Assembly: GCF_013408535.1 (NCBI RefSeq)
Contig: NZ_JACBZA010000001.1
Coordinates: 5,912,850-5,976,849, forward strand
DNA length: 64,000 bases
From: Actinopolymorpha cephalotaxi
Lineage (GTDB): Bacteria; Actinomycetota; Actinomycetes; Propionibacteriales; Actinopolymorphaceae
Reading direction: 5' to 3'
The position numbers were made by a program, and so were the translations under genes. The notes under the pieces were generated by a model that did not search any database, had not been told where the DNA came from, and was given only the letters and a program-made list of their open reading frames with translations. Shown piece after piece: positions 1 to 64,000 of the stretch (positions are counted from its first letter, which is position 1; each line of letters opens with the position of its first letter).

Positions 1-455
1 ACCTGACCGGCGTGATGGCCGCCGGCCTCCGCACCCTGGACCACCACCACGTCGACGCCCGCGTCGACCGCCTTCCGCGCGTCGGCGACCGAGTTGACCT
101 GGGAGGCGGCCAGCGCGCCGGCTCGATGGACCTGGTCGATGTAGGGAGCGGGGTCGCCGAACGACAGCGAGACGATCGCGGGCCGGGCGATCTCGATCTC
201 GTCCATCACGCCGGGCTGGTCCGGCAGAGCCCACACCTGCACGCCGACGCCCCACCGCCGCTGGCCCATCGAGGACGCGGCGTCGAGCTGGCCGCGCACC
301 CACTTCCGTGTCGCGCGGCTGCCCACGCCGACCATGCCGAGGGCCCCGGCGCCACTGATGACGGAGGCGAGCCGGCCACTGCCGGGGCCGGCCATCGGCG
401 CACCGACGATGGGATAGCTCAGGCCGAGGAAGCGGGAGAAATTCGTCTGCAGCAT
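1..455 (-). CDS. nitronate monooxygenase family protein (partial, C-terminus off the window)
   Basis: This is the N-terminal 151 codons of an FMN-dependent TIM-barrel oxidase of the nitronate monooxygenase/2-nitropropane dioxygenase family, which oxidises alkyl nitronates. The translation opens LQTNFSRFLGLSYPIVGAPM, the usual first strand with the PIVGAPMAG motif, and later shows SFGDP and VVVQGAEAGGHHAG. The last is the conserved stretch around the family's catalytic histidine and its flavin-phosphate binding region. The gene is read on the minus strand from an ATG at 455 and runs off the left edge, so about half of a normal protein of roughly 320-350 residues is missing. Its specific substrate cannot be told from sequence; enoyl-ACP reductase II-like members share this fold. 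Confidence 0.85.
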   Translation of the reverse strand, partial: MLQTNFSRFLGLSYPIVGAPMAGPGSGRLASVISGAGALGMVGVGSRATRKWVRGQLDAASSMGQRRWGVGVQVWALPDQPGVMDEIEIARPAIVSLSFGDPAPYIDQVHRAGALAASQVNSVADARKAVDAGVDVVVVQGAEAGGHHAGQ

Positions 456-547
456 GGCGGCCGACCTCCGGGTGCCGGGTTGGGTTCGCGACGCCAGTCT
501 GCCGGGCACCACCCCCAAGGGCCCGCCCCGCGGATCGGAGTCCCGCC

Positions 548-1741
548 TCAGCTGTGCTGGGAACGCAGGAATGCGCCGAAGTGCGGGACGGTGAACGCGA
601 CCGAACCACGCTCCGCGGCGTACACCAGGCCCTTCTTGATCAGCCCGTCCCGCGCCGGTGACAGGCTCTGCGGCCTGCGGCCGAGCAGCGCGGCGACGTC
701 CGCGGTGGGCACCGGCCGGTCGGCGCGTTCGGCACCGAGCTCGGCCATCGCCCGCATGTACTCCCGTTCGGCCGGGGTGGCGCGTTCGTACCGCGAACCG
801 AAGAAGCCGACCGCGAGCTCCGCCTCCGCCTCCGGCGCCGCGACCTTGACGTCGTCGGCGCAGATCGGGCTACGCGGCGCGACGTCCCAGGTGGCCTTGC
901 CGAACGCCTGGACGAAGTACGGATAGCCGTCGGTGACGTCGTGCAGCGCGTCCAGCGCCGCCGGCTCGAACTCCACGTCCTCGGTCTGCGCGGGAACGGT
1001 CAGCGCCCGGTCGGCGGCGTCGCGGCCCAGCCGGTCCACCGAGACGTAGCGGAACAGGCGTTCGGCGTAGGACTTGCTCGCCGACAGCGCGGTCGGCAGG
1101 TGCGGCAGACCGGCGCCGACCACCACGAACGCCACGCCGCGCTGGCTGATCTCGTGGCAGGCGCCGCACAGCGCGGCGAGCTCGGCGGGCTGGATGTCCT
1201 GCATCTCGTCGACGAAGACCGCGACGCCCACGCCGAGGTCGCGGGCGAGCTCACCGGCGGCGGTGAAGAGTTCGGTGAGGTCGAGCTCGAGGTCGCCGGA
1301 GTCGGCCCGGCCGCGGGTGGCGGGCACGTCGTACGGCGGCCGCCAGCGAACCCCCTTGCGGTCCTTCACCGACGTCTCCAGCGCGAACGCCTTGAGGACG
1401 CCGAGGAAGTCGTCCGCGCGTTCGGGGTCGCGGTGGCGCGGGGTGAGCTCGCGGCTGGCCGCGTGCAGCGCCTGCGCGATCGGCAGCCGGATCGACCGGT
1501 CGGGACGGGCCTCGACCTTTCCGGTGCCCCACGCCCGACTCAGGGCCAGCGACCGAAGCGCGTTCAGCAGGACGGTCTTGCCCACGCCGCGCAGCCCGGA
1601 CAGGACGAGGCTGCGTTCGGGCCGGCCCGCGGCGACGCGTTCGAGCACCACCTCGAACTGGCGTACCTCACGGTCGCGGCCGGCCAGCTCGGGAGGACGC
1701 TGGCCGGCGCCGGGTGCGTAGGGATTGCGCACGGGGTCCAC
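548..1741 (-). CDS. AAA family ATPase with C-terminal winged-helix-like region
   Basis: A 397-residue soluble P-loop ATPase. Visible are Walker A GLRGVGKT (residues 49-56), Walker B VAVFVDE (173-179) followed by MQDI, and a sensor-1-like VVVGAGLP strand after it. The C-terminal 70 residues look like a winged helix (PTADVAALLGRRPQSLSPARD). This is the layout of Cdc6/Orc1-like or STAND-type ATP-binding proteins often annotated as ATP-binding protein. The partner is unknown. The start is GTG at 1741. A TACAGT -10-like hexamer lies only 6 nt upstream and there is no clear ribosome binding site, so the mRNA may be leaderless. A CTAG-rich dyad sits further upstream. The gene stands alone on the minus strand. 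Confidence 0.8.
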   Translation of the reverse strand: MDPVRNPYAPGAGQRPPELAGRDREVRQFEVVLERVAAGRPERSLVLSGLRGVGKTVLLNALRSLALSRAWGTGKVEARPDRSIRLPIAQALHAASRELTPRHRDPERADDFLGVLKAFALETSVKDRKGVRWRPPYDVPATRGRADSGDLELDLTELFTAAGELARDLGVGVAVFVDEMQDIQPAELAALCGACHEISQRGVAFVVVGAGLPHLPTALSASKSYAERLFRYVSVDRLGRDAADRALTVPAQTEDVEFEPAALDALHDVTDGYPYFVQAFGKATWDVAPRSPICADDVKVAAPEAEAELAVGFFGSRYERATPAEREYMRAMAELGAERADRPVPTADVAALLGRRPQSLSPARDGLIKKGLVYAAERGSVAFTVPHFGAFLRSQHS

Positions 1742-1758
1742 GCTCAGACTGTATGGGC

Positions 1759-1800
1759 TCGTCTAGCCGTGACTCTAGATTTCGTTAGACGTAGCTAGCG
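1759..1800. promoter_or_regulatory. CTAG-rich operator-like region upstream of the AAA ATPase
   Basis: Three CTAG tetramers (1763, 1775, 1795) fall within 36 bp, although CTAG is rare in the rest of the window. The segments TCGTCTAGCC and TCTAGATTT are repeated word for word upstream of the MFS gene at 3543-3586. On the minus strand it lies just upstream of the TACAGT -10-like hexamer of the ATPase gene, where a bound regulator could act. The binding protein is unknown. Confidence 0.45.
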
Positions 1801-1811
1801 GCGTGTCGCGG

Positions 1812-2918
1812 TCAGCGGAGTACCACCGTCAGGACGATCGGGGCGAGGAGGATCGCCGCGAGCAGCGCGATGCCCTTCGGGTTGCCGATGTTGACCGTCC
1901 AGCCCACCCCGAGCCGCTTGGGCACGAACATCGCCGGGTCGGCGCGGTTGACGTAGAAGCTGGCGACGGGCCAGTACCTGTCGTCGTCGCGCTGCACCAC
2001 ACCGGTGTTCTCCTCGGCCGTTCCCGCACCGGGCTCGCCGTCCGCCGGGAGCCGGCTGCCACTCTGACCGGTCCGGAGCGCCGAACCGATCACCACCGCG
2101 GTGCCCACCAGGACCGGCAGCACCACCACCCCGGCCGGCAGTCGCGCCCCGCCACCCCACATCTGCCAGCTGATCACCAGCATGGACACGTCGACGAGCG
2201 CGGCGAGTACGAGCACCGCCTTGGCGGTGGCGACGAGGAAGCCGCGGTACTGGCGGGCGGAGACCTTCGGTGCGGCCGCGTCCAGGTCGGGCCGGAACCG
2301 GATCGAGGCCCACATCAGCCCCACCAGGAGCGCGGTCATCAGCACCTGGACGAACACTACGGCGAACGCGGTGCCCACCGTGGTGGCCATGGTCCGGTCG
2401 GGTGTGCCGTCGAGGTCCCAGTGGGTGACGAGGGTCGGCGGCAGGTCGGGGTAGCGCACGATTCCGAGGACCGCGGTCACCGCGGTCAGGAGCACGGCGG
2501 GCACCGCCCACAGCCAGGGGAAGCGGACCGGTTCCGTGCGCAGCGAGGTGTCCGCGACGACGCCCTGCCGCAGGCCGTCGTACCAGCCCTCGCGTTCCTT
2601 CGCTGCGCCGATCTCCCGGCGGGCTCGCAGGAACGCCGGCAGCCACATCGCGACGATCGCGAGCAGCGCGACGCCCTGCGCGACCGGGAGCGGGAGGAGG
2701 TACGTCAGCGCGACGGTGGCCGCCACCACGACGAGCCCGGCGCCGAGGATCCACCGCCGGTACGTTCGCAGCTGCGCCGCGATGACCGGGGCGTCGGCGT
2801 GCGCGGCCGGCACCCGGATCCCGAACGGCAGCGTCCGGAGGTTCATCGTGGGCAGCAGCCACAGCACCACCAGGCCGACCACCGGCCCGAACAGGTTCAC
2901 CACCATCAACTCGGCCAT
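1812..2918 (-). CDS. DUF1648/DUF5808 integral membrane protein
   Basis: A membrane protein with about seven hydrophobic segments. The central part carries a DUF1648-like signature (PDLPPTLVTHWDLDGTPDR), as found in SdpI-related proteins of bacteriocin immunity and signalling. The C-terminal part has the DUF5808 pattern (DDRYWPVASFYVNRADPAMF, then GVGWTVNIGNPKG). Its biochemical role is not known. It lies directly downstream of a GntR/YtrA-type regulator: the regulator's TGA overlaps the start (GTG at 2921 or ATG at 2918), and AAGGGGG stands seven bases before the ATG chosen here. Such pairs are usually stress-induced and repressed by the GntR protein; that is inference from the arrangement. 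Confidence 0.8.
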   Translation of the reverse strand: MAELMVVNLFGPVVGLVVLWLLPTMNLRTLPFGIRVPAAHADAPVIAAQLRTYRRWILGAGLVVVAATVALTYLLPLPVAQGVALLAIVAMWLPAFLRARREIGAAKEREGWYDGLRQGVVADTSLRTEPVRFPWLWAVPAVLLTAVTAVLGIVRYPDLPPTLVTHWDLDGTPDRTMATTVGTAFAVVFVQVLMTALLVGLMWASIRFRPDLDAAAPKVSARQYRGFLVATAKAVLVLAALVDVSMLVISWQMWGGGARLPAGVVVLPVLVGTAVVIGSALRTGQSGSRLPADGEPGAGTAEENTGVVQRDDDRYWPVASFYVNRADPAMFVPKRLGVGWTVNIGNPKGIALLAAILLAPIVLTVVLR

Positions 2919-3379
2919 CACTGCGCCCCCTTCTGCCTGGGTTCCTGCTTGGTTCCGGAGCCTGTTCCGGAGTCTCTTCCGGGGTCTGTTCCGGGGTCGG
3001 GCCTGAACGACGTGAGCACCGACCGGCAGTGCGTGAGCGCCTCCGGGCTCCGCACTCCCTGGGCGACCGCCTCGGCGAGCAACGTGCGCAGCCGGGCTTC
3101 CCAGTCGCCGACGAAGCCGGCTCCCGGCGGGCCGGACCCCGGGTCGCGAACGACGACCGCGCCGCTCTTGCGGTTGAGCCGGAGCAGCCCTTCGTGGCGG
3201 AGCAGGTCGTACGCCTTGTTGACGGTGTGGAAGTTGATGCCGAGGTCGACCCCGAGCTGACGGGTGGACGGCAGCGGACTGCCTTCGCGCAGGTCGCCGG
3301 CGGCGATGGCCTCGACGACCCGGTCCCGGATCTGCTGGTAGATCGGGACCTCGCTGGTGAGGTCCAGAGTCACGATCAT
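2918..3379 (-). CDS. GntR family (YtrA-type) transcriptional regulator
   Basis: A short GntR repressor of 153 residues. It has the typical start MIVTLDLTSEVPIYQQIRD, a winged helix-turn-helix (LPSTRQLGVDLGINFHTVNK), and a short C-terminal region instead of a large effector domain, which marks the YtrA subfamily. The ATG at 3379 was chosen because GGGAG lies nine bases upstream and because it gives the family's normal N-terminus; a start further upstream would run through the tandem operator. The last 30 residues are a Pro/Gly/Thr/Asp tail encoded by degenerate 12-bp repeats (about 2947-2998). It is followed, with overlap, by the DUF1648 membrane protein that it presumably controls. Confidence 0.88.
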   Translation of the reverse strand: MIVTLDLTSEVPIYQQIRDRVVEAIAAGDLREGSPLPSTRQLGVDLGINFHTVNKAYDLLRHEGLLRLNRKSGAVVVRDPGSGPPGAGFVGDWEARLRTLLAEAVAQGVRSPEALTHCRSVLTSFRPDPGTDPGRDSGTGSGTKQEPRQKGAQ

Positions 3380-3397
3380 GTCATCTCCCGGCGCTCT

Positions 3398-3415
3398 GTT
3401 ATAGAAGTTATAGAA
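3398..3415 (-). promoter_or_regulatory. tandem GTTATAGAA repeat, probable GntR operator/promoter
   Basis: Two perfect adjacent copies of GTTATAGAA (3398-3406 and 3407-3415) lie 19 bp upstream of the GntR start. On the coding strand this reads TTCTATAACTTCTATAAC, an AT-rich island in a very GC-rich sequence, with TATAAC as a possible -10. YtrA-type repressors commonly bind such sites to control their own operon; binding here is inferred. Confidence 0.5.
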
Positions 3416-3542
3416 CAAAGCGCCGGGTGGCGTCAACCCGATCCCTCACGGACTTTCGATGGGGGTCGGCCGCCTTCGACCGAACGCCGGGCGGGCGAGA
3501 GTTCAGCCATCGGCCGATCGCACCGTCTCGGCGCCTATCGGG

Positions 3543-3586
3543 TCGTCTAGCCATTGCTAGCAGAGAATCTAGATTTGCCTAGATCG
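3543..3586. promoter_or_regulatory. CTAG-rich operator-like region upstream of the MFS gene
   Basis: Four CTAG tetramers lie in 36 bp (3547, 3557, 3569, 3579). Dyads are visible: CTAGCCATTGCTAG and TCTAGATTTGCCTAGA. TAGATT within the second could serve as a -10, which would put the dyad over the promoter. It shares TCGTCTAGCC and TCTAGATTT with 1759-1800. The region lies between the GntR gene (minus strand) and the MFS gene (plus strand). Confidence 0.45.
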
Positions 3587-3657
3587 GGTGAGAGAGCCGA
3601 AGAAGGAGGCGCGGCCGGCTTGAGCTGAACCACGGTTGAGGCCCGAGGCTGGGCACC

Positions 3658-5100
3658 GTGTCCTTGCTCTCCGCGTACCGGCCCCTGCTGGCCGAACCGA
3701 GGCTGCGCCGCCTGCTCGGCGCGTTCGGCGTGAGCGACCTCGGCGACGGGATGAGCGTCGTCGCGGTACCCCTGCTCGCCATCGGGATCGCCGCACCGGG
3801 CCGGGCGGGGATGCTGGTCGGCGCGTCGGTCGCGGCGTACGCCCTGCCCGGTGTCGTCGGCGCCCTCGTCTTCGGCCGGTGGCTGCGGCGGCTGCCGGCC
3901 GCGCGCCTGCTGCTCGCCGACTCCGTGCTGCGGGCGGCCTGCCTGTCGGCCGTGGCGCTCACCTGGGCGTTCGGCGTCCTGCAGCCGGTGGGGCTGGTCG
4001 TCCTGCTCGGGCTCTCCTCGCTGCTGCACGCCTGGGGCTCGGCGGGGAAGTACACCCTGCTCGCGGAGCTGCTGCCGCCGGACCAGCGGCTGGCGGGCAA
4101 CTCGCTGGCGGGCTCGACGAGCTCACTGGCGATGGTCGTGGGGCCCGCGGTCGCGGGTGTCGGCGCGGCGGTGGCCGGACCCGGCTGGGTGATCGGCGCC
4201 GACGGGTTGTCGTTCGCCCTGCTGGGGTTGGTGGTGTGGTCGGTCCACCGGGAGGTACGCGGTGACGCACGAGGCGCCCGGACCGCCGAGTCGGCCGGCG
4301 CGGGCGGCTCCACGTCCGGGCTGCGGTTCCTGCGCGGCCGGCCCCTGCTGCTCGGCCTGCTCGTGCTGACCTGGGCGTTCAACTTCCTGTTCGGCCCGGT
4401 CGAGGTGGCGCTGCCACTGCACGTGACCGGCGGCGACCGCGGCCACACCACCCTGCTCGGCGCGTACTGGACGGCGTTCGGGATCGGGGCGGTGGCCGGA
4501 GGACTCGCGGTCGGCGCGTTGCGGCGGCTCTCGCCCGCGCCGGTGCTGCTGGCCGTCGTCGCCTGCTGGGGGCTGGTCCTGCTGCCGTTCGGGTTCGGCC
4601 CGCCGACCGCGGTCGAGCTGGTCTGCTTCGGCCTCGGCGGGATGATCTACGGACCGTTTCCCGCCGTGTCGTACACCCTGCTGCAGTCCCGTACGCCGGC
4701 CGCCGCGCTGTCCTCGGTGCTGGCCGCCCGGTCGGCGGTCCTGCTCACCGCGGCGCCGGTGGGTACGGCCATCGGCGGCCCGCTCACCAGCGTGTTCCGG
4801 CCCGCGCACGTGCTCGCCGGCTCCGGCGCCGCGACGCTGTTGCTGGCTGTCGCCGCCGTGGTCGCCTGGCGCGGCCGGAGGCTGCTCGGCCGGGTCAGCG
4901 CGCCTCCGGCTCAGCCTGCGGCTCCAGCTCCGACTGTGGCTCCGACTCCGACTCCGCGTCCAGCTCAGGCTCCGGCTCCGGCTCGACGCCCGGCGACTCC
5001 TCCGCGCCGACCTGCCGCGGAGGACCGTCCGCGGCCAGCCACGGCAGCGCACACCCCGCCACCAGCATCACCAGGGCACTCGCGGTCAGCGTCACGGTGA
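3658..5100 (+). CDS. MFS transporter
   Basis: A major facilitator superfamily permease of about 12 membrane segments in the first 410 residues, resembling drug-efflux or enterobactin-exporter-like (MFS_3) carriers: LLGAFGVSDLGDGMSVVAVPL at the start and AGGLAVGALRRLSPAP in the second half. The GTG at 3658 is the first possible start after an in-frame TGA at 3637; its ribosome binding site is weak. After the last membrane helix the frame continues for about 70 residues of Ala/Pro/Thr/Arg-rich low complexity. This tail overlaps the 3' end of the convergent gene by 206 bp, so the two stop regions are encoded on both strands. Substrate unknown. Confidence 0.85.
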   Translation: MSLLSAYRPLLAEPRLRRLLGAFGVSDLGDGMSVVAVPLLAIGIAAPGRAGMLVGASVAAYALPGVVGALVFGRWLRRLPAARLLLADSVLRAACLSAVALTWAFGVLQPVGLVVLLGLSSLLHAWGSAGKYTLLAELLPPDQRLAGNSLAGSTSSLAMVVGPAVAGVGAAVAGPGWVIGADGLSFALLGLVVWSVHREVRGDARGARTAESAGAGGSTSGLRFLRGRPLLLGLLVLTWAFNFLFGPVEVALPLHVTGGDRGHTTLLGAYWTAFGIGAVAGGLAVGALRRLSPAPVLLAVVACWGLVLLPFGFGPPTAVELVCFGLGGMIYGPFPAVSYTLLQSRTPAAALSSVLAARSAVLLTAAPVGTAIGGPLTSVFRPAHVLAGSGAATLLLAVAAVVAWRGRRLLGRVSAPPAQPAAPAPTVAPTPTPRPAQAPAPARRPATPPRRPAAEDRPRPATAAHTPPPASPGHSRSASR

Positions 5101-6346
5101 ACAGGTTGTTGGCCATCCCCTGGAAGAGGAACGCCAGCACCGCCACCCCGATGCCGAGCGGCTCACCGGCGGCCGGGCGGCCCGCGGCGGAGAGCTTCCG
5201 CGCCCGCCGGATGACCGCCACCGCCACGGCTGCCAGGACGACGTTCAGCACCAGCGCGCCGAGCAGGCCGAGGATGCCGTTCTCCGCGCCGGCCAGCAGC
5301 ACGGTGTTGTGCGCGTTGTTGCCGGCCACCCCGAACGTCGTCGTCCGGTAGGTGGCGGGGTCGGCCGCGGTGAACGCGGCCTGTTCGCCCGGCCCGACCC
5401 CGGCCAGCGGGTAGTGGAGGAAGACCCGGAGCCCGGAGGTGTAGAGCGCCATCCGGTCGGTGCGGTCGTGCGCGATCCGCTCGAACGCCGGCGGCACGAG
5501 GACCAGTACGCCGACCAGGACCGCGGCGCCGCCGACCAGCCAGCGCAGCCGTCCGCGCAGCGCCACCAGGGCCGCCGCGGCGAGCACGGTGACCGCGAGC
5601 GAGCTGCGGGTGTAGGTGAGGACCAGCGCCACCATCTGCACCAGGACCGCGGCCGACCACCACAGCCGGGTCCGGCGCTCCGATGCGTCCAGGGCGATCC
5701 CGAGCGCCACCGGGATGGACAGCACCAGCAGGGCGCCGAGGAAGTTCGGGGACAGGTCCAGCGTCCCGGTCACCCGGCCCGGGATCTCACCCACCAGGCT
5801 GGTGTTGCCCTCCGCAGGCTGCAGGCCGAACCCTCCCGGCAGGCCGACGAAGTACGCCACGACGCTGAACGCCGACTCGAACGCGCCCACTCCGGCGAGC
5901 GCCCGGGCCACCACCCAGCGGGTGCGCTCCGGCGGCGACTGGGCGAGCACCACCAGCACCATCGCGACGTACAGCAGCAGCCGCCCCGGCCCGCGGAACA
6001 ACAGGTCGACGGTGTCCGGCAGAGCGTCGGCGTTGACGAACGCGGACACCGTCGCACCGGCCGCGAGCAGCCCCGCCCCGAGCACCAGGCCGCGGCCGTA
6101 CGGCACCCTGCCGAGCGGGCCGTGCCGCCAGGCGGACGGCACCAGCAACGCCAGCCCGAGCAGGAAGAGCAGGTCGTCGACGCCGACCCCGGCCGCGATC
6201 GTCTGGTGCGGGGGCACGACCGTGAACACCGCGACCAGCAGTCCCAGTGCCGGCGGCCAGGCACGTAGCCGGGGCACCCGTCGCCACACCAGAACCGCCG
6301 TCAGCACCGAGGCCGCTCCGAACGCGAGCGCCGTCACCGCCCTCAC
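4895..6346 (-). CDS. O-antigen ligase/Wzy-polymerase-like membrane protein
   Basis: A polytopic membrane protein with about 10-12 helices. It carries the Wzy_C-type region (LTYTRSSLAVTVLAAAALVA, a large extracytoplasmic loop, then GNNAHNTVLLAGAENGILGL) expected of a ligase or polymerase that handles lipid-linked glycans outside the membrane. The GTG at 6346 forms a GTGA overlap with the stop of the upstream gene; longer open frame upstream lies inside that gene and is rejected. The C-terminal 35 residues are acidic repeats (PEPEPELDAESESEPQSELE) encoded over the convergent MFS tail. It is the last gene of the GT4/beta-helix/ligase operon, which fits polymer assembly or transfer. The polymer is unknown. 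Confidence 0.8.
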   Translation of the reverse strand: MRAVTALAFGAASVLTAVLVWRRVPRLRAWPPALGLLVAVFTVVPPHQTIAAGVGVDDLLFLLGLALLVPSAWRHGPLGRVPYGRGLVLGAGLLAAGATVSAFVNADALPDTVDLLFRGPGRLLLYVAMVLVVLAQSPPERTRWVVARALAGVGAFESAFSVVAYFVGLPGGFGLQPAEGNTSLVGEIPGRVTGTLDLSPNFLGALLVLSIPVALGIALDASERRTRLWWSAAVLVQMVALVLTYTRSSLAVTVLAAAALVALRGRLRWLVGGAAVLVGVLVLVPPAFERIAHDRTDRMALYTSGLRVFLHYPLAGVGPGEQAAFTAADPATYRTTTFGVAGNNAHNTVLLAGAENGILGLLGALVLNVVLAAVAVAVIRRARKLSAAGRPAAGEPLGIGVAVLAFLFQGMANNLFTVTLTASALVMLVAGCALPWLAADGPPRQVGAEESPGVEPEPEPELDAESESEPQSELEPQAEPEAR

Positions 6347-7203
6347 CGTTGGCCGACCAGACACGGGCAGTCCGGGCCGAACCGGCTGATCGGCGGACTG
6401 AAACCGGGCAGCGCGCCGACCGGGATCAGGTCCTTGTCGAGCACGTTGTGCCGGACGAAGTGGTCGACGCGGATGTCTTGTGCACCCGGCTCCACCCGGA
6501 TCGCGTGCACGGCGCCGACCACCATCAGGTCGTCGATCTGGACGTGCCGCGACCGTCCGGACAGGCAGAGGGCGTCGCCGTTCTTCACGGTCACGCCGTA
6601 GTCGTGGGGGGACGCCCGCCCGCTGCGGAGGTAGAGCCGGCCGCCGGACCACCAGGCGGCCTCGTGGGCGTAGTCCCGGGGCGGCTTGGCGTAGCCGGTG
6701 AGCGCGATCGCGCCGATCTTGACGAACCCGTAGTCCGGGTCGCCGGCCAGCCGGATCCGGTCCGGCCAGGGCGCGCTCCAGGTGCGGTACTCGGATGTGG
6801 TCTCCCGCAGCGTCCACGGCCCGGTGACAGGCGTGGCGGTCGTGAGCACCACCGGACGCAGGATGTTGGTGTAGACGTTGCGCCGGATCACCACGGGCCG
6901 CTCCGCGGTGCCCTGGACGGTCGGGCAGTGCACGCCGGTGCCGAGGTACGGAAGCTGGTCGCCGTACCCGGCCATCAGGATCTGGGTGCCTGGGCGGACA
7001 CGGCGCAGCGCCTCGGACAACGAAGCCAGCGGCTGGTCGGGCAGCGTGCCGGGCAGGCCGTCGTCACCGATCCGGGAGTCGACGTACAGCGTGTGCGGCG
7101 CTCCGGCGCTCGCCGGCGGGAGCGCACGGTCGGCGACCAGGCTCACCACGAGCACCGCGACCGCGGCGACGACGAGACGGAGGAGGGTACGGCGGGTCAG
7201 CAT
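6343..7203 (-). CDS. exported pectate-lyase/beta-helix-type protein (short)
   Basis: A 286-residue protein with an N-terminal membrane anchor or signal (MLTRRTLLRLVVAAVAVLVV) and the typical opening of right-handed parallel beta-helix proteins (LYVDSRIGDDGLPGTLPDQP, ASLSEALRRVRPGTQILMAGY; DUF1565-like). Only a few helix turns follow before it ends at CPCLVGQR, so it is shorter than most relatives and may have lost a C-terminal part. No catalytic residues can be pointed out. The ATG at 7203 lies 7 bp after the GT4 stop, and its own stop overlaps the start of the ligase-like gene, so all three are probably one transcript. A role in binding or trimming a surface glycan is inferred from context. 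Confidence 0.65.
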   Translation of the reverse strand: MLTRRTLLRLVVAAVAVLVVSLVADRALPPASAGAPHTLYVDSRIGDDGLPGTLPDQPLASLSEALRRVRPGTQILMAGYGDQLPYLGTGVHCPTVQGTAERPVVIRRNVYTNILRPVVLTTATPVTGPWTLRETTSEYRTWSAPWPDRIRLAGDPDYGFVKIGAIALTGYAKPPRDYAHEAAWWSGGRLYLRSGRASPHDYGVTVKNGDALCLSGRSRHVQIDDLMVVGAVHAIRVEPGAQDIRVDHFVRHNVLDKDLIPVGALPGFSPPISRFGPDCPCLVGQR

Positions 7204-7210
7204 GGGCGCC

Positions 7211-8395
7211 TCAGCTCCTCGCCCCCGCGGCCAGCGGCGACGACGTGGCCAGCAGGCCGGCGTACCGTTCGATCGTCGCGGCCGCCGCCGCGTCCACCGA
7301 GTGCGTACGCGCAACGGCGTCGCCCGCGGCCACGAGCGCGGCGCGGCGGGCCGGGTCACGGACCGCGTCCCGCGCGCGGACCAGCGCCGACGCCAGCGCG
7401 GACGGGTCCTCCGCCGGGCAGGTGAAGCCGGTCACGCCGTCGGTCACCGACTCGGCCAGCCCGCCCACGGCGGAGGCGACGGGCACACTGCCGGCCGCCA
7501 TCCCCTCCAGCGGCGCGAGGCCGAGCGCCTCCTCCCGCGAGGGGACGGCGAGGAGTTCGGCGCGGGCGAGCTCACCGACCACGGCGCGCTGCGGCAGCGC
7601 GCCTGCGAAGTCGACCCGCAGCCGGGCGGCGTCGGCCTGCCGCCGCAGCTTCGGGAGTTCGGGCCCGGCACCGACGACCCGCAGCCTCGGCACGGGGACG
7701 CCCCGCCGGTCGAGGTCGGCCAGCGCGGCGAGCAGCACGTCGAGACCCTTGCGGTGCACGAGGTTGCCGACGAAGAGGAGTTCGTACGGCCGCGAACCAC
7801 GCCCGCCGGCGCCGGTTTCCGAGCCGGTTTCCGAGGCGACCCGGGCCGCGGCCAGGTCGGCGTACCTGATCCCCGGCGACACCACGGCGGTGCGTTCGGC
7901 CGGACGGTGGAACCGGCGGGCGACCTCCCCGGCGAGGTAGCGGCTGTTGGCCACCACGAGGTCCGCGCGCTCGAACACGAACCGGCACAGCCGGGCGTCG
8001 ACCCACGAGCGCCCGGGCAGCCGCAGCACGTCCGACCCGTGCGCGAACAACACCAGCGGGGCGCGCAGCCGGGCCGCGAGCGGCCAGGCGAACGCGCCGG
8101 ACGGGTGCGCGATGTGTGCCTCGACGACGGTGCCGGGCTCGGCCGCCTCCACGCGGTCGGTACGGCCAGTGCGGTCGGCGAGCACGGTGCGCCCGGTGCG
8201 GTCGGCGCGGGCGGCCCGGGCAACGGCGGTGAGCAGGCCGGCGTACCGGACCGTCGCCGACGGGTGGTCGCGGACCGCGACGACCTCGACGTCGTGCCCC
8301 AGCCGCTCCAGCGCGTCCACCCGGTTGGCCACGAAGGACCCCCAGGCGGGCCGGCGCGGGCTCGGCCAGAGATTGGTGACGACGACGACGTGCAG
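7211..8395 (-). CDS. GT4-type glycosyltransferase, probable CTG start
   Basis: A GT-B fold transferase of the GT4 family. It has an acceptor-side N-terminal domain (HVVVVTNLWPSPRRPAWGSF), the donor-domain hinge ELLFVGNLVHRKGLDVLLAA, and the nucleotide-sugar site SREEALGLAPLEGMAAGSVP with its EALG...EGMA glutamates. The first obvious GTG (8332) would remove the essential first Rossmann strand, so the start is placed at a CTG at 8395, seven bases after CGAGGAG. It is the first gene of the minus-strand glycan operon and diverges from the flippase gene. The donor sugar is not predictable. An insertion near residue 70 is rich in Thr/Arg/Asp repeats. Confidence 0.8.
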   Translation of the reverse strand: MHVVVVTNLWPSPRRPAWGSFVANRVDALERLGHDVEVVAVRDHPSATVRYAGLLTAVARAARADRTGRTVLADRTGRTDRVEAAEPGTVVEAHIAHPSGAFAWPLAARLRAPLVLFAHGSDVLRLPGRSWVDARLCRFVFERADLVVANSRYLAGEVARRFHRPAERTAVVSPGIRYADLAAARVASETGSETGAGGRGSRPYELLFVGNLVHRKGLDVLLAALADLDRRGVPVPRLRVVGAGPELPKLRRQADAARLRVDFAGALPQRAVVGELARAELLAVPSREEALGLAPLEGMAAGSVPVASAVGGLAESVTDGVTGFTCPAEDPSALASALVRARDAVRDPARRAALVAAGDAVARTHSVDAAAAATIERYAGLLATSSPLAAGARS

Positions 8396-8490
8396 CGGTG
8401 GCTCCTCGCTCGGGTGTGTACCTGTGCGGGGTGCGCCGGACCGCTCGGGCCGATGCGACCGGCGACCTCAACCGCCGGATCCGCGAGGCT

Positions 8491-8522
8491 CTAGGGTCGG
8501 TCCCTGCGGATCAAGACCCTAG
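8491..8522. promoter_or_regulatory. inverted repeat CTAGGGTC/GACCCTAG in the divergent glycan promoter
   Basis: Perfect 8-bp arms (8491-8498 and 8515-8522) are separated by 16 bp, with arm centres 24 bp apart. The repeat lies in the 136 bp between the divergent GT4 and flippase genes and ends 9 bp before the flippase start. It could be an operator or an mRNA hairpin near the 5' end; which cannot be decided from sequence. Confidence 0.4.
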
Positions 8523-8531
8523 GACACGACG

Positions 8532-10109
8532 GTGCCGAACGATACCCTGCCGAACCCGGACGCCGACCCGACAGCCGGTTCCCCTGTGGACGACGGTTCC
8601 GGTGCCGGTCCCGAGCGCGAGGACGAGCAGCAGGCGGCGGCCCGTGACCGCCTCACCGGCCGACTGGTCCGCGGCACGCTGTGGTCGATGCTCGGGATCG
8701 CGGCGCTCGGCGTCACCCGGCTGGTCTACACCGCGCTGATCGGCCGCACCGGCGACCCGGCCCGGCTGGCGGCGGTCAACTCCCAGGTGTCCCTGGCGTT
8801 CCTCGCGACGTTCGCCACCGCCGCCGCGACCGGTGCGGGTGCGGCGAAGTTCCTTCCGCTCACCGCCGCGCGGTCCGGACCCGCGGCGGCCGCCGCCGTC
8901 CACCGCCGGCTCACCCGGTGGACGGTCGCGGCGACCGTGGCGGTGGTGATGGCGCTGGCCGCGTTCGGGCGGGTGTTCCTGCCGGACGCGGACTGGACCG
9001 ACGTGGTGTGGGTGTGCGCGCTGGTCACGGCGTACGGCGCGTACTCCTACACGAAGTCGGTGCTGTACGGCCACCACCTGCCGCACCGCTACGCCGTCCT
9101 CGAGGTGGCCGCGGACGTGGTGATCCTCGTCCTCACGGTCGTGGTGGTGTGGTGGGTGCCGACCCGGTTGGCGGGCGACGCACCGGGCCTGCTGCTGGCG
9201 CCGCTGGTGGCGGGGTACGCCGCGTTCGCGGTGGCGGCGACCCGGTCGGCGCCGCGGGTCCGGCCGGGCGAGCTGCCCGCCCTGCGCGGTGAGCTCGGCG
9301 GCTTCGTGGCGTACACCGCGCTCGGCATCGCCGCGGGACAGGGCTTCTTCCAGGTGTCCATGATCGTGGCCCGGCACGCGACCGGCGGTTCCGAGGCGGG
9401 CGCCTACGCCGCCGCCATGAGCCTCGTCGGCCCGGCGTTCTTCCTGCCGCGGGCGATGGGGATGGCGTTCTTCCCGGCCGCGGCGGAGGCCGTCGGGCGC
9501 GGCGACCAGGCCGCGCTGGCCCGGCACACCGACCTGGTCACCCGGCTGCTGGTGCTGACCACGGTCCCGCTGTTCGGGCTGACGGCGATGCTCGGCGGCC
9601 CGGTGCTCGGGCTGGTCTTCGGACCGGCGTACGCCGACGGCGGCCCGGCCTTCGCGGTGCTCGTCCTGGCGGTGTTCTGGTACGTCGTGGCGGTGCCCTC
9701 GGTCAACGTGCTGTCCGCGCAGAACCTCACGCTGGCCCGGATTCCCCCGCTCGCGTCGGCCGCCGGTGTCGTCGTCGGGGTGGCGACCTGGCTGGCCGTC
9801 GGCACGCGGTGGGGCGCGGTCGGCGTGGCCGCCGGATACCTCGCCGGGATGCTGGTGCAGGCCGGCGTGCCGCTGGTGGTCGCGTTCAGCCGGCTCCGGC
9901 TGCGCTGGGGCAGCCGCCTGCCGCGCTACGCCGCCGGGCTGGCCGCCGGAATCGCCGCGGCCACGGTCGCGGTGCTCACTCCCCGTCCCGGTGTGATAGC
10001 CGTGTGCGCTACCGGGTTCCTTCTGGCGTTCGGGCTGCTCAACGCCTCCGAGCTTGCCGGTACGGTTCGACGCGTCCGGGAACTGCGTGCGGCCACCACT
10101 CGGCGCTGA
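8532..10109 (+). CDS. Wzx-like polysaccharide flippase
   Basis: A 525-residue integral membrane protein of the MOP/polysaccharide-exporter superfamily with about 14 hydrophobic segments. The first begins GTLWSMLGIAALGVTRLVYT, and the repeated half is visible at PRAMGMAFFPAAAEAVGRGD. These proteins flip undecaprenyl-linked oligosaccharides to the outer face of the membrane. The GTG at 8532 has AGGA seven bases upstream. The first 40 residues are acidic and disordered. It heads a plus-strand run with a WecG/TagA transferase and an acyltransferase, and diverges from the GT4/ligase operon, so both strands together likely make and export one cell-surface glycan. Confidence 0.85.
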   Translation: MPNDTLPNPDADPTAGSPVDDGSGAGPEREDEQQAAARDRLTGRLVRGTLWSMLGIAALGVTRLVYTALIGRTGDPARLAAVNSQVSLAFLATFATAAATGAGAAKFLPLTAARSGPAAAAAVHRRLTRWTVAATVAVVMALAAFGRVFLPDADWTDVVWVCALVTAYGAYSYTKSVLYGHHLPHRYAVLEVAADVVILVLTVVVVWWVPTRLAGDAPGLLLAPLVAGYAAFAVAATRSAPRVRPGELPALRGELGGFVAYTALGIAAGQGFFQVSMIVARHATGGSEAGAYAAAMSLVGPAFFLPRAMGMAFFPAAAEAVGRGDQAALARHTDLVTRLLVLTTVPLFGLTAMLGGPVLGLVFGPAYADGGPAFAVLVLAVFWYVVAVPSVNVLSAQNLTLARIPPLASAAGVVVGVATWLAVGTRWGAVGVAAGYLAGMLVQAGVPLVVAFSRLRLRWGSRLPRYAAGLAAGIAAATVAVLTPRPGVIAVCATGFLLAFGLLNASELAGTVRRVRELRAATTRR

Positions 10110-10234
10110 CCGCGGAACCCGCCGGGGCGCGCGTCGCCCGTTCGCACAGGGATGCCCGGCACTCGACGGCAAGATCATCCGACTGGCATCCTGATCGGCG
10201 CACATTGGTCGGTGGCTCCGGCACGGGAGGGAAT

Positions 10235-11140
10235 GTGGCGACACCGCGGCACGTCCAGGCTCGGGTCGCGCCCGTTCACGTCCTTCCCGAGGTCGACTCC
10301 GCCGTTTCAGTCGACTCAGGCGACCCGGCCGACTCAGCCGACCGGTCCCGGCGTACGCACATCTGCGGCGTGCCCGTCGACGTCCTCACCATGGAGGAGA
10401 CGCTCGTCGCGGCCAGCGAACTCATCGACTCCGGACGGCCGCACCAGCACGTCGCGATCAACGCCGCGAAGGTGGTGGCCGCCCGGCGCGACCCGCGACT
10501 GCGGCAGATCATCGAGTCCTGCGCGCTCGCCAACGCCGACGGCCAGTCCATCGTCTGGGCCAGCCGGCTGCTGCGGCCCCGGCTGCCCGAACGCGTCGCC
10601 GGCATCGACTTCATGCTGCGGATGTGGGGGGTCGCCGCCGACCGCGGCTACCGCGTCTACCTGCTGGGCGCCAAGCCGTCGACGGTGCAGAAGGCCGCCG
10701 ACGCCGCCCGCGCGCAGGGTGTCACGGTGGTCGGCGCCCGCAGCGGGTACTGGACGCCGGCCGAGGAGTCCGCCGTGGTGGCCGAGGTCGCCGGCTCCCA
10801 GCCCGACCTGCTGTTCGTCGGTCTGCCCACGCCGCGCAAGGAGGAGTTCCTGCACCGCCACCTGGACGGGCTGCGCACCCCGCTGGCCGTCGGCGTCGGC
10901 GGCTCGTTCGACGTGGTGGCCGGAGAGGTGACCCGCGCGCCGGAATGGATGCAGCGGACCGGCCTGGAGTGGGTGCACCGGATGCGGCAGGAGCCACGGC
11001 GGCTGGTCCGGCGCTACGCCGAGGGAAATCTGCGGTTCGTGGCGATGGTGGTCCGGGACGCCGCCGACCGGCTGCGCCGGGGTCCCCGGCGGACCGAGCG
11101 CCCCGACCGGCCCGCCCGGCCACGCCACTCCGCGCACTGA
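10235..11140 (+). CDS. WecG/TagA/CpsF family glycosyltransferase
   Basis: A GT26 transferase of 301 residues, which adds N-acetylmannosamine(uronate) or similar to lipid-linked GlcNAc in wall polymer or common-antigen synthesis. Family blocks are present: HVAINAAKVVAARRDPRLRQ, ADGQSIVWASRLL, RVYLLGAKPSTVQKAADAA, and FVGLPTPRKEEFLHRHLDGL followed by VGVGGSFDVVAGEVTRAPEW. The catalytic Thr/Asp region (NAAKVV...NADGQSIVW) looks intact. The GTG at 10235 follows GGGAGG closely. A Ser/Asp-rich 45-residue leader precedes the domain. It lies between the flippase and the acyltransferase. Confidence 0.88.
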   Translation: MATPRHVQARVAPVHVLPEVDSAVSVDSGDPADSADRSRRTHICGVPVDVLTMEETLVAASELIDSGRPHQHVAINAAKVVAARRDPRLRQIIESCALANADGQSIVWASRLLRPRLPERVAGIDFMLRMWGVAADRGYRVYLLGAKPSTVQKAADAARAQGVTVVGARSGYWTPAEESAVVAEVAGSQPDLLFVGLPTPRKEEFLHRHLDGLRTPLAVGVGGSFDVVAGEVTRAPEWMQRTGLEWVHRMRQEPRRLVRRYAEGNLRFVAMVVRDAADRLRRGPRRTERPDRPARPRHSAH

Positions 11141-11166
11141 GCGCGCCACACACCTCGACCACCGAC

Positions 11167-12303
11167 GTGCCGACCTCCGCCGAAGCAGACCTGCCCGCCG
11201 ACGCGGGCGCCGAGCCCACCGTCGACGCCGCGTCCACCACCGGCGCCGCGCCCACCCGGCCCGGTCACATCCACTGGCTGTCGTGGGCGCGGATCGTGGC
11301 GATCGTCGCCGTCGTCACCGTCCACGTGTGCGCCCACCTCACCCTGGAGTGGGGAACGATCGGCGCGAAGCTGTGGCACTTCGGCAACCTCGCCGAGTCG
11401 GCCGGCCGATTCGCCGTACCCCTGTTCGTCATGGTGTCCGGCGCCACCCTGCTGCCGCCGCGACCCGGTGAGCGGCTGCGCGACTTCTACCGCCGCCGGT
11501 CCGCCCGGATCGCGGTCCCGCTGGTCGGCTGGACCGCCGGGTACCTCGTCCTCGACGCCTGGCTGAACGACCGGGCGATCACGTCGTACACCTTCGTGCA
11601 GGGGTTCGCCTGGGGCCGGCCGTACTACCACCTCTACTTCCTGTACGTCGTCGCCGGGCTGTACCTCGTCACGCCGTTCCTGCGGGCGTTCGTCGCCACC
11701 GCGGACCGCCGGCTGCTGGTCGCCGGCACCGCCGTGTGTCTCGGCCTGGCCGTCGCCGACAAGGCGCAGCACCTGCTGATGGGCGGCGGCGGGTTCAACG
11801 CGTTCTCCTACTTCGTGCCGTTCCTCGGCTACTACCTGCTCGGGTACGTCGTGGCCACCGCGCGCCCCCGCCGGCCCCGGCGGACCGTGCTCGCGTGGGC
11901 GGCGGGCGCGTACGCCGCGGCGGTGCTGGTGACCGCGGCCGGCACCTGGTGGCTGTTCGGCCTGGTGGGACCGCAGGACGGCAGGCCGTTGTACGACTAC
12001 TACGCGCCGACCGTGCTGGTGGCGTCGGTGGCGATGGCGTACGGGCTGCGCGCGGTGTTCGGCGACCGGGCACCGAACCCGGCACGCGCCCGGCTGGTGC
12101 GCCGGCTCGCCGACCTGACGTTCGGCGTCTTCCTGCTGCACCCGATCCCGCTGGAGCTGCTGGTCCGCCGGCGGCAGCCCGCGTTCACCTCCGACTACGC
12201 CGACATGGCGTTCCACGTGGGAGTCGTGGCGGCGCTGGTGGTCGGCTGCGGACTGGTCACGCTCCTCCTGCGGCAGGTGCCGGTGGTCCGCCGGCTCTTC
12301 TGA
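11167..12303 (+). CDS. acyltransferase 3 family membrane protein
   Basis: An acyltransferase of the OafA/YrhL/NodX type that would transfer acetyl or other acyl groups to exported glycans. It has about ten membrane helices, the first-helix pattern HWLSWARIVAIVAVVTVHVC with the family's conserved histidine, and the PLFVMVSGATLLPP segment. The GTG at 11167 is the first usual start after the transferase stop, 26 bp away, though no strong ribosome binding site precedes it; a CTG at 11137 overlapping that stop is an alternative. The first 35 residues are disordered. Context suggests it decorates the polymer made by the neighbouring genes. Confidence 0.82.
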   Translation: MPTSAEADLPADAGAEPTVDAASTTGAAPTRPGHIHWLSWARIVAIVAVVTVHVCAHLTLEWGTIGAKLWHFGNLAESAGRFAVPLFVMVSGATLLPPRPGERLRDFYRRRSARIAVPLVGWTAGYLVLDAWLNDRAITSYTFVQGFAWGRPYYHLYFLYVVAGLYLVTPFLRAFVATADRRLLVAGTAVCLGLAVADKAQHLLMGGGGFNAFSYFVPFLGYYLLGYVVATARPRRPRRTVLAWAAGAYAAAVLVTAAGTWWLFGLVGPQDGRPLYDYYAPTVLVASVAMAYGLRAVFGDRAPNPARARLVRRLADLTFGVFLLHPIPLELLVRRRQPAFTSDYADMAFHVGVVAALVVGCGLVTLLLRQVPVVRRLF

Positions 12304-12544
12304 CCGCCGGGTCTGACCGTTCGGGATATATCCCGCGCAAGGTTGCATCCATGATCGACGACGGCCACCCTCGATACTCGACAACCTCGACCACCGGACG
12401 ACCGGACCACGCGTTGTCCACAGGTCGACGATTCGCGACAACCGCGGCACCACGTGCTCGCGTACGGTAGTCGACGCATCTACCAGCAGTTTCGGCAACA
12501 GCCCGCGCGACGGTCGCCCGGGCAGGCACGTTCGGGAGCGACCG
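12304..12544. other. intergenic region with palindrome CGGGATATATCCCG
   Basis: A gap of 241 bp between the glycan operon and the secretion-like block. A perfect 14-bp palindrome sits at 12322-12335, 19 bp after the acyltransferase stop, and is AT-rich at its centre. It may be an operator; as an RNA hairpin it would have only a short stem. TACGGT at about 12464 could be a -10 for the next operon. I see no gene here. Confidence 0.4.
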
Positions 12545-13234
12545 GTGGACAACCGCAACGCCCGCATCGCGGCGGTCATCGCGGCAGTGGTGGCCGTGCT
12601 GTCGGTCGTGGCGTTGATGGTGAGCACCTATCTCGGCGGTGACAGCCGCACGCCTGCCGCCGCCGAGCCGACCGCGACGACCGGCGAGGTCGACGGACCG
12701 CCCGCTCCCGCGGGTCCGGAGCTCCCGACGCCGACCCCGACCGCCCCGAACGAGGGCTCGGACCACGCCGACGACCCCTACACGCCGGACGCCAGGACCA
12801 AGGCCACGCTGATCCGGGTCAGCACGCGGTTCCTCGCCGAGTGGAAGCGGCCGGGCACCCCGGCCGAGCGCACCACCCGACTGCGGCCGTACGCCACCGA
12901 GTGGCTCACCACCAGGCTGGCCAGGGTCGACCCGGCCGACCTGCCCACCGCGTCGGTCAAGGGCAGGCCCGCGATCGTCGCCGCCACGCCCTACGCCGCG
13001 GCCACCAGCACGCTCTTCGACGACGGCATCCGCATCCGCTGCAACCTCGTCCTCGACACCACCGGCTGGCGGGTCTCGGAGGTCCTGCCCGACTCCGACA
13101 CCCCCGTGCCGAGCCCGACCGTCGAGCCGTCCACCTCACCGTCGAAGACGCCGGCGGCCAGGCCCGGGAAGCCGGCCGCCACGGCCAGCCCCGAGCCCAG
13201 CCCGAGCACGACGAAACGCGCCGGAGCGCCCTGA
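12545..13234 (+). CDS. membrane-anchored VirB8/TcpC-like protein
   Basis: A 229-residue protein with one N-terminal membrane helix (IAAVIAAVVAVLSVVALMVS), a Pro/Ala/Thr linker, and an extracytoplasmic domain of about 110 residues. That domain has the pattern seen in NTF2-fold conjugation proteins: LIRVSTRFLAEWKRPGTPAE, LRPYATEWLTTRLARVDPAD, IRCNLVLDTTGWRVSEVLPD. A Thr/Ser/Pro tail follows. Sequence signatures of VirB8/TcpC are loose, so this call rests on architecture and on neighbours: a wall hydrolase starts within its stop codon, and VirB6-, VirB4- and PrgI-like genes lie nearby. Such proteins brace the secretion channel in the periplasmic or wall space. Confidence 0.55.
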   Translation: MDNRNARIAAVIAAVVAVLSVVALMVSTYLGGDSRTPAAAEPTATTGEVDGPPAPAGPELPTPTPTAPNEGSDHADDPYTPDARTKATLIRVSTRFLAEWKRPGTPAERTTRLRPYATEWLTTRLARVDPADLPTASVKGRPAIVAATPYAAATSTLFDDGIRIRCNLVLDTTGWRVSEVLPDSDTPVPSPTVEPSTSPSKTPAARPGKPAATASPEPSPSTTKRAGAP

Positions 13235-14856
13235 TGCCGGCACCGGTCGTCGTCGCCGCCCGCACAGCCGGCCGCCGGCTCGCCCGGGCCGCGGCCACCA
13301 GGGTCGGTCGCCGCGCAGCCGACTCCGCCGTACGCCGCGGCACCGGTGGGCGGGTCGGGCACGCACCGCACCGTCGCACGCTCTACGTCGGGCTCGGCCT
13401 GGCCGTCCTGCTGCTGCCGGTGCTGATGGTCGGCCTGGTCGGGTCGCTCGGCCTGGCGTTGTTCGCGCCGCTGGGCTCGACCGACACCGACACCACCATG
13501 CAGTGCGGGCCGACCGGCGTGCTGGCGGCGGACACCTCCGGCGCGGGCTCGGGTTCGGGTTCGCACGTCGGCGTGGTGGCCGGCGACCCCTCCGAGCTCG
13601 ACCCGGACCAGATCGACAACACCAGGTCGATCATCGCCGCGGGCAAGCAGTCCCGGGTGCCGGAGTACGGCTGGGTGGTCGCCCTCGCCACCGCGCTGCA
13701 GGAGTCGGGGCTGCGCAACCTCGACTACGGCGACCGGGACTCCCTCGGCCTGTTCCAGCAGCGCGCGGGATGGGGCTCGCCCACCGAACGCACCACACCC
13801 TCCATCGCTGCGACGATGTTCTACACCGGCGGGCACGGCGGCCAGCCGGGCCTGCTGGACATCCGCGGCTGGCAGAACATGACGGTCGCCGACGCCGCCC
13901 AGGCCGTGCAGGTGTCGGCGTTCCCCAGCGCGTACGCCGACGACGAACCCCTCGCCCGCGCGCTGGTGGCGAAGTACGGCGGCGGTGGCGACGTGCCCGG
14001 TGACTGCGGCTTCCCGCCCGGCACCACCTGCCCGCCCACCCCGTGGCCGGCGTCGGAGGCAGGACTCACCCCGGACGCGCTGAAGGTGATCCGCTGCGTG
14101 CACCAGCAGTTCCCGCAGTTCACGACGGTGTACGGCGTGGGCGAGCGCCCGGCCGGCGGCGACGGCGACCACGCCGCCGGCCGCGCGGTCGACGCGATGC
14201 TGCCGTTCCGCGACTACAAGTCCCAGCCTGCGAAGGCCTTCGGCTGGCAGGTCGCCAACTGGGTGCGGGCCAACCAGGCCCGCCTGGGCGTGCACTACGT
14301 CATCTTCGACAAGAAGATCTGGTCGATCAACCGCGACAAGGAGGGCTGGCGCGACTACACCCACTACGCCGGATGTACGAGCGACACCTGCCTGCACTAC
14401 GACCACATCCACGTCTCGGTGTTCGGCAACGCCGCGACCCTGCCCGCCACCGGGGCGTGGGTGCTCCCGGTCCCGCCGGGGTCGTACACCCTCACCGCAC
14501 GGTTCGGCCAGTGCAGCAGCCACTGGGAGAACTGCCACACCGGACTCGACTTCGCCGCGCCGACGGGCACACCGGTCCGGGCCGCAGCCGCGGGAACGGT
14601 CATCTTCGCCGGGCGCAAGGGCGCGTACGGCAACATGATCAAGATCGACAACGGCAACGGCGTCCAGACGATGTACGCCCACCAGAGCAGGTTCGCCCCC
14701 AACGTGCTGGGGTCGAAGGTGATCCCGGGTCAGATGATCGGCGAGGTCGGCTCGACCGGGAACACCACCGGACCCCACCTGCACTTCGAGGTCCGCGTCA
14801 ACGGCCAACTCCAGGACCCGGAGGTCTGGCTGGACGCACACGGGGTCTCGCCGTGA
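13234..14856 (+). CDS. membrane-anchored peptidoglycan hydrolase with C-terminal M23 (LytM) domain
   Basis: A 540-residue exported enzyme. The N-terminus is basic, followed by one membrane helix near residue 50 (LYVGLGLAVLLLPVLMVGLV). A lysozyme/transglycosylase-like region follows, with the likely catalytic Glu in ALATALQESGLRNLDYGDRD and then LGLFQQRAGWG. A middle domain (TVYGVGERPAGGDGDHAAGR, then LHYDHIHVSVFG) resembles ARB_07466-type cell-wall domains. An M23 metallopeptidase domain follows, with zinc ligands in HTGLDFAAP and HLHFEV. The ATG at 13234 overlaps the upstream stop. This is the VirB1-like function of a type IV secretion system: opening peptidoglycan for the channel. Domain order is clear; the exact bonds cut are not. 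Confidence 0.85.
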   Translation: MPAPVVVAARTAGRRLARAAATRVGRRAADSAVRRGTGGRVGHAPHRRTLYVGLGLAVLLLPVLMVGLVGSLGLALFAPLGSTDTDTTMQCGPTGVLAADTSGAGSGSGSHVGVVAGDPSELDPDQIDNTRSIIAAGKQSRVPEYGWVVALATALQESGLRNLDYGDRDSLGLFQQRAGWGSPTERTTPSIAATMFYTGGHGGQPGLLDIRGWQNMTVADAAQAVQVSAFPSAYADDEPLARALVAKYGGGGDVPGDCGFPPGTTCPPTPWPASEAGLTPDALKVIRCVHQQFPQFTTVYGVGERPAGGDGDHAAGRAVDAMLPFRDYKSQPAKAFGWQVANWVRANQARLGVHYVIFDKKIWSINRDKEGWRDYTHYAGCTSDTCLHYDHIHVSVFGNAATLPATGAWVLPVPPGSYTLTARFGQCSSHWENCHTGLDFAAPTGTPVRAAAAGTVIFAGRKGAYGNMIKIDNGNGVQTMYAHQSRFAPNVLGSKVIPGQMIGEVGSTGNTTGPHLHFEVRVNGQLQDPEVWLDAHGVSP

Positions 14857-14965
14857 TCCGCCAGGACATCCGTCAGAACATCCCGCCGGGAGTCCGGCAG
14901 TGGATCCGGCGAGGTTGCACATCCGCGCCGAGGAACTACTGTTCGCGAAGGACACACCACGGGCG

Positions 14966-14989
14966 TCGCACCCGCGTCCACGGGTGCGA
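14966..14989 (+). terminator. strong hairpin between the hydrolase and the next gene
   Basis: A perfect 9-bp stem TCGCACCCG/CGGGTGCGA with a 6-nt loop stands in the 191-bp gap after the hydrolase stop. No T-run follows. It may be a partial terminator or mRNA processing signal separating the first two genes of this block from the next three. Confidence 0.4.
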
Positions 14990-15047
14990 GGCCGACGGCG
15001 CGAGCGTCACGATGGAGTGGCGAGCGCTTCGGGGAGGGGGCAGCCAG

Positions 15048-15794
15048 GTGACGACAGGCTCCGGTGCGGGCTCGTCCGCACCTGACCGGCCCGACCGCTC
15101 GGGCGCCGACACCCCCGACGTGCCGGACGTGGAGTTCGCCGGGTCGGAGTTCCCCGACGCCGAGTCGGTCGGTGCGCGCGGCGCGAACCACAGCGGCGCC
15201 GACTGCGGTCTCGACTACAGCGGTCTCGACTATGACGGCAACGACCACGGGGGCAACGACCACGGGGCCGACGACTACGCCGGGATGCCACTCCCCGGCG
15301 GAGCGGAGTTCGCCGACGCGGACACCACCACGTCGAACTCCCCGGCCTCGCCGGCCGTCGACGGAGCCGACCGGCCCGCGGACCTCCGGCTGGAGCCGGC
15401 GACCGCGTTCGGCGTGGAGGGTTACGACCCCGCCGATCCGTGGAACGCCGTCCTGTGCGTGGAGAACGAGACCGTGGCGACCGTCCTTCCACTGACCCCG
15501 AGGAGCCTGGACCACCTGCTCGCGGGGCTGATCGCCGTCCGCGAGGCGCAACGCGCCGCCCTCGGCGCCGAGCCCGCGCCGGTCCTCGACGACGAGACCG
15601 GCGCCACCTCCGACGAACTCCGCGGCGAGCGCCCGGGTGCACTGCGCCAGGTCGGGAACGCCGCCAGGCTCGCGACCGGCAGCGCCTCGGTCGCCCGCAT
15701 GTGGAACGACGCCGGCCGAGGCAGGATGGTGATCATCGGAGGTGCCGTGTTGTTCGTCCTGATCGGATTCCTCGCGTCCCTCTTCACTCGTTAG
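15048..15794 (+). CDS. acidic tail-anchored membrane protein of unknown function
   Basis: A 248-residue protein whose first 110 residues are disordered and very acidic (runs of Asp, Gly, Asn, as in GLDYSGLDYDGNDHGGNDHG). A short conserved-looking domain follows (YDPADPWNAVLCVENETVAT, LTPRSLDHLLAGLIAVREAQ), then a C-terminal membrane helix (MVIIGGAVLFVLIGFLASLF) ending five residues before the stop, so it is probably tail-anchored facing the cytoplasm. The GTG at 15048 has GGGGAGGGGG seven bases upstream. I do not recognise a family. Its place directly before the MinD-like ATPase gene suggests a partner or membrane receptor for that ATPase. Confidence 0.6.
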   Translation: MTTGSGAGSSAPDRPDRSGADTPDVPDVEFAGSEFPDAESVGARGANHSGADCGLDYSGLDYDGNDHGGNDHGADDYAGMPLPGGAEFADADTTTSNSPASPAVDGADRPADLRLEPATAFGVEGYDPADPWNAVLCVENETVATVLPLTPRSLDHLLAGLIAVREAQRAALGAEPAPVLDDETGATSDELRGERPGALRQVGNAARLATGSASVARMWNDAGRGRMVIIGGAVLFVLIGFLASLFTR

Positions 15795-15853
15795 CGTGCT
15801 CAGAGCGTGCCAAGGCCCCGCCGGGAGCAAGCCCCCACCGCAGGGAGAAAGTT

Positions 15854-18448
15854 GTGAGTGACCAGCAGCCCCACGACGACATGCCCACCGGCGACGCCAC
15901 GTCGGGCGAGCGACCGGCGTCGTTCCACGGGCCGCACAACGGCTCCGGGAACGGCACTGGGAACGGAGCCGGAAACGGCTCGGCAAGCGGCTCCGGAAAC
16001 GGCACCGACGATGCCGGCACCGGTTCGGGGCGGGCGGGGGAGCGCCCGGGCGAGCAACGTCCGGAGAGCGTGTTCGACGTCGACCCCGGCGCCTACGAGG
16101 AACACATCGGGGTCGGACGTCCCTACCAGCAGCCACCGCGGTCCGAGCCCGACGACGACCAGTCCGGGTCGGACTGGGAGCCGGACTCGGGTTCGGGCTA
16201 CGGATCGGGCTTCGGATCCGGCTTCGAACCAGTACGGGAAGAGTCACCGTCGCAGTGGTTCTTCAGCTCGGTGCCCTCGTCGTCGCAGGAACGCCTTGAC
16301 GAGAGGCGAGACGAGTACCCGGCGGGCGACGACCCCGGTGACGTCAATGACACCAGTGACGCCGTTGACACCGAGGGCGCCGCGGGCGGGTTCGCGGGCG
16401 GCGGGGCACGAGCAGACGACCCGGACGACGCGCCGGCGTACGACACCAGGGGCGGCAACGGGAACGGCAACCAGAACGCCGACCTGACCTCGACGTCCAC
16501 GTCCGGCACCGGCAGGCTCGACCGCGCCGACGACGCGGAGCACGCCGAAGATCCCCACGGTTCCGGAACCGCGGAGCACGCCGAGGAAACCGCCGGCGGG
16601 TACGCCCCCACCGCGGATACGACCGACCCGGCCGACGCCACCGGCTCCGCTGACCCGGCCGACGCCGGGACGACGGCCGAACCGTCGGCCACCGGGTCGG
16701 CGACGACGAGCCCGGTGACCACGGACCCGGCGACTTCCGGCCGGGCGGCCACCACCGGCCCGGCCGACGACGCCGGTTCGGAAACCGGGGCCGGCACCGG
16801 TCCCGGCACCTCGCGGCAGGCGTACCCGGGCGAGGCCGCGGCGAGTGCGCCCGCACGGGGCGACGACCCCGGCTTCAGCCTCGGCTTCGGGCCGATCTCC
16901 TCCCAGCCGCCGTCGCGCTGGTCACCGCCGGCCAGGAGCCAGGGCGCCGGACGCGGCCCGGCCGAGCAGACCGGAACCGAACAGACCGCAGCCGAACAGA
17001 CCGCAGCCGAGCCGACCGGAACCGAGCCGACCGCCACCGGGCAGACCCGCCCCGAAGGCTCGCCGCGACCGGCCGCGACCCAGGGGCGGACCGCACGGCC
17101 CGGATCGCCGTACGAGCCCGCACGGTCGACCTCCGCCTCGACCGCACCTCCCTCGCCGGCCGCCAGGCGCCGGGGCGAGGAGTCCCTGACCACCAACGGC
17201 ACTGCCCAGCGCACCCCGGTCGACCAGGGCTGGAGCCAGCCGCGGCACAGCGCCGAAGCCGACCAGGGCGGAGCCGAACGCCTCACCAACGAACGCCACG
17301 GCACCGAGCGCCTCACCAGCGAACGCCGCCCCGGGGAGCTCCGTTCCGCCGAGCAGCGGACGGGTGACCACGCGCGCGGCGGACCGGACGGCGGTTCGGC
17401 CGCCACGGTTCGGGGAGTCAGCAGGTTCGGCCGTCCCGGCCGCGGCGGCGACACCCCGGCGCGCGGGAAGGAACTCGTTCTCGACGTGCCGCCGATCATC
17501 GACGACGAGGACGAGGCGTTCACCCGTGACCTGTCCACGCAGCGCCGCCGGCCGGTGCCGCGCTTCGGGTGGCAGGGCGCGTTGTACCGCCTCACCCGGA
17601 TCAACCTCGGCCCGAGCCGGCGGGACCGCCAGGACATGGACCTCCGCGAGCGCCTCAACCGCCAGCTCCGGCGCACCCGCGGCTACTGCGGCTACATCGG
17701 CATCGCCTCGGAGAAGGGCGGTGTCGGCAAGACCACGCTGGCGGCACTGCTGGCCGCCGAGATCGCCGAGGGGCGCCGGGAGTCGGTCGGCGTGGCCGAC
17801 CTCAACCCCGACCTCGGAACGCTGCCGGACCGGTTGGGTGTCCGCCCCACCCATTCGATCCGCGACCTGCTCGCCCATGTGGAAGAGATTCCGTGGCGCT
17901 ACCACGTGCACGACTTCATGGAGAAGGTCCCGGAGATGAACGTCCGGGTGCTGGCCGCCTCCACCGACCGTAAGATCCGGCACCAGCTGAGCATGGCCGA
18001 CGTCGAACTCCTCGCCGAGTTGTTCGCGCCGTTCTTCTCGTTCGCGATCCTCGACAACGGCACGCACATCACCCACGAGGCGATGCTCGGCACGCTGCGC
18101 GTCGCGCACGGAATGGTGCTCGTCACCGACAACACCAAGGACGGCGCCAACCTCGCCCGCAAGACGCTGCAGTTCCTCAGCGACAACGGCTTCCCGGACA
18201 TGCGGCGGCGGGTGGTGCTCGCGGTGGTCGCGAAGGAGACCGCGAGCCCGGTGAAGGTACGCGCGATCGAGCGGGCGTTCGCCGACCACGTGCGCGAACT
18301 CGTCGTCGTGCCGTACGACCCCGCGCTGGACGGCGGCGGAAAGATCCCGTTCCGCGACCCGAACGCCGTCAACAAGATGTTGCGCCCGCAGACCCGGGAG
18401 GCCGTCCGCCGGCTGGCCGCCATCCTCATCGACGACCTCGTGTCCTGA
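15854..18448 (+). CDS. MinD/ParA-like ATPase with 600-residue disordered N-terminus
   Basis: The 864-residue protein has about 600 residues of low-complexity Asp/Gly/Thr/Pro/Arg sequence, including QTAAEQTAAEPTGTEPTATG repeats, and then a complete deviant Walker ATPase of the ParA/MinD/SIMIBI class. Seen are SEKGGVGKTT (from residue 620; signature lysine K621, P-loop lysine K626), VADLNPDLGTLPDRLG as switch I, and FAILDNGTHITHEA as switch II. The arrangement recalls EspI-type proteins of ESX secretion and partition-like ATPases of conjugation loci. GTG at 15854 with AGGGAGA upstream. It lies 59 bp after the tail-anchored gene and 6 bp before the Hsp70 gene, so the three are probably co-transcribed. 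Spatial positioning of the machine is a plausible role. Confidence 0.8.
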   Translation: MSDQQPHDDMPTGDATSGERPASFHGPHNGSGNGTGNGAGNGSASGSGNGTDDAGTGSGRAGERPGEQRPESVFDVDPGAYEEHIGVGRPYQQPPRSEPDDDQSGSDWEPDSGSGYGSGFGSGFEPVREESPSQWFFSSVPSSSQERLDERRDEYPAGDDPGDVNDTSDAVDTEGAAGGFAGGGARADDPDDAPAYDTRGGNGNGNQNADLTSTSTSGTGRLDRADDAEHAEDPHGSGTAEHAEETAGGYAPTADTTDPADATGSADPADAGTTAEPSATGSATTSPVTTDPATSGRAATTGPADDAGSETGAGTGPGTSRQAYPGEAAASAPARGDDPGFSLGFGPISSQPPSRWSPPARSQGAGRGPAEQTGTEQTAAEQTAAEPTGTEPTATGQTRPEGSPRPAATQGRTARPGSPYEPARSTSASTAPPSPAARRRGEESLTTNGTAQRTPVDQGWSQPRHSAEADQGGAERLTNERHGTERLTSERRPGELRSAEQRTGDHARGGPDGGSAATVRGVSRFGRPGRGGDTPARGKELVLDVPPIIDDEDEAFTRDLSTQRRRPVPRFGWQGALYRLTRINLGPSRRDRQDMDLRERLNRQLRRTRGYCGYIGIASEKGGVGKTTLAALLAAEIAEGRRESVGVADLNPDLGTLPDRLGVRPTHSIRDLLAHVEEIPWRYHVHDFMEKVPEMNVRVLAASTDRKIRHQLSMADVELLAELFAPFFSFAILDNGTHITHEAMLGTLRVAHGMVLVTDNTKDGANLARKTLQFLSDNGFPDMRRRVVLAVVAKETASPVKVRAIERAFADHVRELVVVPYDPALDGGGKIPFRDPNAVNKMLRPQTREAVRRLAAILIDDLVS

Positions 18449-18454
18449 CCTCCG

Positions 18455-20140
18455 ATGGGTGGCCAGCGAGAGCCCGGGGCCGGCCGCTGGGTCGGCATCG
18501 ACCTGGGTACGACGTTCTCGGCGGTGGCGAGTGTCGACGCGTTCGGCCGGGCCCTCGTACTCCCCAACCGGGACGGTGAACGCACCACGCCCTCGGTGGT
18601 GTTCTTCGACGGGGAGCAACCGCTCGTCGGGACGATGGCGCGGCGGTCGGTGGCGACGTCGCCGCTGGACGCGGTGCGCTTCGTCAAGCGGGCGATGGGC
18701 GATCCGGCCTGGCGGTTCGAGACCTCGCGGGGCACCGGCTACGGCCCGGAGGAGATCTCCGCGCTGATCCTCAAACGCCTGAAGGAGGACGCCGAACGCG
18801 CACTGTCGAGTGAGGTGACCGACGCGGTGATCACGGTGCCGGCGTACTTCGACGACGCGGCCCGGCGGGCCACGATCGCCGCGGGAACGATCGCCGGGCT
18901 GACCGTACGCCGGGTCGTCAACGAACCGACCGCGGCCGCCCTCGCCGCCGGGCTGGTCACCGATCCCGGGGTGGGCGGCGGTGTGGACGCCGGTGTGGAC
19001 GTGGGCGGCTGGGCCGGGTCGCTGCTGGTGTACGACCTCGGCGGCGGAACCTTCGACGTCACCGCGCTGCGGGTCGAGCCAGGTGCGGTGCACGTGCTCG
19101 CCACCGCGGGCGACCGCAACCTCGGCGGCTTCGACTTCGACAACGCGCTCATGCACCTGCTGGACGAACGCTTCCGTGCGGCGGGTGGGCCGAGCCTGCT
19201 CGCCGACGACGCCACCGAGGTGGACCTTCGCGAGCGCGCCGAGCTTGTCAAGCACACGTTGACAAGCGTCGAGAAGGCGGTCGCCCACCTGGCCGCGGAC
19301 GGTGTCGCGCGTTCGGTCACCGTGACGCGGGACGACTTCGAACACCTCACCTCCGCCCTGCTCAGCCGTACCCGCGACACCGCCGAGCAGGTGGTCGAGG
19401 AAGCCGGGCTGACCTGGGCGGAGGTGGACCGGATCGTGCTGGCCGGCGGCTCGACCCGGATGCCGATGGTGCGCCGGATGCTGACCGAGATCTCCGGCCG
19501 GGCACCGGACGCGACCGCCAACCCCGACGAGGTGGTGGCCCTCGGCGCCGCCCGGATGGCGCACCTGCTGGAGCGGGCCGAACGTCCGCCGGAGCCGGAA
19601 CCGCGGGGGCGTTCCTCCGGGCTCCGGTCCACCAAGGCCCGGTTTGGGCTGCGGCGGCGGGAACGCACCGAGGAGTCCGAGGAGGAGTCCACGGCAAGTT
19701 CTGCCGGCATGCGACTCGCCGTGCACGACGTGACGTCACACGGTCTGGGTCAGATCCTCTACAGGCGGGGCACCGAGATCCGCTTCAACCGGGTGATCAT
19801 TGCGCGGAACACGCCGATCCCGGCGCAGGAGCCGTGCCTCTTCTACACCCGCTACAACCGGCAGGACGAACTCGAGATCAGCATCACCGAGGGAGACGAG
19901 ACCGACCTCGCGCACGTTCGCGTTCTGGGTAAGGAGGTTCTTTCGATAGGGCCTTATCCGAAGGGTTTCCCTTTCGAGACCACGCTCGCCTATGACGAGA
20001 ACCAGATCATCTTCGTCCAGGTGCGCGACCTGACCACCGGTGAACTGGTCGGCACCTTCGAGATCGAGCACGTGCTCAACCCGAACGCCGAGCGGGTCGC
20101 CGCGGCGACCGATCGGATCCGGGCGATCTCACCGCTGTAG
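18455..20140 (+). CDS. Hsp70 (DnaK-like) family protein with a distinct C-terminal domain
   Basis: The first 370 residues are an actin-fold Hsp70 ATPase: WVGIDLGTTFSAVASVDAFG (phosphate 1), LLVYDLGGGTFDVTALRV (phosphate 2), LAGGSTRMPMVRRML (adenosine), and an ATPase-to-linker boundary around VALGAARMAHLLERA. The usual substrate-binding beta-sandwich and helical lid are replaced by a charged linker and about 140 residues (VTSHGLGQILYRRGTEIRFN, ITEGDETDLAHVRVLGKEVL) that resemble only part of the DnaK peptide-binding region. There are 561 residues against about 620 in DnaK. No DnaJ or GrpE gene is near, so it is a specialised copy, likely serving the neighbouring secretion machine. Its end overlaps the convergent NERD gene by 12 bp. 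Confidence 0.82.
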   Translation: MGGQREPGAGRWVGIDLGTTFSAVASVDAFGRALVLPNRDGERTTPSVVFFDGEQPLVGTMARRSVATSPLDAVRFVKRAMGDPAWRFETSRGTGYGPEEISALILKRLKEDAERALSSEVTDAVITVPAYFDDAARRATIAAGTIAGLTVRRVVNEPTAAALAAGLVTDPGVGGGVDAGVDVGGWAGSLLVYDLGGGTFDVTALRVEPGAVHVLATAGDRNLGGFDFDNALMHLLDERFRAAGGPSLLADDATEVDLRERAELVKHTLTSVEKAVAHLAADGVARSVTVTRDDFEHLTSALLSRTRDTAEQVVEEAGLTWAEVDRIVLAGGSTRMPMVRRMLTEISGRAPDATANPDEVVALGAARMAHLLERAERPPEPEPRGRSSGLRSTKARFGLRRRERTEESEEESTASSAGMRLAVHDVTSHGLGQILYRRGTEIRFNRVIIARNTPIPAQEPCLFYTRYNRQDELEISITEGDETDLAHVRVLGKEVLSIGPYPKGFPFETTLAYDENQIIFVQVRDLTTGELVGTFEIEHVLNPNAERVAAATDRIRAISPL

Positions 20141-21241
20141 GCCTCGCAGGCCACCAGGTGCCAGACGATCCGGAGCTTCCTGGTGCCCTCGGGCTCGCAG
20201 GCGACTCAGGTGCGCGGCGACCCGGGTCACTGCTCCGGGGTAGGCGGTCTGCGGGCGGGCACGCAACCAGTCTGCGACCTGGTCGCCCGCGACCAGATGC
20301 ACCACCGCCCGGGTGGCGTGGTCACGTCGGCCGACCAGGGCGATCTCCAGCGGCGCGCCGGGGCGGGCCGTTCCCCACACCGCCAGCACCACTGCGAGAT
20401 CCGCATCCCTCAGCCAGGGCACGTCCTCGGCCGCTTCGAGGAGTTCACCCACGGGGCGCAGTCGAGCCGCCAGTTCGGCGGCATCACCGTCCAGTCCATA
20501 GGCTTCGACCGGACCTGAGTCCTGGTCGACGGAGGTGAGCGCGAGTGAGCCCTCCCAGCTACGGGACTCCACGACGTACACCCCACCCGGCCCGGCGACG
20601 AGATGTTCGGCGACGAGTCCACCGGGCAGGGCGAGTCCGCCGGCCGCTGTCCAGTCGCCGGGCAGCGAGGCCAGCGTCGTCGCCGTCCGGTCCGCCCCGC
20701 GGGCGGCGAGTGCGACCGTACGTGTGTCGAGCGGCACCTGCCGGACAGTCGGACGGCGGAGGGTCAACCGGCCCCGTGAGCGGAGGACGACGAAGACGAC
20801 GGCCACCGCGAACCCGGCAACCGGAACCACGGACGGCGCGAGGGCGCTCAGCAGGCTCGTCACGACGAGGAGCGCGTGGGCACCCACCACGGTGGGCAAT
20901 CGGCCCCTCGATCGGCCCATGCCGGAGTGCGGCGGCAGCCAGACCATCAGTGTCAGCACGCCTAGGAACGTCCAGAACACCGTGCCCAGCCACAGCGGTG
21001 CATCCGCACCCAGCGCCGCGCCGGCGACCTGGGTCACCCAGGAGGTGACCAGGCATGCGAACAGCAGGGACAGGATGGTCAGCGCACCGTCGCGGCTTCG
21101 GCGTACCCACCAGACGAACCCCGCCGCCACAAGCCCTGCCGAAGCGACCGCAATCGTGGCACCGTCGCCGAGCGCCAGAACGACCACGAGGAACAGTCCG
21201 ACCGTGATCGCGACGCCACGGAACAGGCGGCGTACCGGCAC
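20129..21241 (-). CDS. NERD-like domain membrane protein
   Basis: The N-terminal half holds about five to six membrane helices. The C-terminal half, from about residue 180, resembles the nuclease-related (NERD) fold: LPGGLVAEHLVAGPGGVYVV followed by ESRSWEGSLAL, close to the NERD core pattern of a histidine, a GxxVIE-type strand and a lysine/arginine, though some catalytic-type residues are uncertain. The start is ambiguous; GTG at 21241 is preferred because GGTGGAG lies nine bases upstream and the previous gene ends two bases before it. Starts at 21259 or 21280 would overlap that gene. It follows the VirB6-like gene and is presumably in the same transcript. Function unknown. Confidence 0.6.
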   Translation of the reverse strand: MPVRRLFRGVAITVGLFLVVVLALGDGATIAVASAGLVAAGFVWWVRRSRDGALTILSLLFACLVTSWVTQVAGAALGADAPLWLGTVFWTFLGVLTLMVWLPPHSGMGRSRGRLPTVVGAHALLVVTSLLSALAPSVVPVAGFAVAVVFVVLRSRGRLTLRRPTVRQVPLDTRTVALAARGADRTATTLASLPGDWTAAGGLALPGGLVAEHLVAGPGGVYVVESRSWEGSLALTSVDQDSGPVEAYGLDGDAAELAARLRPVGELLEAAEDVPWLRDADLAVVLAVWGTARPGAPLEIALVGRRDHATRAVVHLVAGDQVADWLRARPQTAYPGAVTRVAAHLSRLRARGHQEAPDRLAPGGLRGLQR

Positions 21242-21242
21242 C

Positions 21243-23648
21243 TCAGGCGTCTCCACCACCCGGCGATGGCTTGCCACCACCGGGGTTCTTCAGCGCCTCG
21301 ATGACTTCCTCGTGCCGGCCCTCGGCCTGGTTCCAGTCCTCGATCCGGCGCTGCTCCGCGGCCTCGTCCCGTCGCCGGCGCAACGCCGGTGCCTGCGTCC
21401 TGGTCACCGTCATCCGGCCCTGGTCACCGGCGAACGTCTGCGCCCGGCCGGCCTGCGTCGTCATCCGGCCACCGGCGACCGCACCCTGCATCCGGCCCCG
21501 GCGTACCTCCGTACGCCACTGCCGCGAGCCGCGTTCGTAACCCAGCCCCTCCGCCGCCTCCGCACCGGCCATCGCGCCGGAGCGGGCACCGCTGCGTACG
21601 CCGCGCTGCATGAGGTAGGCACCGCCGACCGCGGCACGGGTGCGGGCACTCGCACCGGTGTCGGCCGGCACCACCCCTGCCTGCGCGGCCTCCTGCACGA
21701 CCTGGGGCGCGAGCGCACCGGTGCGCAGCGCGGACAGGATCTTCCAGATCGCGGCGGTGGCCACCAGCATCAGGAAGATCTTGATCACCATGCCGCCCTG
21801 GGCGACCTGCAGGATGTTCAGCACCGCGAGCAGCAGCGCCAGCACCAGCCCGAACACGCAGCGCAGGAACACCGCCTGCACCATGACTCCGGCCATCATC
21901 CGCACGATCCGCCGGGCCGGTGGGAACGCTGCGATCGCCCCGATCACCGGCAGGAAGATCCAGGCCATCAGGAACACCGCGTGCCAGAAGATGGTGAGCA
22001 GCGCCAGCAGGCCGACGAAGACGAACGCGATCAGGTTGACGAACAGCGCGGCGATCGCGGTGGCCATCCGCCCGGTCGGCTGGGTGCCCTCCCAGAACTC
22101 GTAGTTCTGCGGGTAGACCTGCGCGATCTTGTACTGCACGCCCTTCCACAGGAAGTAGTTCTGGCCGGTGTCGACGCGTTTGCCGTCGGCCTCGTCGATG
22201 GTCTGGTCGCGCGACAGCGACTGCGCCACCACCTGCTGGACGGCGAGGTTGATCTTCGGTCGGTCCTGGCCGGGTGCGACCGGGCGGTTGTCGCAGCGGT
22301 ACTCGATGCTGGTGACGCCCTTGGGGCGCTGGTAGGCCGGGGCCTGGCTGTTCGGGCAGTAGTTCTGCGAACCGACCTTCAGGTCGTCCACCTTGAGCTG
22401 ACGTTCGGTGCCGAACTGGCCGTTGACCCAGGGCTGGAACAACAGCACCTCGTAGAGCATGCAGGACGACACCCGCTTGCCGAGGTTGTACGTCAGCGCG
22501 CGCGGGGAGTCCTGCGGCGGTCGCGCGCCCTGGGCGTCCGCCTGGGGGTTGGCCTGGTTCGGTGTGGCCACGGTGGGCAGGTAGCACGCGCTGGACGCGT
22601 CGGTGTTGCGGTTGATGATGGCGAGGTCCATCACCGCGGAGTTGAACTCCGAGGTGTACTTGTCCACCGCTCCGGTCAGCTTGACGTAGTTGTTGCCGGT
22701 GAGGATGGCGGTGATGGCCACCACGATCAGGGCCGAGCTGATCACGCCCGCGTAGGTCTCCCGGGAGTCGGCGCGGCGGTGGATGCGGGTCAGCACCCAC
22801 AGGCCGGCGACCGCCACCGCGAGGGCGATCGCGGGTACGCCGATCTTGTCGTTGAGGTTGGTGAGCAGGCTCTGCTGGGCGTCGTAGAACGTCTCGAACG
22901 GCGCTTCGTTGCTGGCCAGCTGCTTCATCCCGATGGTGAGCCCGCCGAAGAAGCCGCCGAAGGAGAACAGCATCTGCGCGATGCCGGTGGCCGAGGCGTC
23001 CATCACCGAGCACTGCGTCTCGAAGTTGCTCTCCGGGTCGGAGGTGGCGAACTTCTGCTTGCCGTCGCGGACGTCGGTGTTGAGCGCCTTGGGGGTGTAG
23101 GACCACAGCAGCCCGCGCGGGCCGGCGACCTCCAGCAGCGTGTGGTCGGAGGGGTTGGCCTGGCGGCCGCGCTTCTGCTTGTCCGGGTCGGCGCCGGGTT
23201 CGACGTCCTCCTTGGCGATGACGGGGATCCACGCGGTCATCCCGGAGCCGCCGTGTTCGGGACCGGCGTTGGTGATGTTGCCGCTGCCGAACGGGCAGTC
23301 CCACGGCGCGGCACTCGCCGGCCGGGTCGCGACCGTGACGCCGAAGATGGTTCCGGCCAGCACGCCGAACGCGGCGAGCAGCCGGCCTGCGCGCAGCCAC
23401 CGCGCGCGCCGGAGCCGGCGACGTGCCCCGGCGGCGAGGTCGCCGGTGGGCTCGGCCGAGGCGGCTGAGGTAGCCGAGGTAGCCGAGGTAGCCGAGCCGG
23501 CCGAGGCGGCCGGGACGGCGAGCAGGAACTCGCCGCGGTCGACCGGGGCGGCAGGGCTGACAGCGGCTACACGGGTTCGGGCACGCCGACTGGGGGCCGA
23601 CGCCCGAGGGGGCGCCGGTGGCGTGACCGATTCCTTGCGGACTCTCAT
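21243..23648 (-). CDS. VirB6/TrbL-like type IV secretion membrane protein
   Basis: An 801-residue polytopic protein. A helix near residues 90-113 ends in ASAAPW, like a signal peptide. A long extracytoplasmic region with several cysteines follows (NRNTDASSACYLPTVATPNQ, GSQNYCPNSQ), then about six more helices (FWHAVFLMAWIFLPVIGAIA, VFLRCVFGLVLALLLAVLNI). The soluble C-terminus is rich in Arg/Gly/Ala (GVRSGARSGAMAGAEAAEGL). This is the architecture of the TrbL/VirB6-like inner-membrane channel component in Gram-positive conjugation systems. ATG at 23648 was chosen over further upstream starts because those would read through the shared 18-bp motif region. In-frame 9-bp repeats encode TSATSATSAA near residue 55. 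Confidence 0.7.
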   Translation of the reverse strand: MRVRKESVTPPAPPRASAPSRRARTRVAAVSPAAPVDRGEFLLAVPAASAGSATSATSATSAASAEPTGDLAAGARRRLRRARWLRAGRLLAAFGVLAGTIFGVTVATRPASAAPWDCPFGSGNITNAGPEHGGSGMTAWIPVIAKEDVEPGADPDKQKRGRQANPSDHTLLEVAGPRGLLWSYTPKALNTDVRDGKQKFATSDPESNFETQCSVMDASATGIAQMLFSFGGFFGGLTIGMKQLASNEAPFETFYDAQQSLLTNLNDKIGVPAIALAVAVAGLWVLTRIHRRADSRETYAGVISSALIVVAITAILTGNNYVKLTGAVDKYTSEFNSAVMDLAIINRNTDASSACYLPTVATPNQANPQADAQGARPPQDSPRALTYNLGKRVSSCMLYEVLLFQPWVNGQFGTERQLKVDDLKVGSQNYCPNSQAPAYQRPKGVTSIEYRCDNRPVAPGQDRPKINLAVQQVVAQSLSRDQTIDEADGKRVDTGQNYFLWKGVQYKIAQVYPQNYEFWEGTQPTGRMATAIAALFVNLIAFVFVGLLALLTIFWHAVFLMAWIFLPVIGAIAAFPPARRIVRMMAGVMVQAVFLRCVFGLVLALLLAVLNILQVAQGGMVIKIFLMLVATAAIWKILSALRTGALAPQVVQEAAQAGVVPADTGASARTRAAVGGAYLMQRGVRSGARSGAMAGAEAAEGLGYERGSRQWRTEVRRGRMQGAVAGGRMTTQAGRAQTFAGDQGRMTVTRTQAPALRRRRDEAAEQRRIEDWNQAEGRHEEVIEALKNPGGGKPSPGGGDA

Positions 23649-24015
23649 CTGCCTGGTGTCGTCCCTACTGGCCCTGGTCCTGCCGACCCTGCTGGACCCG
23701 CTGTCGGCACTGTCATCGATCCCCGAGTGCCCGGCTGTCCTCACCGCCGGTGTGTTCAGGTTGTGGACGGTTGGTGGCACCTTGGTGCGCCCTAGTCACG
23801 ATAGGCGTCCTCGTCGGCTTTGTGCGTGTGGAGACCCCCGGATGTGGACATTCGGTTCCGACTGCCCCGGACAGCCACCGGCGACCCCGGCTCACCCCTC
23901 GGCGGGAGCGTGGATGCCTCCCGGGAGGGATGGCCCCGGGTGCGGCCGCGACGAGAGTTCCGAGTGCGAACGAGTACTCCCGAGATCTCCGTACTCCCGA
24001 GAAGGGACCCCCGCG
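23649..24015. other. 367-bp divergent intergenic region
   Basis: This region separates the minus-strand VirB6-like gene from the plus-strand serine hydrolase. It holds the 18-bp motif shared with the VirB8-like gene (23793-23810). Apart from that I see only GC-rich sequence without a convincing gene or terminator. It is also the left boundary of the 12-kb block that splits the secretion genes. Confidence 0.6.
23793..23810 (-). promoter_or_regulatory. 18-bp motif GGACGCCTATCGTGACTA upstream of the VirB6-like gene
   Basis: On the minus strand this reads GGACGCCTATCGTGACTA and is identical to 41802-41819 upstream of the large VirB8-like gene. It lies 144 bp before the VirB6-like start. TATCGT inside it matches a TAnnnT -10. 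An exact 18-bp match in the same orientation before two genes of one machine suggests a shared promoter or operator. Confidence 0.55.
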
Positions 24016-25257
24016 ATGCCCCGCCCTCCGACGATCCGCCGGGCCGCGGCCGTGCTCGGCGTCGGCGCCCTGACCCTCGCGGTCGCCGCCCCGACCGCCT
24101 CCGCCCGCCCGACCGCCTCCGCCCGCCCGACCGCCTCCGCCCGCCCGTCCGCCGTACGAACGCCTGCCGCAGCCTCGTCCACCACGTCCACCACGCCCTC
24201 CCCGCGGGCCGGAGTGCGGGCGGCGCTGGACGACATCGTCGCGGCCGGAGCGCCGGGCGCGGTGGCGTACGTACGCCGGGACGGGCACATCTGGCGACTG
24301 GCGTCCGGTAAGGCCGACCTGCTCACCGGCCGCGCGGCCCGCCCCGGCGACCGGGTACGGATCGGCAGCGTCACGAAGTCGTTCGTGGCCGCGGTGCTGC
24401 TGCAACTCGAGGGCGAGGGGCGGCTGTCCCTCGACGACACCGTGGACCGCTGGCTGCCCGGCGTCGTCGCAGGTCACGGGAACGACGGCACCCGGATCAC
24501 GGTGCGCCAGTTGCTGAACCACTCCAGCGGGCTGAAGGACTACCTCAGAGACAGCCGGGTGTTCGCGTCGTACTTCACCGCGAACGACTTCGACCACGTG
24601 TGGACGCCGGCCCGGCTGGTGCGGCTCGCGGTCGCCCAGCGACCCGACTTCCCGCCCGGCACGAAGGCGACCTACTCCAACACCAACTACGTCCTCGCCG
24701 GGATGGTGATCCGGGCGGTCACCGGGCACAGCCCGCAGCAGGAGGTCACCCGGCGCGTCATCGAGCCGCTGGGCCTGCGGAGTACGGCGTTCCCGCGCAC
24801 CGACCCGCGGCTGCGCGGCCGGCACCTGCACGGCTACCTGGCCAACTTCTACTACCACTACCAGGACGTGACGTACTTCAGCCCGTCGTGGGCGGACGCC
24901 GCCGGGGGCATGGTCTCCACCACCGACGACGTGGCGGAGTTCTTCCGGGCGCTGTTCGACGGGCGGCTGCTGCGGCCCGCGCAGGTGCGCGAGCTGACCA
25001 CCGTGGTGCCCACGCCGATCGAAGGTCTCGCCAACGGCCTGGGCGTTGGCCGGAGCGAGCAGTGCGGTGCACCGGTCTGGGGCCACGACGGCGCGTTCCC
25101 GGGGTACTTCACCCAGGCGCTGGTCCGCGAGGGCGGCGACCGGCAGGTCGTGTACGCGGTGAACAGCGACCTGGCGGCCCTGCCGTACATCCCGGGTGCG
25201 GAGAAGGTCCAGCAGGCGGTCCGGGCACTCGAACGCGCCGCGCTCTGCGACTCGTGA
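24016..25257 (+). CDS. secreted serine hydrolase (beta-lactamase class C/DD-peptidase family)
   Basis: A 413-residue exported enzyme of the S12 family. It has a signal peptide ending near APTASA and the three active-site motifs: SVTK (Ser118, Lys121), YSN (220-222) and HDG (in WGHDGAFPGYF). It is about as long as penicillin-binding-protein-like DD-carboxypeptidases and esterases, and the sequence does not separate beta-lactamase from peptidase activity. After the signal, three perfect 18-bp repeats (24093-24146) give PTASARPTASARPTASAR. The ATG at 24016 follows a weak purine stretch (GAAGGGA). It is the first gene of the plus-strand block between the two halves of the secretion locus. Confidence 0.88.
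   Translation: MPRPPTIRRAAAVLGVGALTLAVAAPTASARPTASARPTASARPSAVRTPAAASSTTSTTPSPRAGVRAALDDIVAAGAPGAVAYVRRDGHIWRLASGKADLLTGRAARPGDRVRIGSVTKSFVAAVLLQLEGEGRLSLDDTVDRWLPGVVAGHGNDGTRITVRQLLNHSSGLKDYLRDSRVFASYFTANDFDHVWTPARLVRLAVAQRPDFPPGTKATYSNTNYVLAGMVIRAVTGHSPQQEVTRRVIEPLGLRSTAFPRTDPRLRGRHLHGYLANFYYHYQDVTYFSPSWADAAGGMVSTTDDVAEFFRALFDGRLLRPAQVRELTTVVPTPIEGLANGLGVGRSEQCGAPVWGHDGAFPGYFTQALVREGGDRQVVYAVNSDLAALPYIPGAEKVQQAVRALERAALCDS
24093..24146 (+). repeat. three perfect 18-bp in-frame repeats
   Basis: The unit GACCGCCTCCGCCCGCCC is present three times without mismatch in the post-signal linker of the serine hydrolase, encoding six-residue PTASAR-type units. The exact copies point to recent slippage, so unit number may vary between strains. 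Confidence 0.85.
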
Positions 25258-25299
25258 CCTGAAACCTGTGAACGGAGACTCGTGAACGGAGAAGGAAGC

Positions 25300-26394
25300 A
25301 TGAGCGTTCTCACCTCCTCGGGACGGATCCCGCGCCGGCGACGCCGGCCGGCGTTCGACTGGCCGCGGCACGCGCCGACGGTGGCGCTGGTCCCCTTCGC
25401 CGCCTACACCGCGGCGGCGCTGGCGTGGTTCGTCGGCGGGCCCTATCCGTTCGCCCGGCCGGCCAACCCGGAGAGCAACTTCCCCGACCACTGGCTGGCG
25501 GCCGCCGACCCGGCCGTGGTCGAGGGGGTCACCGCCGGCGCGGGCGCAGTGGTGGTCGCGACCCTGCTGCTGATGCGGTTCCGGGTGACCGCCGGACGGC
25601 CGGTGCTGCTGGCGGTCGGCTGGACCGTGTCGGCGTTCCTCGCCCTCGTCCTGCCGGGATCGGAGGCGCTGGCCGGCATTCCGGTGTTCAACCTGCTCAC
25701 GCTCTTCCGGCTGGCCTGGCCGACGGTGCACCTGCTGGTGCTGGCGTACGCGGGCGTCGCGCTGGCCGTGGCCACCCTCGGCTACCAGCGGGTGACCCGG
25801 GACGCGTGCCCGCACTGCGGACGCGACGACCGGCGGCCGGGCTGGTCCCAGACCCGCTGGACCCGGATCAGCCGGGCGGCCGCACTGACCGCGTTCGCCG
25901 CGCCGTTCGGGTACGCCGTTCCGCGGGTGCTGTGGGCGGCCGGCATCCCGGTCGGCACGACGCCTGAGTTCCTCGAGAGGATCAACGCCGCGAACCCCGG
26001 TCACGGCACCGCGATCATGGAGCTCAGCCTGGCGGCGATGGCGGTCACCGGCGGCGTGCTGTGTCTCGGGCTCATCCAGCGGTGGGGCGAGGTCTGGCCG
26101 TGGTGGGTGCTCGGGCTGGCCGGCCGGCCGGTCCCGCGGTGGTTCCCGGTCGGCCTGGCCGGGGCGTGCGGCGCGGGGCTGTTCGGGTACGCCACCATGC
26201 TGGTGCCGGACCTGGTGCGGTTCCTGGCCGGCCGGCCGGTGATGTTCGACGACACGGACGTACGCATGACCCTGGCGTCGGAGGTGCCGGCGTTCGCGCT
26301 GCTGCTGTGGAGTACGGCGGTGCTGGCGGCCGTGGTCGCCTACAACTACCGAACCCGTGGCCGGTGCCGGCACTGCGGGCGAATGTCAGGATGA
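25300..26394 (+). CDS. polytopic membrane protein with CPHCGR and CRHCGR motifs
   Basis: A 364-residue protein with about eight membrane helices. Two short zinc-ribbon-like knuckles are visible, CPHCGRDDRRPG in a mid loop and CRHCGR five residues from the C-terminus; four cysteines in two CxxC pairs could bind one metal ion if the loop and tail meet. I do not recognise the family. ATG at 25300 with AGAAGGAAG just upstream; a GTG at 25282 is a possible alternative start. It lies 42 bp after the serine hydrolase and 5 bp before the alpha/beta hydrolase, so it is likely part of one operon. Confidence 0.7.
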   Translation: MSVLTSSGRIPRRRRRPAFDWPRHAPTVALVPFAAYTAAALAWFVGGPYPFARPANPESNFPDHWLAAADPAVVEGVTAGAGAVVVATLLLMRFRVTAGRPVLLAVGWTVSAFLALVLPGSEALAGIPVFNLLTLFRLAWPTVHLLVLAYAGVALAVATLGYQRVTRDACPHCGRDDRRPGWSQTRWTRISRAAALTAFAAPFGYAVPRVLWAAGIPVGTTPEFLERINAANPGHGTAIMELSLAAMAVTGGVLCLGLIQRWGEVWPWWVLGLAGRPVPRWFPVGLAGACGAGLFGYATMLVPDLVRFLAGRPVMFDDTDVRMTLASEVPAFALLLWSTAVLAAVVAYNYRTRGRCRHCGRMSG

Positions 26395-26399
26395 CGCCC

Positions 26400-27278
26400 A
26401 TGACCTCCACGACGACCACCACGACGTTCGTCCTCGTGCACGGTTCCAACGGCAACGCCTCCAACTGGTCCGCCCTGCAGCGCGAGCTCGCCCTGCTCGG
26501 GCACCGCAGCCTGGCGGTGGACCTGCCCGGGCACGGCTCCGGCGCGACGTTCCCGGCGGCCTACCAGGCGCCGCAGGACCTGGCCGCGCTGGCCGCGGCG
26601 CCGTCGGCGATGGCGGGCGTGACGCTGGCCGACAACGTGGAGCACGTCACCGGCGTCCTGCGGCGGGCCGCCGAGCACGGGCCGGTGGTCCTGGTCGGGC
26701 ACAGCCGGGGCGGGATCACCCTGACCGCGGTCGGGAACGCCGCGCCGGACCTCGTCGACCGGCTCGTCTACGTCTCCGCGTGGTGCTGCGTCGACTCGAC
26801 CCCCGCTGAGTACATGCAGGGCCCGGAGTACGCCACCAGCGCGCTCGGCGACACGATGGGCCTGCTCGTGGGAGACCCGGCGGCGCTGGGCGCGATCCGG
26901 ATGAACTGGCGTACGGCCGACCCGGACCTGCTGGCGGCGCTGCGCACGGCGATGCTGGCCGACGGCAGCGAGGACGAGTTCCGCTCGTTCCTGAACACCC
27001 TGGAGCCGGACGAGAGCCTGGACGCCGGCGGCCCGGACGACCGTGCCCGGGCGGCGACGTGGGGCCGGATCCCGCGTACGTACGTCCGGCTCACCGGGGA
27101 CCGCTCGATCCCGGTCGCGCTGCAGGACCGGTTCGTCGCCGAGGCGGACGCCCTCACCCCGGAAAACCCGTTCCAGGTGCACACGCTGGACAGCAGCCAC
27201 GTCGGCGTGCTGATCCGTCCCCGGCAGGCGGCGAAGATCCTCGCCGGACTCGCCGTCGAGTCGGCCGGCGAGGGGTAG
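26400..27278 (+). CDS. alpha/beta hydrolase
   Basis: A cytosolic alpha/beta-fold hydrolase of about 292 residues. The oxyanion region FVLVHGSNGNASNWSAL, the nucleophile elbow GHSRGG (Ser102) and a C-terminal histidine in LDSSHVGVLIRP are visible. It resembles the EstC/salicylate-esterase-like group, which has a DLPGHGSG loop after strand 4. The ATG at 26400 has AGGATG nine bases before it; an ATG at 26391 overlaps the previous stop but has no spacing to a ribosome binding site. Substrate unknown. Confidence 0.85.
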   Translation: MTSTTTTTTFVLVHGSNGNASNWSALQRELALLGHRSLAVDLPGHGSGATFPAAYQAPQDLAALAAAPSAMAGVTLADNVEHVTGVLRRAAEHGPVVLVGHSRGGITLTAVGNAAPDLVDRLVYVSAWCCVDSTPAEYMQGPEYATSALGDTMGLLVGDPAALGAIRMNWRTADPDLLAALRTAMLADGSEDEFRSFLNTLEPDESLDAGGPDDRARAATWGRIPRTYVRLTGDRSIPVALQDRFVAEADALTPENPFQVHTLDSSHVGVLIRPRQAAKILAGLAVESAGEG

Positions 27279-27299
27279 CACCGTGAGGAGGGGGCTGCG

Positions 27300-28676
27300 G
27301 TGAGGACGACGGTCACGGCCGGTACGACGGCCCGGCTGCGGGCGTGGGGGCGGGCGGTCCTGTTCCTGCTCGTGGGTACCGGCGGCGCCTGCTCGGTCGG
27401 GCTGTGCGCGTGGTTCCTCACCCTGCCGGTCACACTGAACCTCGACCCGAACTGGTTCCGCGCCGCCCTGGTCGTCGCGGCGGCGCTGGTCCTCGCGCTG
27501 GCGATGGGCCTGCTCATTCCGGCCCGGCGTACCGAGGTGGTCCTGGCCGAGGCGCTGCTCGGCGCGCGGTTCCCCGACGGCTGGCACCGGCAGCAGCAGG
27601 CCGGGTGGTTCGAGCGTGTCCGTACGTCGCTGTGGTTCACCGCGCACCTGCTGGGCGGCGCGGTCGTACTCCTCGCCGCGACGGTGGCGCTTCCGGTCGG
27701 AGCCGGCCTGGCCGGCGCGCCGTGGACGGGCACGACGGGCACCCGTCCGCTCGGCATCCCCGTGCTACCGCTCCTCGGCACGGGGTCGGACTGGCTCGTG
27801 GTCGCCGTCGGCGCGGCCCTGGTCGTGATCGCCGCGGCGATCGTGGTCGTCCTGCCCCTGGTGGCGACCTGGCCGGCGGAGGTGATGCTCGGCCCGTCAC
27901 CGCGGGAGCTGATGGCGATCACCGCGACGCAGGCGGCCCGGGCCGCGGAGCGCAACCGGGTGGCCCGCGACCTGCACGACTCGGTGGGCCACAACCTGAG
28001 CATCATCTCGGTGCTGGCCACGGCCGCGGTACGCACACCGGAGGAGGGCACGGTCCGCGCGTACTGCGAGGACATCGCCGGGGTCGCCCGGTCCGCGCTC
28101 ACCGACCTCGACGAGGCGCTGCGCGTCCTGCGCGCCGACGCCGACCCGGACCGCGGCTCCGGCCCGAGCGGCGGGTCCGGCGCCGGCGGCGGGGACACCG
28201 ACGCCCGTACCCTCGCCGACCTGGACACGTTGCTGCAGCGGCTGCGTTCGGCCGGGCGGCGGATCGACGGGATCGTGCCCGCGGACGTGGTCTCGGTGCC
28301 GGAGCCGGTGAGCCGCGAGGGCTACCGCATCGTCGCCGAGGCGCTGACCAACGCCGCCCGCTACGGCACCGACGACCCCACCGACCTCACGCTCACCCTC
28401 GCCGGGGACCGGCTCACGATCGAGGTCGCCAACCGGGTGGGCTCCTCCGGTCGCGGGCGCCGGGACGGCGGACGCGGCCTGGTCGGCATCCGGGAACGCG
28501 TGCACCTGCTCGGCGGCACCCTCGCCGTCGGGCCCGACGACGCCGCCGCTGGATGGTGGCGGCTGCGCGCCGAACTCCCCGGAGCGGCGGCCCGTCCCCG
28601 TTCCCGCCCCGCCGCATCCACCTCGCCCACCTCGCCCACTCCACCCATCCCACCGGCACCGGAGCAGACCAGATGA
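27300..28676 (+). CDS. NarL-type sensor histidine kinase
   Basis: A membrane sensor kinase of 458 residues. Four helices are in the first 200 residues with no large extracellular sensor domain. The HisKA_3 dimerisation box is ERNRVARDLHDSVGHNLSII (His226). The HATPase domain shows EALTNAARYGTDDPTDLTLT (N box) and GRGLVGIRERVHLLGG (G box). A Ser/Pro/Thr tail of 30 residues ends the protein. GTG at 27300 with GAGGAGGGGG just upstream. Its last codons overlap the response regulator start (ATGA), so the two form one two-component system. The short sensor suggests it senses membrane or intramembrane signals. Confidence 0.9.
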   Translation: MRTTVTAGTTARLRAWGRAVLFLLVGTGGACSVGLCAWFLTLPVTLNLDPNWFRAALVVAAALVLALAMGLLIPARRTEVVLAEALLGARFPDGWHRQQQAGWFERVRTSLWFTAHLLGGAVVLLAATVALPVGAGLAGAPWTGTTGTRPLGIPVLPLLGTGSDWLVVAVGAALVVIAAAIVVVLPLVATWPAEVMLGPSPRELMAITATQAARAAERNRVARDLHDSVGHNLSIISVLATAAVRTPEEGTVRAYCEDIAGVARSALTDLDEALRVLRADADPDRGSGPSGGSGAGGGDTDARTLADLDTLLQRLRSAGRRIDGIVPADVVSVPEPVSREGYRIVAEALTNAARYGTDDPTDLTLTLAGDRLTIEVANRVGSSGRGRRDGGRGLVGIRERVHLLGGTLAVGPDDAAAGWWRLRAELPGAAARPRSRPAASTSPTSPTPPIPPAPEQTR

Positions 28677-29323
28677 ACCCGACCATCAGCGTTCTCGTGG
28701 CCGACGACGAGCCGATGATCCGGCACGGCCTGACGGCGATCCTCGCCCCCGAGCAGGACATCGCCGTCGTCGGCGAGGCCGGCGACGGCGCGGAGGCGGT
28801 CTCCGCGACCGGCCGGCACCTGCCGAACGTCGTCCTGATGGACGTACGGATGCCCCGGGTGGACGGCATCGAGGCGACCCGCACGATCACCACCCGCTGG
28901 CCCGACCGGGTGAAGGTGCTGGTGCTCACGACGTTCGCCGACGACGACTACGTGACCCGGGCGATGCTGGCCGGCGCCTCCGGCTTCCTGCTCAAGCGGG
29001 CGTCCGGCGAGGAGATCACCCAGGCCATCCGCACGGTGCACGGCGGTGAGTCGCTGCTGTTCCCGGCGAAGGTCCGGGCGATGTTCGGGTCGGCCGGCGC
29101 GGCCCACGAAGCGCACCCGGGGTTCGGCCGGCTCACCGCGCGGGAGGCGGAGATCCTCACCCTCGTCGCGGAGGGGCTGTCCAACGCCGAGATCGCCCGC
29201 CGGCTCTACGTCAGCGTGGAGACGGTGAAGACGCACGTCGCCGCGGTGCTCACCAAGCTGGAGGTACGCGACCGCACCCAGGCCGTGGTGCGGGCCTACC
29301 GCGACCGGTTCATCACGCCCTGA
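28673..29323 (+). CDS. NarL/LuxR-type response regulator
   Basis: A 216-residue regulator. The receiver domain has acidic Asp11/Asp12, phosphoacceptor Asp57 (VVLMDVRMPRVDGIE), LTTF and a lysine in FLLKRAS. The C-terminal LuxR helix-turn-helix is GRLTAREAEILTLVAEGLSN, EIARRLYVSVETVKTHVAAV. Translation is coupled to the kinase through a 4-bp overlap. Targets are unknown; the peptide importer begins 370 bp downstream and could be one. Confidence 0.92.
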   Translation: MNPTISVLVADDEPMIRHGLTAILAPEQDIAVVGEAGDGAEAVSATGRHLPNVVLMDVRMPRVDGIEATRTITTRWPDRVKVLVLTTFADDDYVTRAMLAGASGFLLKRASGEEITQAIRTVHGGESLLFPAKVRAMFGSAGAAHEAHPGFGRLTAREAEILTLVAEGLSNAEIARRLYVSVETVKTHVAAVLTKLEVRDRTQAVVRAYRDRFITP

Positions 29324-29353
29324 CACCGACTGCCGCGCGCGTCGGAACCCGAT

Positions 29354-29382
29354 TGCCGCCTCTTCCGGAGCGGACGTACGAT
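29354..29382 (+). promoter_or_regulatory. promoter TTGCCG-17-TACGAT of the peptide-importer operon
   Basis: A -35-like TTGCCG (29354-29359), a 17-bp spacer and a -10-like TACGAT (29377-29382) form one of the best sigma-70-like promoters in the window. The start of transcription would fall at or next to the GTG at 29391, giving a leaderless short ORF. Confidence 0.5.
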
Positions 29383-29390
29383 CTGCGTTC

Positions 29391-29516
29391 GTGTCGTGCA
29401 GTGTGTCGAGATCCGCGAGCGTCGCCGCCCACCGGGACCTTTCCCCGGCGCGCCGGTACGTGCTCGCGTTGCTGGCCGTCCACGCACACGACGTCGCCGA
29501 CGTGCTGTGTCGCTGA
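29391..29516 (+). CDS. possible leaderless leader peptide upstream of the peptide importer
   Basis: A 41-codon ORF starts with GTG eight bases after the -10-like TACGAT and ends 174 bp before the binding-protein gene. The peptide begins VSCSVSRSAS and ends RRYVLALLAVHAHDVADVLC plus Arg. It has cysteine codons at positions 3 and 40 and an Arg-Arg pair mid-way. GC-rich inverted repeats follow at about 29526-29575 (CTCCG/CGGAG, GGCGC/GCGCC). This is the layout of actinobacterial leader ORFs that control the genes behind them. That it is translated is inferred only from promoter position and frame. Confidence 0.35.
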   Translation: MSCSVSRSASVAAHRDLSPARRYVLALLAVHAHDVADVLCR

Positions 29517-29690
29517 CTCCTGCCTCCGACCTCCCCGGAGCACCAGGGACCGGCGCCGTGCGCCGACGTCACACCACCGTCGTACAAGGCCGTACGCCGT
29601 CCCGGGTGCTCGTGTCCTCACCAGGCCGCCCGCTCCGCCCGCTCCGACCGCTGAGCCGGCCGGCCTCCGGTGCCTTCCGAAGGGCTCTCC

Positions 29691-31421
29691 ATGCGTCACG
29701 TTCCACCCCTCCTCACCCGGGCCGCGGCTGTCGGCGTTGCCCTGGCCACCCTCACCGTCGCGGCCGCCTGCGGTTCGGGCGGCGGTGACGACAACACCGG
29801 CGGCAGCGCCAGCGGCGGGAAGTTCGACCCCGCGAAGTGCCAGGGCGGCACGCTGTCGGTGCTGAACCAGAAGGACATCACCCACCTCGACCCGGCCCGC
29901 CTCTACACCTCCGGCGGCGGCAACATCCCGTCGCTGCTGTTCCGTACGCTCACCACCCGCAACCGTGCGGGCGGGGCCGAGGGCGCGAAGGTCGTCCCCG
30001 ACCTGGCCACGAACACCGGTGTGGCCAGCGACGACGCGAAGACCTGGACCTACACGCTGCGGGACAACCTGAAGTTCAGCGACGGGACGCCGATCACCTC
30101 CAAGGACGTGAAGTACGGCATCGAGCGGTCGTTCGCGCCCGAGCTGCCCGGCGGCGCGCCGTACCTCAGCGACTGGCTGGAAGGCGCCGCGAAGTACCAG
30201 GGCGTCTACAAGGACCCGGCCGGGCTCAAGGCGATCGAGACCCCGGACGACAAGACGATCGTGTTCCACCTGCGCAAGCCGGAGGGCGACTTCCCGTTCC
30301 TCGCCACCGCGACGCAGTTCGCCCCGGTGCCGAAGGCCAAGGACACCGGCGTGAAGTACGAGAACAAGCCGGTGTCCAGCGGGCCGTACCAGGTGGAGTC
30401 GTACCAGAAGAACAAGAAGCTGGTCCTCACCCGCAACCCGCACTGGTCGCGTTCGGTGGACAAGAACCGGCTCGCCTGCCCGGACCGGGTGGAGGTCACC
30501 TCCGGCCTGGACGCCGCGGTGATCAACCAGCGGATCTTCACCGGCGCCGGCAAGGACGCGAACGCCGTCACCACCGACACCGACCTCGGCCCGTCCGAGC
30601 TCGCCCGCCTCGGCAACGACCCCGAGCTGGACAAGCGGGTCGCCAAGGGCCACTTTCCGTTCCTGTACTACGTCGCGTTCAACGTCAAGGTGAAGCCGTT
30701 CGACGACCCGTTGGTGCGGCAGGCGATCTCCTACGCGGTGAGCCGTACGTCGGTGATCAACGCGGTCGGCGGCACCGCGCTCGCCGACCCGGCGACGACC
30801 TTCCTGCCGGCGCAGAAGTCGATGGGCTTCCAGAAGTACGACTACTTCCCGGCGGGCAAGGCCGGCGACCCGGCCAAGGCCAAGCAACTGCTCGCGCAGG
30901 CCGGTCACCCGAACGGTCTCACCGTGCCGCTCACCTACGCCTCCGACTCCAAGGACGGCACCGGACCCGGTGCGGCCACCGCGATCCAGGACGCGCTGAA
31001 GAAGGCCGGCATCACCGTCAAGCCGCAGGGCCTGGAGTCCGACGCGTTCTACGAGCAGACCGGCGACCCGACCAAGGAGCCCGGGATGATGCTGTTCGGC
31101 TGGGGTGCCGACTGGCCGTCCGGGTTCCCGTTCCTGCAGCCGATCTTCGACGGCCGGCAGATCCAGCAGCAGGGCAACTACAACCTCGCGCAGTTCGACG
31201 ACCCGAAGGTGAACGCGGAGTTCGACGCGATCGCGAAGATCACCGACCCGGCGCAGGCGGCGAAGCGCTACGGCCAGCTCGACGCCCAGCTGGGCAAGCA
31301 GGCGCTGACGGTCCCGCTCTACACCACCAAGGACCTGGTGATGTACGGCAAGAACGTCAGGAACGCCTTCGTCAGCGACTGGACCGGCAAGTACGACGTC
31401 ACGATGCTGTCGGTGAAGTGA
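29691..31421 (+). CDS. ABC transporter substrate-binding lipoprotein (peptide/opine/nickel family 5)
   Basis: A solute-binding protein of 576 residues. The signal peptide ends in a lipobox (LTVAAAC), so it is lipid-anchored outside the membrane. The SBP_bac_5 fold shows GGTLSVLNQKDITHLDPARL, LRDNLKFSDGTPITSKDVKY, VFHLRKPEGDFPFLATATQF and ISYAVSRTSVINAVGG. ATG at 29691 with GAAGGG upstream. It is followed by both permeases and a fused ATPase, which makes a complete importer for oligopeptides or similar solutes. The ligand cannot be read from the sequence. Confidence 0.93.
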   Translation: MRHVPPLLTRAAAVGVALATLTVAAACGSGGGDDNTGGSASGGKFDPAKCQGGTLSVLNQKDITHLDPARLYTSGGGNIPSLLFRTLTTRNRAGGAEGAKVVPDLATNTGVASDDAKTWTYTLRDNLKFSDGTPITSKDVKYGIERSFAPELPGGAPYLSDWLEGAAKYQGVYKDPAGLKAIETPDDKTIVFHLRKPEGDFPFLATATQFAPVPKAKDTGVKYENKPVSSGPYQVESYQKNKKLVLTRNPHWSRSVDKNRLACPDRVEVTSGLDAAVINQRIFTGAGKDANAVTTDTDLGPSELARLGNDPELDKRVAKGHFPFLYYVAFNVKVKPFDDPLVRQAISYAVSRTSVINAVGGTALADPATTFLPAQKSMGFQKYDYFPAGKAGDPAKAKQLLAQAGHPNGLTVPLTYASDSKDGTGPGAATAIQDALKKAGITVKPQGLESDAFYEQTGDPTKEPGMMLFGWGADWPSGFPFLQPIFDGRQIQQQGNYNLAQFDDPKVNAEFDAIAKITDPAQAAKRYGQLDAQLGKQALTVPLYTTKDLVMYGKNVRNAFVSDWTGKYDVTMLSVK

Positions 31422-31440
31422 GCAGTCCGATGAGTAACAG

Positions 31441-32469
31441 GTGAGCGCCACCGTCTCCACCCCGCCGCCCGCGTCCGGTCCCGAACCGGACGCGGGCGCG
31501 GCGGCGGGCGCCGGCCGCGGCACCAGTCGCGGGCACGGCGGCCGGGTGGTCCGGCGACGTTTCACGTCGAACCGGGCCGCGGTCGTCGCGGCGGCCGTGG
31601 TCGGGCTGCTCGTCCTGGTCGCGATCCTCGCGCCGCTGCTGGCCGCCCTGGAGGGGCAGGACCCGACGACCTTCCACGACTCGCTGATCGACTCCGGGCG
31701 GGGCGGCGTACCGCTCGGCTCGTTCGGCGGGATCAGCGCCGACCACTGGCTCGGCGTGGAACCCACCACCGGTCGCGACCTGTTCGCCCGGGTCGTCTTC
31801 GGCGCCCGGGTCTCCCTCGGCGTCGCGATCGGCGCGACCGTGCTGCAGGTGCTGATCGGCGTCACCGTCGGACTGGCCGCGGGTGTCGGCGGACGGCTGC
31901 TGGACAGCCTGCTCGGCCGCTTCATCGACCTGATCCTGGCGTTCCCCGGGCTGGTGTTCTCCATCGCGCTGCTGGCGATCGTGCCGTCGTCGTTCCCGCG
32001 GCCGGTGCTGCTGGTGGTCGTGCTCGGCGTCCTCGGCTGGGCCGGCGTGGCCCGGATCGTGCGCGGCCAGACGCTGACGTTGCGGGAGACCGACTACGTG
32101 GCGGCCGCCCGGTTGGCGGGTGTGCACCCGGTGCGGGTGGCGCGGCGGGAGATCCTGCCCGGCCTGGCCGCACCGGTGCTGACGTACGCCGCGCTGCTGC
32201 TGCCCGGCAACGTCGTGGCCGAGGCGGCGCTGTCGTTCCTCGGCATCGGCGTACGCCCGCCGACCTCCTCGTGGGGGCAGATGCTGTCCACCGCGACGAC
32301 CTGGTTTCGCGGCGACCCGACGTACGTGCTGATCCCGGCCGCACTGCTGTTCGTCACCGTGCTGGCGTTCACCCTCGCCGGCGACGGCCTGCGGACCGGG
32401 CTCGACCCGCGGGCGACGGCACGCGTGCAGGGCCGGCGGCAGCGGCGCGGACGGGAGCGGGCCTCGTGA
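31441..32469 (+). CDS. DppC/OppC-type ABC permease
   Basis: A 342-residue permease with the OppC N-terminal helix region (RRFTSNRAAVVAAAVVGLLV), about six helices and the EAA coupling loop (YVAAARLAGVHPVRVARREI), followed by LSFLGIGVRPPTSSWGQM, typical of the C-type subunit. GTG at 31441, 19 bp after the binding-protein stop. The disordered first 35 residues are Pro/Ala/Gly-rich. Here the C-type subunit precedes the B-type one, the reverse of the usual order. Confidence 0.92.
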   Translation: MSATVSTPPPASGPEPDAGAAAGAGRGTSRGHGGRVVRRRFTSNRAAVVAAAVVGLLVLVAILAPLLAALEGQDPTTFHDSLIDSGRGGVPLGSFGGISADHWLGVEPTTGRDLFARVVFGARVSLGVAIGATVLQVLIGVTVGLAAGVGGRLLDSLLGRFIDLILAFPGLVFSIALLAIVPSSFPRPVLLVVVLGVLGWAGVARIVRGQTLTLRETDYVAAARLAGVHPVRVARREILPGLAAPVLTYAALLLPGNVVAEAALSFLGIGVRPPTSSWGQMLSTATTWFRGDPTYVLIPAALLFVTVLAFTLAGDGLRTGLDPRATARVQGRRQRRGRERAS

Positions 32470-33482
32470 CCGGCTACCTGCTGCGCCGGCTGGTGGGCGC
32501 CCTGGTGGTGCTGCTCGTGCTGTCGGCCGTCGTCTACACGATCTTCTACCTCACGCCGGGCAACCCGGCGCTGCTGGCCTGCGGCAAGGGATGTACGCCG
32601 GAGCACCTGAAGGTCGTCGAGGCCCAGATGGGCATCGACCAGCCGGTCTGGGTGCAGTACTGGCACTTCCTGCAGGGCATGCTGACGGGCCGCGACTTCA
32701 GCGCCGGGCCCACCGTCGACCACTGCCCGGCGCCCTGCCTGGGCTACTCGTTCCAGACCGACGAGCCGGTGCTGGCGCTGCTGCTGGACCGGCTGCCGGT
32801 GACGCTGTCGCTCACCCTCGGCTCGCTGGTGATCTGGCTGGTCGTCGGCGTCGCCGCCGGGGTGGTGTCCGCGCTGCGCCGGGGCCGCACCGCCGACCGG
32901 CTGGTGACGGTGACCACGCTCGCCGGGATGTCCGCGCCGACGTTCCTGGTCGGCATCCTGCTGCTGATGCTGCTGTGCGCCTACCTGCGCTGGCTGCCGT
33001 TCCCGTCGTACGTCCCACTGCACGAGGACCCCGCTGCCTGGGCGACCAACCTGGTGCTGCCGTGGGTGACGCTGGCGATCGTGCAGGCCGCGGTCTACAC
33101 CCGGATCACCCGCACCGCGATCCTGGAGACGCTGGCCGAGGACCACATCCGCACCGGCCGGGCGTACGGCCTGACCGAACGCTCGATCGTCGGCCGGCAC
33201 GCCCTGCGCAGTGCGCTCACCCCGCTGGTGACGCTGGTCGCGCTCGACCTGGGCGCCCTGCTCGGCGGCGCGGCGATCACCGAGAGCGTGTTCGGGCTGC
33301 CCGGGCTCGGCCAGCTGCTGGTCGACTCGGTGCGGGTCGTCGACCTGCCGGTGGTGGTGGGGCTGACGCTGCTGTCCGGCTTCTTCATCGTGCTGGCCAA
33401 CGCGGTCGCCGACCTGTTGTACGCGGTGGCCGACCCGCGGGTCAGCCTGGGCGAGGACCGGCTGGGCCGGAGGGGCGCATGA
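32466..33482 (+). CDS. DppB/OppB-type ABC permease
   Basis: A 338-residue permease with the B-type start YLLRRLVGALVVLLVLSAVV, YTIFYLTPGNPALL, an extracellular loop containing two cysteine pairs (CGKGC and CPAPC), and the coupling motif HIRTGRAYGLTERSIVGRHA. GTG at 32466 overlaps the stop of the C subunit (GTGA) and its own stop overlaps the ATPase start. The extra cysteines in the first loop suggest disulfides outside the membrane. Confidence 0.92.
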   Translation: MTGYLLRRLVGALVVLLVLSAVVYTIFYLTPGNPALLACGKGCTPEHLKVVEAQMGIDQPVWVQYWHFLQGMLTGRDFSAGPTVDHCPAPCLGYSFQTDEPVLALLLDRLPVTLSLTLGSLVIWLVVGVAAGVVSALRRGRTADRLVTVTTLAGMSAPTFLVGILLLMLLCAYLRWLPFPSYVPLHEDPAAWATNLVLPWVTLAIVQAAVYTRITRTAILETLAEDHIRTGRAYGLTERSIVGRHALRSALTPLVTLVALDLGALLGGAAITESVFGLPGLGQLLVDSVRVVDLPVVVGLTLLSGFFIVLANAVADLLYAVADPRVSLGEDRLGRRGA

Positions 33483-35251
33483 CCGACAACCTCGTTCAGC
33501 CGGTGGACAACCGCGTCCGGCCGGTGGTGTCCGTACGCGACCTGCGGATCGCGTTCCCGGGTGCCGCCGCTTCCGGTGCTCCGCCTGCCGTCGACGGGCT
33601 GTCGTTCGACCTGCCGCCCGGCGGCGGGCTCGGCCTGGTCGGCGAGTCCGGCTCGGGCAAGACCGTGACCGCGCTGACCCTGCTCGGGCTGCACCGGGGC
33701 ACCGACGCGCGGGTGTCCGGCGAGGTCGAGGTCGCCGGGGTTCCGGTGCTCACCGCGCCGGACGAGCAGGTACGCCGGATGCGGGGCGCGGAGGTCGCGA
33801 TGATCTTCCAGGACCCGCTGTCGGCGTTCGACCCGTACTACCGCGTCGGCGACCAGATCGGCGAGGTCTACCGGCTGCACACCGGCGCCGGCCGCCGGGC
33901 CGCCCGCGAACGCGCGGTCGAGGTGCTCGACCGGGTGCACATCCCCGACCCGCACCGGCGCGTCGACGCGTACCCCCACGAGCTCTCCGGCGGCATGCGG
34001 CAACGCGCGCTGATCGCGATGGCGCTGGCCTGCGAGCCGCGGGTGCTGGTCGCCGACGAACCCACCACCGCGCTAGACGTCACCGTCCAGGCGCAGATCC
34101 TCGACCTGCTCGCCGAACTCCGGGCCGACACCGGGATGGCGCTGATTCTGGTGACGCACGACCTCGGCGTGGTGGCCGGCAGCGTCGACGACGTGCTGGT
34201 GATGAGCGCTGGTCGGGAGGTCGAACGCGGGCCGACCGCACAGGTGCTGGGCGCGCCCTCCGCGGCGTACACCCGCGCGCTGCTGGCGGCCGTGCCCCGG
34301 GTGGACGTGGCGCCCGACCGTACCCGGAGCGAACCCACGGCGGCCGAGGACGAACGCGACCGCGCCGAGGACTCCGACTCCGGCTCCGGCTCTGGCTCCG
34401 AGGACGTGGTGATGACGCTGCGCGGCGTACGCCGCGACTTCCCCGGTCGGCGCGGCCGGGCCGGGCGGCGGGAGGTCGTGCACGCCGTCGCCGGCGTCGA
34501 CCTGGACCTGCGCCGCGGCGAGGTGCTCGGCGTGGTCGGGGAGAGCGGCAGCGGGAAGACGACGCTGGCCCGGATGATGGTCGGCCTGTTGCGGCCCTCC
34601 GCCGGTGACGTGCGGCTGGGCGGCACCGACCTGGCGAGGCTGTCCGGCCGGCGGCTGCGGGAGCGGCGCCGCGAGGTGGCGATGGTGTTCCAGGACCCGG
34701 CGTCCTCGCTCAACCCCCGGCGTACGGTCGGCGACAGCATCGCCGAGCCGCTGCGGGTCCGGGGCGTCGGGCGGGCGGAGATCGGCACGACGGTCGCGGA
34801 CCTGCTCGCCCGGGTGGGCCTGGACCCGCACCGCGCCGACGACTACCCGCATGAGTTCTCCGGCGGTCAGCGACAGCGGATCGGGATCGCCCGGGCACTC
34901 GCCGGTCGTCCGTCGGTACTGGTCTGCGACGAGCCGGTGTCCGCGCTGGACGTCACGACACAGGCGCAGGTGCTGGAGCTGATCGACGAGCTACGGGCGG
35001 AATACGGCTTCGCGGTGGTGTTCGTCAGCCACGACCTCGCCGTCGTCCGCCAGGTCAGCGACCGGGTGGCGGTGATGCGCCGGGGCGAGGTGGTCGAGCT
35101 CGCCGACGCCGAGGTGCTGTACGAGGACCCGCGGCACGAGTACACCCGCGCGTTGCTGGCCGCCGTACCCGTCCTGGATCCCGAGCTCGCCCGCGTCCGC
35201 CGCGCCGAGCGCCGCCAGCTCGCCGGGACCACTCCGCTGCCCGAGGCGTGA
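33479..35251 (+). CDS. fused DppD-DppF ABC ATPase
   Basis: Two complete nucleotide-binding domains lie in one 590-residue chain. First domain: Walker A GESGSGKT, then HELSGGMRQRALIAMALACE and LVADEPTTALDVTVQAQ. Second domain: GESGSGKTTLARMMVGLLRP, HEFSGGQRQRIGIARALAGR and VCDEPVSALDVTTQAQVLEL. The linker (about residues 280-305) is acidic and built from GACTCCGGCTCC-like repeats (SDSGSGSGSE). ATG at 33479 overlaps the permease stop, with GGAGGGGC upstream. It energises the importer from the cytosolic face. Fused D-F proteins are known in actinobacteria. Confidence 0.93.
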   Translation: MTDNLVQPVDNRVRPVVSVRDLRIAFPGAAASGAPPAVDGLSFDLPPGGGLGLVGESGSGKTVTALTLLGLHRGTDARVSGEVEVAGVPVLTAPDEQVRRMRGAEVAMIFQDPLSAFDPYYRVGDQIGEVYRLHTGAGRRAARERAVEVLDRVHIPDPHRRVDAYPHELSGGMRQRALIAMALACEPRVLVADEPTTALDVTVQAQILDLLAELRADTGMALILVTHDLGVVAGSVDDVLVMSAGREVERGPTAQVLGAPSAAYTRALLAAVPRVDVAPDRTRSEPTAAEDERDRAEDSDSGSGSGSEDVVMTLRGVRRDFPGRRGRAGRREVVHAVAGVDLDLRRGEVLGVVGESGSGKTTLARMMVGLLRPSAGDVRLGGTDLARLSGRRLRERRREVAMVFQDPASSLNPRRTVGDSIAEPLRVRGVGRAEIGTTVADLLARVGLDPHRADDYPHEFSGGQRQRIGIARALAGRPSVLVCDEPVSALDVTTQAQVLELIDELRAEYGFAVVFVSHDLAVVRQVSDRVAVMRRGEVVELADAEVLYEDPRHEYTRALLAAVPVLDPELARVRRAERRQLAGTTPLPEA

Positions 35252-35275
35252 GAGTCCGGCGCTCCGGCCCCAGCG

Positions 35276-35574
35276 ATTCTTCCGCGGAAGAATTCGTGCC
35301 TGCGGCGAAGAAGCCGGTCTGCCAACCCGAAGCGTGAAACCAGCGGGTGGCCCTGACCCTCTCGGGTCTTCACGCTCTGACCCGACCGGCCGGCCCAGGA
35401 CCGAAGCGTGAAGAGTACGGGTGGCCCTGACCACCTCGAGTTTTCTCACTGTCGGACGCTGCCGGCCGGCCTCGCCCGCGGCGACGCGGGCGTTGATCGC
35501 GTCACCTGCGGACGCGGAGCGCCGGACCGGACCGAGCACGCACAGGCCCGAGTCGATTCTTCCGCGGAAGAATC
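35276..35574. repeat. composite intergenic element A: palindromes flanking two 74-bp-spaced dyad units
   Basis: The gap between the convergent ATPase and VirB4-like genes is filled by an ordered structure. A perfect 18-bp palindrome ATTCTTCCGCGGAAGAAT (35276-35293) begins it. Two units starting CCGAAGCGTGAA at 35327 and 35401 follow, each continuing after five bases with CGGGTGGCCCTGACC. The perfect 20-bp palindrome GATTCTTCCGCGGAAGAATC (35555-35574) ends it. Each unit is itself an imperfect dyad of about 50-55 bp (AGCGTGAA at 35331 faces TTCACGCT at 35369). A second element with the same parts lies at 62494-62778. Read by orientation of the TCAGGGCCACC core, this copy is on the minus strand. 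Confidence 0.75.
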
Positions 35575-35606
35575 CGCGGCACTCGAGCCCGGGACCGAGG
35601 TGGACG

Positions 35607-38597
35607 CTAGGAGTCGGCCCGGCTGAGGTCGGTGAGGTACTCCTCGTCCTCGGTAGCGTCGTCGTCGCGCGCGCCGACCACGAGCCGGGTCGACGCGAAG
35701 CCGGCCTCGTCCACCAGCACCGACGCCTCGTCCACCCAGCGCCACTCGTCCACGTCGGGCGAGGGGTCGATCGCCTTGAACCGCGCCTCCAGGTGCGGGT
35801 TGGACTGGATCGCCGCGGCGAACTCGAAGAACGCCCGGTCCACCTCGACGCTGGCCAGCTCCGCGTCCACGTCGCGCATCACGCACTCGCCGTCCCGCAG
35901 CGACTTCAGCGTCTCGATCATCGACCGCTCCGCCGGCGCTCGGTTCAGCAGCGGCAGCGTCTGCGCCGCGTCGGCGTCGGAGTGGTGCCGGAACGCGAAC
36001 ACGGTGTGGATCTGGTTCGTCCCCGCGGCCTTGGCGTCCAGGTCCTCGGACTCGATCCGGGCCAGGTCGCCCGCCTGCTGGGTGATGAGCACGATCCCGA
36101 TGTTGAAGGCGCGGCCCTGCTTGAGCACGAAGCTGATCAGGTCGCGGCCCTCACCGGTGCTCGCCACGCTGTACGCCTCGTCCACGAACAGCAGCTGCGG
36201 CCGCCAGCCCTTGACCGGGTGGCGTTCGGTGGTCTCCTCCAGCATCTGGAAGCCGAGCCGGGTGACGAGGTAGATGATGCCGCGGGCGATGTTGGCCGAG
36301 GAGCTGTTGCCGTGCGCCCGGGGCAGTCCGCGCAGGGTGATGATCGTGCGCCGCTTGCCGCTGTCGTCGACCACGGCGCTGGCCTCGCGGGCGAACGCGA
36401 CCCGGGCGTAGGGGTTCTTGCGCAGGTCCTCCAGCACCGCCGCCGCGAACCGCAGGTCGCGCACCTCGGTGTCGGCGACGCCCGCGTCCTTCACCCGGTC
36501 GAACTCGTCGACGACCAGCTGCAGGACGTTCCACGTGGTCGGGCGGGGAACCGCGCGCTCGACCTCGGACCGGGCGGCGCCCGGGTGGGCGGCGCGGTAG
36601 GCGGCCACCTCCCGGTCGAACTCGTTGACCGTACGCGAGAACGCCTCCACGACGTACCCGCTGATCCGGCTCCACGCGACCTCGCCCAGGAAGATCTCCA
36701 GCATCGCCTGGGCGTGCATCCGGCCCTCGGTGACCGTCGACGCGGTGAGCAGCGGGTCGAGGTTGCCGGCCCGGCCGCGCAGTGGGTCGATGATCTCGGT
36801 CTCCCGCCAGTACTCCTCGTTGATCGGCTGGAACGGGCACCCCTGCGTGCCCAGGCAGCCCTCACCCGCGTGCCGCATGAACTCCGGGTCGAGCACCTGG
36901 GAGCCGAACGCCAGGAAGTACGCCGTCCGGGCCGCGTCGATCTTCGGGTCGATGAACACGCACCGGACGCCGGCCTCGGACTCGTAGTGGAAGACCTTCA
37001 GCGCCAGTGTGGTCTTGCCGCCGCCGGACGCGCCGACCAGTACGACCCCGGCGCCGTTCTCCCGCGCGATCGCGGAGTGGGCGGAGTAGTGCACGGGGTT
37101 GTGGCCGTCGCGGGTACGCCCGACCAGCATCCCCTCCCAGCCCTTGGCGATCCCGTCCCGGCCGACGACCGCGCGGTCGCCGACGTGGGTGGCGGTGGTG
37201 AGCAGCGCGACGCCCAACTGGTCCAGCTCCTGCAGCCGACGGAACGGCGCGATCCGGCCCACCGGCGAGCGGTCGCCGTCGCCGGGCAGCATGTTGTAGA
37301 GCAGGCGGTACTGCAGCCGCTTGGGCCGCAGCACCGTCGCGTCCAGCGTCTTGGCGAACAGCCGCTCGATCCGCTTGCGGCGGTTCTCCAGCTCCTCCGG
37401 CGTGGACGCGGCGATGGTGAGCAGCAGCTGGGACTCCATGCCGGGGAACGGCCGGCTGTCCTGCTCGTCGACGAGGTGGTTGGCGCGTTCGACCTGTTCC
37501 ACCAGCAGGGAGTCGATCCGGGCGCTGGCGCGGTCCATGTCGCGCGCCTCGTCCTCGAGGTTGTCGCGGATCTTCTTGCCGCGGTCGCGGAACTCCTCCG
37601 GCGGCAGCAGCACGCCGCGCCAGGACACCACCACCGGGAAGTCCAGCCGCTTGAGCGTCCGCCCCCACGCGCGGTTCTTCGCGAACCGGATCGCGTCCGG
37701 CCAGCCGGTGGCGACCAGGGTGCTGAGGTAGGTCTTGCGGTCCTCGCCGGTGTCGTCGTCGATGACGCTCACCTCGAGCCGGCTCTTGTGGTTGGGTGCC
37801 CGGAAGTCGGCGGCCAGCTCGAACTCGTGCGCGCCCCACGGCCGGCGGTCGATCACGCCGTCCTCGGGAATCGGCAGGTGCCCGAACAGGCAGGTGCGGA
37901 CGATGCGCACCAGGTCGCGGCGCATCAGCGGCTGGGTGGCCACCCCGGCGTCGACCGCGACGGCGTACACCTCGTCGGCGCGTTCGTGCCACTCGGCGAC
38001 GACGTTCGGGTCGAAGTACTCGTCGTGCACGCCGGTGGCCTGGTCGGCGATCGCGGTCACCGCGGCCGAGGCCGAGCCGCGGCCGTCGCCGAGCTGGCCG
38101 ATCCGCATCAAGAAGACGACGTCGTACTGCGAACCCAGCCGGTCGTTCGACGTCGCCCGGGCCGCCTCGCGACGGATCAGCTTGCGGTAGTTGTCGGTGG
38201 GCCGCCAGGAGCGTTCGACCAGGTCCAGCGCCCAACCGGTGAGGTCGGGGCGGCGCGGGACCAGCATCACCTGGAACTGCGGGCGGTGGAACTCACGGCC
38301 GAGCTGGTGCATCAGGTTGGGCAGCTTCAGCGCCTCGGGTACGAGCTCGTCGCTGGAGATGTGCTCGTCGGTGGTGGTGTCGACGAAGAACCCCGTCCAG
38401 ACCGAGCGGCCCCAGACGAAGATGACGTCGTCGCCGTAGCGGTACGGAAGGCGTTCCCGCTCCGCGCGCGGCTCCTTCGGCTTCTTCCGGGCCGCGTCCT
38501 CGTCACCGCCGCCGAGGTTGAACACGAAGATCGCGACCGCGCCGAGACCGACGACGCCGAGCGCGAGGAGCGGAAGAAGGTAGTAGAGCGGATTCAT
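35607..38597 (-). CDS. VirB4-like type IV secretion ATPase
   Basis: A 996-residue membrane-associated ATPase. It has one N-terminal helix (LYYLLPLLALGVVGLGAVAI), a long VirB4/TraC-like N-terminal domain, Walker A GASGGGKTT (about residues 521-529), FIDPKIDAARTAYFLAFGSQ after it, and Walker B LLFVDEAYSV (about 800). An ITQQAGDLARIESEDLDAKA stretch follows, matching the Q-rich sensor of the HerA/VirB4 family. The length is close to that of Gram-positive TcpF/VirB4 proteins plus the membrane anchor. ATG at 38597, 12 bp after the PrgI-like stop. It is the motor and hallmark of the secretion-like locus. No VirD4-type coupling ATPase is in the window. Confidence 0.82.
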   Translation of the reverse strand: MNPLYYLLPLLALGVVGLGAVAIFVFNLGGGDEDAARKKPKEPRAERERLPYRYGDDVIFVWGRSVWTGFFVDTTTDEHISSDELVPEALKLPNLMHQLGREFHRPQFQVMLVPRRPDLTGWALDLVERSWRPTDNYRKLIRREAARATSNDRLGSQYDVVFLMRIGQLGDGRGSASAAVTAIADQATGVHDEYFDPNVVAEWHERADEVYAVAVDAGVATQPLMRRDLVRIVRTCLFGHLPIPEDGVIDRRPWGAHEFELAADFRAPNHKSRLEVSVIDDDTGEDRKTYLSTLVATGWPDAIRFAKNRAWGRTLKRLDFPVVVSWRGVLLPPEEFRDRGKKIRDNLEDEARDMDRASARIDSLLVEQVERANHLVDEQDSRPFPGMESQLLLTIAASTPEELENRRKRIERLFAKTLDATVLRPKRLQYRLLYNMLPGDGDRSPVGRIAPFRRLQELDQLGVALLTTATHVGDRAVVGRDGIAKGWEGMLVGRTRDGHNPVHYSAHSAIARENGAGVVLVGASGGGKTTLALKVFHYESEAGVRCVFIDPKIDAARTAYFLAFGSQVLDPEFMRHAGEGCLGTQGCPFQPINEEYWRETEIIDPLRGRAGNLDPLLTASTVTEGRMHAQAMLEIFLGEVAWSRISGYVVEAFSRTVNEFDREVAAYRAAHPGAARSEVERAVPRPTTWNVLQLVVDEFDRVKDAGVADTEVRDLRFAAAVLEDLRKNPYARVAFAREASAVVDDSGKRRTIITLRGLPRAHGNSSSANIARGIIYLVTRLGFQMLEETTERHPVKGWRPQLLFVDEAYSVASTGEGRDLISFVLKQGRAFNIGIVLITQQAGDLARIESEDLDAKAAGTNQIHTVFAFRHHSDADAAQTLPLLNRAPAERSMIETLKSLRDGECVMRDVDAELASVEVDRAFFEFAAAIQSNPHLEARFKAIDPSPDVDEWRWVDEASVLVDEAGFASTRLVVGARDDDATEDEEYLTDLSRADS

Positions 38598-38609
38598 CGT
38601 CGGTGACCC

Positions 38610-39212
38610 CTACTCACGGACCGGGTCTGCTGCTGGGACTGCTGGACCTGCTGCTGTCGGGTGTGCCGTCGGGACCGCTGGGTCGGCAGCCGGGTCGTGG
38701 ACGTAGTACGGGTCGTACGGGTCGGCGGGGCAGGGCCGCAGCAACCGCTCCGACCGCTCCGCCCGGGCCCGTGCGAGCGCCTGGTGCCAGCGCGGGTGCA
38801 CCGGCCGCCACAGGATGACCCGCCAGTGCACGATCTCCGGCTCGACGTCCTCGGCGAGCCCGTGGATGCGGCGCGGCTGCAGGAAGAGGTAGTCGACCGC
38901 GACCAGGATGTTCTGTTCGGTGGTCAGGCCGTTGCGCCACCGACGCGGCCAGAGTACGTACAGAGTCACCGCGATGGCGAGGCAGCCGAGGATCGTCCAG
39001 ACGTTCAGCGCCAGCCCGGGCACCACCGGCGCGGCCAGCATCACCCCGCCGAGCAGGCCGAGGAACGCGATGCCGCCCGTGACCAGGGCACGCAGGTCGA
39101 TGCCGCCGAGGATGGTCAGCGGTACGCCGTCGGCGAGGTTCCACAACTTCTTGCGCCGACGTTCGAGGTCGGTGTGGTCGTACGCGACGTACTGTCCAGG
39201 CGGGTCCGCCAT
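38610..39212 (-). CDS. PrgI/TcpE-like membrane protein
   Basis: A 200-residue protein. The cytosolic N-terminus (YVAYDHTDLERRRKKLWNLA) is followed by ITLR-like DGVPLTILGGIDLRALVTGG, two close membrane helices, and a soluble tail ending in Pro/Ala/Asp repeats. Two helices in a hairpin immediately before VirB4 is the VirB3/PrgI arrangement in Gram-positive conjugation operons. The ATG at 39212 has GAGGAGGTG just upstream and is preferred to the GTG one codon earlier. The family match is by pattern and position, so moderate. Confidence 0.65.
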   Translation of the reverse strand: MADPPGQYVAYDHTDLERRRKKLWNLADGVPLTILGGIDLRALVTGGIAFLGLLGGVMLAAPVVPGLALNVWTILGCLAIAVTLYVLWPRRWRNGLTTEQNILVAVDYLFLQPRRIHGLAEDVEPEIVHWRVILWRPVHPRWHQALARARAERSERLLRPCPADPYDPYYVHDPAADPAVPTAHPTAAGPAVPAADPVRE

Positions 39213-39338
39213 CACTCACCTCCTCGGTGTCCGTCGTGGGGACACTCGTGGGGACGCTCGTCGGCACGGTGGACGGCACGGGCACCCGGTGCCTGCTCCA
39301 GCGCGCCCGGGCACGCCCGGCGCTGCCGGCGTGCCGTT

Positions 39339-39611
39339 CTAACCGCCGATCTGCCGGCCGATCGCGCTCAGCAGTGAGGCGATCCCGGACGCGCCACCGA
39401 TCAGGAGCGCGGCGAACGCCACCACGCCCATGTTCTGGATCGCCTCGCGGAAGTTGTCACCCCGCCGGATCGCGAACATGATCTTGAACCCGATGATGAT
39501 GATGGCCACGGTCAGGGCACCGATGGCCACCCCGGCCAGCAGCCGTTCGATTCGGCCGAAGAGCGCGTCGAGCTGGGAACCCCCCGACGCGAGAATCCAC
39601 ATTGTGCTCAC
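39339..39611 (-). CDS. small two-helix membrane protein, VirB2-like
   Basis: A 90-residue protein with two hydrophobic helices (LLAGVAIGALTVAIIIIGFK and MGVVAFAALLIGGASGIASL) joined by a short basic loop (AIRRGDNFRE), the size and shape of a VirB2/TrbC pilin without a long signal sequence. Two starts have good ribosome binding sites: GTG at 39611 after GGGAGGTGAG, and ATG at 39602 after AGGTGAG. It heads the run PrgI-VirB4 on the minus strand. A pilin or channel-subunit role is inferred from size and neighbours. Confidence 0.6.
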   Translation of the reverse strand: MSTMWILASGGSQLDALFGRIERLLAGVAIGALTVAIIIIGFKIMFAIRRGDNFREAIQNMGVVAFAALLIGGASGIASLLSAIGRQIGG

Positions 39612-39726
39612 CTCGGCTCACCTCCCTCGTTACTTGGTGACGTACGTCTGTGACGCCCGTCGTTGTTGACGCACGGTGGTCCCGGGTCGCGCTCCGGCTG
39701 CCCGGGTGACCGCACGCGGCGCGTGC

Positions 39727-39732
39727 ACTGTA
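39727..39732 (-). promoter_or_regulatory. possible -10 (TACAGT) of the VirB2-PrgI-VirB4 run
   Basis: On the minus strand TACAGT stands about 115 bp upstream of the VirB2-like start in an otherwise GC-rich gap of 155 bp. No clear -35 hexamer is seen at 16-18 bp, so support is weak. Confidence 0.25.
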
Positions 39733-39766
39733 GTGAAATCGTCACCCGATCGCTGGGCGAACACGT

Positions 39767-41770
39767 CTATCCCCCCTTGACGTCGGGGATCCCTCCCTGG
39801 ATGTCGCGCACCGCCCATTCCTGGGTGGGGCTGCTCGCCTGGGTGGTCTTCACCAGCTGGAGCCGGTAGCCGCGGGTCTCGGTCGTCTTGGACCCCTCGC
39901 CCGGTGTCTGCCAGACCACCCACACCCAGGCCTGGGTGGTCTGCTTGGTCTTCCAGTCGTACGGCGCCGACGGGTCGGCGCCCTTCGGCAGGAACACCCT
40001 GGCTTCCTGGATGGTCGGCGAGGCCAGGACGCGGTTGAGGCCGGCGGTGGTGCGGGCGGTGGCGTCCGGCGTCACCAGCCGCTGCAGGGCCGGACGATCC
40101 GAAGCGCCCCACGCGGTGAAGAACTGCTCGAAGAACTGCCCCTGGGTGAGCGCCTCGCTCAGCCGGGAGTCCGTCGCCGCCGGCGGCTTGACCTCGGGTG
40201 CGGCCGCGAGGTTGGGCTGGGGCATCTCGCCGATGTCGCCGACGATGCGCATGCCGTTGGCGTTGGCCAGGTCGGCGACGTAGACGGGGACGGTGACGAT
40301 CCGGCTGCTGCCGGAGTCCGTCAGCACTCGTACGGTCATCATCCTGGCGTTGCCCTGCAGGCCGGGTACGTCGATGGGCTCGGAGTCACCGGTCCAGGTC
40401 GCGTCGACGACGGACTGGGAACCCTCGCCGTTCCATCCGCAGCGGGGGTCGGTGCCGCCCGAGACGTACCGCGCGAGTCGTCGCTCGCGGGCGTCGTTGG
40501 CGCCCGGCGTGGGGTCGTGGGTGAAACAGAGCCGCGCGTAGTCGGCGGCGAACTGGCCGGCCTCGGCCGTCGGGAACGCGGTGAGCCGGTAACGCGCGAG
40601 GTCGGCCGCGCTCAGGTGAGGGGAGTTGTCCCGTCCGGTGGACATACCGAGCGCGAACGCGGCGTAGGCGACGACGCCGAGCGCCATCAGGCAGGCGGTG
40701 ACGACGAGCGCCACCCGCAGCCCGGCGTGCGCGGCCCGGCCACCGGAGAAGCGGCGTCCGGGGGCCGGCACGTCGAAGTCGCCGCGGTCCCGGCGGCTTC
40801 GCTTCGCGGAGGGCGCGGTGGGTGCCGGTGCGACCGGTCGCGCGCTGGGCCGGGTGGCGGGCCGGGTCGTTGCGGTCGTTGCGGTGGTCGTGCCGGAGGT
40901 GCCCGCGACGTTCGTACGGGCGACGGTACGCGAGGCCGGCCGGGCCGTCTCGTCGACCGCCGCGTGTCCGGCACCGGCCGCCTGGGCCGCAGCGGCCTCG
41001 GTCGCCGCCGCCTGCCGAGCGGCCGGCTTCCGGGCGCTCCGCTGGGCACTCTTCTGCGCGGCACTCTTCTGCGCGGCCTGACTCTTGCGCTCCTGGCGTT
41101 CGCGGCGCTTGCGCTTGCGCCTGCTCTCGGTCTCTTCGGGTGCCTCGTCGTCGAGTTCGCCGAGGTCGGTGGCGGCCCAGGCCGGGTCGTCGACGTCGGG
41201 TTCGGGTTGTCCGGCCGGCGCGTCCGCCCGCGACTCGTCCTGCCGGTTGCGAGCCTCCTCGCTCACCCGGCGGCTGGGGGCGGCAGGGCCGGACTCGGTG
41301 ACGGCGTGGCCGTTTGTCGGCGTGCTCGGCGTGGCCGGTGCGGTCGGCGTGGCCGACGTGGCCGACGTGGCCGATGCGGTCGGGGTGGCCGACGCGGTCG
41401 GCGGCACCGCGGACGAACCGGCCGGGGGAGCCGCGGAGGTCGACGGCAGGTCCGGGGCAGGTCGGGACTCGTGGACCGACTCCGCCGCAGCGGATGCACG
41501 CGGCTCGTCGGCCTCGCCGGCATCCTCGGCGCCGGCCGGCTCGGGCCGCGGCGCGGAGGCCGAAGTATCCGGAGCACGAAGATCGTCGGCGTCCGGCTCG
41601 GCGACATCCCGTTCGGCGACATCCCGTTCGGCGGCGTCCTCGTCGGAGGGAGCGTCGTCGACCGGCGCGTCGTCGTCGGCCGCCTCGGGCGCGTCGGAGA
41701 CGTCGGTCCCCCGCTGCCAGGAGAACCGCATCCGCGCCAGCGGTGTGGTCGGTTCGTTCGGTTCTGTCAT
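39767..41770 (-). CDS. large VirB8/TcpC-like membrane protein with disordered cytosolic half
   Basis: A 667-residue protein. The first 345 residues are low complexity (Ala/Pro/Thr/Asp with AAQKSAAQKSAQRSARK and TATPTASATSATSATPTAPA). One membrane helix follows (LRVALVVTACLMALGVVAYA, about residues 350-375), and then an extracytoplasmic region of about 290 residues. That region looks like two NTF2-type repeats: ARYRLTAFPTAEAGQFAADY, and LSEALTQGQFFEQFFTAWGA followed by RLVTPDATARTTAGL. Duplicated NTF2 domains behind one helix is the TcpC plan. The ATG at 41770 is chosen because the earlier frame lies within the shared 18-bp promoter-like motif. It is the first gene of the right half of the secretion locus. 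Confidence 0.65.
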   Translation of the reverse strand: MTEPNEPTTPLARMRFSWQRGTDVSDAPEAADDDAPVDDAPSDEDAAERDVAERDVAEPDADDLRAPDTSASAPRPEPAGAEDAGEADEPRASAAAESVHESRPAPDLPSTSAAPPAGSSAVPPTASATPTASATSATSATPTAPATPSTPTNGHAVTESGPAAPSRRVSEEARNRQDESRADAPAGQPEPDVDDPAWAATDLGELDDEAPEETESRRKRKRRERQERKSQAAQKSAAQKSAQRSARKPAARQAAATEAAAAQAAGAGHAAVDETARPASRTVARTNVAGTSGTTTATTATTRPATRPSARPVAPAPTAPSAKRSRRDRGDFDVPAPGRRFSGGRAAHAGLRVALVVTACLMALGVVAYAAFALGMSTGRDNSPHLSAADLARYRLTAFPTAEAGQFAADYARLCFTHDPTPGANDARERRLARYVSGGTDPRCGWNGEGSQSVVDATWTGDSEPIDVPGLQGNARMMTVRVLTDSGSSRIVTVPVYVADLANANGMRIVGDIGEMPQPNLAAAPEVKPPAATDSRLSEALTQGQFFEQFFTAWGASDRPALQRLVTPDATARTTAGLNRVLASPTIQEARVFLPKGADPSAPYDWKTKQTTQAWVWVVWQTPGEGSKTTETRGYRLQLVKTTQASSPTQEWAVRDIQGGIPDVKGG

Positions 41771-41801
41771 GACCCTACTGTTCTCGGCTACTTGCCCGTA
41801 G

Positions 41802-41819
41802 TAGTCACGATAGGCGTCC
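41802..41819 (-). promoter_or_regulatory. 18-bp motif GGACGCCTATCGTGACTA upstream of the VirB8-like gene
   Basis: This is identical to 23793-23810 and in the same orientation relative to the gene. Here it ends only 31 bp before the ATG. TATCGT within it is a plausible -10, which would give a short leader with AGTAGGG as ribosome binding site. Confidence 0.55.
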
Positions 41820-41942
41820 ATGGCCCCCTAATGCCTCCCGGTGTGGACTGTGATGTCCGAACGCGGGTCATCCGTTATCGGGCGTTCGAAGGTTTCTCCA
41901 CCATGCGGGAGACCCGCCATCCTGCCGTCGAGGGCGCCAGTG

Positions 41943-43079
41943 TCAGTGGGCGAGGAGGGAGCGGGCGATCGTGGTCGCCGGGCGGGCGGCGTCGGCGCGC
42001 AGGGCGGCGAGCCGGTCGAGGTAGGACTGGTCCGGCCCCTGGAGCGCCTTGCGCACGGCCGCCACCACGTTCTCGCGCAACTCGGCCCGGTCCACGGTGC
42101 TGCCGGAGGGACCCGGCAGGGTGGCGGCCACGGGCTGGCCCACCCGGTCGGCGAAGGCCGTCACCTTCGGGTCGTACGACAACGCGACGAACGGCCGGCC
42201 GGCGCCGGCGGCGGCGATCAGCGCGTGCAGCCGCATGCCGAGTACGGCGGTGGCGCCGGCCACCGCGTCCAGCGCGGCCCGGTGCCCGGCGCGGCCCGCC
42301 GCCCCGACGTCGACCACCTCGGCGCCGGAGCCGAGGTCGGCGGCGAGTTCGCGGGCCAGGTCGGCGTCCTGGCCGGCGTGGAACGGCACGAGGACGACGT
42401 CGGCCTCGGGCGCGAGGTCGGCCAGCGCCGAACGCACCGCGGGCAGCCAGTCCTCCGAGCCCGCCCACGGCCGGAGCGCGACCGCCAGCCGGGGCCGCTC
42501 GCCGCCGAGCGACGGCGGGCGCCCGGCCGACAGGTCGAGACCGAGAACCGGGTCGGGTACGAGGTCGACGTGCCGGACGCCGAGCCGTTCGGCCAGGGCC
42601 ACGGAGTCGGCGTCCCGCAGCGCGACGTACCGCGACGCACGGAGCGCGGCCCCGGTCAGGGCGCGGTTGACCGGACGCCGCACCGGACCCAGGCCCTGTG
42701 CGTACACGAAGACCGGAGTACCCACCGCCCGCGCGGCCAGCATGGTGCCGGCGTAGAAGGCGACCGGACGGGCGCTGGTGACGTCCTGCAGCAGGCTGCC
42801 GCCGCCCGCGACCAGCGCGGCGCTTTCGCGCAGCACGGCGAGTACGGCCCGCACGTCGGTCCGCGACACGGCGTCCACCCCGTGCGTGCGCCGGGTGTGG
42901 TCGGGGTCGCCGGAGATCACCACGAACGTGGGCTCCGCCTGGTTGGCCGAGGCTCCCGGCGAGCCTCCCGCCGGGACCTCCGCCGCGAACGCCGCCCGCA
43001 GCGCCGCGATCTCGGCCGCGAGGATCGCCTCGTCCCCGGCGTTGCCGAACCCGAAGTAACCGAGCAGTGCGATCTTCAT
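41943..43079 (-). CDS. csaB: CsaB polysaccharide pyruvyl transferase
   Basis: A 378-residue enzyme of the polysaccharide pyruvyl transferase family, which puts a ketal-linked pyruvate on a wall polymer from phosphoenolpyruvate. The start MKIALLGYFGFGNAGDEAIL with the GNxGDE loop is characteristic, followed by LVAGGGSLLQDVTS, VFVYAQGLGPVRRPVNRALT and the C-terminal GMRLHALIAAAGAGRPFVAL segment with its RLH motif. The ATG at 43079 overlaps the stop of the DUF5693 gene (ATGA). In firmicutes pyruvylated polymer anchors S-layer proteins; no SLH protein is in this window. The locus suggests a secondary wall polymer that is pyruvylated. Confidence 0.9.
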   Translation of the reverse strand: MKIALLGYFGFGNAGDEAILAAEIAALRAAFAAEVPAGGSPGASANQAEPTFVVISGDPDHTRRTHGVDAVSRTDVRAVLAVLRESAALVAGGGSLLQDVTSARPVAFYAGTMLAARAVGTPVFVYAQGLGPVRRPVNRALTGAALRASRYVALRDADSVALAERLGVRHVDLVPDPVLGLDLSAGRPPSLGGERPRLAVALRPWAGSEDWLPAVRSALADLAPEADVVLVPFHAGQDADLARELAADLGSGAEVVDVGAAGRAGHRAALDAVAGATAVLGMRLHALIAAAGAGRPFVALSYDPKVTAFADRVGQPVAATLPGPSGSTVDRAELRENVVAAVRKALQGPDQSYLDRLAALRADAARPATTIARSLLAH

Positions 43080-45241
43080 CCGGGTACGTCCTCCTGCCTC
43101 GTGTGCGCAACGGGTGCGCCCGCCTGCCCCGACTTCCCTCTCCGCCTCGCCCGCGACCCTGACCGCGACCCCGACCGCGACCCCGACCGCGACGACGTCG
43201 CCCGGCGCCCGCCCGACGTCGGCCGTGCGGTCAGCCAGGCGAGCACCGCCGCCGCGACGGCGCCGAGCACGAGCCCGCAGACACCGGCGTACGCCGTGCG
43301 CAGCAGGGCCGCCGCCACCGGCGTGTGGAAGTGCCCGAACGTGTCCACCGTGCTGGCCGTACCGACCGCGGCGACCACCGCCGCGACCCAGCCGAGGCCG
43401 AACCTGCCGCCACGTGCCGTCAGCAACAGCGCCACCACCAGCGCGGGCAACCCGAGGAACGCCTCCTTGAACCGCGGCCGGATGTACAGCGCCTCGTCGA
43501 GGGTGTCACGGAGCGAGAGTTCGAAGCCGGGCGCGGCGCCGGAATTGCCCGAACGCAACAGCAGGTAGCCGACCAGCGCAAGCGCCACCGCGGTGGCGAG
43601 GATGTGCCGCGGCCGCACCGCCCGGACCATCCGGGTCAGCCGCCTTCCCCGTGGCGGTGCCGGTGCGCCCGCGCCGGCACCGTGCGGAGAGGCTCGGCGC
43701 CTACGGGCGTACAGCAGCAGCGCGTACACCGCGACCAGCAGCGGCGGGCCCACCAGCAACGCCTTCACCCCGACGAACGGCGCCAGGCCGACCATGGCGA
43801 GGCTCCGGGCGCCGAAGGCGGCGACCACGGCGCCGGTGGTCACCGCGACCCACAGCCCGAGGGCGTACGCCGAGAGCGCCCGGCCCCAGCCCCCACGCCG
43901 GACCCCTTTCGGCGACTCCCCCCACCCCGCCAGCCCTGTCAACTCCACCAGCCGGACCGGACCGGCCGCCGACCTCATCGCCGCCAGGACGGACAGGACC
44001 GCGCCGGCGGATCCCACCACGAACGTCACCAGCTGCCAGGGCAGCAACCTGTGGGTGGCCAGCGCCGCGAGACCGGCGGCGCCGGTCAGCGCGACCCCGA
44101 TGCCGGTGACCGTGGCGGCCACCCGGCGCCGCGCCATCGACCCGAGCCACCAGAACCCGGCCATCGCGAGCAGTACCAGCCCACCGGCGAGCACCAGCGC
44201 CCGCGCCCACAGCGCGGGTTCCACGGCGGGCACCGCCTCGGGCGTGCCGAGGCTCAGGCCGACGGGAAGGTCGTGGGTCAGTGGCGGGGCGAGATCGAGG
44301 ACGGAACTCAGCGGCAGCCGCGCCCGCGGATCGGTACTCGACGCGCGCAGGACGACGAACCGGACGCCGCGTTCCTTCTCCGCACGGTGCGCGCGCACGA
44401 CGACGGCGTGCCGGTCGTAGCCCGCCGGAACGGGGATGACGTGCGTGCGGATCACTTGGCCCGGCAGCCGGCTCGCGTAGGCCACGTCGCCGGCCGGTGA
44501 GTACATGTCGGGGAGCGCGAGGTCGAAGTTCCGGGAGCGCATGAACTCGATGAACGGCTCCAGGTCGGCGGTGCCGCCTTCGGCGAAGGGCAGCGGACCG
44601 AGCGCGAGCACGGATCGGGACCCGGCCATCGACGCCGCCTGGTCGAGTTCGGACTCCAGCCAGGTCCGGCCGGACGTCACCCGGGCGGGCAGGGCGAGCA
44701 CCACGTGGAACCCGGCCTCCCACAGCATCCGCAGCCGGGCCTGGTCGTAGCCGACCGGGAAGTTGTCCAGGTCGCGCGCTCCGGCGACCCGGAGGTAGGG
44801 CACCATGCCCGGCGTGGTCGCCGTACTCAGCCGGGCGCCGAAGCGGGTGGTGAGTGCGTCGACGGTCCGCGCGAACGTCCCGTCCGGGTCGTACGGCCGA
44901 CCCCGGATGACGACGGCCTGGCCGGGCCGGGCCAGCGCGGCCGGGACCTCGTCCCGACCGGCCCGGCGTACGTCGACCGGCGTGAGGTCGCCGGTCTCGA
45001 CGTAGTCGCGCACCGACCGCATGCCGACCACCAGCGACCCGACTCCACTCCCGCGAACCCGTTGCAGCACGTCGGCCGTCCCGGTGGTGCTCCGGCCGTC
45101 GGTCCAGTTGCCCACGGAGGAGTCGACGACGGCGACGTTCACCGCGTTCGAGCGGTGCTCGGCCAGCATCCGCGTCCCCAGCACGGGCAGCACCAGCGCC
45201 ACAGCAAGCAGGCAGCCGAGCGCGACCCGGGCTGGTTTCAC
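43076..45241 (-). CDS. DUF5693 family membrane protein
   Basis: A 721-residue protein. It has an N-terminal helix (ALGCLLAVALVLPVLGTRML), an extracytoplasmic domain of about 330 residues (NVAVVDSSVGNWTDGRSTTG, DNFPVGYDQARLRMLWEAGF, PFAEGGTADLEPFIEFMRSR), and then about ten helices. DUF5693 proteins sit beside csaB and a flippase gene and are thought to act in wall-polymer assembly; the reaction is not known. GTG at 45241 overlaps the stop of the flippase gene. The tail SRSGSRSGSRSGSRARRRGK is encoded by 12-bp repeats near 43157-43196. Confidence 0.82.
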   Translation of the reverse strand: MKPARVALGCLLAVALVLPVLGTRMLAEHRSNAVNVAVVDSSVGNWTDGRSTTGTADVLQRVRGSGVGSLVVGMRSVRDYVETGDLTPVDVRRAGRDEVPAALARPGQAVVIRGRPYDPDGTFARTVDALTTRFGARLSTATTPGMVPYLRVAGARDLDNFPVGYDQARLRMLWEAGFHVVLALPARVTSGRTWLESELDQAASMAGSRSVLALGPLPFAEGGTADLEPFIEFMRSRNFDLALPDMYSPAGDVAYASRLPGQVIRTHVIPVPAGYDRHAVVVRAHRAEKERGVRFVVLRASSTDPRARLPLSSVLDLAPPLTHDLPVGLSLGTPEAVPAVEPALWARALVLAGGLVLLAMAGFWWLGSMARRRVAATVTGIGVALTGAAGLAALATHRLLPWQLVTFVVGSAGAVLSVLAAMRSAAGPVRLVELTGLAGWGESPKGVRRGGWGRALSAYALGLWVAVTTGAVVAAFGARSLAMVGLAPFVGVKALLVGPPLLVAVYALLLYARRRRASPHGAGAGAPAPPRGRRLTRMVRAVRPRHILATAVALALVGYLLLRSGNSGAAPGFELSLRDTLDEALYIRPRFKEAFLGLPALVVALLLTARGGRFGLGWVAAVVAAVGTASTVDTFGHFHTPVAAALLRTAYAGVCGLVLGAVAAAVLAWLTARPTSGGRRATSSRSGSRSGSRSGSRARRRGKSGQAGAPVAHTRQEDVPG

Positions 45242-46749
45242 GGGGAACCTCGTACCGGATCCCGGTCGGCGCCGGACCGGCGTGCCTCCTCGGCCATGTC
45301 CGCCGGGGGCATCTCGTGCGGTACGGCGTCCGACGTCGGTCCCGGCGTGGGCCCGGCCGCGTGCCTCGGCGTGTACGCCGGTTCGGGAGCCCCGTCCGGT
45401 GAGTGAGCGGGATCCGGCGCGCCACCGGACCGGCGCAGCCGTCCGCGGACCAGTCGCGCCACGTCGCCGACGTCGGAGGGCCGGGGCATCAGGGTGAGCA
45501 GCCGGCCACCGGTGATCCGGCGGTAGCAGCCGAGCAGGACCGCGGCGGTCCCGGCGTACGCGATCACCGACGCCAGCGCCGCGCCCTCGATGCCGAGCAG
45601 CGGGATCAGCGCCACGTCGGCGGCCACCGTGAGGAGCGCGCCCACGCCGGTACCCACCGACACCAGGCCAGGACGGCCGCGTCCCTTCAGGTCTGCGGCG
45701 AGGATCCGGGCCAGCGCGAGCGGGAGCATCGAGGCGAGCAGGAGGAGCAGTGCCGTGGTGCCCCGGCGGTAGACCGGGCCGAAGAACAACCCGAGCACCA
45801 GCGGCGACACCGCGGCGAGCACGGCGGCGGCCATCAGCGTGGTCAGCAGGGTGAGCCGCGAGGTGCGTTCGGTGGTGGAGGTGTCGTGCGGGTCGGTCTG
45901 GGCGGAGACGTGGGGGAACAACATCGACGACGCGGCCGTCGACGGCTGGCCGACCACCTCCGCGACCCTGGTGGCGACGAAGTAGACCCCGGCGAGGTCG
46001 AGCCGGAGCAGCGCAGGCACCAGCAGCAGGTCCAGCCGCAGGTTGAGGAACGTCAGCACGTTGCCGAGCTGTCCGGCCAGGCCGAGCCGCATCGCGTCCC
46101 GGGAGAACGCCCGGTCGAACCTCGGCCGGATCGTCCCGGCCGCGCGGCGCAACGCGATCAGGGCGAGGAGGGCGGGTACGGCGATGCCGAGCCCGGTCGC
46201 GAGGACGTAGCCCTCCGCCGTCCGGCTGACCACGGCGAGGACGAGCACCGTGCATCCGAACGTCGCGGCGCTACGGACGACGTCGGCGAGGACGTACGCC
46301 CCCCGGCGGTGCAGACCGAGCAGCAGCGCACCGACCACCTCGTACCCCACCGTCGCCAGCGCGATCACCGCGGCGGCGCCGATCAGCAGCGGGACCTGCC
46401 GGCCCACCACGAGCGGGCCGACGACGAGCCCGGCCGCGGCGGTGAGCACCGCACCGGCCGCGAGCGCCCCCAGGGTGAGCCCGAGGACGGCACCGACGAC
46501 GGCGCGCTGCTCGCCGGGACGGCGGCCGAGGAAGTAGACGGCGGAGATGTTCAGGCCGCCGTTGGCGACGATCGCGATCGCCCAGCCGAGGGTGAGGCCG
46601 ACCCCGGAGACGCCGAGCACCGCCGGGTCGAGCAGCCTGGCCGCGACCACGCCGGCCAGGAACTGCGCGACCACGGACGCGAGCCGGGCAGCCGTCAGCG
46701 CGACCATGGCCGAACCCAGGTTCCCCCGCTGGGGTGCGGCGTGGCGCAC
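45238..46749 (-). CDS. MOP-superfamily lipid-linked oligosaccharide flippase
   Basis: A 503-residue integral membrane protein with about 14 helices and oligosaccharide-flippase signatures: LGSAMVALTAARLASVVAQF, AVLGVSGVGLTLGWAIAIVA, MRLGLAGQLGNVLTFLNLRL, LRLDLAGVYFVATRVAEVVG. It could be called Wzx- or MurJ-like; the context with csaB favours export of a wall polymer precursor over lipid II. GTG at 46749 has GGAGGA a few bases upstream; open frame further upstream has no membrane character. The C-terminal 60 residues are disordered and Pro-rich. It is the first gene of the three-gene operon with DUF5693 and csaB. Confidence 0.85.
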   Translation of the reverse strand: MRHAAPQRGNLGSAMVALTAARLASVVAQFLAGVVAARLLDPAVLGVSGVGLTLGWAIAIVANGGLNISAVYFLGRRPGEQRAVVGAVLGLTLGALAAGAVLTAAAGLVVGPLVVGRQVPLLIGAAAVIALATVGYEVVGALLLGLHRRGAYVLADVVRSAATFGCTVLVLAVVSRTAEGYVLATGLGIAVPALLALIALRRAAGTIRPRFDRAFSRDAMRLGLAGQLGNVLTFLNLRLDLLLVPALLRLDLAGVYFVATRVAEVVGQPSTAASSMLFPHVSAQTDPHDTSTTERTSRLTLLTTLMAAAVLAAVSPLVLGLFFGPVYRRGTTALLLLLASMLPLALARILAADLKGRGRPGLVSVGTGVGALLTVAADVALIPLLGIEGAALASVIAYAGTAAVLLGCYRRITGGRLLTLMPRPSDVGDVARLVRGRLRRSGGAPDPAHSPDGAPEPAYTPRHAAGPTPGPTSDAVPHEMPPADMAEEARRSGADRDPVRGSP

Positions 46750-46922
46750 CGCTCGTCCTCCGAAGTGTGTGATGGGGTGAGAGACCGCAAGTACTACATC
46801 ACCTAGCCGACTGCGTCGATCAACTCGATCACGTCGACCGGTAGCCTGCCCGGCGGCCTCGTCTGCCGCGGTCACCCTAGGCGGCCTGCGTGTGTACCGC
46901 TCCCGACGGGTCCCGCGGCGAC

Positions 46923-46948
46923 GCCGTCCGTACGGTTTCGCGGACGGC
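46923..46948 (-). terminator. hairpin downstream of the Fpg/Nei gene
   Basis: A perfect 8-bp stem GCCGTCCG/CGGACGGC with a 10-nt loop lies 115 bp beyond the glycosylase stop, in the 314-bp gap (46750-47063) before the flippase start. There is no T-run. The rest of the gap shows no gene. Confidence 0.35.
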
Positions 46949-47063
46949 TCGGACACGTGCCGAAGCGGTCACCGGCGCCGACGCGCCCGGCACCGACCTC
47001 GGCGCCGCGATCACGACATCCCGGCCACGACGTCCCGGCCACGTGGCGCCCACCGCCGCGCGG

Positions 47064-47978
47064 CTACTTGAGCAGGCGGGACAGCCTTCGGTCCGCGAGC
47101 GGTTTGCCGCCGGTCTGGCAGGTGGGGCAGTACTGCAGGCTGGAGTCGGCGAACGACACCTCGCGCACCGTGTCGCCACACACCGGGCACGCCTGTCCGG
47201 TGCGGCCGTGCACCGCGAGGTTGGTCTTCTTCTCCGACTTGAGGTCCTTGGCGGCCAGCCCCCGCGCGCGGACCGCGGCGTCGGTGAGCACCGAACGGAT
47301 CGCGGCGTACAGCGCGCCAGTCTCACTCTCGGACAGCCCGTTCGCCGGCTTGAAGGGCGACATCCGCGCGGCGTGCAGGATCTCGTCGGAGTAGGCGTTG
47401 CCGATGCCGGCGATGCGCGCCTGGTCGGTCAGGATGCCCTTGAGCTGGGCCCGGCCGGCGGCCTTGAGGACGTCGGCCAGCGCCTGTTCGGTGAACTCGT
47501 CGGCCAGCGGGTCCGGACCGAGGCGGGAGACGCCGGGTACGAGTGCGGGGTCGGTGACGACGTAGGTCGCCAGCCGCTTCTGGGTGCCCGCCTCGGTGAG
47601 GTCGAACCCCACGCCGTCGCCGAGGTGGACGCGTACCGCCAGCGGGCCCTTGCCCGGTCGCGGCGGCTTGTCCGCCAGCGAGGTGCTCCACCGCAGCCAG
47701 CCGGCCCGGGCCAGATGGACGATCAGGTGCAGGTCGCCGGCGCCCTCGGCGTTCTCCTGCGCGTTCTCCTGGGTGTTCCCCTGTGCGCGCATGGTGAGGT
47801 CGAGGAACTTGCCGTACCTGCCGACCGCCGCGATCGTCCGCCCGGCGAGGTCGGTGATGGGCGGCTGGAACGTCTTGAGCGCGTTGATCGCCACCGCGTC
47901 CACGCGCGTCACCGTGCGGCCGACGGCCTCCTCGCGCAGGAACTCGGCCAGCGCCTCCACCTCGGGCAACTCGGGCAT
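47064..47978 (-). CDS. Fpg/Nei family DNA glycosylase
   Basis: A bifunctional base-excision repair enzyme of 304 residues. It begins MPELPEVEAL, giving the catalytic Pro2-Glu3 after Met removal, has the helix-2-turn-helix region (GILTDQARIAGIGNAYSDEI), and ends with a C4 zinc finger (CPVCGDTVREV, CPTCQTGGKPLADR). It removes oxidised bases such as 8-oxoguanine or oxidised pyrimidines; the split between MutM and Nei activity is not clear here. The ATG at 47978 is fixed by the MPELPE start. A small in-frame repeat gives GNTQENAQENAEG in a loop at 47752-47780. It stands alone. Confidence 0.92.
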   Translation of the reverse strand: MPELPEVEALAEFLREEAVGRTVTRVDAVAINALKTFQPPITDLAGRTIAAVGRYGKFLDLTMRAQGNTQENAQENAEGAGDLHLIVHLARAGWLRWSTSLADKPPRPGKGPLAVRVHLGDGVGFDLTEAGTQKRLATYVVTDPALVPGVSRLGPDPLADEFTEQALADVLKAAGRAQLKGILTDQARIAGIGNAYSDEILHAARMSPFKPANGLSESETGALYAAIRSVLTDAAVRARGLAAKDLKSEKKTNLAVHGRTGQACPVCGDTVREVSFADSSLQYCPTCQTGGKPLADRRLSRLLK

Positions 47979-48145
47979 GCCCACATCCTGCCCCGGGGCA
48001 CCGGCTCCGGACCAGTCGATCCGTGCCACGACACTCCACGCCACCGCCGCGACACCGCACGACACCGCCACGCCACCGCCACGACACCGCCGGCCGGGAC
48101 CGTCCCGGGGTAGGCGACGCGGAGAATTCGCGGCATGATCGACGC

Positions 48146-48562
48146 ATGTCCGACGTCACGCCGCTGCCGGTTCACGGCGAGGTCTTCCTCGACGTACGCG
48201 GAGACGACCGCACCCTCCGGGTCAACCGGCACCCGCAGGTAGGAGCCGACGGGCTGGTCGTCCTGTCGCTGTGGCGGGACGACACCTGCGTCGGGTCGTT
48301 CCGGCTGCGGCCGCACGACGCGCACCTGCTGTCCGACATCCTCGCCGGCGGTGCGCGGTCCCTTTCGTACGGCAGCCACGGCAACGCCGATGACACCGAC
48401 ACCGATGACGCCGACGACGCCGACACCCAGACGATCGTGCGGGTCGGATCCGCCGACCGCGGGCGGCACGACGCGCCCTACCTGTCGCGGGCGTACCCCA
48501 CCCATCGCGGGTCCTCGGTCCGCCCGCCGAACGCCGGCGGGCTGGGCAGCCGCAGCGCCTGA
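48146..48562 (+). CDS. small uncharacterised protein overlapping aat
   Basis: A 138-residue soluble protein. The N-terminal 75 residues look structured (MSDVTPLPVHGEVFLDVRGD, LSLWRDDTCVGSFRLRPHDA, HLLSDILAGGARSLSYG). An Asp-rich stretch (DDTDTDDADDADTQ) encoded by GACGCC/GACACC repeats follows. The last 28 codons overlap the 3' end of the convergent aat gene by 85 bp. No family recognised. The overlap means part of the C-terminus may be an accident of stop-codon loss on the high-GC strand. Confidence 0.55.
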   Translation: MSDVTPLPVHGEVFLDVRGDDRTLRVNRHPQVGADGLVVLSLWRDDTCVGSFRLRPHDAHLLSDILAGGARSLSYGSHGNADDTDTDDADDADTQTIVRVGSADRGRHDAPYLSRAYPTHRGSSVRPPNAGGLGSRSA

Positions 48563-49197
48563 TCGAGCCGGGCGAGGTACTCCGCGCGGGGAATCTCGAT
48601 CGCGCCCAGCGACGCCAGGTGCGGCGTCCGCCACTGCAGGTCGAGCAGGCGCCGCTCGGCGTCCGGCTCCTTGGCGAGGATGTCGACCAGCCCGACTAGG
48701 GCGACCTTCGAGGCGTCCCGGGCCCGGTGGAACATCGACTCGCCCGCGAACAACCCGCCGATCACCATGCCGTACAACCCGCCGGCGAGCTGACCTTCGG
48801 GAGTCCACGCCTCCACCGAGTGGGCCCAGCCGAGCTCGTGCAGCCGGAGGTACGCGGAGATGACCTCCGGGGTGATCCAGCCGCCCGGCCGGCCGGGGTC
48901 GGCGCACGCCTCGATGACGTCGGGAAACACCGTGTCCACCCGGACGGTGAACCGCGCGCACGCCTGCCGCAGCGACCGCGACACCCGCAGGGCGGTCACC
49001 GGGAGGATGCCCCGCTGGGCCGGTGACCACCACGCGGTCGGCGCCGACCGCCGGACCGGCATCGGGAAGATCCCCTTGCGGTACGCCGCGAGGATCGTCG
49101 CCGGATCCAGGTCGGCACCCTGACCCACGAGGTCCTCGTCACCGGCGAGGTCGGGCGTGGGGAACTCCCAGCGGGAGGGCGGCAGTTCGGTGGGCAC
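48478..49197 (-). CDS. aat: leucyl/phenylalanyl-tRNA-protein transferase
   Basis: A 239-residue N-end-rule enzyme that adds Leu or Phe from tRNA to proteins with N-terminal Arg or Lys. Family blocks are complete: ILAAYRKGIFPMP, TAWWSPAQRGILPVTALRVS, GGWITPEVISAYLRLHELGW with AHSVEAW, LAGGLYGMVIGGLFAGESMF, ALVGLVDILAKE and LLDLQWRTPHLASLGAIEIP. GTG at 49197 has AGGATGGGG upstream. It stands alone on the minus strand, with its 3' end overlapping the small plus-strand gene. Confidence 0.95.
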   Translation of the reverse strand: MPTELPPSRWEFPTPDLAGDEDLVGQGADLDPATILAAYRKGIFPMPVRRSAPTAWWSPAQRGILPVTALRVSRSLRQACARFTVRVDTVFPDVIEACADPGRPGGWITPEVISAYLRLHELGWAHSVEAWTPEGQLAGGLYGMVIGGLFAGESMFHRARDASKVALVGLVDILAKEPDAERRLLDLQWRTPHLASLGAIEIPRAEYLARLDQALRLPSPPAFGGRTEDPRWVGYARDR

Positions 49198-49410
49198 GAC
49201 CCCATCCTGCCCAAGCCGACGGCTCCCCGCCCGGCCGACGCCGTCCATCGCCCGGCCGACGCCACCCGTCGCCCCCGGGGGACGGAAAGGGGCGAGATCC
49301 GGCCAGCCGCGCGGAACCCGGCATCACGACGTATCGTTTCGTCAGATCGCTCGTCCAGGACGGAGCCGGGCCAGGGGACCCCCGCCCGCGCTCCCGTCGA
49401 TCGGATCCGT

Positions 49411-49431
49411 ACAGATCTGCTACAGATCTCT
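49411..49431 (+). repeat. tandem TACAGATCT repeat upstream of the EcsC gene
   Basis: TACAGATCT occurs twice, separated by GC, in an AT-richer stretch about 20 bp before the EcsC gene. It may be a regulator site or promoter part; each copy contains the palindrome AGATCT. Confidence 0.35.
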
Positions 49432-49452
49432 CGTCGAATGGACAGGTGGACC

Positions 49453-50133
49453 ATGGCCGTAGGAAAGATGGTGGCGCGTGGCCTGGGGCCGATGGCCCGC
49501 CAGGTGACACCTCGCGCCGCGGCGGGACTGTTCCGCAACGTCCTGGACGCAGCCATCGACGGCCGCGGCCGGTTCCCCGGCGCACGGGCGGTCGCCGAAC
49601 GCCACCTCGGACGCGCCGACGGCGACCACGCCCAGGCGGCCGACGACGTGGTCGAACAGCACGTACGCCTGGCCGGTGCGCAGGGGTTCGTGACCAGCCT
49701 CGGCGGGTTCGCCATCCTGCCGCTCGCACTGCCCGCCAACATCACCGGACTCGCGGTGCTGCAGGCCAGGATGGTCGCGGCGATCGCCCACCTGCGCGGT
49801 TACGACCTCGGCGACCCGCGGGTGCGGACGGCGGTCACCGCCTGCCTGCTCGGCGACGACTCGGTGACCGAGCTCGTGCGCAAGGGCGCACTGCCGTCCA
49901 CCCCGCTGGCGATCGCGACCGCGCCGGTGCACGACGTCGAGCTCGACCACCGGGTGGCCACCGAGCTCGGCGCGATCCTCGCCGCGCAGGTCGGCGGCAA
50001 GCGGCTGAGCCTCACCGTGGGCCGGCGGATTCCGCTCCTCGGCGGCGGGGTCGGTGCTGTCGTGGACGCCGTGGCGACGTACCGCGTGGGCCGGTACGCG
50101 CAGAGTGAGCTTCCGCCTCGACGTTCGGCATAA
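49453..50133 (+). CDS. EcsC family protein
   Basis: A 226-residue protein of the EcsC group, named for a protein encoded with the Bacillus Ecs ABC transporter; its molecular role is unknown. Typical features are the helical N-terminal part, a Gly/Ala-rich amphipathic or membrane stretch (TSLGGFAILPLALPANITGL), RMVAAIAHLRGYDLGDPRVR with TAVTACLLGDD, and the C-terminal VGRRIPLLGGGVGAVVDAVA with TYRVGRYA. ATG at 49453 has AGGTGG close upstream; an ATG at 49438 gives five more residues. It is followed by a sugar importer, but 196 bp away with its own operator-like sequences. Confidence 0.82.
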   Translation: MAVGKMVARGLGPMARQVTPRAAAGLFRNVLDAAIDGRGRFPGARAVAERHLGRADGDHAQAADDVVEQHVRLAGAQGFVTSLGGFAILPLALPANITGLAVLQARMVAAIAHLRGYDLGDPRVRTAVTACLLGDDSVTELVRKGALPSTPLAIATAPVHDVELDHRVATELGAILAAQVGGKRLSLTVGRRIPLLGGGVGAVVDAVATYRVGRYAQSELPPRRSA

Positions 50134-50140
50134 CGTCAAG

Positions 50141-50222
50141 CGTTCGACATTTCGAACGAAGTCCGGAATCGGAAAGCGTCTTCCACCCGATCCAACCAGG
50201 CCATACGCTGCGGAAACGCTTC
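50141..50222 (+). promoter_or_regulatory. operator-like palindromes upstream of the sugar importer
   Basis: Three dyads lie between EcsC and the binding-protein gene: CGTTCGACATTTCGAACG (50141-50158, perfect 6-bp arms), GGAAAGCGTCTTCC (50171-50184) and GAAACGCTTC (50213-50222). The last two have the central CG and GGAA/TTCC-type ends of LacI-family operators. No LacI gene is in the window, so the regulator would be encoded elsewhere. Confidence 0.4.
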
Positions 50223-50329
50223 GACGAACCCTCCTGCGTCGTCGAAGCGGCCGGGCGTGCGCGGCCTCGTCGTCGACTCCGCAGGCGCCTGTTCTCTCAT
50301 CGATGCTCGTCTCACGAAACGAGGTGAAC

Positions 50330-51610
50330 ATGGCGCCCAACCGACGCACGTTTCTCGCGGCGGCCTCTGGACTCCTTGGCACCGCACTCCTCGGCACGTC
50401 CGGTTGTGGTGCCCGGGGCTCCTACCTCACTCCCGAAGGCACCATCAGCCTTTGGTACTGGAACCGTTCGATCAGCGACACCCTGCTGGCGAAGACGCCC
50501 AAGGCGACCGGCGTCAGACTGGTTCCGCAGAAGATCGGCGGGGACTTCAAGTCGAAGTTCCTCACCAGCCTGGCCGGCAAGGCCTACATCCCCGACATCG
50601 TCGGACTGAACGAGGACGTCGCGACGTACTTCCCCGACGCCGACCAGTTCGTCGACCTGTTCGACGTCGGCGCCAAGGACGTCGAGTCGGAGTTCCTCGA
50701 CTGGAAGTGGCAGCGCGGGGTCACCCCCGACGGCCGGATGGTCGGCTTCCCGATGGACACCGGGCCGACGGCGCTCTTCTACCGGGCCGACCTCTTCGAG
50801 AAGGCCGGACTGCCCAGTGAGCCCGACCAGGTGGCGCAGGCGATGGACACCTGGGAGAAGTACCTCGAGGCGGGCTCGACCCTGGTCAAGAAGATGCCGA
50901 AGAAGACGTACATGATGCCGAACGTCGACATGGTCTACAACCAGGCGCTGGCCCAGCAGGGCAAGCGCTACATGGACGAGAAGAACAAGTTCATCGGCGA
51001 CGGCCCGCAGGTGCGCGAACCCTGGGACCTGGCGGTGGACGCGTACCGCCGCAGGATCACCTCCAACACCAACGACTGGACCAGCGACTGGAACGCCGCC
51101 ATGAGCACCGGCCGGGTGGCGTCGTTCGTCGGCGCGGTCTGGATGGGCCAGGTCCTCACCGACGCGGCCTCCGGCACCGCCGGCAAGTGGCGGGTCTGCC
51201 GGGCACCCGGCGGCGCGGGCAACAGCGGCGGCTCGTTCCTCGGCATCCCGAAGTCGTGCCGCGACCCCGAGGCCGCGTTCAAGGTGATCCGGTATCTCCA
51301 GTCGCCGGAGAACCAGGTGGTGTACGGGCTGAACGAGATGCAGCTCTACCCCTCCGCGATCGCCGCGATCGACGACCGGCGGGCGCAGGTGAAGGACAAG
51401 TTCTACGGCGGGCAGGTCATCAACGAGGTCTTCGGCACCTCGGCGAAAGCAGTCAAGCCGGTCTACCTCAGTCCCTACGACAACGTCGTCGGGCCGGCGT
51501 TCTCCGACCAGATCACCAACATCTGGAGCGCCGGAAAGAACCCGGACCGGGCGTGGAAGGACGCGCTCACCGAAGCCGACCGACAGCTCTCCCACCTGGG
51601 GTTGATCTGA
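50330..51610 (+). CDS. ABC sugar transporter substrate-binding lipoprotein (family 1)
   Basis: A 426-residue binding protein with a twin-arginine-like signal (NRRTFLAAASGLLG) ending in a lipobox-like LLGTSGC. The SBP_bac_1 fold shows GTISLWYWNRSISDTLLAKT, IPDIVGLNEDVATYFPDADQ, TGPTALFYRADLFEKAGLPS and SSGSFLGIPKS-like sequence (SGGSFLGIPKSC). ATG at 50330 with GAGGTG upstream. Two MsmF/MsmG-type permeases follow. No ATPase gene is present; such systems usually share a MsiK-type ATPase encoded elsewhere. The ligand is probably an oligosaccharide, unidentified. Confidence 0.92.
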   Translation: MAPNRRTFLAAASGLLGTALLGTSGCGARGSYLTPEGTISLWYWNRSISDTLLAKTPKATGVRLVPQKIGGDFKSKFLTSLAGKAYIPDIVGLNEDVATYFPDADQFVDLFDVGAKDVESEFLDWKWQRGVTPDGRMVGFPMDTGPTALFYRADLFEKAGLPSEPDQVAQAMDTWEKYLEAGSTLVKKMPKKTYMMPNVDMVYNQALAQQGKRYMDEKNKFIGDGPQVREPWDLAVDAYRRRITSNTNDWTSDWNAAMSTGRVASFVGAVWMGQVLTDAASGTAGKWRVCRAPGGAGNSGGSFLGIPKSCRDPEAAFKVIRYLQSPENQVVYGLNEMQLYPSAIAAIDDRRAQVKDKFYGGQVINEVFGTSAKAVKPVYLSPYDNVVGPAFSDQITNIWSAGKNPDRAWKDALTEADRQLSHLGLI

Positions 51611-51611
51611 C

Positions 51612-52583
51612 ATGGCCACCACGACGCCGCTGACCGCTCCGGCGCAGGCACCGGAGGAGCGCCGCTCGACCGGCAACCACGCCGGGCGCTCGAAGTCCGA
51701 ACTGCTGTCTCTCTACGCCGCGATCTCGCCCTTCTACATCCTGTTCGCGATCTTCGGGTTGTTCCCGATCGGCTTCTCGCTCTACCTTTCGTTCCAGAAC
51801 TGGAACGGCATCGGGGCGATGAGGTTCGTCGGGCTCGCGCAGTACCAGTTCATGCTGTCGGACCCGATCTTCTGGAAGTCGATCGTCAACACCTTCCAGA
51901 TCTGGTTCATCTCCACCATCCCGATGCTGTTCTTCGCGCTGGTCATCGCGTTCATGCTGAACCAGCAGATCCGCGGCCGCAGCGCCTACCGAATCGCGTA
52001 CTTCATCCCCAACGTCACCTCGATCGTGGCGATCGCGATCATCTTCGGCTCGATCTTCAGCAACAACTTCGGCCTGCTGAACGCCGCCCTGGAAGGGCTG
52101 CACCTGGACACGGTCGAGTGGCTGAACACACCATGGGGCATCAAGGTCGCCATTGCCGCCATGGTGATCTGGCGATGGACCGGCTACAACGCGATCATCT
52201 ATCTCGCCGGTCTGCAGGCGATCCCGACGGAGTTGTACGAGGCCGCGAAGGTCGACGGGGCGAACCTGTGGCAGGTCTTCTTCCGCATCACGGTTCCGCT
52301 GCTGCGCCCGATCATCCTGTTCACCGTCATCACCTCCACCATCGGCGGCATGCAGTTGTTCACCGAGCCGCAGGTGCTCGTCGGCAACGGCGGCGGCCCG
52401 GGCTCGGAGGGCTCGACGATGGTGCTCTACCTGTACCAACAGGCGTTCATCAACAACCAGTTCGGCTACGGCGCCGCGATCGGCTGGGGCCTGTTCGTCA
52501 TCATGATTCTGTTCTCGCTGATCAACTGGCGGCTGGTGCAGGGCGCCGGTAACCGGGGTTCGCGGAAGGGAGTGCGCGCATGA
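51612..52583 (+). CDS. sugar ABC permease (MalF/MsmF type)
   Basis: A 323-residue permease with six helices: LYAAISPFYILFAIFGLFPI, a second around FQIWFISTIPMLFFALVIAF, and the coupling EAA loop PTELYEAAKVDGANLWQVFF. It starts with ATG one base after the binding-protein stop, and its own end overlaps the next permease by 4 bp (ATGA). A Thr/Pro leader of 25 residues precedes the first helix. Confidence 0.93.
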   Translation: MATTTPLTAPAQAPEERRSTGNHAGRSKSELLSLYAAISPFYILFAIFGLFPIGFSLYLSFQNWNGIGAMRFVGLAQYQFMLSDPIFWKSIVNTFQIWFISTIPMLFFALVIAFMLNQQIRGRSAYRIAYFIPNVTSIVAIAIIFGSIFSNNFGLLNAALEGLHLDTVEWLNTPWGIKVAIAAMVIWRWTGYNAIIYLAGLQAIPTELYEAAKVDGANLWQVFFRITVPLLRPIILFTVITSTIGGMQLFTEPQVLVGNGGGPGSEGSTMVLYLYQQAFINNQFGYGAAIGWGLFVIMILFSLINWRLVQGAGNRGSRKGVRA

Positions 52584-53416
52584 ACGCCACCGCCACCCAG
52601 CGCGTCTGGTCCGTCGTCACCCATGTGCTGCTCCTGTTCGGCGTGGCCATCTCGATCTTCCCGTTCTACTGGATGTTCGTGATGGCCAGCCGGACGACGG
52701 AGGACATCTTCAAGTTCCCGCCGGAACTCCTGCCGGGCACCCACCTGCTGGAGAACATCGGCAAGGTCTTCGACAGCGTGAACCTGCTCGGCTCCACCGC
52801 CAACACGATCTTCGTGGCGGTGGTGACGACGGTGCTGGTGTTGTTCTTCGACTCGATCGCGGCGTTCGCGTTCGCGAAGTTCGACTTCCCGGCCAAGAAC
52901 CTGCTGTTCGTCGTGCTGCTGGTGACGTTCATGATCCCGTCCCAGCTGTCCACGGTGCCGTCGTTCGTCATCATGGCGAACTTCGGCTGGGTGGGTTCGT
53001 TCCAGGCACTGATCGTGCCCGGTGCGGTGAACGCGTTCGGCATCTTCCTGCTCCGGCAGTACGCCCAGGGTGCGGTGAGCGCGGAGTTGCTGGACGCCGC
53101 CCGGATCGACGGCTGCAACTTCTGGCGGCAGTACTGGCACGTGGCGGTTCCGCTGCTGCGGCCGGCGCTGGCGTTCCTCGGGATCTTCACCTTCATCAAC
53201 GCCTGGAACGACTACTTCTGGCCGTTGGTGGTGCTGATCGACCCGGGTCGCCAGACGCTGCAGGTGGCGCTGTCGCAGCTGAACGGCCTCTACAACACCG
53301 ATTACAGCATGGTGATGGCCGGCACGCTGCTCGCGGTGATCCCGCTGATCATCGTGTTCTTCCTCGGTGCCCGGCAGTTCCTCGCCGACCTCGCGGCGGG
53401 TGCTGTCAAGCAGTAG
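52580..53416 (+). CDS. sugar ABC permease (MalG/MsmG type)
   Basis: A 278-residue permease with six helices, beginning VVTHVLLLFGVAISIFPFYW, and the coupling loop SAELLDAARIDGCNFWRQYW. LTFINAWNDYFWPLVV-like sequence (FTFINAWNDYFWPLVVLIDP) before the last helix is typical of MalG-type subunits. It ends the operon; a strong terminator follows 59 bp later. Confidence 0.93.
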   Translation: MNATATQRVWSVVTHVLLLFGVAISIFPFYWMFVMASRTTEDIFKFPPELLPGTHLLENIGKVFDSVNLLGSTANTIFVAVVTTVLVLFFDSIAAFAFAKFDFPAKNLLFVVLLVTFMIPSQLSTVPSFVIMANFGWVGSFQALIVPGAVNAFGIFLLRQYAQGAVSAELLDAARIDGCNFWRQYWHVAVPLLRPALAFLGIFTFINAWNDYFWPLVVLIDPGRQTLQVALSQLNGLYNTDYSMVMAGTLLAVIPLIIVFFLGARQFLADLAAGAVKQ

Positions 53417-53474
53417 TTGACAGGTGGTGAACGCGGTCCGCGCGTAGTGGACCTCGGCTGGAACGACCGTCCGT

Positions 53475-53519
53475 GGAGCGGCCGGCGACAACGACGTCGC
53501 CGGCCGCTCCCGTCGTTTT
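53475..53519 (+). terminator. strong intrinsic terminator of the sugar importer operon
   Basis: A perfect 15-bp stem GGAGCGGCCGGCGAC/GTCGCCGGCCGCTCC with a 6-nt loop (53475-53510) is followed within a few bases by TTTT. It is the clearest rho-independent terminator in the window. Confidence 0.85.
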
Positions 53520-53583
53520 CGTGGGCGCCCGGTGGGCGGGCGATGGGCGGGCGAGAGGCCTTCGCCGCGGCTATCCTCGACCG

Positions 53584-54633
53584 GTGAAGAGACGCGGACC
53601 GAGCAGGCGGGGCGGCAACGCCATGCTGCCGCGTGGAGTCCGCGCCCTCCTTCCGGTGCTGGGCGCGAGCGGCGGTGCCGGGCGTTCGGCGCTGGCCGGG
53701 CTGCTCGCCCAGGTGCTCGCGCCGACCACCCGCACGGTGCTGGTCGACACGGTACCCAGGGGTGCCTCGCCGTGGGCGGACTGGCTCGGTCTCGGTGTTG
53801 CCCACGGTGCTGCCGGAGACGTCGCCGGTGACCAGTCGGTCGGCCTGCCCGCGGCGCTGGTCTCTCCCGGCCGAGCGCTCGACCCCGACGCGGTGCGGGG
53901 CGCCGCGCTGCGCCGGCCCGTCCCCGTGCGCCGGCGCAGGCGGGGCGACGACCTGCCCGACCTCGGCGCGGACGCGGCCGACGGACCGGGGTACGACGTG
54001 CTCACCGACGCCCGGCCGTGGACCCGGGCGCCGGTCGCGGTGCCCGAGGACCCCCGGTGGTACGCCCATCTGCTGGAGACCGGCGGCTGGTTCGCCGGGG
54101 TCGTGGACACCTCCACACCGGTCGCGCTCGCCCACGTCGCCGCCCGCAACGCCGCCCGGCCCTCGGCCCTGGACGAGTGGGCCGGGCGGCCGGACGCGGT
54201 GCCCGTGCTGGTCACCTCGGCGAGCGGGTTCGGCGCGGCCGCCCTGGCCCGGCTGGTCCAGGTGCTCGAACACGACGGCCTGGCCGTCGACCGGATGGTG
54301 GCCGCGGTGGTCGAGGTCGCCGGCACCGACCCGCCGCGCTGGATGGACGGCGAGCTCGAGCCGGTACGCCGGCGCCTCGCCGCCGTCGTCCGCGTCCCCC
54401 ACGACAAGGCGATCCGCGCGGACGGGCTGGCCCGGCTCGACGACCTCGCGCCGGCCACCCTCGCCGCGGCCCAGGAGATCGTGACCAGGGCCGCGGAACT
54501 CGTGCGCCCGGGTCCCGCGGCGGAGGCGCCGACGTCGGCGGCGCCCACGGGCCGGCCGACGCCCCCGCCCGTACGCCATCGGGGACCGGAGAGTCCGGAA
54601 TCCCCACAGCCCGGTTGGGTGCCCAGGCGCTAG
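53584..54633 (+). CDS. ParA/MinD-like protein with a degenerate P-loop
   Basis: A 349-residue protein that starts like a SIMIBI ATPase (LLPVLGASGGAGRSALAGLL, then TRTVLVDTVPRGASPWADWL). The P-loop lysine is replaced by arginine (GGAGRS), and the following conserved Asp of switch I is also uncertain. Later segments (WFAGVVDTSTPVALAHVAAR, AVPVLVTSASGFGAAALARL) follow the fold. A Pro-rich tail ends it. GTG at 53584; an ATG at 53623 is possible. Such proteins occur next to actinobacterial secretion or plasmid-like genes, but here it stands alone, 12 kb from the VirB genes. ATP binding may be lost. Confidence 0.6.
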   Translation: MKRRGPSRRGGNAMLPRGVRALLPVLGASGGAGRSALAGLLAQVLAPTTRTVLVDTVPRGASPWADWLGLGVAHGAAGDVAGDQSVGLPAALVSPGRALDPDAVRGAALRRPVPVRRRRRGDDLPDLGADAADGPGYDVLTDARPWTRAPVAVPEDPRWYAHLLETGGWFAGVVDTSTPVALAHVAARNAARPSALDEWAGRPDAVPVLVTSASGFGAAALARLVQVLEHDGLAVDRMVAAVVEVAGTDPPRWMDGELEPVRRRLAAVVRVPHDKAIRADGLARLDDLAPATLAAAQEIVTRAAELVRPGPAAEAPTSAAPTGRPTPPPVRHRGPESPESPQPGWVPRR

Positions 54634-54652
54634 CGACAGGGGTTCCGCGTGG

Positions 54653-55318
54653 TCAGCCCAGCCAGCCGGGCCGCACCAACCCGGCCTCGTACGCGAACAC
54701 CACCAGCTGCGCCCGGTCGCGCGCGCCCAGCTTGATCATCGCCCGGCTGACGTGCGTCTTCGCGGTCGCCGGGCTGACCACCAGCCGGGCGGCGATCTCG
54801 TCGTTGGACAGCCCCTCGGCCACCAGCGCGAGCACCTCGCGCTCGCGTTCGGTCAGCGCCGCCAGGTCGGCGCCGCGTACCGGCTCCTTCGACCGGCTGG
54901 CGAACTCCGCGATCAGCCGGCGGGTCACTCCCGGCGACAGCAGCGCGTCCCCGGAGGCCACCGCGCGGACGCCGCGCAGCAGCTCCACCGGCTCGGTGTC
55001 CTTGACCAGGAACCCGCTCGCGCCCGTCCGCAACGCCTCGAAGACGTACTCGTCCAGGTCGAACGTGGTCAGGATGACGACGTGCACGCCGGCGAGCTCG
55101 GGTTCGGCGACGATCCGGCGGGTGGCCTCCAGCCCGTCCACGTCGGGCATCCGGATGTCCATCAGGACGACGTCCGGCCGCTTCGCCAGCGCGTGCTCCA
55201 CCGCCTGGCCGCCGTCCGCGGCCTCGGCGACCACCTCGATGTCGGGTTCGGCGTCCAGCAGGGACCGGAAACCAGCGCGGACCAGCGCCTGGTCGTCGGC
55301 GAGCAGGACCGAGATCAT
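54653..55318 (-). CDS. NarL/LuxR-type response regulator
   Basis: A 221-residue regulator with receiver residues Asp8/Asp9, phosphoacceptor Asp54 (VVLMDIRMPDVDGLEA), LTTF and FLVKDTE, plus a LuxR helix-turn-helix (ALTEREREVLALVAEGLSND, EIAARLVVSPATAKTHVSRA). Its ATG at 55318 overlaps the end of the kinase gene by 4 bp. It is a paralogue of the regulator at 28673-29323 but clearly distinct in sequence. Confidence 0.93.
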   Translation of the reverse strand: MISVLLADDQALVRAGFRSLLDAEPDIEVVAEAADGGQAVEHALAKRPDVVLMDIRMPDVDGLEATRRIVAEPELAGVHVVILTTFDLDEYVFEALRTGASGFLVKDTEPVELLRGVRAVASGDALLSPGVTRRLIAEFASRSKEPVRGADLAALTEREREVLALVAEGLSNDEIAARLVVSPATAKTHVSRAMIKLGARDRAQLVVFAYEAGLVRPGWLG

Positions 55319-56514
55319 GGTGCTCCCTCCCGCGGTAACTCCGCGTACACCCGGAAACCTCCGCCGGGCAATGGTCCTACGTGCAGCCGCCCGCCGAGCG
55401 CCCCGACGCGTTCACGCATGCCGGGCAGGCCACTGCCGCCACTGCCTGTGCCGCCACCGCCGGCCAGTGCCGTCGGCGTACCGCAGCCGTCGTCGGTCAC
55501 CTCGACCGTCACGATCTCGTCGGAGTACGCGACGCGCACCACGGCCGAGCGAGCGCCCGCGTGCCGGAGGACGTTGGTGAGCGCCTCCTGCACGATCCGG
55601 TACGCCGCGGTGTCGACGCTGGACGGCAGCGGCTCCGGCGTCCCCTCCACGTCCACCCGGACGTCGAGCCCGGCCGCCTGGGTACGCGCCACCAGTTCGG
55701 TCAGCCGGCGCAGGCTGGGCGCGGGCCGGCGCGGACCGGGTTCGTCGACCTGGCGCAGGACTCCGAGCACCGACCTGAGCTCGACCAGCGCCTCCTTGCT
55801 GGCCTGCTTGATCGCGGTCAGCGCGGTCCGGGCCTGCTCGGGCTGGGCGTCCATCAGGTGCAGCGCCACCCCGGCTTGCACGTTGATCAGCGAGATGTTG
55901 TGCGCCACCACGTCGTGCAGCTCGCGGGCGATCCGTACGCGTTCCTCGCTGACCCGGCCCGCGGCCTCGGCCGCCTTGGCCCGCCGGCTCTCCTCGACGC
56001 GTTCCTCGCGGATGCGGTTGAGCTCGGAGCCGATCAGCACCGCCAGCAGCCAGCCGGCGACCACGATCGCCGCGATGAGGCCGGGACCCTCGCCGGACTC
56101 CCAGCGGTAGGCGATGTGGCCGAAGTACACCGCGCCCGCGGTCAGCCAGGCCGCCAAGCGGTGGCCGTACCGCACCGCCTCGAACAACGCCACGATCGCG
56201 GAGAGGAAGAACGGGCCGTACGGATAGCCGATCAGGATGTAGGCGAACGACACCCCCATCACGAAGTACAGCGCGGCGACCGGCCGGGCCCGGCGGAACA
56301 CCAGGGCGGCCGGGCCGAGGAGCAGCAGCGTGATCGCCAGCGCGTCGACCGGTCTGGTGCCCGGCTGGTTGTGCGCGGCGCCGAGCGTGCCGGCCACCTG
56401 GATCACCGCCACCGCGATCGGCAGCTTGATCGGCCACGACCCCACCGCGCGCCCGGCGTCCCGGGCGGCCCGCCACCGGGAGCCGGCGTCGGCGGGGGGC
56501 GGCGGAGTGGTCAC
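55315..56514 (-). CDS. NarL-type sensor histidine kinase
   Basis: A 399-residue kinase with five to six membrane helices (PIAVAVIQVAGTLGAAHN, ALAITLLLLGPAALVFRRA, PYGPFFLSAIVALFEAV, GLIAAIVVAGWLLAVLIGSE), the HisKA_3 box ERVRIARELHDVVAHNISLI (His200), and an HATPase domain with IVQEALTNVLRHAGARSAVV and SGLPGMRERVGALGG. GTG at 56514 lacks an obvious ribosome binding site. It pairs with the response regulator directly downstream. Confidence 0.92.
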   Translation of the reverse strand: MTTPPPPADAGSRWRAARDAGRAVGSWPIKLPIAVAVIQVAGTLGAAHNQPGTRPVDALAITLLLLGPAALVFRRARPVAALYFVMGVSFAYILIGYPYGPFFLSAIVALFEAVRYGHRLAAWLTAGAVYFGHIAYRWESGEGPGLIAAIVVAGWLLAVLIGSELNRIREERVEESRRAKAAEAAGRVSEERVRIARELHDVVAHNISLINVQAGVALHLMDAQPEQARTALTAIKQASKEALVELRSVLGVLRQVDEPGPRRPAPSLRRLTELVARTQAAGLDVRVDVEGTPEPLPSSVDTAAYRIVQEALTNVLRHAGARSAVVRVAYSDEIVTVEVTDDGCGTPTALAGGGGTGSGGSGLPGMRERVGALGGRLHVGPLPGGGFRVYAELPREGAP

Positions 56515-56573
56515 GACAGGAACGCTAGGCCACGACGGTCGCGGTCGGCATCCGTCGGGGGCAGGCGGCCTGC

Positions 56574-57689
56574 CTACGACGTGGGGAGTACGGCGTCTTC
56601 CGACGTACCCGGCTCGGCCGGCTCGGCCGCCGCCAGCAGCTTCCAGAAGTCCGCGACCCGGAGCGAACCGGGCGGATCGCCCGCCCGGGCCGCCTGGTTG
56701 GCGAGCCGGCGGACGAGTTCGTTGGCGGGGGTGGGTACGCCGTGCAGGCGGCCGAGCAACACGATCTCGCCGTTGAGGTGGTCGGCCTCGATCGCCCCGG
56801 TGGACCGGGCCAGGCTCTGCCAGGACGAGCTCCCGGTCCGCGACCGGCCGTTGACCGGGCGGACCTGGATCAGGTCGCCGCGCCGGGCCCGGTCCTCCGC
56901 GAACGACATGAACTCGATCCCGGCCGCCTCGAGCACGGCGGAACCCTCCGCGCGCAGCCGCTCGACGATCTCCTGCGGATTCTCGCCGTCACCGTCGCCG
57001 GACCGGCCGCACAGCGCGTCGACGGCGTTGCCGAGGTTGCCGAGCAGTTTGACGTACTTGCCGCGCATGATGTCCGGCCGCGGCTCGCAGGCGAACGTCG
57101 CGGACCGGAACGCGGCGGCGATCCGCTCGGCGGTCTCGTCCACCCCGTGCGGGTAGCGGCCCAGGTCGAGGATCCCGGTCACCGGCGCGGACTGCGCCTG
57201 CACCACACCGGGCGTGAGGTGGGTCGCGGGGAACATCACGTGCACGCCGTAGACGTGTGCGAAGTGCCGCAGGACGGTGGGCTCGTTGGCCACGCCGTTC
57301 TGTACGCACACCACCGGCGTCGCCGGGTCGGCCACGGCGGCGAGGGCGCGGACCGCCGCATCGGTGTCGGTGCTCTTCATCGCGAGCAGCACGACGTCGC
57401 CCGGGCGCCAGTCGACCTCGTCCGGCCCGGAGACCGCGGGGATGGGCAGCGTCTGAGTGCCGTCGGGCGACTCCACCCGCAGGCCGTCGGCCCTGATCGC
57501 GGCCAGGTGCGCGCCACGCGCGATCAGCACGACCTCGTGCCCGGCCGCGTGCAGCCGGGCACCGAGTACGCCGCCGATCGCGCCGGCGCCGTACACGACG
57601 AATCGCCGCACCTCTGGGTTGCCGCCTGGGTTGCCGCCTGGGTTGCCGCCTGGGTTGCCGCCTGGGTTGCCGGGATGATCCGAAGCCAC
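56574..57689 (-). CDS. 2-dehydropantoate 2-reductase family protein (PanE/ApbA-like)
   Basis: A 371-residue NADPH-dependent reductase. The Rossmann motif FVVYGAGAIGGVLGARLHAA, AMKSTDTDAAVRAL, the catalytic-type lysine region (GKYVKLLGNLGNAVDAL) and a C-terminal helical domain (STGAIEADHLNGEIVLLGRL) are visible. PanE makes pantoate for coenzyme A, but many homologues act on other ketoacids and no pan genes are nearby. GTG at 57689 gives an unusual N-terminus with four GGNP repeats before the Rossmann strand. An ATG closer to the domain is absent. Confidence 0.85.
   Translation of the reverse strand: MASDHPGNPGGNPGGNPGGNPGGNPEVRRFVVYGAGAIGGVLGARLHAAGHEVVLIARGAHLAAIRADGLRVESPDGTQTLPIPAVSGPDEVDWRPGDVVLLAMKSTDTDAAVRALAAVADPATPVVCVQNGVANEPTVLRHFAHVYGVHVMFPATHLTPGVVQAQSAPVTGILDLGRYPHGVDETAERIAAAFRSATFACEPRPDIMRGKYVKLLGNLGNAVDALCGRSGDGDGENPQEIVERLRAEGSAVLEAAGIEFMSFAEDRARRGDLIQVRPVNGRSRTGSSSWQSLARSTGAIEADHLNGEIVLLGRLHGVPTPANELVRRLANQAARAGDPPGSLRVADFWKLLAAAEPAEPGTSEDAVLPTS
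57616..57671 (-). repeat. 12-bp in-frame repeat encoding GGNP units
   Basis: Four perfect copies of GGGTTGCCGCCT (plus strand) and an 8-bp partial copy lie at the 5' end of the PanE-like gene, giving GNPGGNPGGNPGGNP. Exact repetition suggests copy-number variation at the N-terminus. Confidence 0.85.
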
Positions 57690-57792
57690 GGACCGAGCCT
57701 GCCAGCCCCCTGCCCGGATCGCCAGTCCGTGTCCGCCGGTGCTCCCGGCAGTCACCCACGGGGGCCCGCCCGCCGATCAGGCAGTACGGACG

Positions 57793-59376
57793 TCAGCCGC
57801 GTGGCGGGATCTGCGGCGGCCTTCCCTCCACGGTGACCAGCCGGCCGGTACCCAGCGACCCCACGGCGGGCAGGTCGACCACTCGTGCGGAGCGCTCACG
57901 GGCGAGCCGCCGGACACCCGCCGGTGGGAGCTGGTCGCGGCCGTGTGCGAACACGAGGTACGACACCGGCGTGTTCGGCGGGAGGTCACCGGCTGCCGCC
58001 TGGGTCAGCGTGGCCGTCGCGCAGCCGGAGTACCACCCGACCTCGGGCTGGTAACCGGTCACCACGACGCACCGCCCGGCCGAGCCGGTGAATCCCGCCG
58101 AGTCGCCGGCCGCTCCACCGGACTCCGCCGCCACTGCCGCGGCCGCCGCCACCAGCGACTCCCGCTCGCTGGTCACGTCGCGCAGCGGTCCGCGGGCGAC
58201 GAGCAGACCGGTCACCGGCAACGTCGCCACCGCGCCGGCGGCCAGCGCACCGAGCAGCAGCCGTGCGCGGGCGCGGGCCAACTCCGCCAGGCCCGCGACG
58301 CCGGCCAGGGTCAGCAGGAACACCGACATGAACACGAACCTCGGCTCTCCGTGCGCCGCCAGCCCGATGAGGACGACGAGCGCGACGCCGGCGAACACCA
58401 CGAACACCGTGCGGCGGTCCTCCGGTCGCGGTCTGCGGCGGACCAGCCGCCACACCGCGAGCGCCCCCGCGACCAGACCGGCGGCCATCACTACCCCGCC
58501 CCACGGCCCGGCAAGTTTCACGGGGAACATCCGCAGGTAGAACAGCAGGCCGCCGAAGCCCTCCGAGTGCCCCGCGCCGGCGGATGCCCGCACCATGCCG
58601 AGCGGCGATCCGGTCAGACGGTCGGCGAGGACGAGGTGCGGCGCCAGTCCCACCGCCAGCACCGCGGCCGCGCCGAGCAGACCGCGCCACCGGGCCAGCC
58701 AGGCGCGCGGCCCCCAGGCCACCGCGGCGGCGAGGGCCAGGGCGAGGACGCCCGCGACCGCGCCGTACCGCAGATAGAACGCTCCGAGCACGAACCCGGC
58801 CGCGGCCGGCAACCACCGGTCTCCGCCTCCGGCCCGATGGGAGCCGGTACGCCGCGCCGGCAGCGCGCTGCCTTCCTGGGCGCGCACCAGGCAGTACGCC
58901 GCGCCGGCCAGCAGCCCGGCGGTCCCGACATCGGTGAGGAACTCCGGGATCCGGCGGACGAACCCCGGTCCGGACAGCACCAGCAGGGCGGTCACGGCGC
59001 CGCGCGCGGGGCCGAGCAGGCCGATTCCGACCCAGCAGAACAGGCCGAACGCCAGCAGCGCCAGGAGCAGCCCCACGACCCGGACGGACGTCACGCTCCC
59101 GTGTACCGCGAGCGCGGCGTAGCCGAGCGCCGGCAGCCCGGGCGCGCGATGAATGCCCCACTGCGCGCTCGGCGCTCCCGTGAGCCAGGACCGCGCCTTG
59201 GCCGCGTAGACCGCCTCGTCGTGCCCGAGGTAGGGGAGCGACGGCTGGAGTGCCGCCCAGACAACGGCGGTGAGCACGAGGACGCCGACCACGAAAGCCC
59301 AGGTCGGAGGCCTGCGCGAGAGCCAACCCACGCCGTTTGTCCGTATCGCAGACTCTGATTTCAGTATTCGAGACAT
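57793..59376 (-). CDS. GT39/ArnT-like membrane glycosyltransferase
   Basis: A 527-residue polytopic protein of the dolichyl/undecaprenyl-phosphate-sugar transferase class (GT-C fold, ArnT/PMT-like). The first extracytoplasmic loop carries the catalytic acidic pair (LPYLGHDEAVYAAKARSWLT), followed by IHRAPGLPALGYAALAVHG, and later FGGLLFYLRMFPVKLAGPWG. About 11 helices and a soluble C-terminal domain follow. ATG at 59376, though its ribosome binding site (GAAGG) is very close; a TTG at 59397 is an alternative. It diverges from the SAM-IV-controlled operon. The sugar acceptor is unknown. Confidence 0.8.
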   Translation of the reverse strand: MSRILKSESAIRTNGVGWLSRRPPTWAFVVGVLVLTAVVWAALQPSLPYLGHDEAVYAAKARSWLTGAPSAQWGIHRAPGLPALGYAALAVHGSVTSVRVVGLLLALLAFGLFCWVGIGLLGPARGAVTALLVLSGPGFVRRIPEFLTDVGTAGLLAGAAYCLVRAQEGSALPARRTGSHRAGGGDRWLPAAAGFVLGAFYLRYGAVAGVLALALAAAVAWGPRAWLARWRGLLGAAAVLAVGLAPHLVLADRLTGSPLGMVRASAGAGHSEGFGGLLFYLRMFPVKLAGPWGGVVMAAGLVAGALAVWRLVRRRPRPEDRRTVFVVFAGVALVVLIGLAAHGEPRFVFMSVFLLTLAGVAGLAELARARARLLLGALAAGAVATLPVTGLLVARGPLRDVTSERESLVAAAAAVAAESGGAAGDSAGFTGSAGRCVVVTGYQPEVGWYSGCATATLTQAAAGDLPPNTPVSYLVFAHGRDQLPPAGVRRLARERSARVVDLPAVGSLGTGRLVTVEGRPPQIPPRG

Positions 59377-59401
59377 ACCTTCGGCCGTTCCCGACAACCG
59401 T

Positions 59402-59407
59402 TACTGT
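59402..59407 (+). promoter_or_regulatory. possible -10 (TACTGT) of the SAM-IV-controlled operon
   Basis: TACTGT ends eight bases before GGTCACGAG, the first paired bases of the riboswitch, which is the spacing expected for transcription starting at the aptamer. The -35 side is weak (TTCGGC with a 16-bp spacer). Confidence 0.4.
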
Positions 59408-59414
59408 GACTTCC

Positions 59415-59586
59415 GGTCACGAGTGCCAGCAGGAGACTCGTCCACCACGGCGCACGGCACGATCCGCGCCGGTCGAGGTGGGCGGGACTCGCCAGCCCCG
59501 GCTTGCTGGCCGGCAACCCTCCTCCGCGGTGGGGTGCCCCGGGTGAGGACCAGGTCGCGCCGACCGGTGCGGCAAGCGCGGGACCC
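59415..59586 (+). promoter_or_regulatory. SAM-IV riboswitch
   Basis: The region carries the characteristic blocks of the actinobacterial SAM-IV aptamer in order: GGTCACGAGTGCCAGC, then after an enlarged hairpin GCCCCGGCTTGCTGGCCGGC with AACCCTCC, GCGGTGGGGTGCCCCGGGTG with AGGACC, and the 3' pseudoknot block GCGGCAAGCGCGGGACC. Compared with the common form, the peripheral arm between 59431 and 59485 is longer. It lies 38 bp upstream of the aminotransferase start, so S-adenosylmethionine probably lowers expression of the cysteine operon. Identification is from memory of the consensus; a covariance search would settle it. Confidence 0.85.
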
Positions 59587-59623
59587 CACGCCCACCGGGT
59601 CCCCGAGACCTGTGAGGTGCGTC

Positions 59624-61168
59624 GTGAGTCCGTTGAGTGCCGTTGCCGCCAGACCTGTTCGTCCCGTTCGCCGTACCGCCGACATCCCGCTCCCGTCCCC
59701 GGCCGACCGGACGACGTCCGGTGCCGTGCCTTCCGTACGTGGAAATCCGGCGACTCCCGTGGGTGCCGCTCCGCTGCTGCCCGTGGTGGGCGGTGACCTC
59801 CAGGTGCCGCTGGTCACCGGCGAGACCAGGGCGTACGCCAACCTCGACTACGCCGCGAGCGCGCCGTGCCTGTCCGACGTGGCCGCGCATCTGGCGCGGG
59901 TGGCGCCGTACTACGCGAGCGTGCATCGGGGCGCGGGGTACGCGTCGCGGATCAGCACCGCTCGCTACGAACATGCTCGTGCCCAGGTCGCGGCGTTCGT
60001 GGGAGCACGCGCCGACGACGTTGTCGTGTTCACCCGCAACACCACCGACGCGCTGAACCTGCTGGCCCGGTCCGTGCTCGGCCGCACCGAGGACGGCCCC
60101 GACGCCCCCGCCAGCGGCGACGGCAGCGATGGCAGCACCGGCGCCGACGATGCCGGTGACGTGCTCTTCCTCGACATCGAGCACCACGCCAACCTGCTGC
60201 CGTGGCGCCGCGGCCGGCACCGGTGCGTGGTCGCCGGTACGACGCAGCGGGCCACGCTGGTCGCCCTGCGAGCCGAGCTCGCCGCCCGGCCGGCCGCACT
60301 CCTCGCGATCACCGGCGCGTCCAACGTCACCGGCGAGGTGCTTCCCCTGGACGAGATCGTCGCCGCCGCGCACCAGGCCGGCGCCCGCGTCGTCCTGGAC
60401 GCCGCCCAGCTCGCGCCGCACCGGCGGATCGACCTGGCCGCGAGCGGCGTCGACTACGTGGCGTTCTCCGGGCACAAGCTCTACGCGCCGCTGGGTGTGG
60501 GCGCCCTGGTCGGCCGCCGCGACTGGCTGGACGCGGCCCCGGCGTACCTCCCCGGCGGCGGCGCCGTCCGCGAGGTCACCCTCACCGGCACCACCTGGGC
60601 GGACGCACCGCAGCGGCACGAGGGCGGCACCCCCAACGTGCTCGGCGCGGCGGCACTCGGCCAGGCCTGCGAGACGCTGGCCGCACTGCCCGACGGCGCG
60701 CTGGCCGCGCACGAGGAGGCCCTGCGGGCCCGGCTGGTCGCTCGCCTGGACGCCCTGCCCGGCGTACGCCGGCACCGGATCTGGCGGGACAGCCCGGACG
60801 CGATCGGCGTGGTGGCGTTCAGCATCGAGGGCTACCACCCCGGACTCGCCGCGGCGTACCTCTCCGCCGAGCACGGCATCGGCGTCCGCGACGGTAAGTT
60901 CTGCGCGCACCCGCTGCTGTCCCGGCTGGGCGCGCCCGACGGGACGCTGCGGGCGAGCTTCGGCGTCGGCAGCACCCTGGCCGACGTCGACCGGCTCGCC
61001 GACGCGGTCGAGGACCTGCTGGTGAACGGGCCGCGGTGGGAGTACGCCGTGGTCGACGGGCGCTGGGAGCCGGTGGACGACACCCGGCCGGTGCCGGAGT
61101 GGGCCGGCGCGACGACCGTCGGTACTGACAGCGGCGCGTCGCCGTGCGAGCGCGAGGCCCGCCCGTGA
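59624..61168 (+). CDS. class V aminotransferase, cysteine desulfurase-like
   Basis: A 514-residue PLP enzyme of the SufS/CsdA/EgtE group. The PLP lysine is in AFSGHKLYAPLGVG (Lys285), the pyridine-binding Asp in VVLDAAQLAPH (Asp259), and a cysteine in GVRDGKFCAHPLL (Cys427), at the place of the SufS catalytic loop. An acidic Gly/Ser insertion (about 156-179) and a 50-residue Pro/Arg leader are unlike standard SufS, which has about 410 residues. GTG at 59624 with GAGGTG upstream. It is transcribed behind a SAM-IV riboswitch and followed by cysteine dioxygenase and rhodanese, so it probably mobilises sulfur from cysteine or a related thiol. Confidence 0.88.
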   Translation: MSPLSAVAARPVRPVRRTADIPLPSPADRTTSGAVPSVRGNPATPVGAAPLLPVVGGDLQVPLVTGETRAYANLDYAASAPCLSDVAAHLARVAPYYASVHRGAGYASRISTARYEHARAQVAAFVGARADDVVVFTRNTTDALNLLARSVLGRTEDGPDAPASGDGSDGSTGADDAGDVLFLDIEHHANLLPWRRGRHRCVVAGTTQRATLVALRAELAARPAALLAITGASNVTGEVLPLDEIVAAAHQAGARVVLDAAQLAPHRRIDLAASGVDYVAFSGHKLYAPLGVGALVGRRDWLDAAPAYLPGGGAVREVTLTGTTWADAPQRHEGGTPNVLGAAALGQACETLAALPDGALAAHEEALRARLVARLDALPGVRRHRIWRDSPDAIGVVAFSIEGYHPGLAAAYLSAEHGIGVRDGKFCAHPLLSRLGAPDGTLRASFGVGSTLADVDRLADAVEDLLVNGPRWEYAVVDGRWEPVDDTRPVPEWAGATTVGTDSGASPCEREARP

Positions 61169-61275
61169 CCATCCGTCGCCTGCCCCTGCTCGACGTCTTC
61201 TGGAACGGCCGCCGGGGCGACCACTTCGACCAGCGGTGTCGGTGCGCCGCTGGTCCGCCCTCCCGACCTGCCTGA
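61165..61275 (+). CDS. possible small ORF with adjacent cysteine codons
   Basis: A 36-codon ORF whose GTG overlaps the aminotransferase stop (GTGA) and which ends 80 bp before the cysteine dioxygenase gene. It reads VTIRRLPLLDVFWNGRRGDH, then FDQRCRCAAGPPSRPA. The two cysteine codons (CRC) lie inside a strong hairpin (61228-61255). This would suit cysteine-responsive attenuation, but it could equally be a non-functional frame. Confidence 0.3.
   Translation: MTIRRLPLLDVFWNGRRGDHFDQRCRCAAGPPSRPA
61228..61255 (+). terminator. 9-bp stem-loop before the cysteine dioxygenase gene
   Basis: Perfect arms GACCAGCGG (61228-61236) and CCGCTGGTC (61247-61255) enclose a 10-nt loop, inside the 187-bp gap between aminotransferase and dioxygenase. 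No T-run follows. It may attenuate the downstream pair or process the transcript. Confidence 0.4.
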
Positions 61276-61355
61276 AGCACACCTGCCCGGCACGGGCGTG
61301 GGACCAGCGGTTCGAGCAACCCATCGTCGGCTCGACTCGTTCCCCGGAGACACCC

Positions 61356-61967
61356 ATGTCCGCGACATCCCTGACCTTCAGCGACACCTCCGTCCCCTTC
61401 CCCGCCGGACACCAGGCGGGCCGGTTCACCGTCGACGTACCCAGCGTCGCCTCCGCCGCCGCGCTGGTACGCCGGGTCGCCGCCGAGCCGCGACTGTGGC
61501 AGGACCGGCTACGTTTCGGCCACGGCGGCGAACGCTGGTACGCCCGCCTCGACGTCGACCCCGACCACGAGGTGTGGCTGATCGCCTGGCTGCCCGGACA
61601 GGGCACCGGCCTGCACGACCACGGCGAGGCACTCGGCGCGTTCACGGTGGTGCGGGGTGCGCTGACCGAGACCACCGTCACTCCGGCCGGCCCCGACGCG
61701 GCCGACGCGGCCGACGCGGCCGACGGCGCCCTGCCCGGTGGCCGGATCACCCCGGGCACCGTCGTACGCCCTGCTCGCCGGCACTTCGGCGCGGGTCAGG
61801 TCCGCGGCTTCGGGTACGAACACGTCCATGACGTCGCCAACTCCGGCGACGTGCCCGCCGTCAGCGTCCACGCGTACGCGCCCGAACTCACCGCCATGAC
61901 GAGGTACGCCGTGGTGGACCGGCGGCTGACGGTGCTGTCCTCCGAACGCGTAGGAGTCGACTGGTGA
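61356..61967 (+). CDS. cysteine dioxygenase
   Basis: A 203-residue cupin of the type I cysteine dioxygenase family, which oxidises cysteine to cysteine sulfinate with iron and oxygen. The metal histidines are His87 and His89 (GTGLHDHGEALGAF) and one in EHVHDVAN (probably His158). A tandem 9-bp repeat (61695-61721) inserts ADAADAADAAD into a surface loop. ATG at 61356 with GGAGA upstream. Together with the desulfurase-like enzyme and rhodanese it removes excess cysteine sulfur. Confidence 0.9.
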   Translation: MSATSLTFSDTSVPFPAGHQAGRFTVDVPSVASAAALVRRVAAEPRLWQDRLRFGHGGERWYARLDVDPDHEVWLIAWLPGQGTGLHDHGEALGAFTVVRGALTETTVTPAGPDAADAADAADGALPGGRITPGTVVRPARRHFGAGQVRGFGYEHVHDVANSGDVPAVSVHAYAPELTAMTRYAVVDRRLTVLSSERVGVDW

Positions 61968-62464
61968 CCACCCCCGTGAGGCCAACGTCCGAGCACCCCT
62001 CGCCGGAGCACCCCACGCCCGAACGGGCCGCGTCCGTACGCCGCTCCACGCCCGAACGCGGCACGCCCGAACGTCGCACGATCGACGACGTGCTCGCGCA
62101 GGCGCGCGCCCGGCTGAACCGCCTCAGCCCGGAGCAGGCGTACGACCGGGTGCGGGCCGGCGCGGTGCTGGTCGACATCCGGCCCAGCGAGCAGCGGGCC
62201 CGGGAAGGTCAGGTCGAGGGTGCGGTCCCGGGCGCGCTGGTGGTCGAACGCAACGTCCTGGAATGGCGGTTCGACCCGGCCGGCGACGCTCGGCTGCCGG
62301 AGGCGACGGGGTACGACGTGGAGGTCCTCGTCCTGTGCTCGGAGGGCTACACCTCCAGCCTCGCGGCGGCCGCGCTGCAGGACCTCGGCCTGCACCGCGC
62401 CACCGACGTGGACGGCGGCTTCGTGGCCTGGGCCGCGGCCGGCCTGCCCACCCGCACCGGCTGA
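61964..62464 (+). CDS. rhodanese-like sulfurtransferase
   Basis: A 166-residue single-domain rhodanese. The N-terminal 40 residues are Pro/Glu/Arg-rich. The domain follows: AYDRVRAGAVLVDIRPSEQR, then the catalytic loop CSEGYTS (Cys125) in VEVLVLCSEGYTSSLAAAAL, and ATDVDGGFVAWAAAGLP. GTG at 61964 overlaps the dioxygenase stop (GTGA). Rhodanese genes commonly accompany cysteine dioxygenase in actinobacteria, handling persulfide or thiosulfate. It ends the operon; element B follows 30 bp later. Confidence 0.9.
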   Translation: MTTPVRPTSEHPSPEHPTPERAASVRRSTPERGTPERRTIDDVLAQARARLNRLSPEQAYDRVRAGAVLVDIRPSEQRAREGQVEGAVPGALVVERNVLEWRFDPAGDARLPEATGYDVEVLVLCSEGYTSSLAAAALQDLGLHRATDVDGGFVAWAAAGLPTRTG

Positions 62465-62493
62465 CCGAGCCGAGCTCCCGGTCACGAGTCGGA

Positions 62494-62778
62494 GATTCTT
62501 CCGCGGAAGAATCCGCGGCGCTCGGGCCCGCCGGTCCTGACCTGGTGCGGGCGCGCCGATGTGGCCGGCCGAAGCGTGAAGACGAACGGGTGTCAGGGCC
62601 ACCGCGAGGTTTCGCACTACGGTCGCCGGACCGTCGTGCCCGCCGAAGCGTGAAAACCCGCCGCGGTCGTAGCCACCTGCCGTCTCCCCACTTCCGTCCG
62701 GCCGGCCTGGCGGCTGTTCTCGCTTGAGCTGTGGGCCGACGTTCGCGGTCGGGGCCGGGATTCTTCCGCGGAAGAATC
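62494..62778. repeat. composite intergenic element B: palindromes flanking two 74-bp-spaced dyad units
   Basis: Perfect 20-bp palindromes GATTCTTCCGCGGAAGAATC at 62494-62513 and 62759-62778 bracket two units starting CCGAAGCGTGAA at 62569 and 62643, again exactly 74 bp apart as in element A. The first unit continues into CAGGGCCACC and closes with GGTTTCGCACTACGG, the imperfect complement of its start. The element fills the gap between the convergent rhodanese and methyltransferase genes and is oriented on the plus strand relative to its core. CTCGGGCC lies just inside the left palindrome and also flanks the right palindrome of element A. Confidence 0.75.
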
Positions 62779-62809
62779 CGACGAGGCCGGCAGGTTCTTG
62801 GGCCGCGGA

Positions 62810-63475
62810 TCAGCTCCGCCGCGCCCGGAACAGGCTGTGCCCGCTGTCTCCTTCGGGCACGAACTCCTCTCCGGTGATAGTGAGCCCCGCCCGCGTCAGC
62901 CATCCGCGGTAGGTCGCGGCGTCGGCGTGGCTCCACCACATCGGCGCGCCGAGCCAGTTCTCCTCCGAGCCCGTCCAGGCGGTGTGGCCGGCCGTGGCGA
63001 GGAGCCGGCCGCCGGGCCGCAGCCAGGACGCGATCCGGGCCAGCAGCGCCGGCTGCTCGTCCAGTGGGACGTGGATGAGGGCGTACAGGCAGACGACCGC
63101 GTCGAAGGACCCGGCCGGGAACTCCACCGCCGTGGCGTCGGCCCGCAGGAACGTCGCGCCGGGTACGAGGGCGCGCGCACGTGCGATCTGGACGTCGCTG
63201 AGGTCGACGCCGGTGACCGCGTACCCCGCCTCGTGCAGCGCCCGGGCCACCGGCACCCCACACCCGCACCCCAGGTCGAGCACCGCGCCACCAGCGGGAA
63301 CGCGGGCGGTCAGCTCGTCGATCCACCGCGCGTACCGCGGGTCGTCACCGTCGTCACCGTCGTCACCGTCACCGCGGTAGGCGTACGAGATCGCGTCGTA
63401 TCCCCGGCGGACGATCTGTTTCGGATCGGTCTCCGGATCGGTCTCCGGACCAGGTTCCGGGTCTTGGCCTGCCAC
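62810..63475 (-). CDS. class I SAM-dependent methyltransferase
   Basis: A 221-residue methyltransferase with the Rossmann motif I (AVLDLGCGCGVPVARALHEA), motif II (YAVTGVDLSDVQIARARAL), FDAVVCLYALIHVPLDEQPA and LRPGGRLLATAGHTAWTG. The last part (WWSHADAATYRGWLTRAGLT) resembles small-molecule or quinone-type methylases. In-frame repeats encode PETDPETDP near the start and DGDDGDDGDD in a loop. Substrate unknown. It converges on the cysteine operon across element B. Confidence 0.9.
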   Translation of the reverse strand: MAGQDPEPGPETDPETDPKQIVRRGYDAISYAYRGDGDDGDDGDDPRYARWIDELTARVPAGGAVLDLGCGCGVPVARALHEAGYAVTGVDLSDVQIARARALVPGATFLRADATAVEFPAGSFDAVVCLYALIHVPLDEQPALLARIASWLRPGGRLLATAGHTAWTGSEENWLGAPMWWSHADAATYRGWLTRAGLTITGEEFVPEGDSGHSLFRARRS

Positions 63476-63554
63476 ACCGCAGAACCGTAGGGATTCCCGC
63501 CCCCGACCGCGACCGGTTTCGACCGCCGGCCGGGATCAGGCGCCGAACGTGGCT

Positions 63555-64000
63555 TCAGCTGGTTCGAAGCACCGCCCACAGGTCGGCGCCGCGGCGCAGG
63601 CCCAGCGCGAGGCCGGGCCGCCAGCCGGGCGGGTCGGTCTCGGTGAGCAGGGAGTACGCGATGGCGGGGCTGAACTCTCCCGCCCGCACGCTCGCGCCGA
63701 CGCCGCACTGCCCGTCGGACTCACCCGGCGGGCGGGCCCACACCTGCATGTCCAGCGCGTGCGAGCCGCCGAGGCGCGGTGCCTGCCCGACCCGCTGACC
63801 AGGCGGGTTGCACCACTGCGCGTCCTCCGTCGGCCGGCCGTTGCGGCTGGTGTCGACGAGGAACCGCGACGAGATCCCCTTCGCGCCGAGCGCGTCCGCG
63901 ATCGCGTGGCCGTAGTCGACGTTCGCCTCCGTGGACCGGTAGTTGGACACGTTCAGCGAGAAGCCGCGGGCGTTCGCCACGTGCGCCCGGCGCAGCCGCT
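63555..64000 (-). CDS. glycoside hydrolase family 6 (partial, N-terminus off the window)
   Basis: The C-terminal 147 residues of a GH6 cellulase or cellobiohydrolase. Characteristic stretches are ARGFSLNVSNYRSTEANVDY, FLVDTSRNG, WCNPPGQRVGQ, and LDMQVWARPPGESDGQCG with AGEFSPAIAYSLL; the last holds the conserved PPGESDG and EF motifs. It cleaves beta-1,4-glucan. The gene continues beyond the right edge, so signal peptide, any binding module and the catalytic Asp region lie outside. No second domain follows the catalytic part. Confidence 0.88.
   Translation of the reverse strand, partial: RLRRAHVANARGFSLNVSNYRSTEANVDYGHAIADALGAKGISSRFLVDTSRNGRPTEDAQWCNPPGQRVGQAPRLGGSHALDMQVWARPPGESDGQCGVGASVRAGEFSPAIAYSLLTETDPPGWRPGLALGLRRGADLWAVLRTS

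Follow-up and report, generated by a model that had tools for sequence, protein, structure and literature searches.

The window, a 64,000-nt stretch of the Actinopolymorpha cephalotaxi genome (G000; 6,858,585 bp in one contig), contains two copies of a composite intergenic element, each of which is located between convergent genes according to home-made gene calls and open reading frames (Table 1). A first-pass annotation had proposed that both copies share the same ordered parts, i.e., a palindrome (P), two repeated units (U) and a closing palindrome. Direct reading of the window sequence confirmed this order, and perfect palindromes of 18 or 20 bp are present in both copies. Three of the four P copies are the window's longest perfect palindromes, and the fourth, the left P of element 1, is one of its two perfect palindromes of 18 bp, with one mismatch when taken as a 20-mer. 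The second copy is 285 bp long, as annotated, whereas the first comprises 299 bases rather than 298. Similarly, each copy carries two units 74 bp apart, but the repeated unit is a 50-bp dyad and not the 12-mer initially described. In the same window, a SAM-IV riboswitch is found on the forward strand at positions 59471-59584 (67.7 bits vs a gathering score of 38).

Table 1. Features of the two window elements and related sites. Window positions are given as start..end, and sites on stretches fetched for comparison as stretch:position.
Feature	Position	Strand	Remark
Left flank gene, element 1: ABC transporter ATPase	33479..35251	+	two ABC_tran stretches
P, left copy, element 1 (ATTCTTCCGCGGAAGAAT, 18 bp)	35276..35293	.	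24 nt past left gene's stop
U unit 1, element 1 (50-bp dyad)	35329..35378	+	
U unit 2, element 1	35403..35452	+	74 bp after unit 1, orientation unchanged
P, right copy, element 1 (20 bp)	35555..35574	.	about 32 nt past right (minus-strand) gene's stop
Right flank gene, element 1: AAA-like (AAA_10) protein	35607..38597	-	
Left flank gene, element 2: rhodanese-like	61964..62464	+	
P, left copy, element 2 (20 bp)	62494..62513	.	
U unit 1, element 2	62571..62620	-	strand by loop motif
U unit 2, element 2	62645..62694	-	74 bp after unit 1; strand by loop motif, narrow margin
P, right copy, element 2 (20 bp)	62759..62778	.	22-bp palindrome with neighbours (62758-62779)
Right flank gene, element 2: methyltransferase	62810..63475	-	
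P in frame, G000	L016:2011, L034:1483		
P in frame, Geodermatophilaceae MAGs	L042:7104, L057:515		
Sister-hairpin sites	L019:1729, L022:1512, L038:1156, L106:1722, L041:3891, L087:1241, L145:1185, L146:1039		

Actinopolymorpha carries a composite intergenic repeat that combines two distinct dispersed families, P and the paired units (UU), and the two window copies are examples of it. The exact 20-bp P occurs 46 times in G000 vs 0 for the reversed pattern, which excludes chance for P; with up to three mismatches it is found at 66 places, the reversed control remaining at 0. The genome-wide search suggested in the first-pass annotation thus extends the element, with these P copies and at least 57 U units, far beyond the two window copies. 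In G000, 18 clusters contain P without U. The flanks of P covary at positions 1-3 (z 3.0, 4.2 and 5.4 in 89 contexts, congeners included), complementarity being weaker at positions 4-6, and the P copies of L005 and L010 extend on folding to stems some 20 bp long (-43 and -44 kcal/mol). The nearest gene end is a 3′ end for 41 of 57 P copies, 21 of which lie within 32 nt past the stop codon, compared with 52% for random intergenic positions of the window; with congeners included (89 contexts), 66 copies are nearest a 3′ end, 20 nearest a 5′ end, and 3 are inside genes or unassigned. These gene calls rely on a home-made codon model, which missed the frames over P at L016 and L034, both hence counted as nearest a 5′ end. 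The frequent location of P just past stop codons, together with the tendency of its flanks to be self-complementary, suggests that P most likely forms a hairpin or cruciform at the 3′ ends of genes. To the right of P in L006, a hairpin and a run of T come after a short leader-peptide-like reading frame, an arrangement that appears attenuator-like by eye.

P is also found outside the genus. In a contig collection from which G000 itself or very near genomes may be left out, exact P occurs in 18 stretches, including 12 in A. rutila, the remaining six being located on three Geodermatophilaceae MAG contigs, one actinobacterial contig and two Treponema/Spirochaetes MAG contigs. All six look coding by eye, and L042 and L057 were translated. 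In DUF222/HNH-type genes of two actinobacterial families, P is in frame within a linker, where it encodes the peptide DSSAEES (Table 1). Pfam matches of the P-bearing genes of G000 correspond to HNH (L016) and to DUF222 and HNH (L034), and the Geodermatophilaceae stretch L042 reaches 24.2 bits against DUF222, just below the cut-off of 24.4. The same peptide is encoded by L058 of the relative G003, P having one mismatch there, and extra P copies are located near both G000 genes carrying the in-frame P. The presence of P inside DUF222/HNH-type genes can be considered only as a lead.

The unit U is a degenerate 50-bp dyad of the approximate form GAAGYGTGAAGAC n4 GGTGG n6 CCACC n4 GTCTTCACRCTTC. 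In an alignment of 33 units (A1), 9 columns are invariant and 11 more are at least 90% conserved, forming four blocks (AAGYGTGAA n7 GGTGG n6 CCACC n7 TTCACRCTT), and the variable columns are 14-17 and 34-37. Since the units were first located through the arm consensus, conservation of the outer blocks is in part built in, which does not apply to the inner blocks or to the spacing; two units of A1 (L002:1550 and L038:1310) were added for sitting 74 bp from another unit and were both found later by the model search. It is because of the degeneracy of U that the string CCGAAGCGTGAA, proposed for searching the genome, retrieves only the four units of the two window sites. In the fetched stretches of G000, at least 57 units were found in 33 clusters, and a sequence-only model gives at least 119 matches among the best 150 candidates scored, most dyads being matched on both strands. 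The units form 23 called pairs, with a spacing of 74 bp in 21 and 73 bp in 2, and three extra clusters resemble pairs with small indels inside the units or in the spacer (L023, 77 apart; L039, 75; L032, 74), to which some of the 11 single units belong. Orientations agree in 11 of the 13 pairs in which both units can be called, the 10 other pairs having at least one uncallable unit. P is present within the same cluster for 24 of the 33 U clusters, at distances from U that vary among clusters.

Nearest-neighbour identity among the 23 pairs is 71-85%, implying that they do not derive from one recent burst of a single master; this divergence would be compatible with older gains, with losses in which two P copies recombined, or with a mixture of the two. 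A MITE, one of the possibilities raised by the annotation, was consequently rejected, as the pairs lack near-identity, P-U distances vary and no Y1 transposase (PF01797) match exists in G000. Three orthologous UU loci, picked because U was found in both G000 and G003, were compared: 133 of 156 block positions are identical (85%), compared with 93 of 144 other unit positions (65%) and 47 of 72 spacer positions (65%), and the spacing is unchanged, with no indels.

The genomic context of the two families was compared using the home-made gene calls. Of the 33 U clusters, 22 are flanked by convergent, 10 by co-directional and one by divergent genes, and the corresponding numbers for the 18 P-only clusters are 3, 8 and 7. 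Relative to the window, where convergence applies to 6 of 49 pairs of adjacent genes, the value for U corresponds to a binomial p of about 4e-13, without correction for gap length.

G000 and the relatives G003, G004 and G005 share about 96% mutual identity in one gene and are related in a nearly star-like manner, the P positions of G003 matching those of A. rutila NZ_JACBZH010000001. The gap corresponding to copy 1 contains one P in G005 and none in G003, G004 and G002, and the copy 2 gap contains one P and no U in each of G003, G004 and G005. The orthologous gap was recovered for 17 of the 23 UU pairs and not for the other 6. Of these 17 loci, 3 have a UU pair in a relative, 8 have P but no U in one relative or more, 1 has a single U and 5 have neither. 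Hence UU, retained at only 3 of 17 loci, is dispensable at most of them. The reverse case is provided by L052 of G003, where P-UU is found and G000 (L029) holds P only. As for P, three congeners have 27 loci with an exact copy, and for 22 of these the corresponding G000 gap contains P as well, a fraction in which five unrecovered loci count as misses, L058 and L170 depend on shorter or weaker alignments, and the G000 set, drawn from P/U loci, makes P-less G000 gaps unrecoverable. Most relative loci were fetched for holding P or U. Synteny guided the choice only for the 30 G003 stretches L212-L241, which yielded 14 clusters; there, the UU pair is retained at 0 of 9 and P (up to three mismatches) at 4 of 10. 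Many copies, the convergent bias and cassette-free gaps in relatives support the dispersed, BIME-like repeat that the first-pass annotation had envisaged.

Hairpins in RNA or single-stranded DNA are the usual interpretation of short palindromic repeats. The arms of U were examined for covariation. The A1 arms pair in 74.7% of cells vs 74.8% with shuffled columns, and all 57 G000 units in 74.8% vs 74.6% (z 0.31). In the outer arms, pairing slightly exceeds the shuffled value (z 2.1, p 0.02 for all 57 units; z 2.25-2.4 for Watson-Crick pairs in 38 oriented units), and the 46 paired units of G000 show no arm covariation (z at most 1.0). G-U cells number 53 vs 45 A-C cells in the 38 of 57 G000 units that can be oriented, the 19 uncallable units being dropped. 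Similarly, pairing in 14 units of G003 is 77.0% vs 77.9% shuffled, with no excess.

The situation differs in the distant congener G001, in which 21 copies of U were retrieved (L085, L089, L093 and L147-L164). Their arms pair in 86.3% of cells vs 83.7%, a value reached by 0 of 500 shuffles in a test where relatedness of the sequences alone can exceed shuffles. In addition, 14 cells are changed on both sides vs 4.6 after shuffling, sliding the partners lowers pairing to at most 54%, and 68 G-U cells are observed vs 5 A-C cells. In G001, U is a stranded, covarying hairpin that forms part of a longer conserved repeat; many copies sit in a repeat of about 110 nt with conserved flanks (e.g., GGCCATCTCA and TACTGAGG). 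The 12 single units of G004 and G005 are good hairpins too alike for a covariation test (93.5 vs 92.8% shuffled, p 0.16; outer arms p 0.012), and the clean contrast between hairpin and non-covarying dyad rests on G001. Nor is U uniformly non-hairpin in G000, where the single unit of L024 is a near-perfect hairpin (-45.6 kcal/mol, z -12.7) and the single units 1307969, 3169470 and 2121021 appear to be near-perfect hairpins by eye.

Within the window, the RNA folding z is -2.7 for the unit at 35329 and -1.6 for its partner, then 0.17 and 0.69 for the two copy 2 units, whose folding does not surpass that of shuffles. A bidirectional RNA terminator, also proposed in the annotation, is hence unsupported for the copy 2 units; the unit at 35329 folds well, and P could play such a role. 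Extended pairing between unit 1 and unit 2 was considered and not supported (z -3.1). No Rfam family matches either element at its gathering score, the best hit of a permissive scan of copy 1 reaching 18.6 bits vs a cut-off of 35, and five Rfam miRNA matches, all below gathering scores, were taken as chance. Plasmids searched with copy 1 and phages searched with copy 2, both in distant mode, gave no match. Literature searches including the 20-mer, whose coverage leaves out most subscription papers, returned no description in which the element could be recognised.

The nearest known kind is the REP/BIME/REPIN group, in which the element is BIME-like in layout, its assignment to the REPs being unsupported. 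BIMEs bind gyrase, IHF or DNA polymerase I. Like the BIME/REP sequences of enterobacteria and pseudomonads, P and U are dispersed palindromic units found at 3′ ends or in convergent gaps and arranged in regularly spaced composites, and the 23 U pairs at 74 or 73 bp constitute a regularly spaced palindromic composite in extragenic space. REPs are reported at 3′ ends and between convergent genes (PMC3733652), and BIMEs as binding sites of several proteins (PMC2817692). However, U lacks the GTAG/CGTC tag above background, no Y1 transposase was detected in G000, and the units are mostly direct tandems at a fixed 74 bp whose paired arms do not covary. REPINs are reported to consist of two inverted conserved half-sites (PMC3116915) at a defined spacing, some in tandem, a description that also applies to U. 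REPINs form hairpins and are accompanied by a RAYT, whereas no RAYT-type gene was found here, the paired units lack arm covariation, and unit 1 does not pair with unit 2. Membership of the REP-RAYT system was rejected on the missing tag and Y1 transposase in G000 and on the missing arm covariation of the paired units. Noc/ParB-type sites are dispersed palindromes, and P resembles them as a perfect palindrome of similar size with tens of copies per chromosome. P was nevertheless rejected as a Noc/ParB-like site, as a single ParB_N match is present in G000 (at 6.04 Mb) and P is not clearly depleted in the fifth of the chromosome farthest from parB (9 of 57 vs 11.4 expected).

Tentatively, and with slightly less than even confidence, the element is interpreted as a BIME-like composite in which P would be a hairpin-type site close to stop codons and the paired dyads a putative duplex site, bound by protein, in the gaps between converging genes. 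UU is a direct-repeat pair of 50-bp dyads, and its 74-bp spacing corresponds to about seven helical turns. As the paired arms vary independently while the blocks and the spacing persist, UU would most likely be read as double-stranded DNA, by a symmetric protein on two phased dyads. Such a protein could turn UU into a boundary between converging genes (a roadblock, a bridge or a supercoil site), P marking the 3′ ends. The putative protein-binding array suggested by the annotation is favoured for the paired units, which combine no covariation, no strand bias and a fixed spacing.

A somewhat doubtful alternative is a selfish palindrome of the REP/BIME type, in which a Y1-type or other enzyme would have dispersed U in the form of a single-strand hairpin, the G000 pairs being decaying and functionless remnants. 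The good hairpins formed by single copies in G001, G004, G005 and in part in G000 are consistent with this proposal, as are the differences in U presence between species, the placement at 3′ ends and in convergent gaps reported for REPs (PMC3733652), and the PF01797 matches of G001 (9) and G002 (7). However, no such match exists in G000, G003, G004, G005, G006 or G007, and the surroundings of 13 of the 16 matches of G001 and G002 revealed a single weak U, some 2.4 kb away from a Y1 fragment. Furthermore, neither tag exceeds background at the 57 U units (GTAG 2 vs 1.6 expected, CGTC 3 vs 8.7), the raw counts at 57 P being 0 and 4, and plain decay would have eroded the inner blocks and the 74-bp spacing as well as the variable stretches between them. 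It is improbable that P and U are both RNA hairpins, i.e., intrinsic or RNA-processing terminators ending the two converging transcripts. The frequent position of P right after stop codons, its covarying flanks, the stems of about 20 bp formed by some copies and the covarying U hairpin of G001 speak for terminators, but the paired G000 units show neither covariation nor strand bias, and two window units have no folding advantage over shuffles. A scan of copy 1 revealed one terminator-like site, within unit 2, vs 0.3 expected, and none at P; moreover, 15 of 57 P copies of G000 are nearer a 5′ end, and the gene-oriented P flanks (31 G-U vs 22 A-C) are not decisive.

P could also be a cleavage or recombination site, recognised for instance by an HNH endonuclease or a site-specific recombinase, the alternation of P-UU-P with P then resulting from exchange at P. 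Gain or loss of the cassette through such exchange is suggested by the relatives holding a single P where G000 has P-U-U-P. Three single-P sites have a right flank resembling that of the right P and not that of the left (L044, 10.5 vs 3.5; L123, 10.5 vs 4.0; L169, 16 vs 1.5), but the flanks of L171 match the left P on both sides, the right side of L122 matches the left P better, and the other five comparisons are weak, leaving a mixed picture overall. The in-frame P in the linkers of DUF222/HNH-type genes of G000 and Geodermatophilaceae MAGs points in the same direction; against it, DUF222 is common (44 matches in G000), P was seen in only two such genes, and the coincidence may stem from the linker's acidic, serine-rich peptide. 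A cleavage or recombination site is given a small probability.

Returning to the duplex-site reading of the paired dyads, a further and unlikely extension would make UU the platform of a putative actinomycete architectural protein, a palindromic hairpin repeat having turned, in one lineage, into a rigidly phased duplex site in convergent gaps and joined with a 20-bp palindromic landing site. Within one genus, U can be compared as stranded, covarying hairpins in one species and as rigidly spaced, non-covarying dyads in another. The family hence makes it possible to test both the conversion of a hairpin repeat into a chromosomal protein site and the existence of dedicated DNA boundaries at some convergent genes. 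U clusters are commoner near parB (6.04 Mb, taken as near oriC), 16 of 33 being located within 0.8 Mb (binomial p 0.0014). Finally, hairpins of 50 nt with sequences such as GAGCTGGGAAGAC..GTCTTCCCAGCTC constitute a sister family that shares the architecture of U (Table 1).
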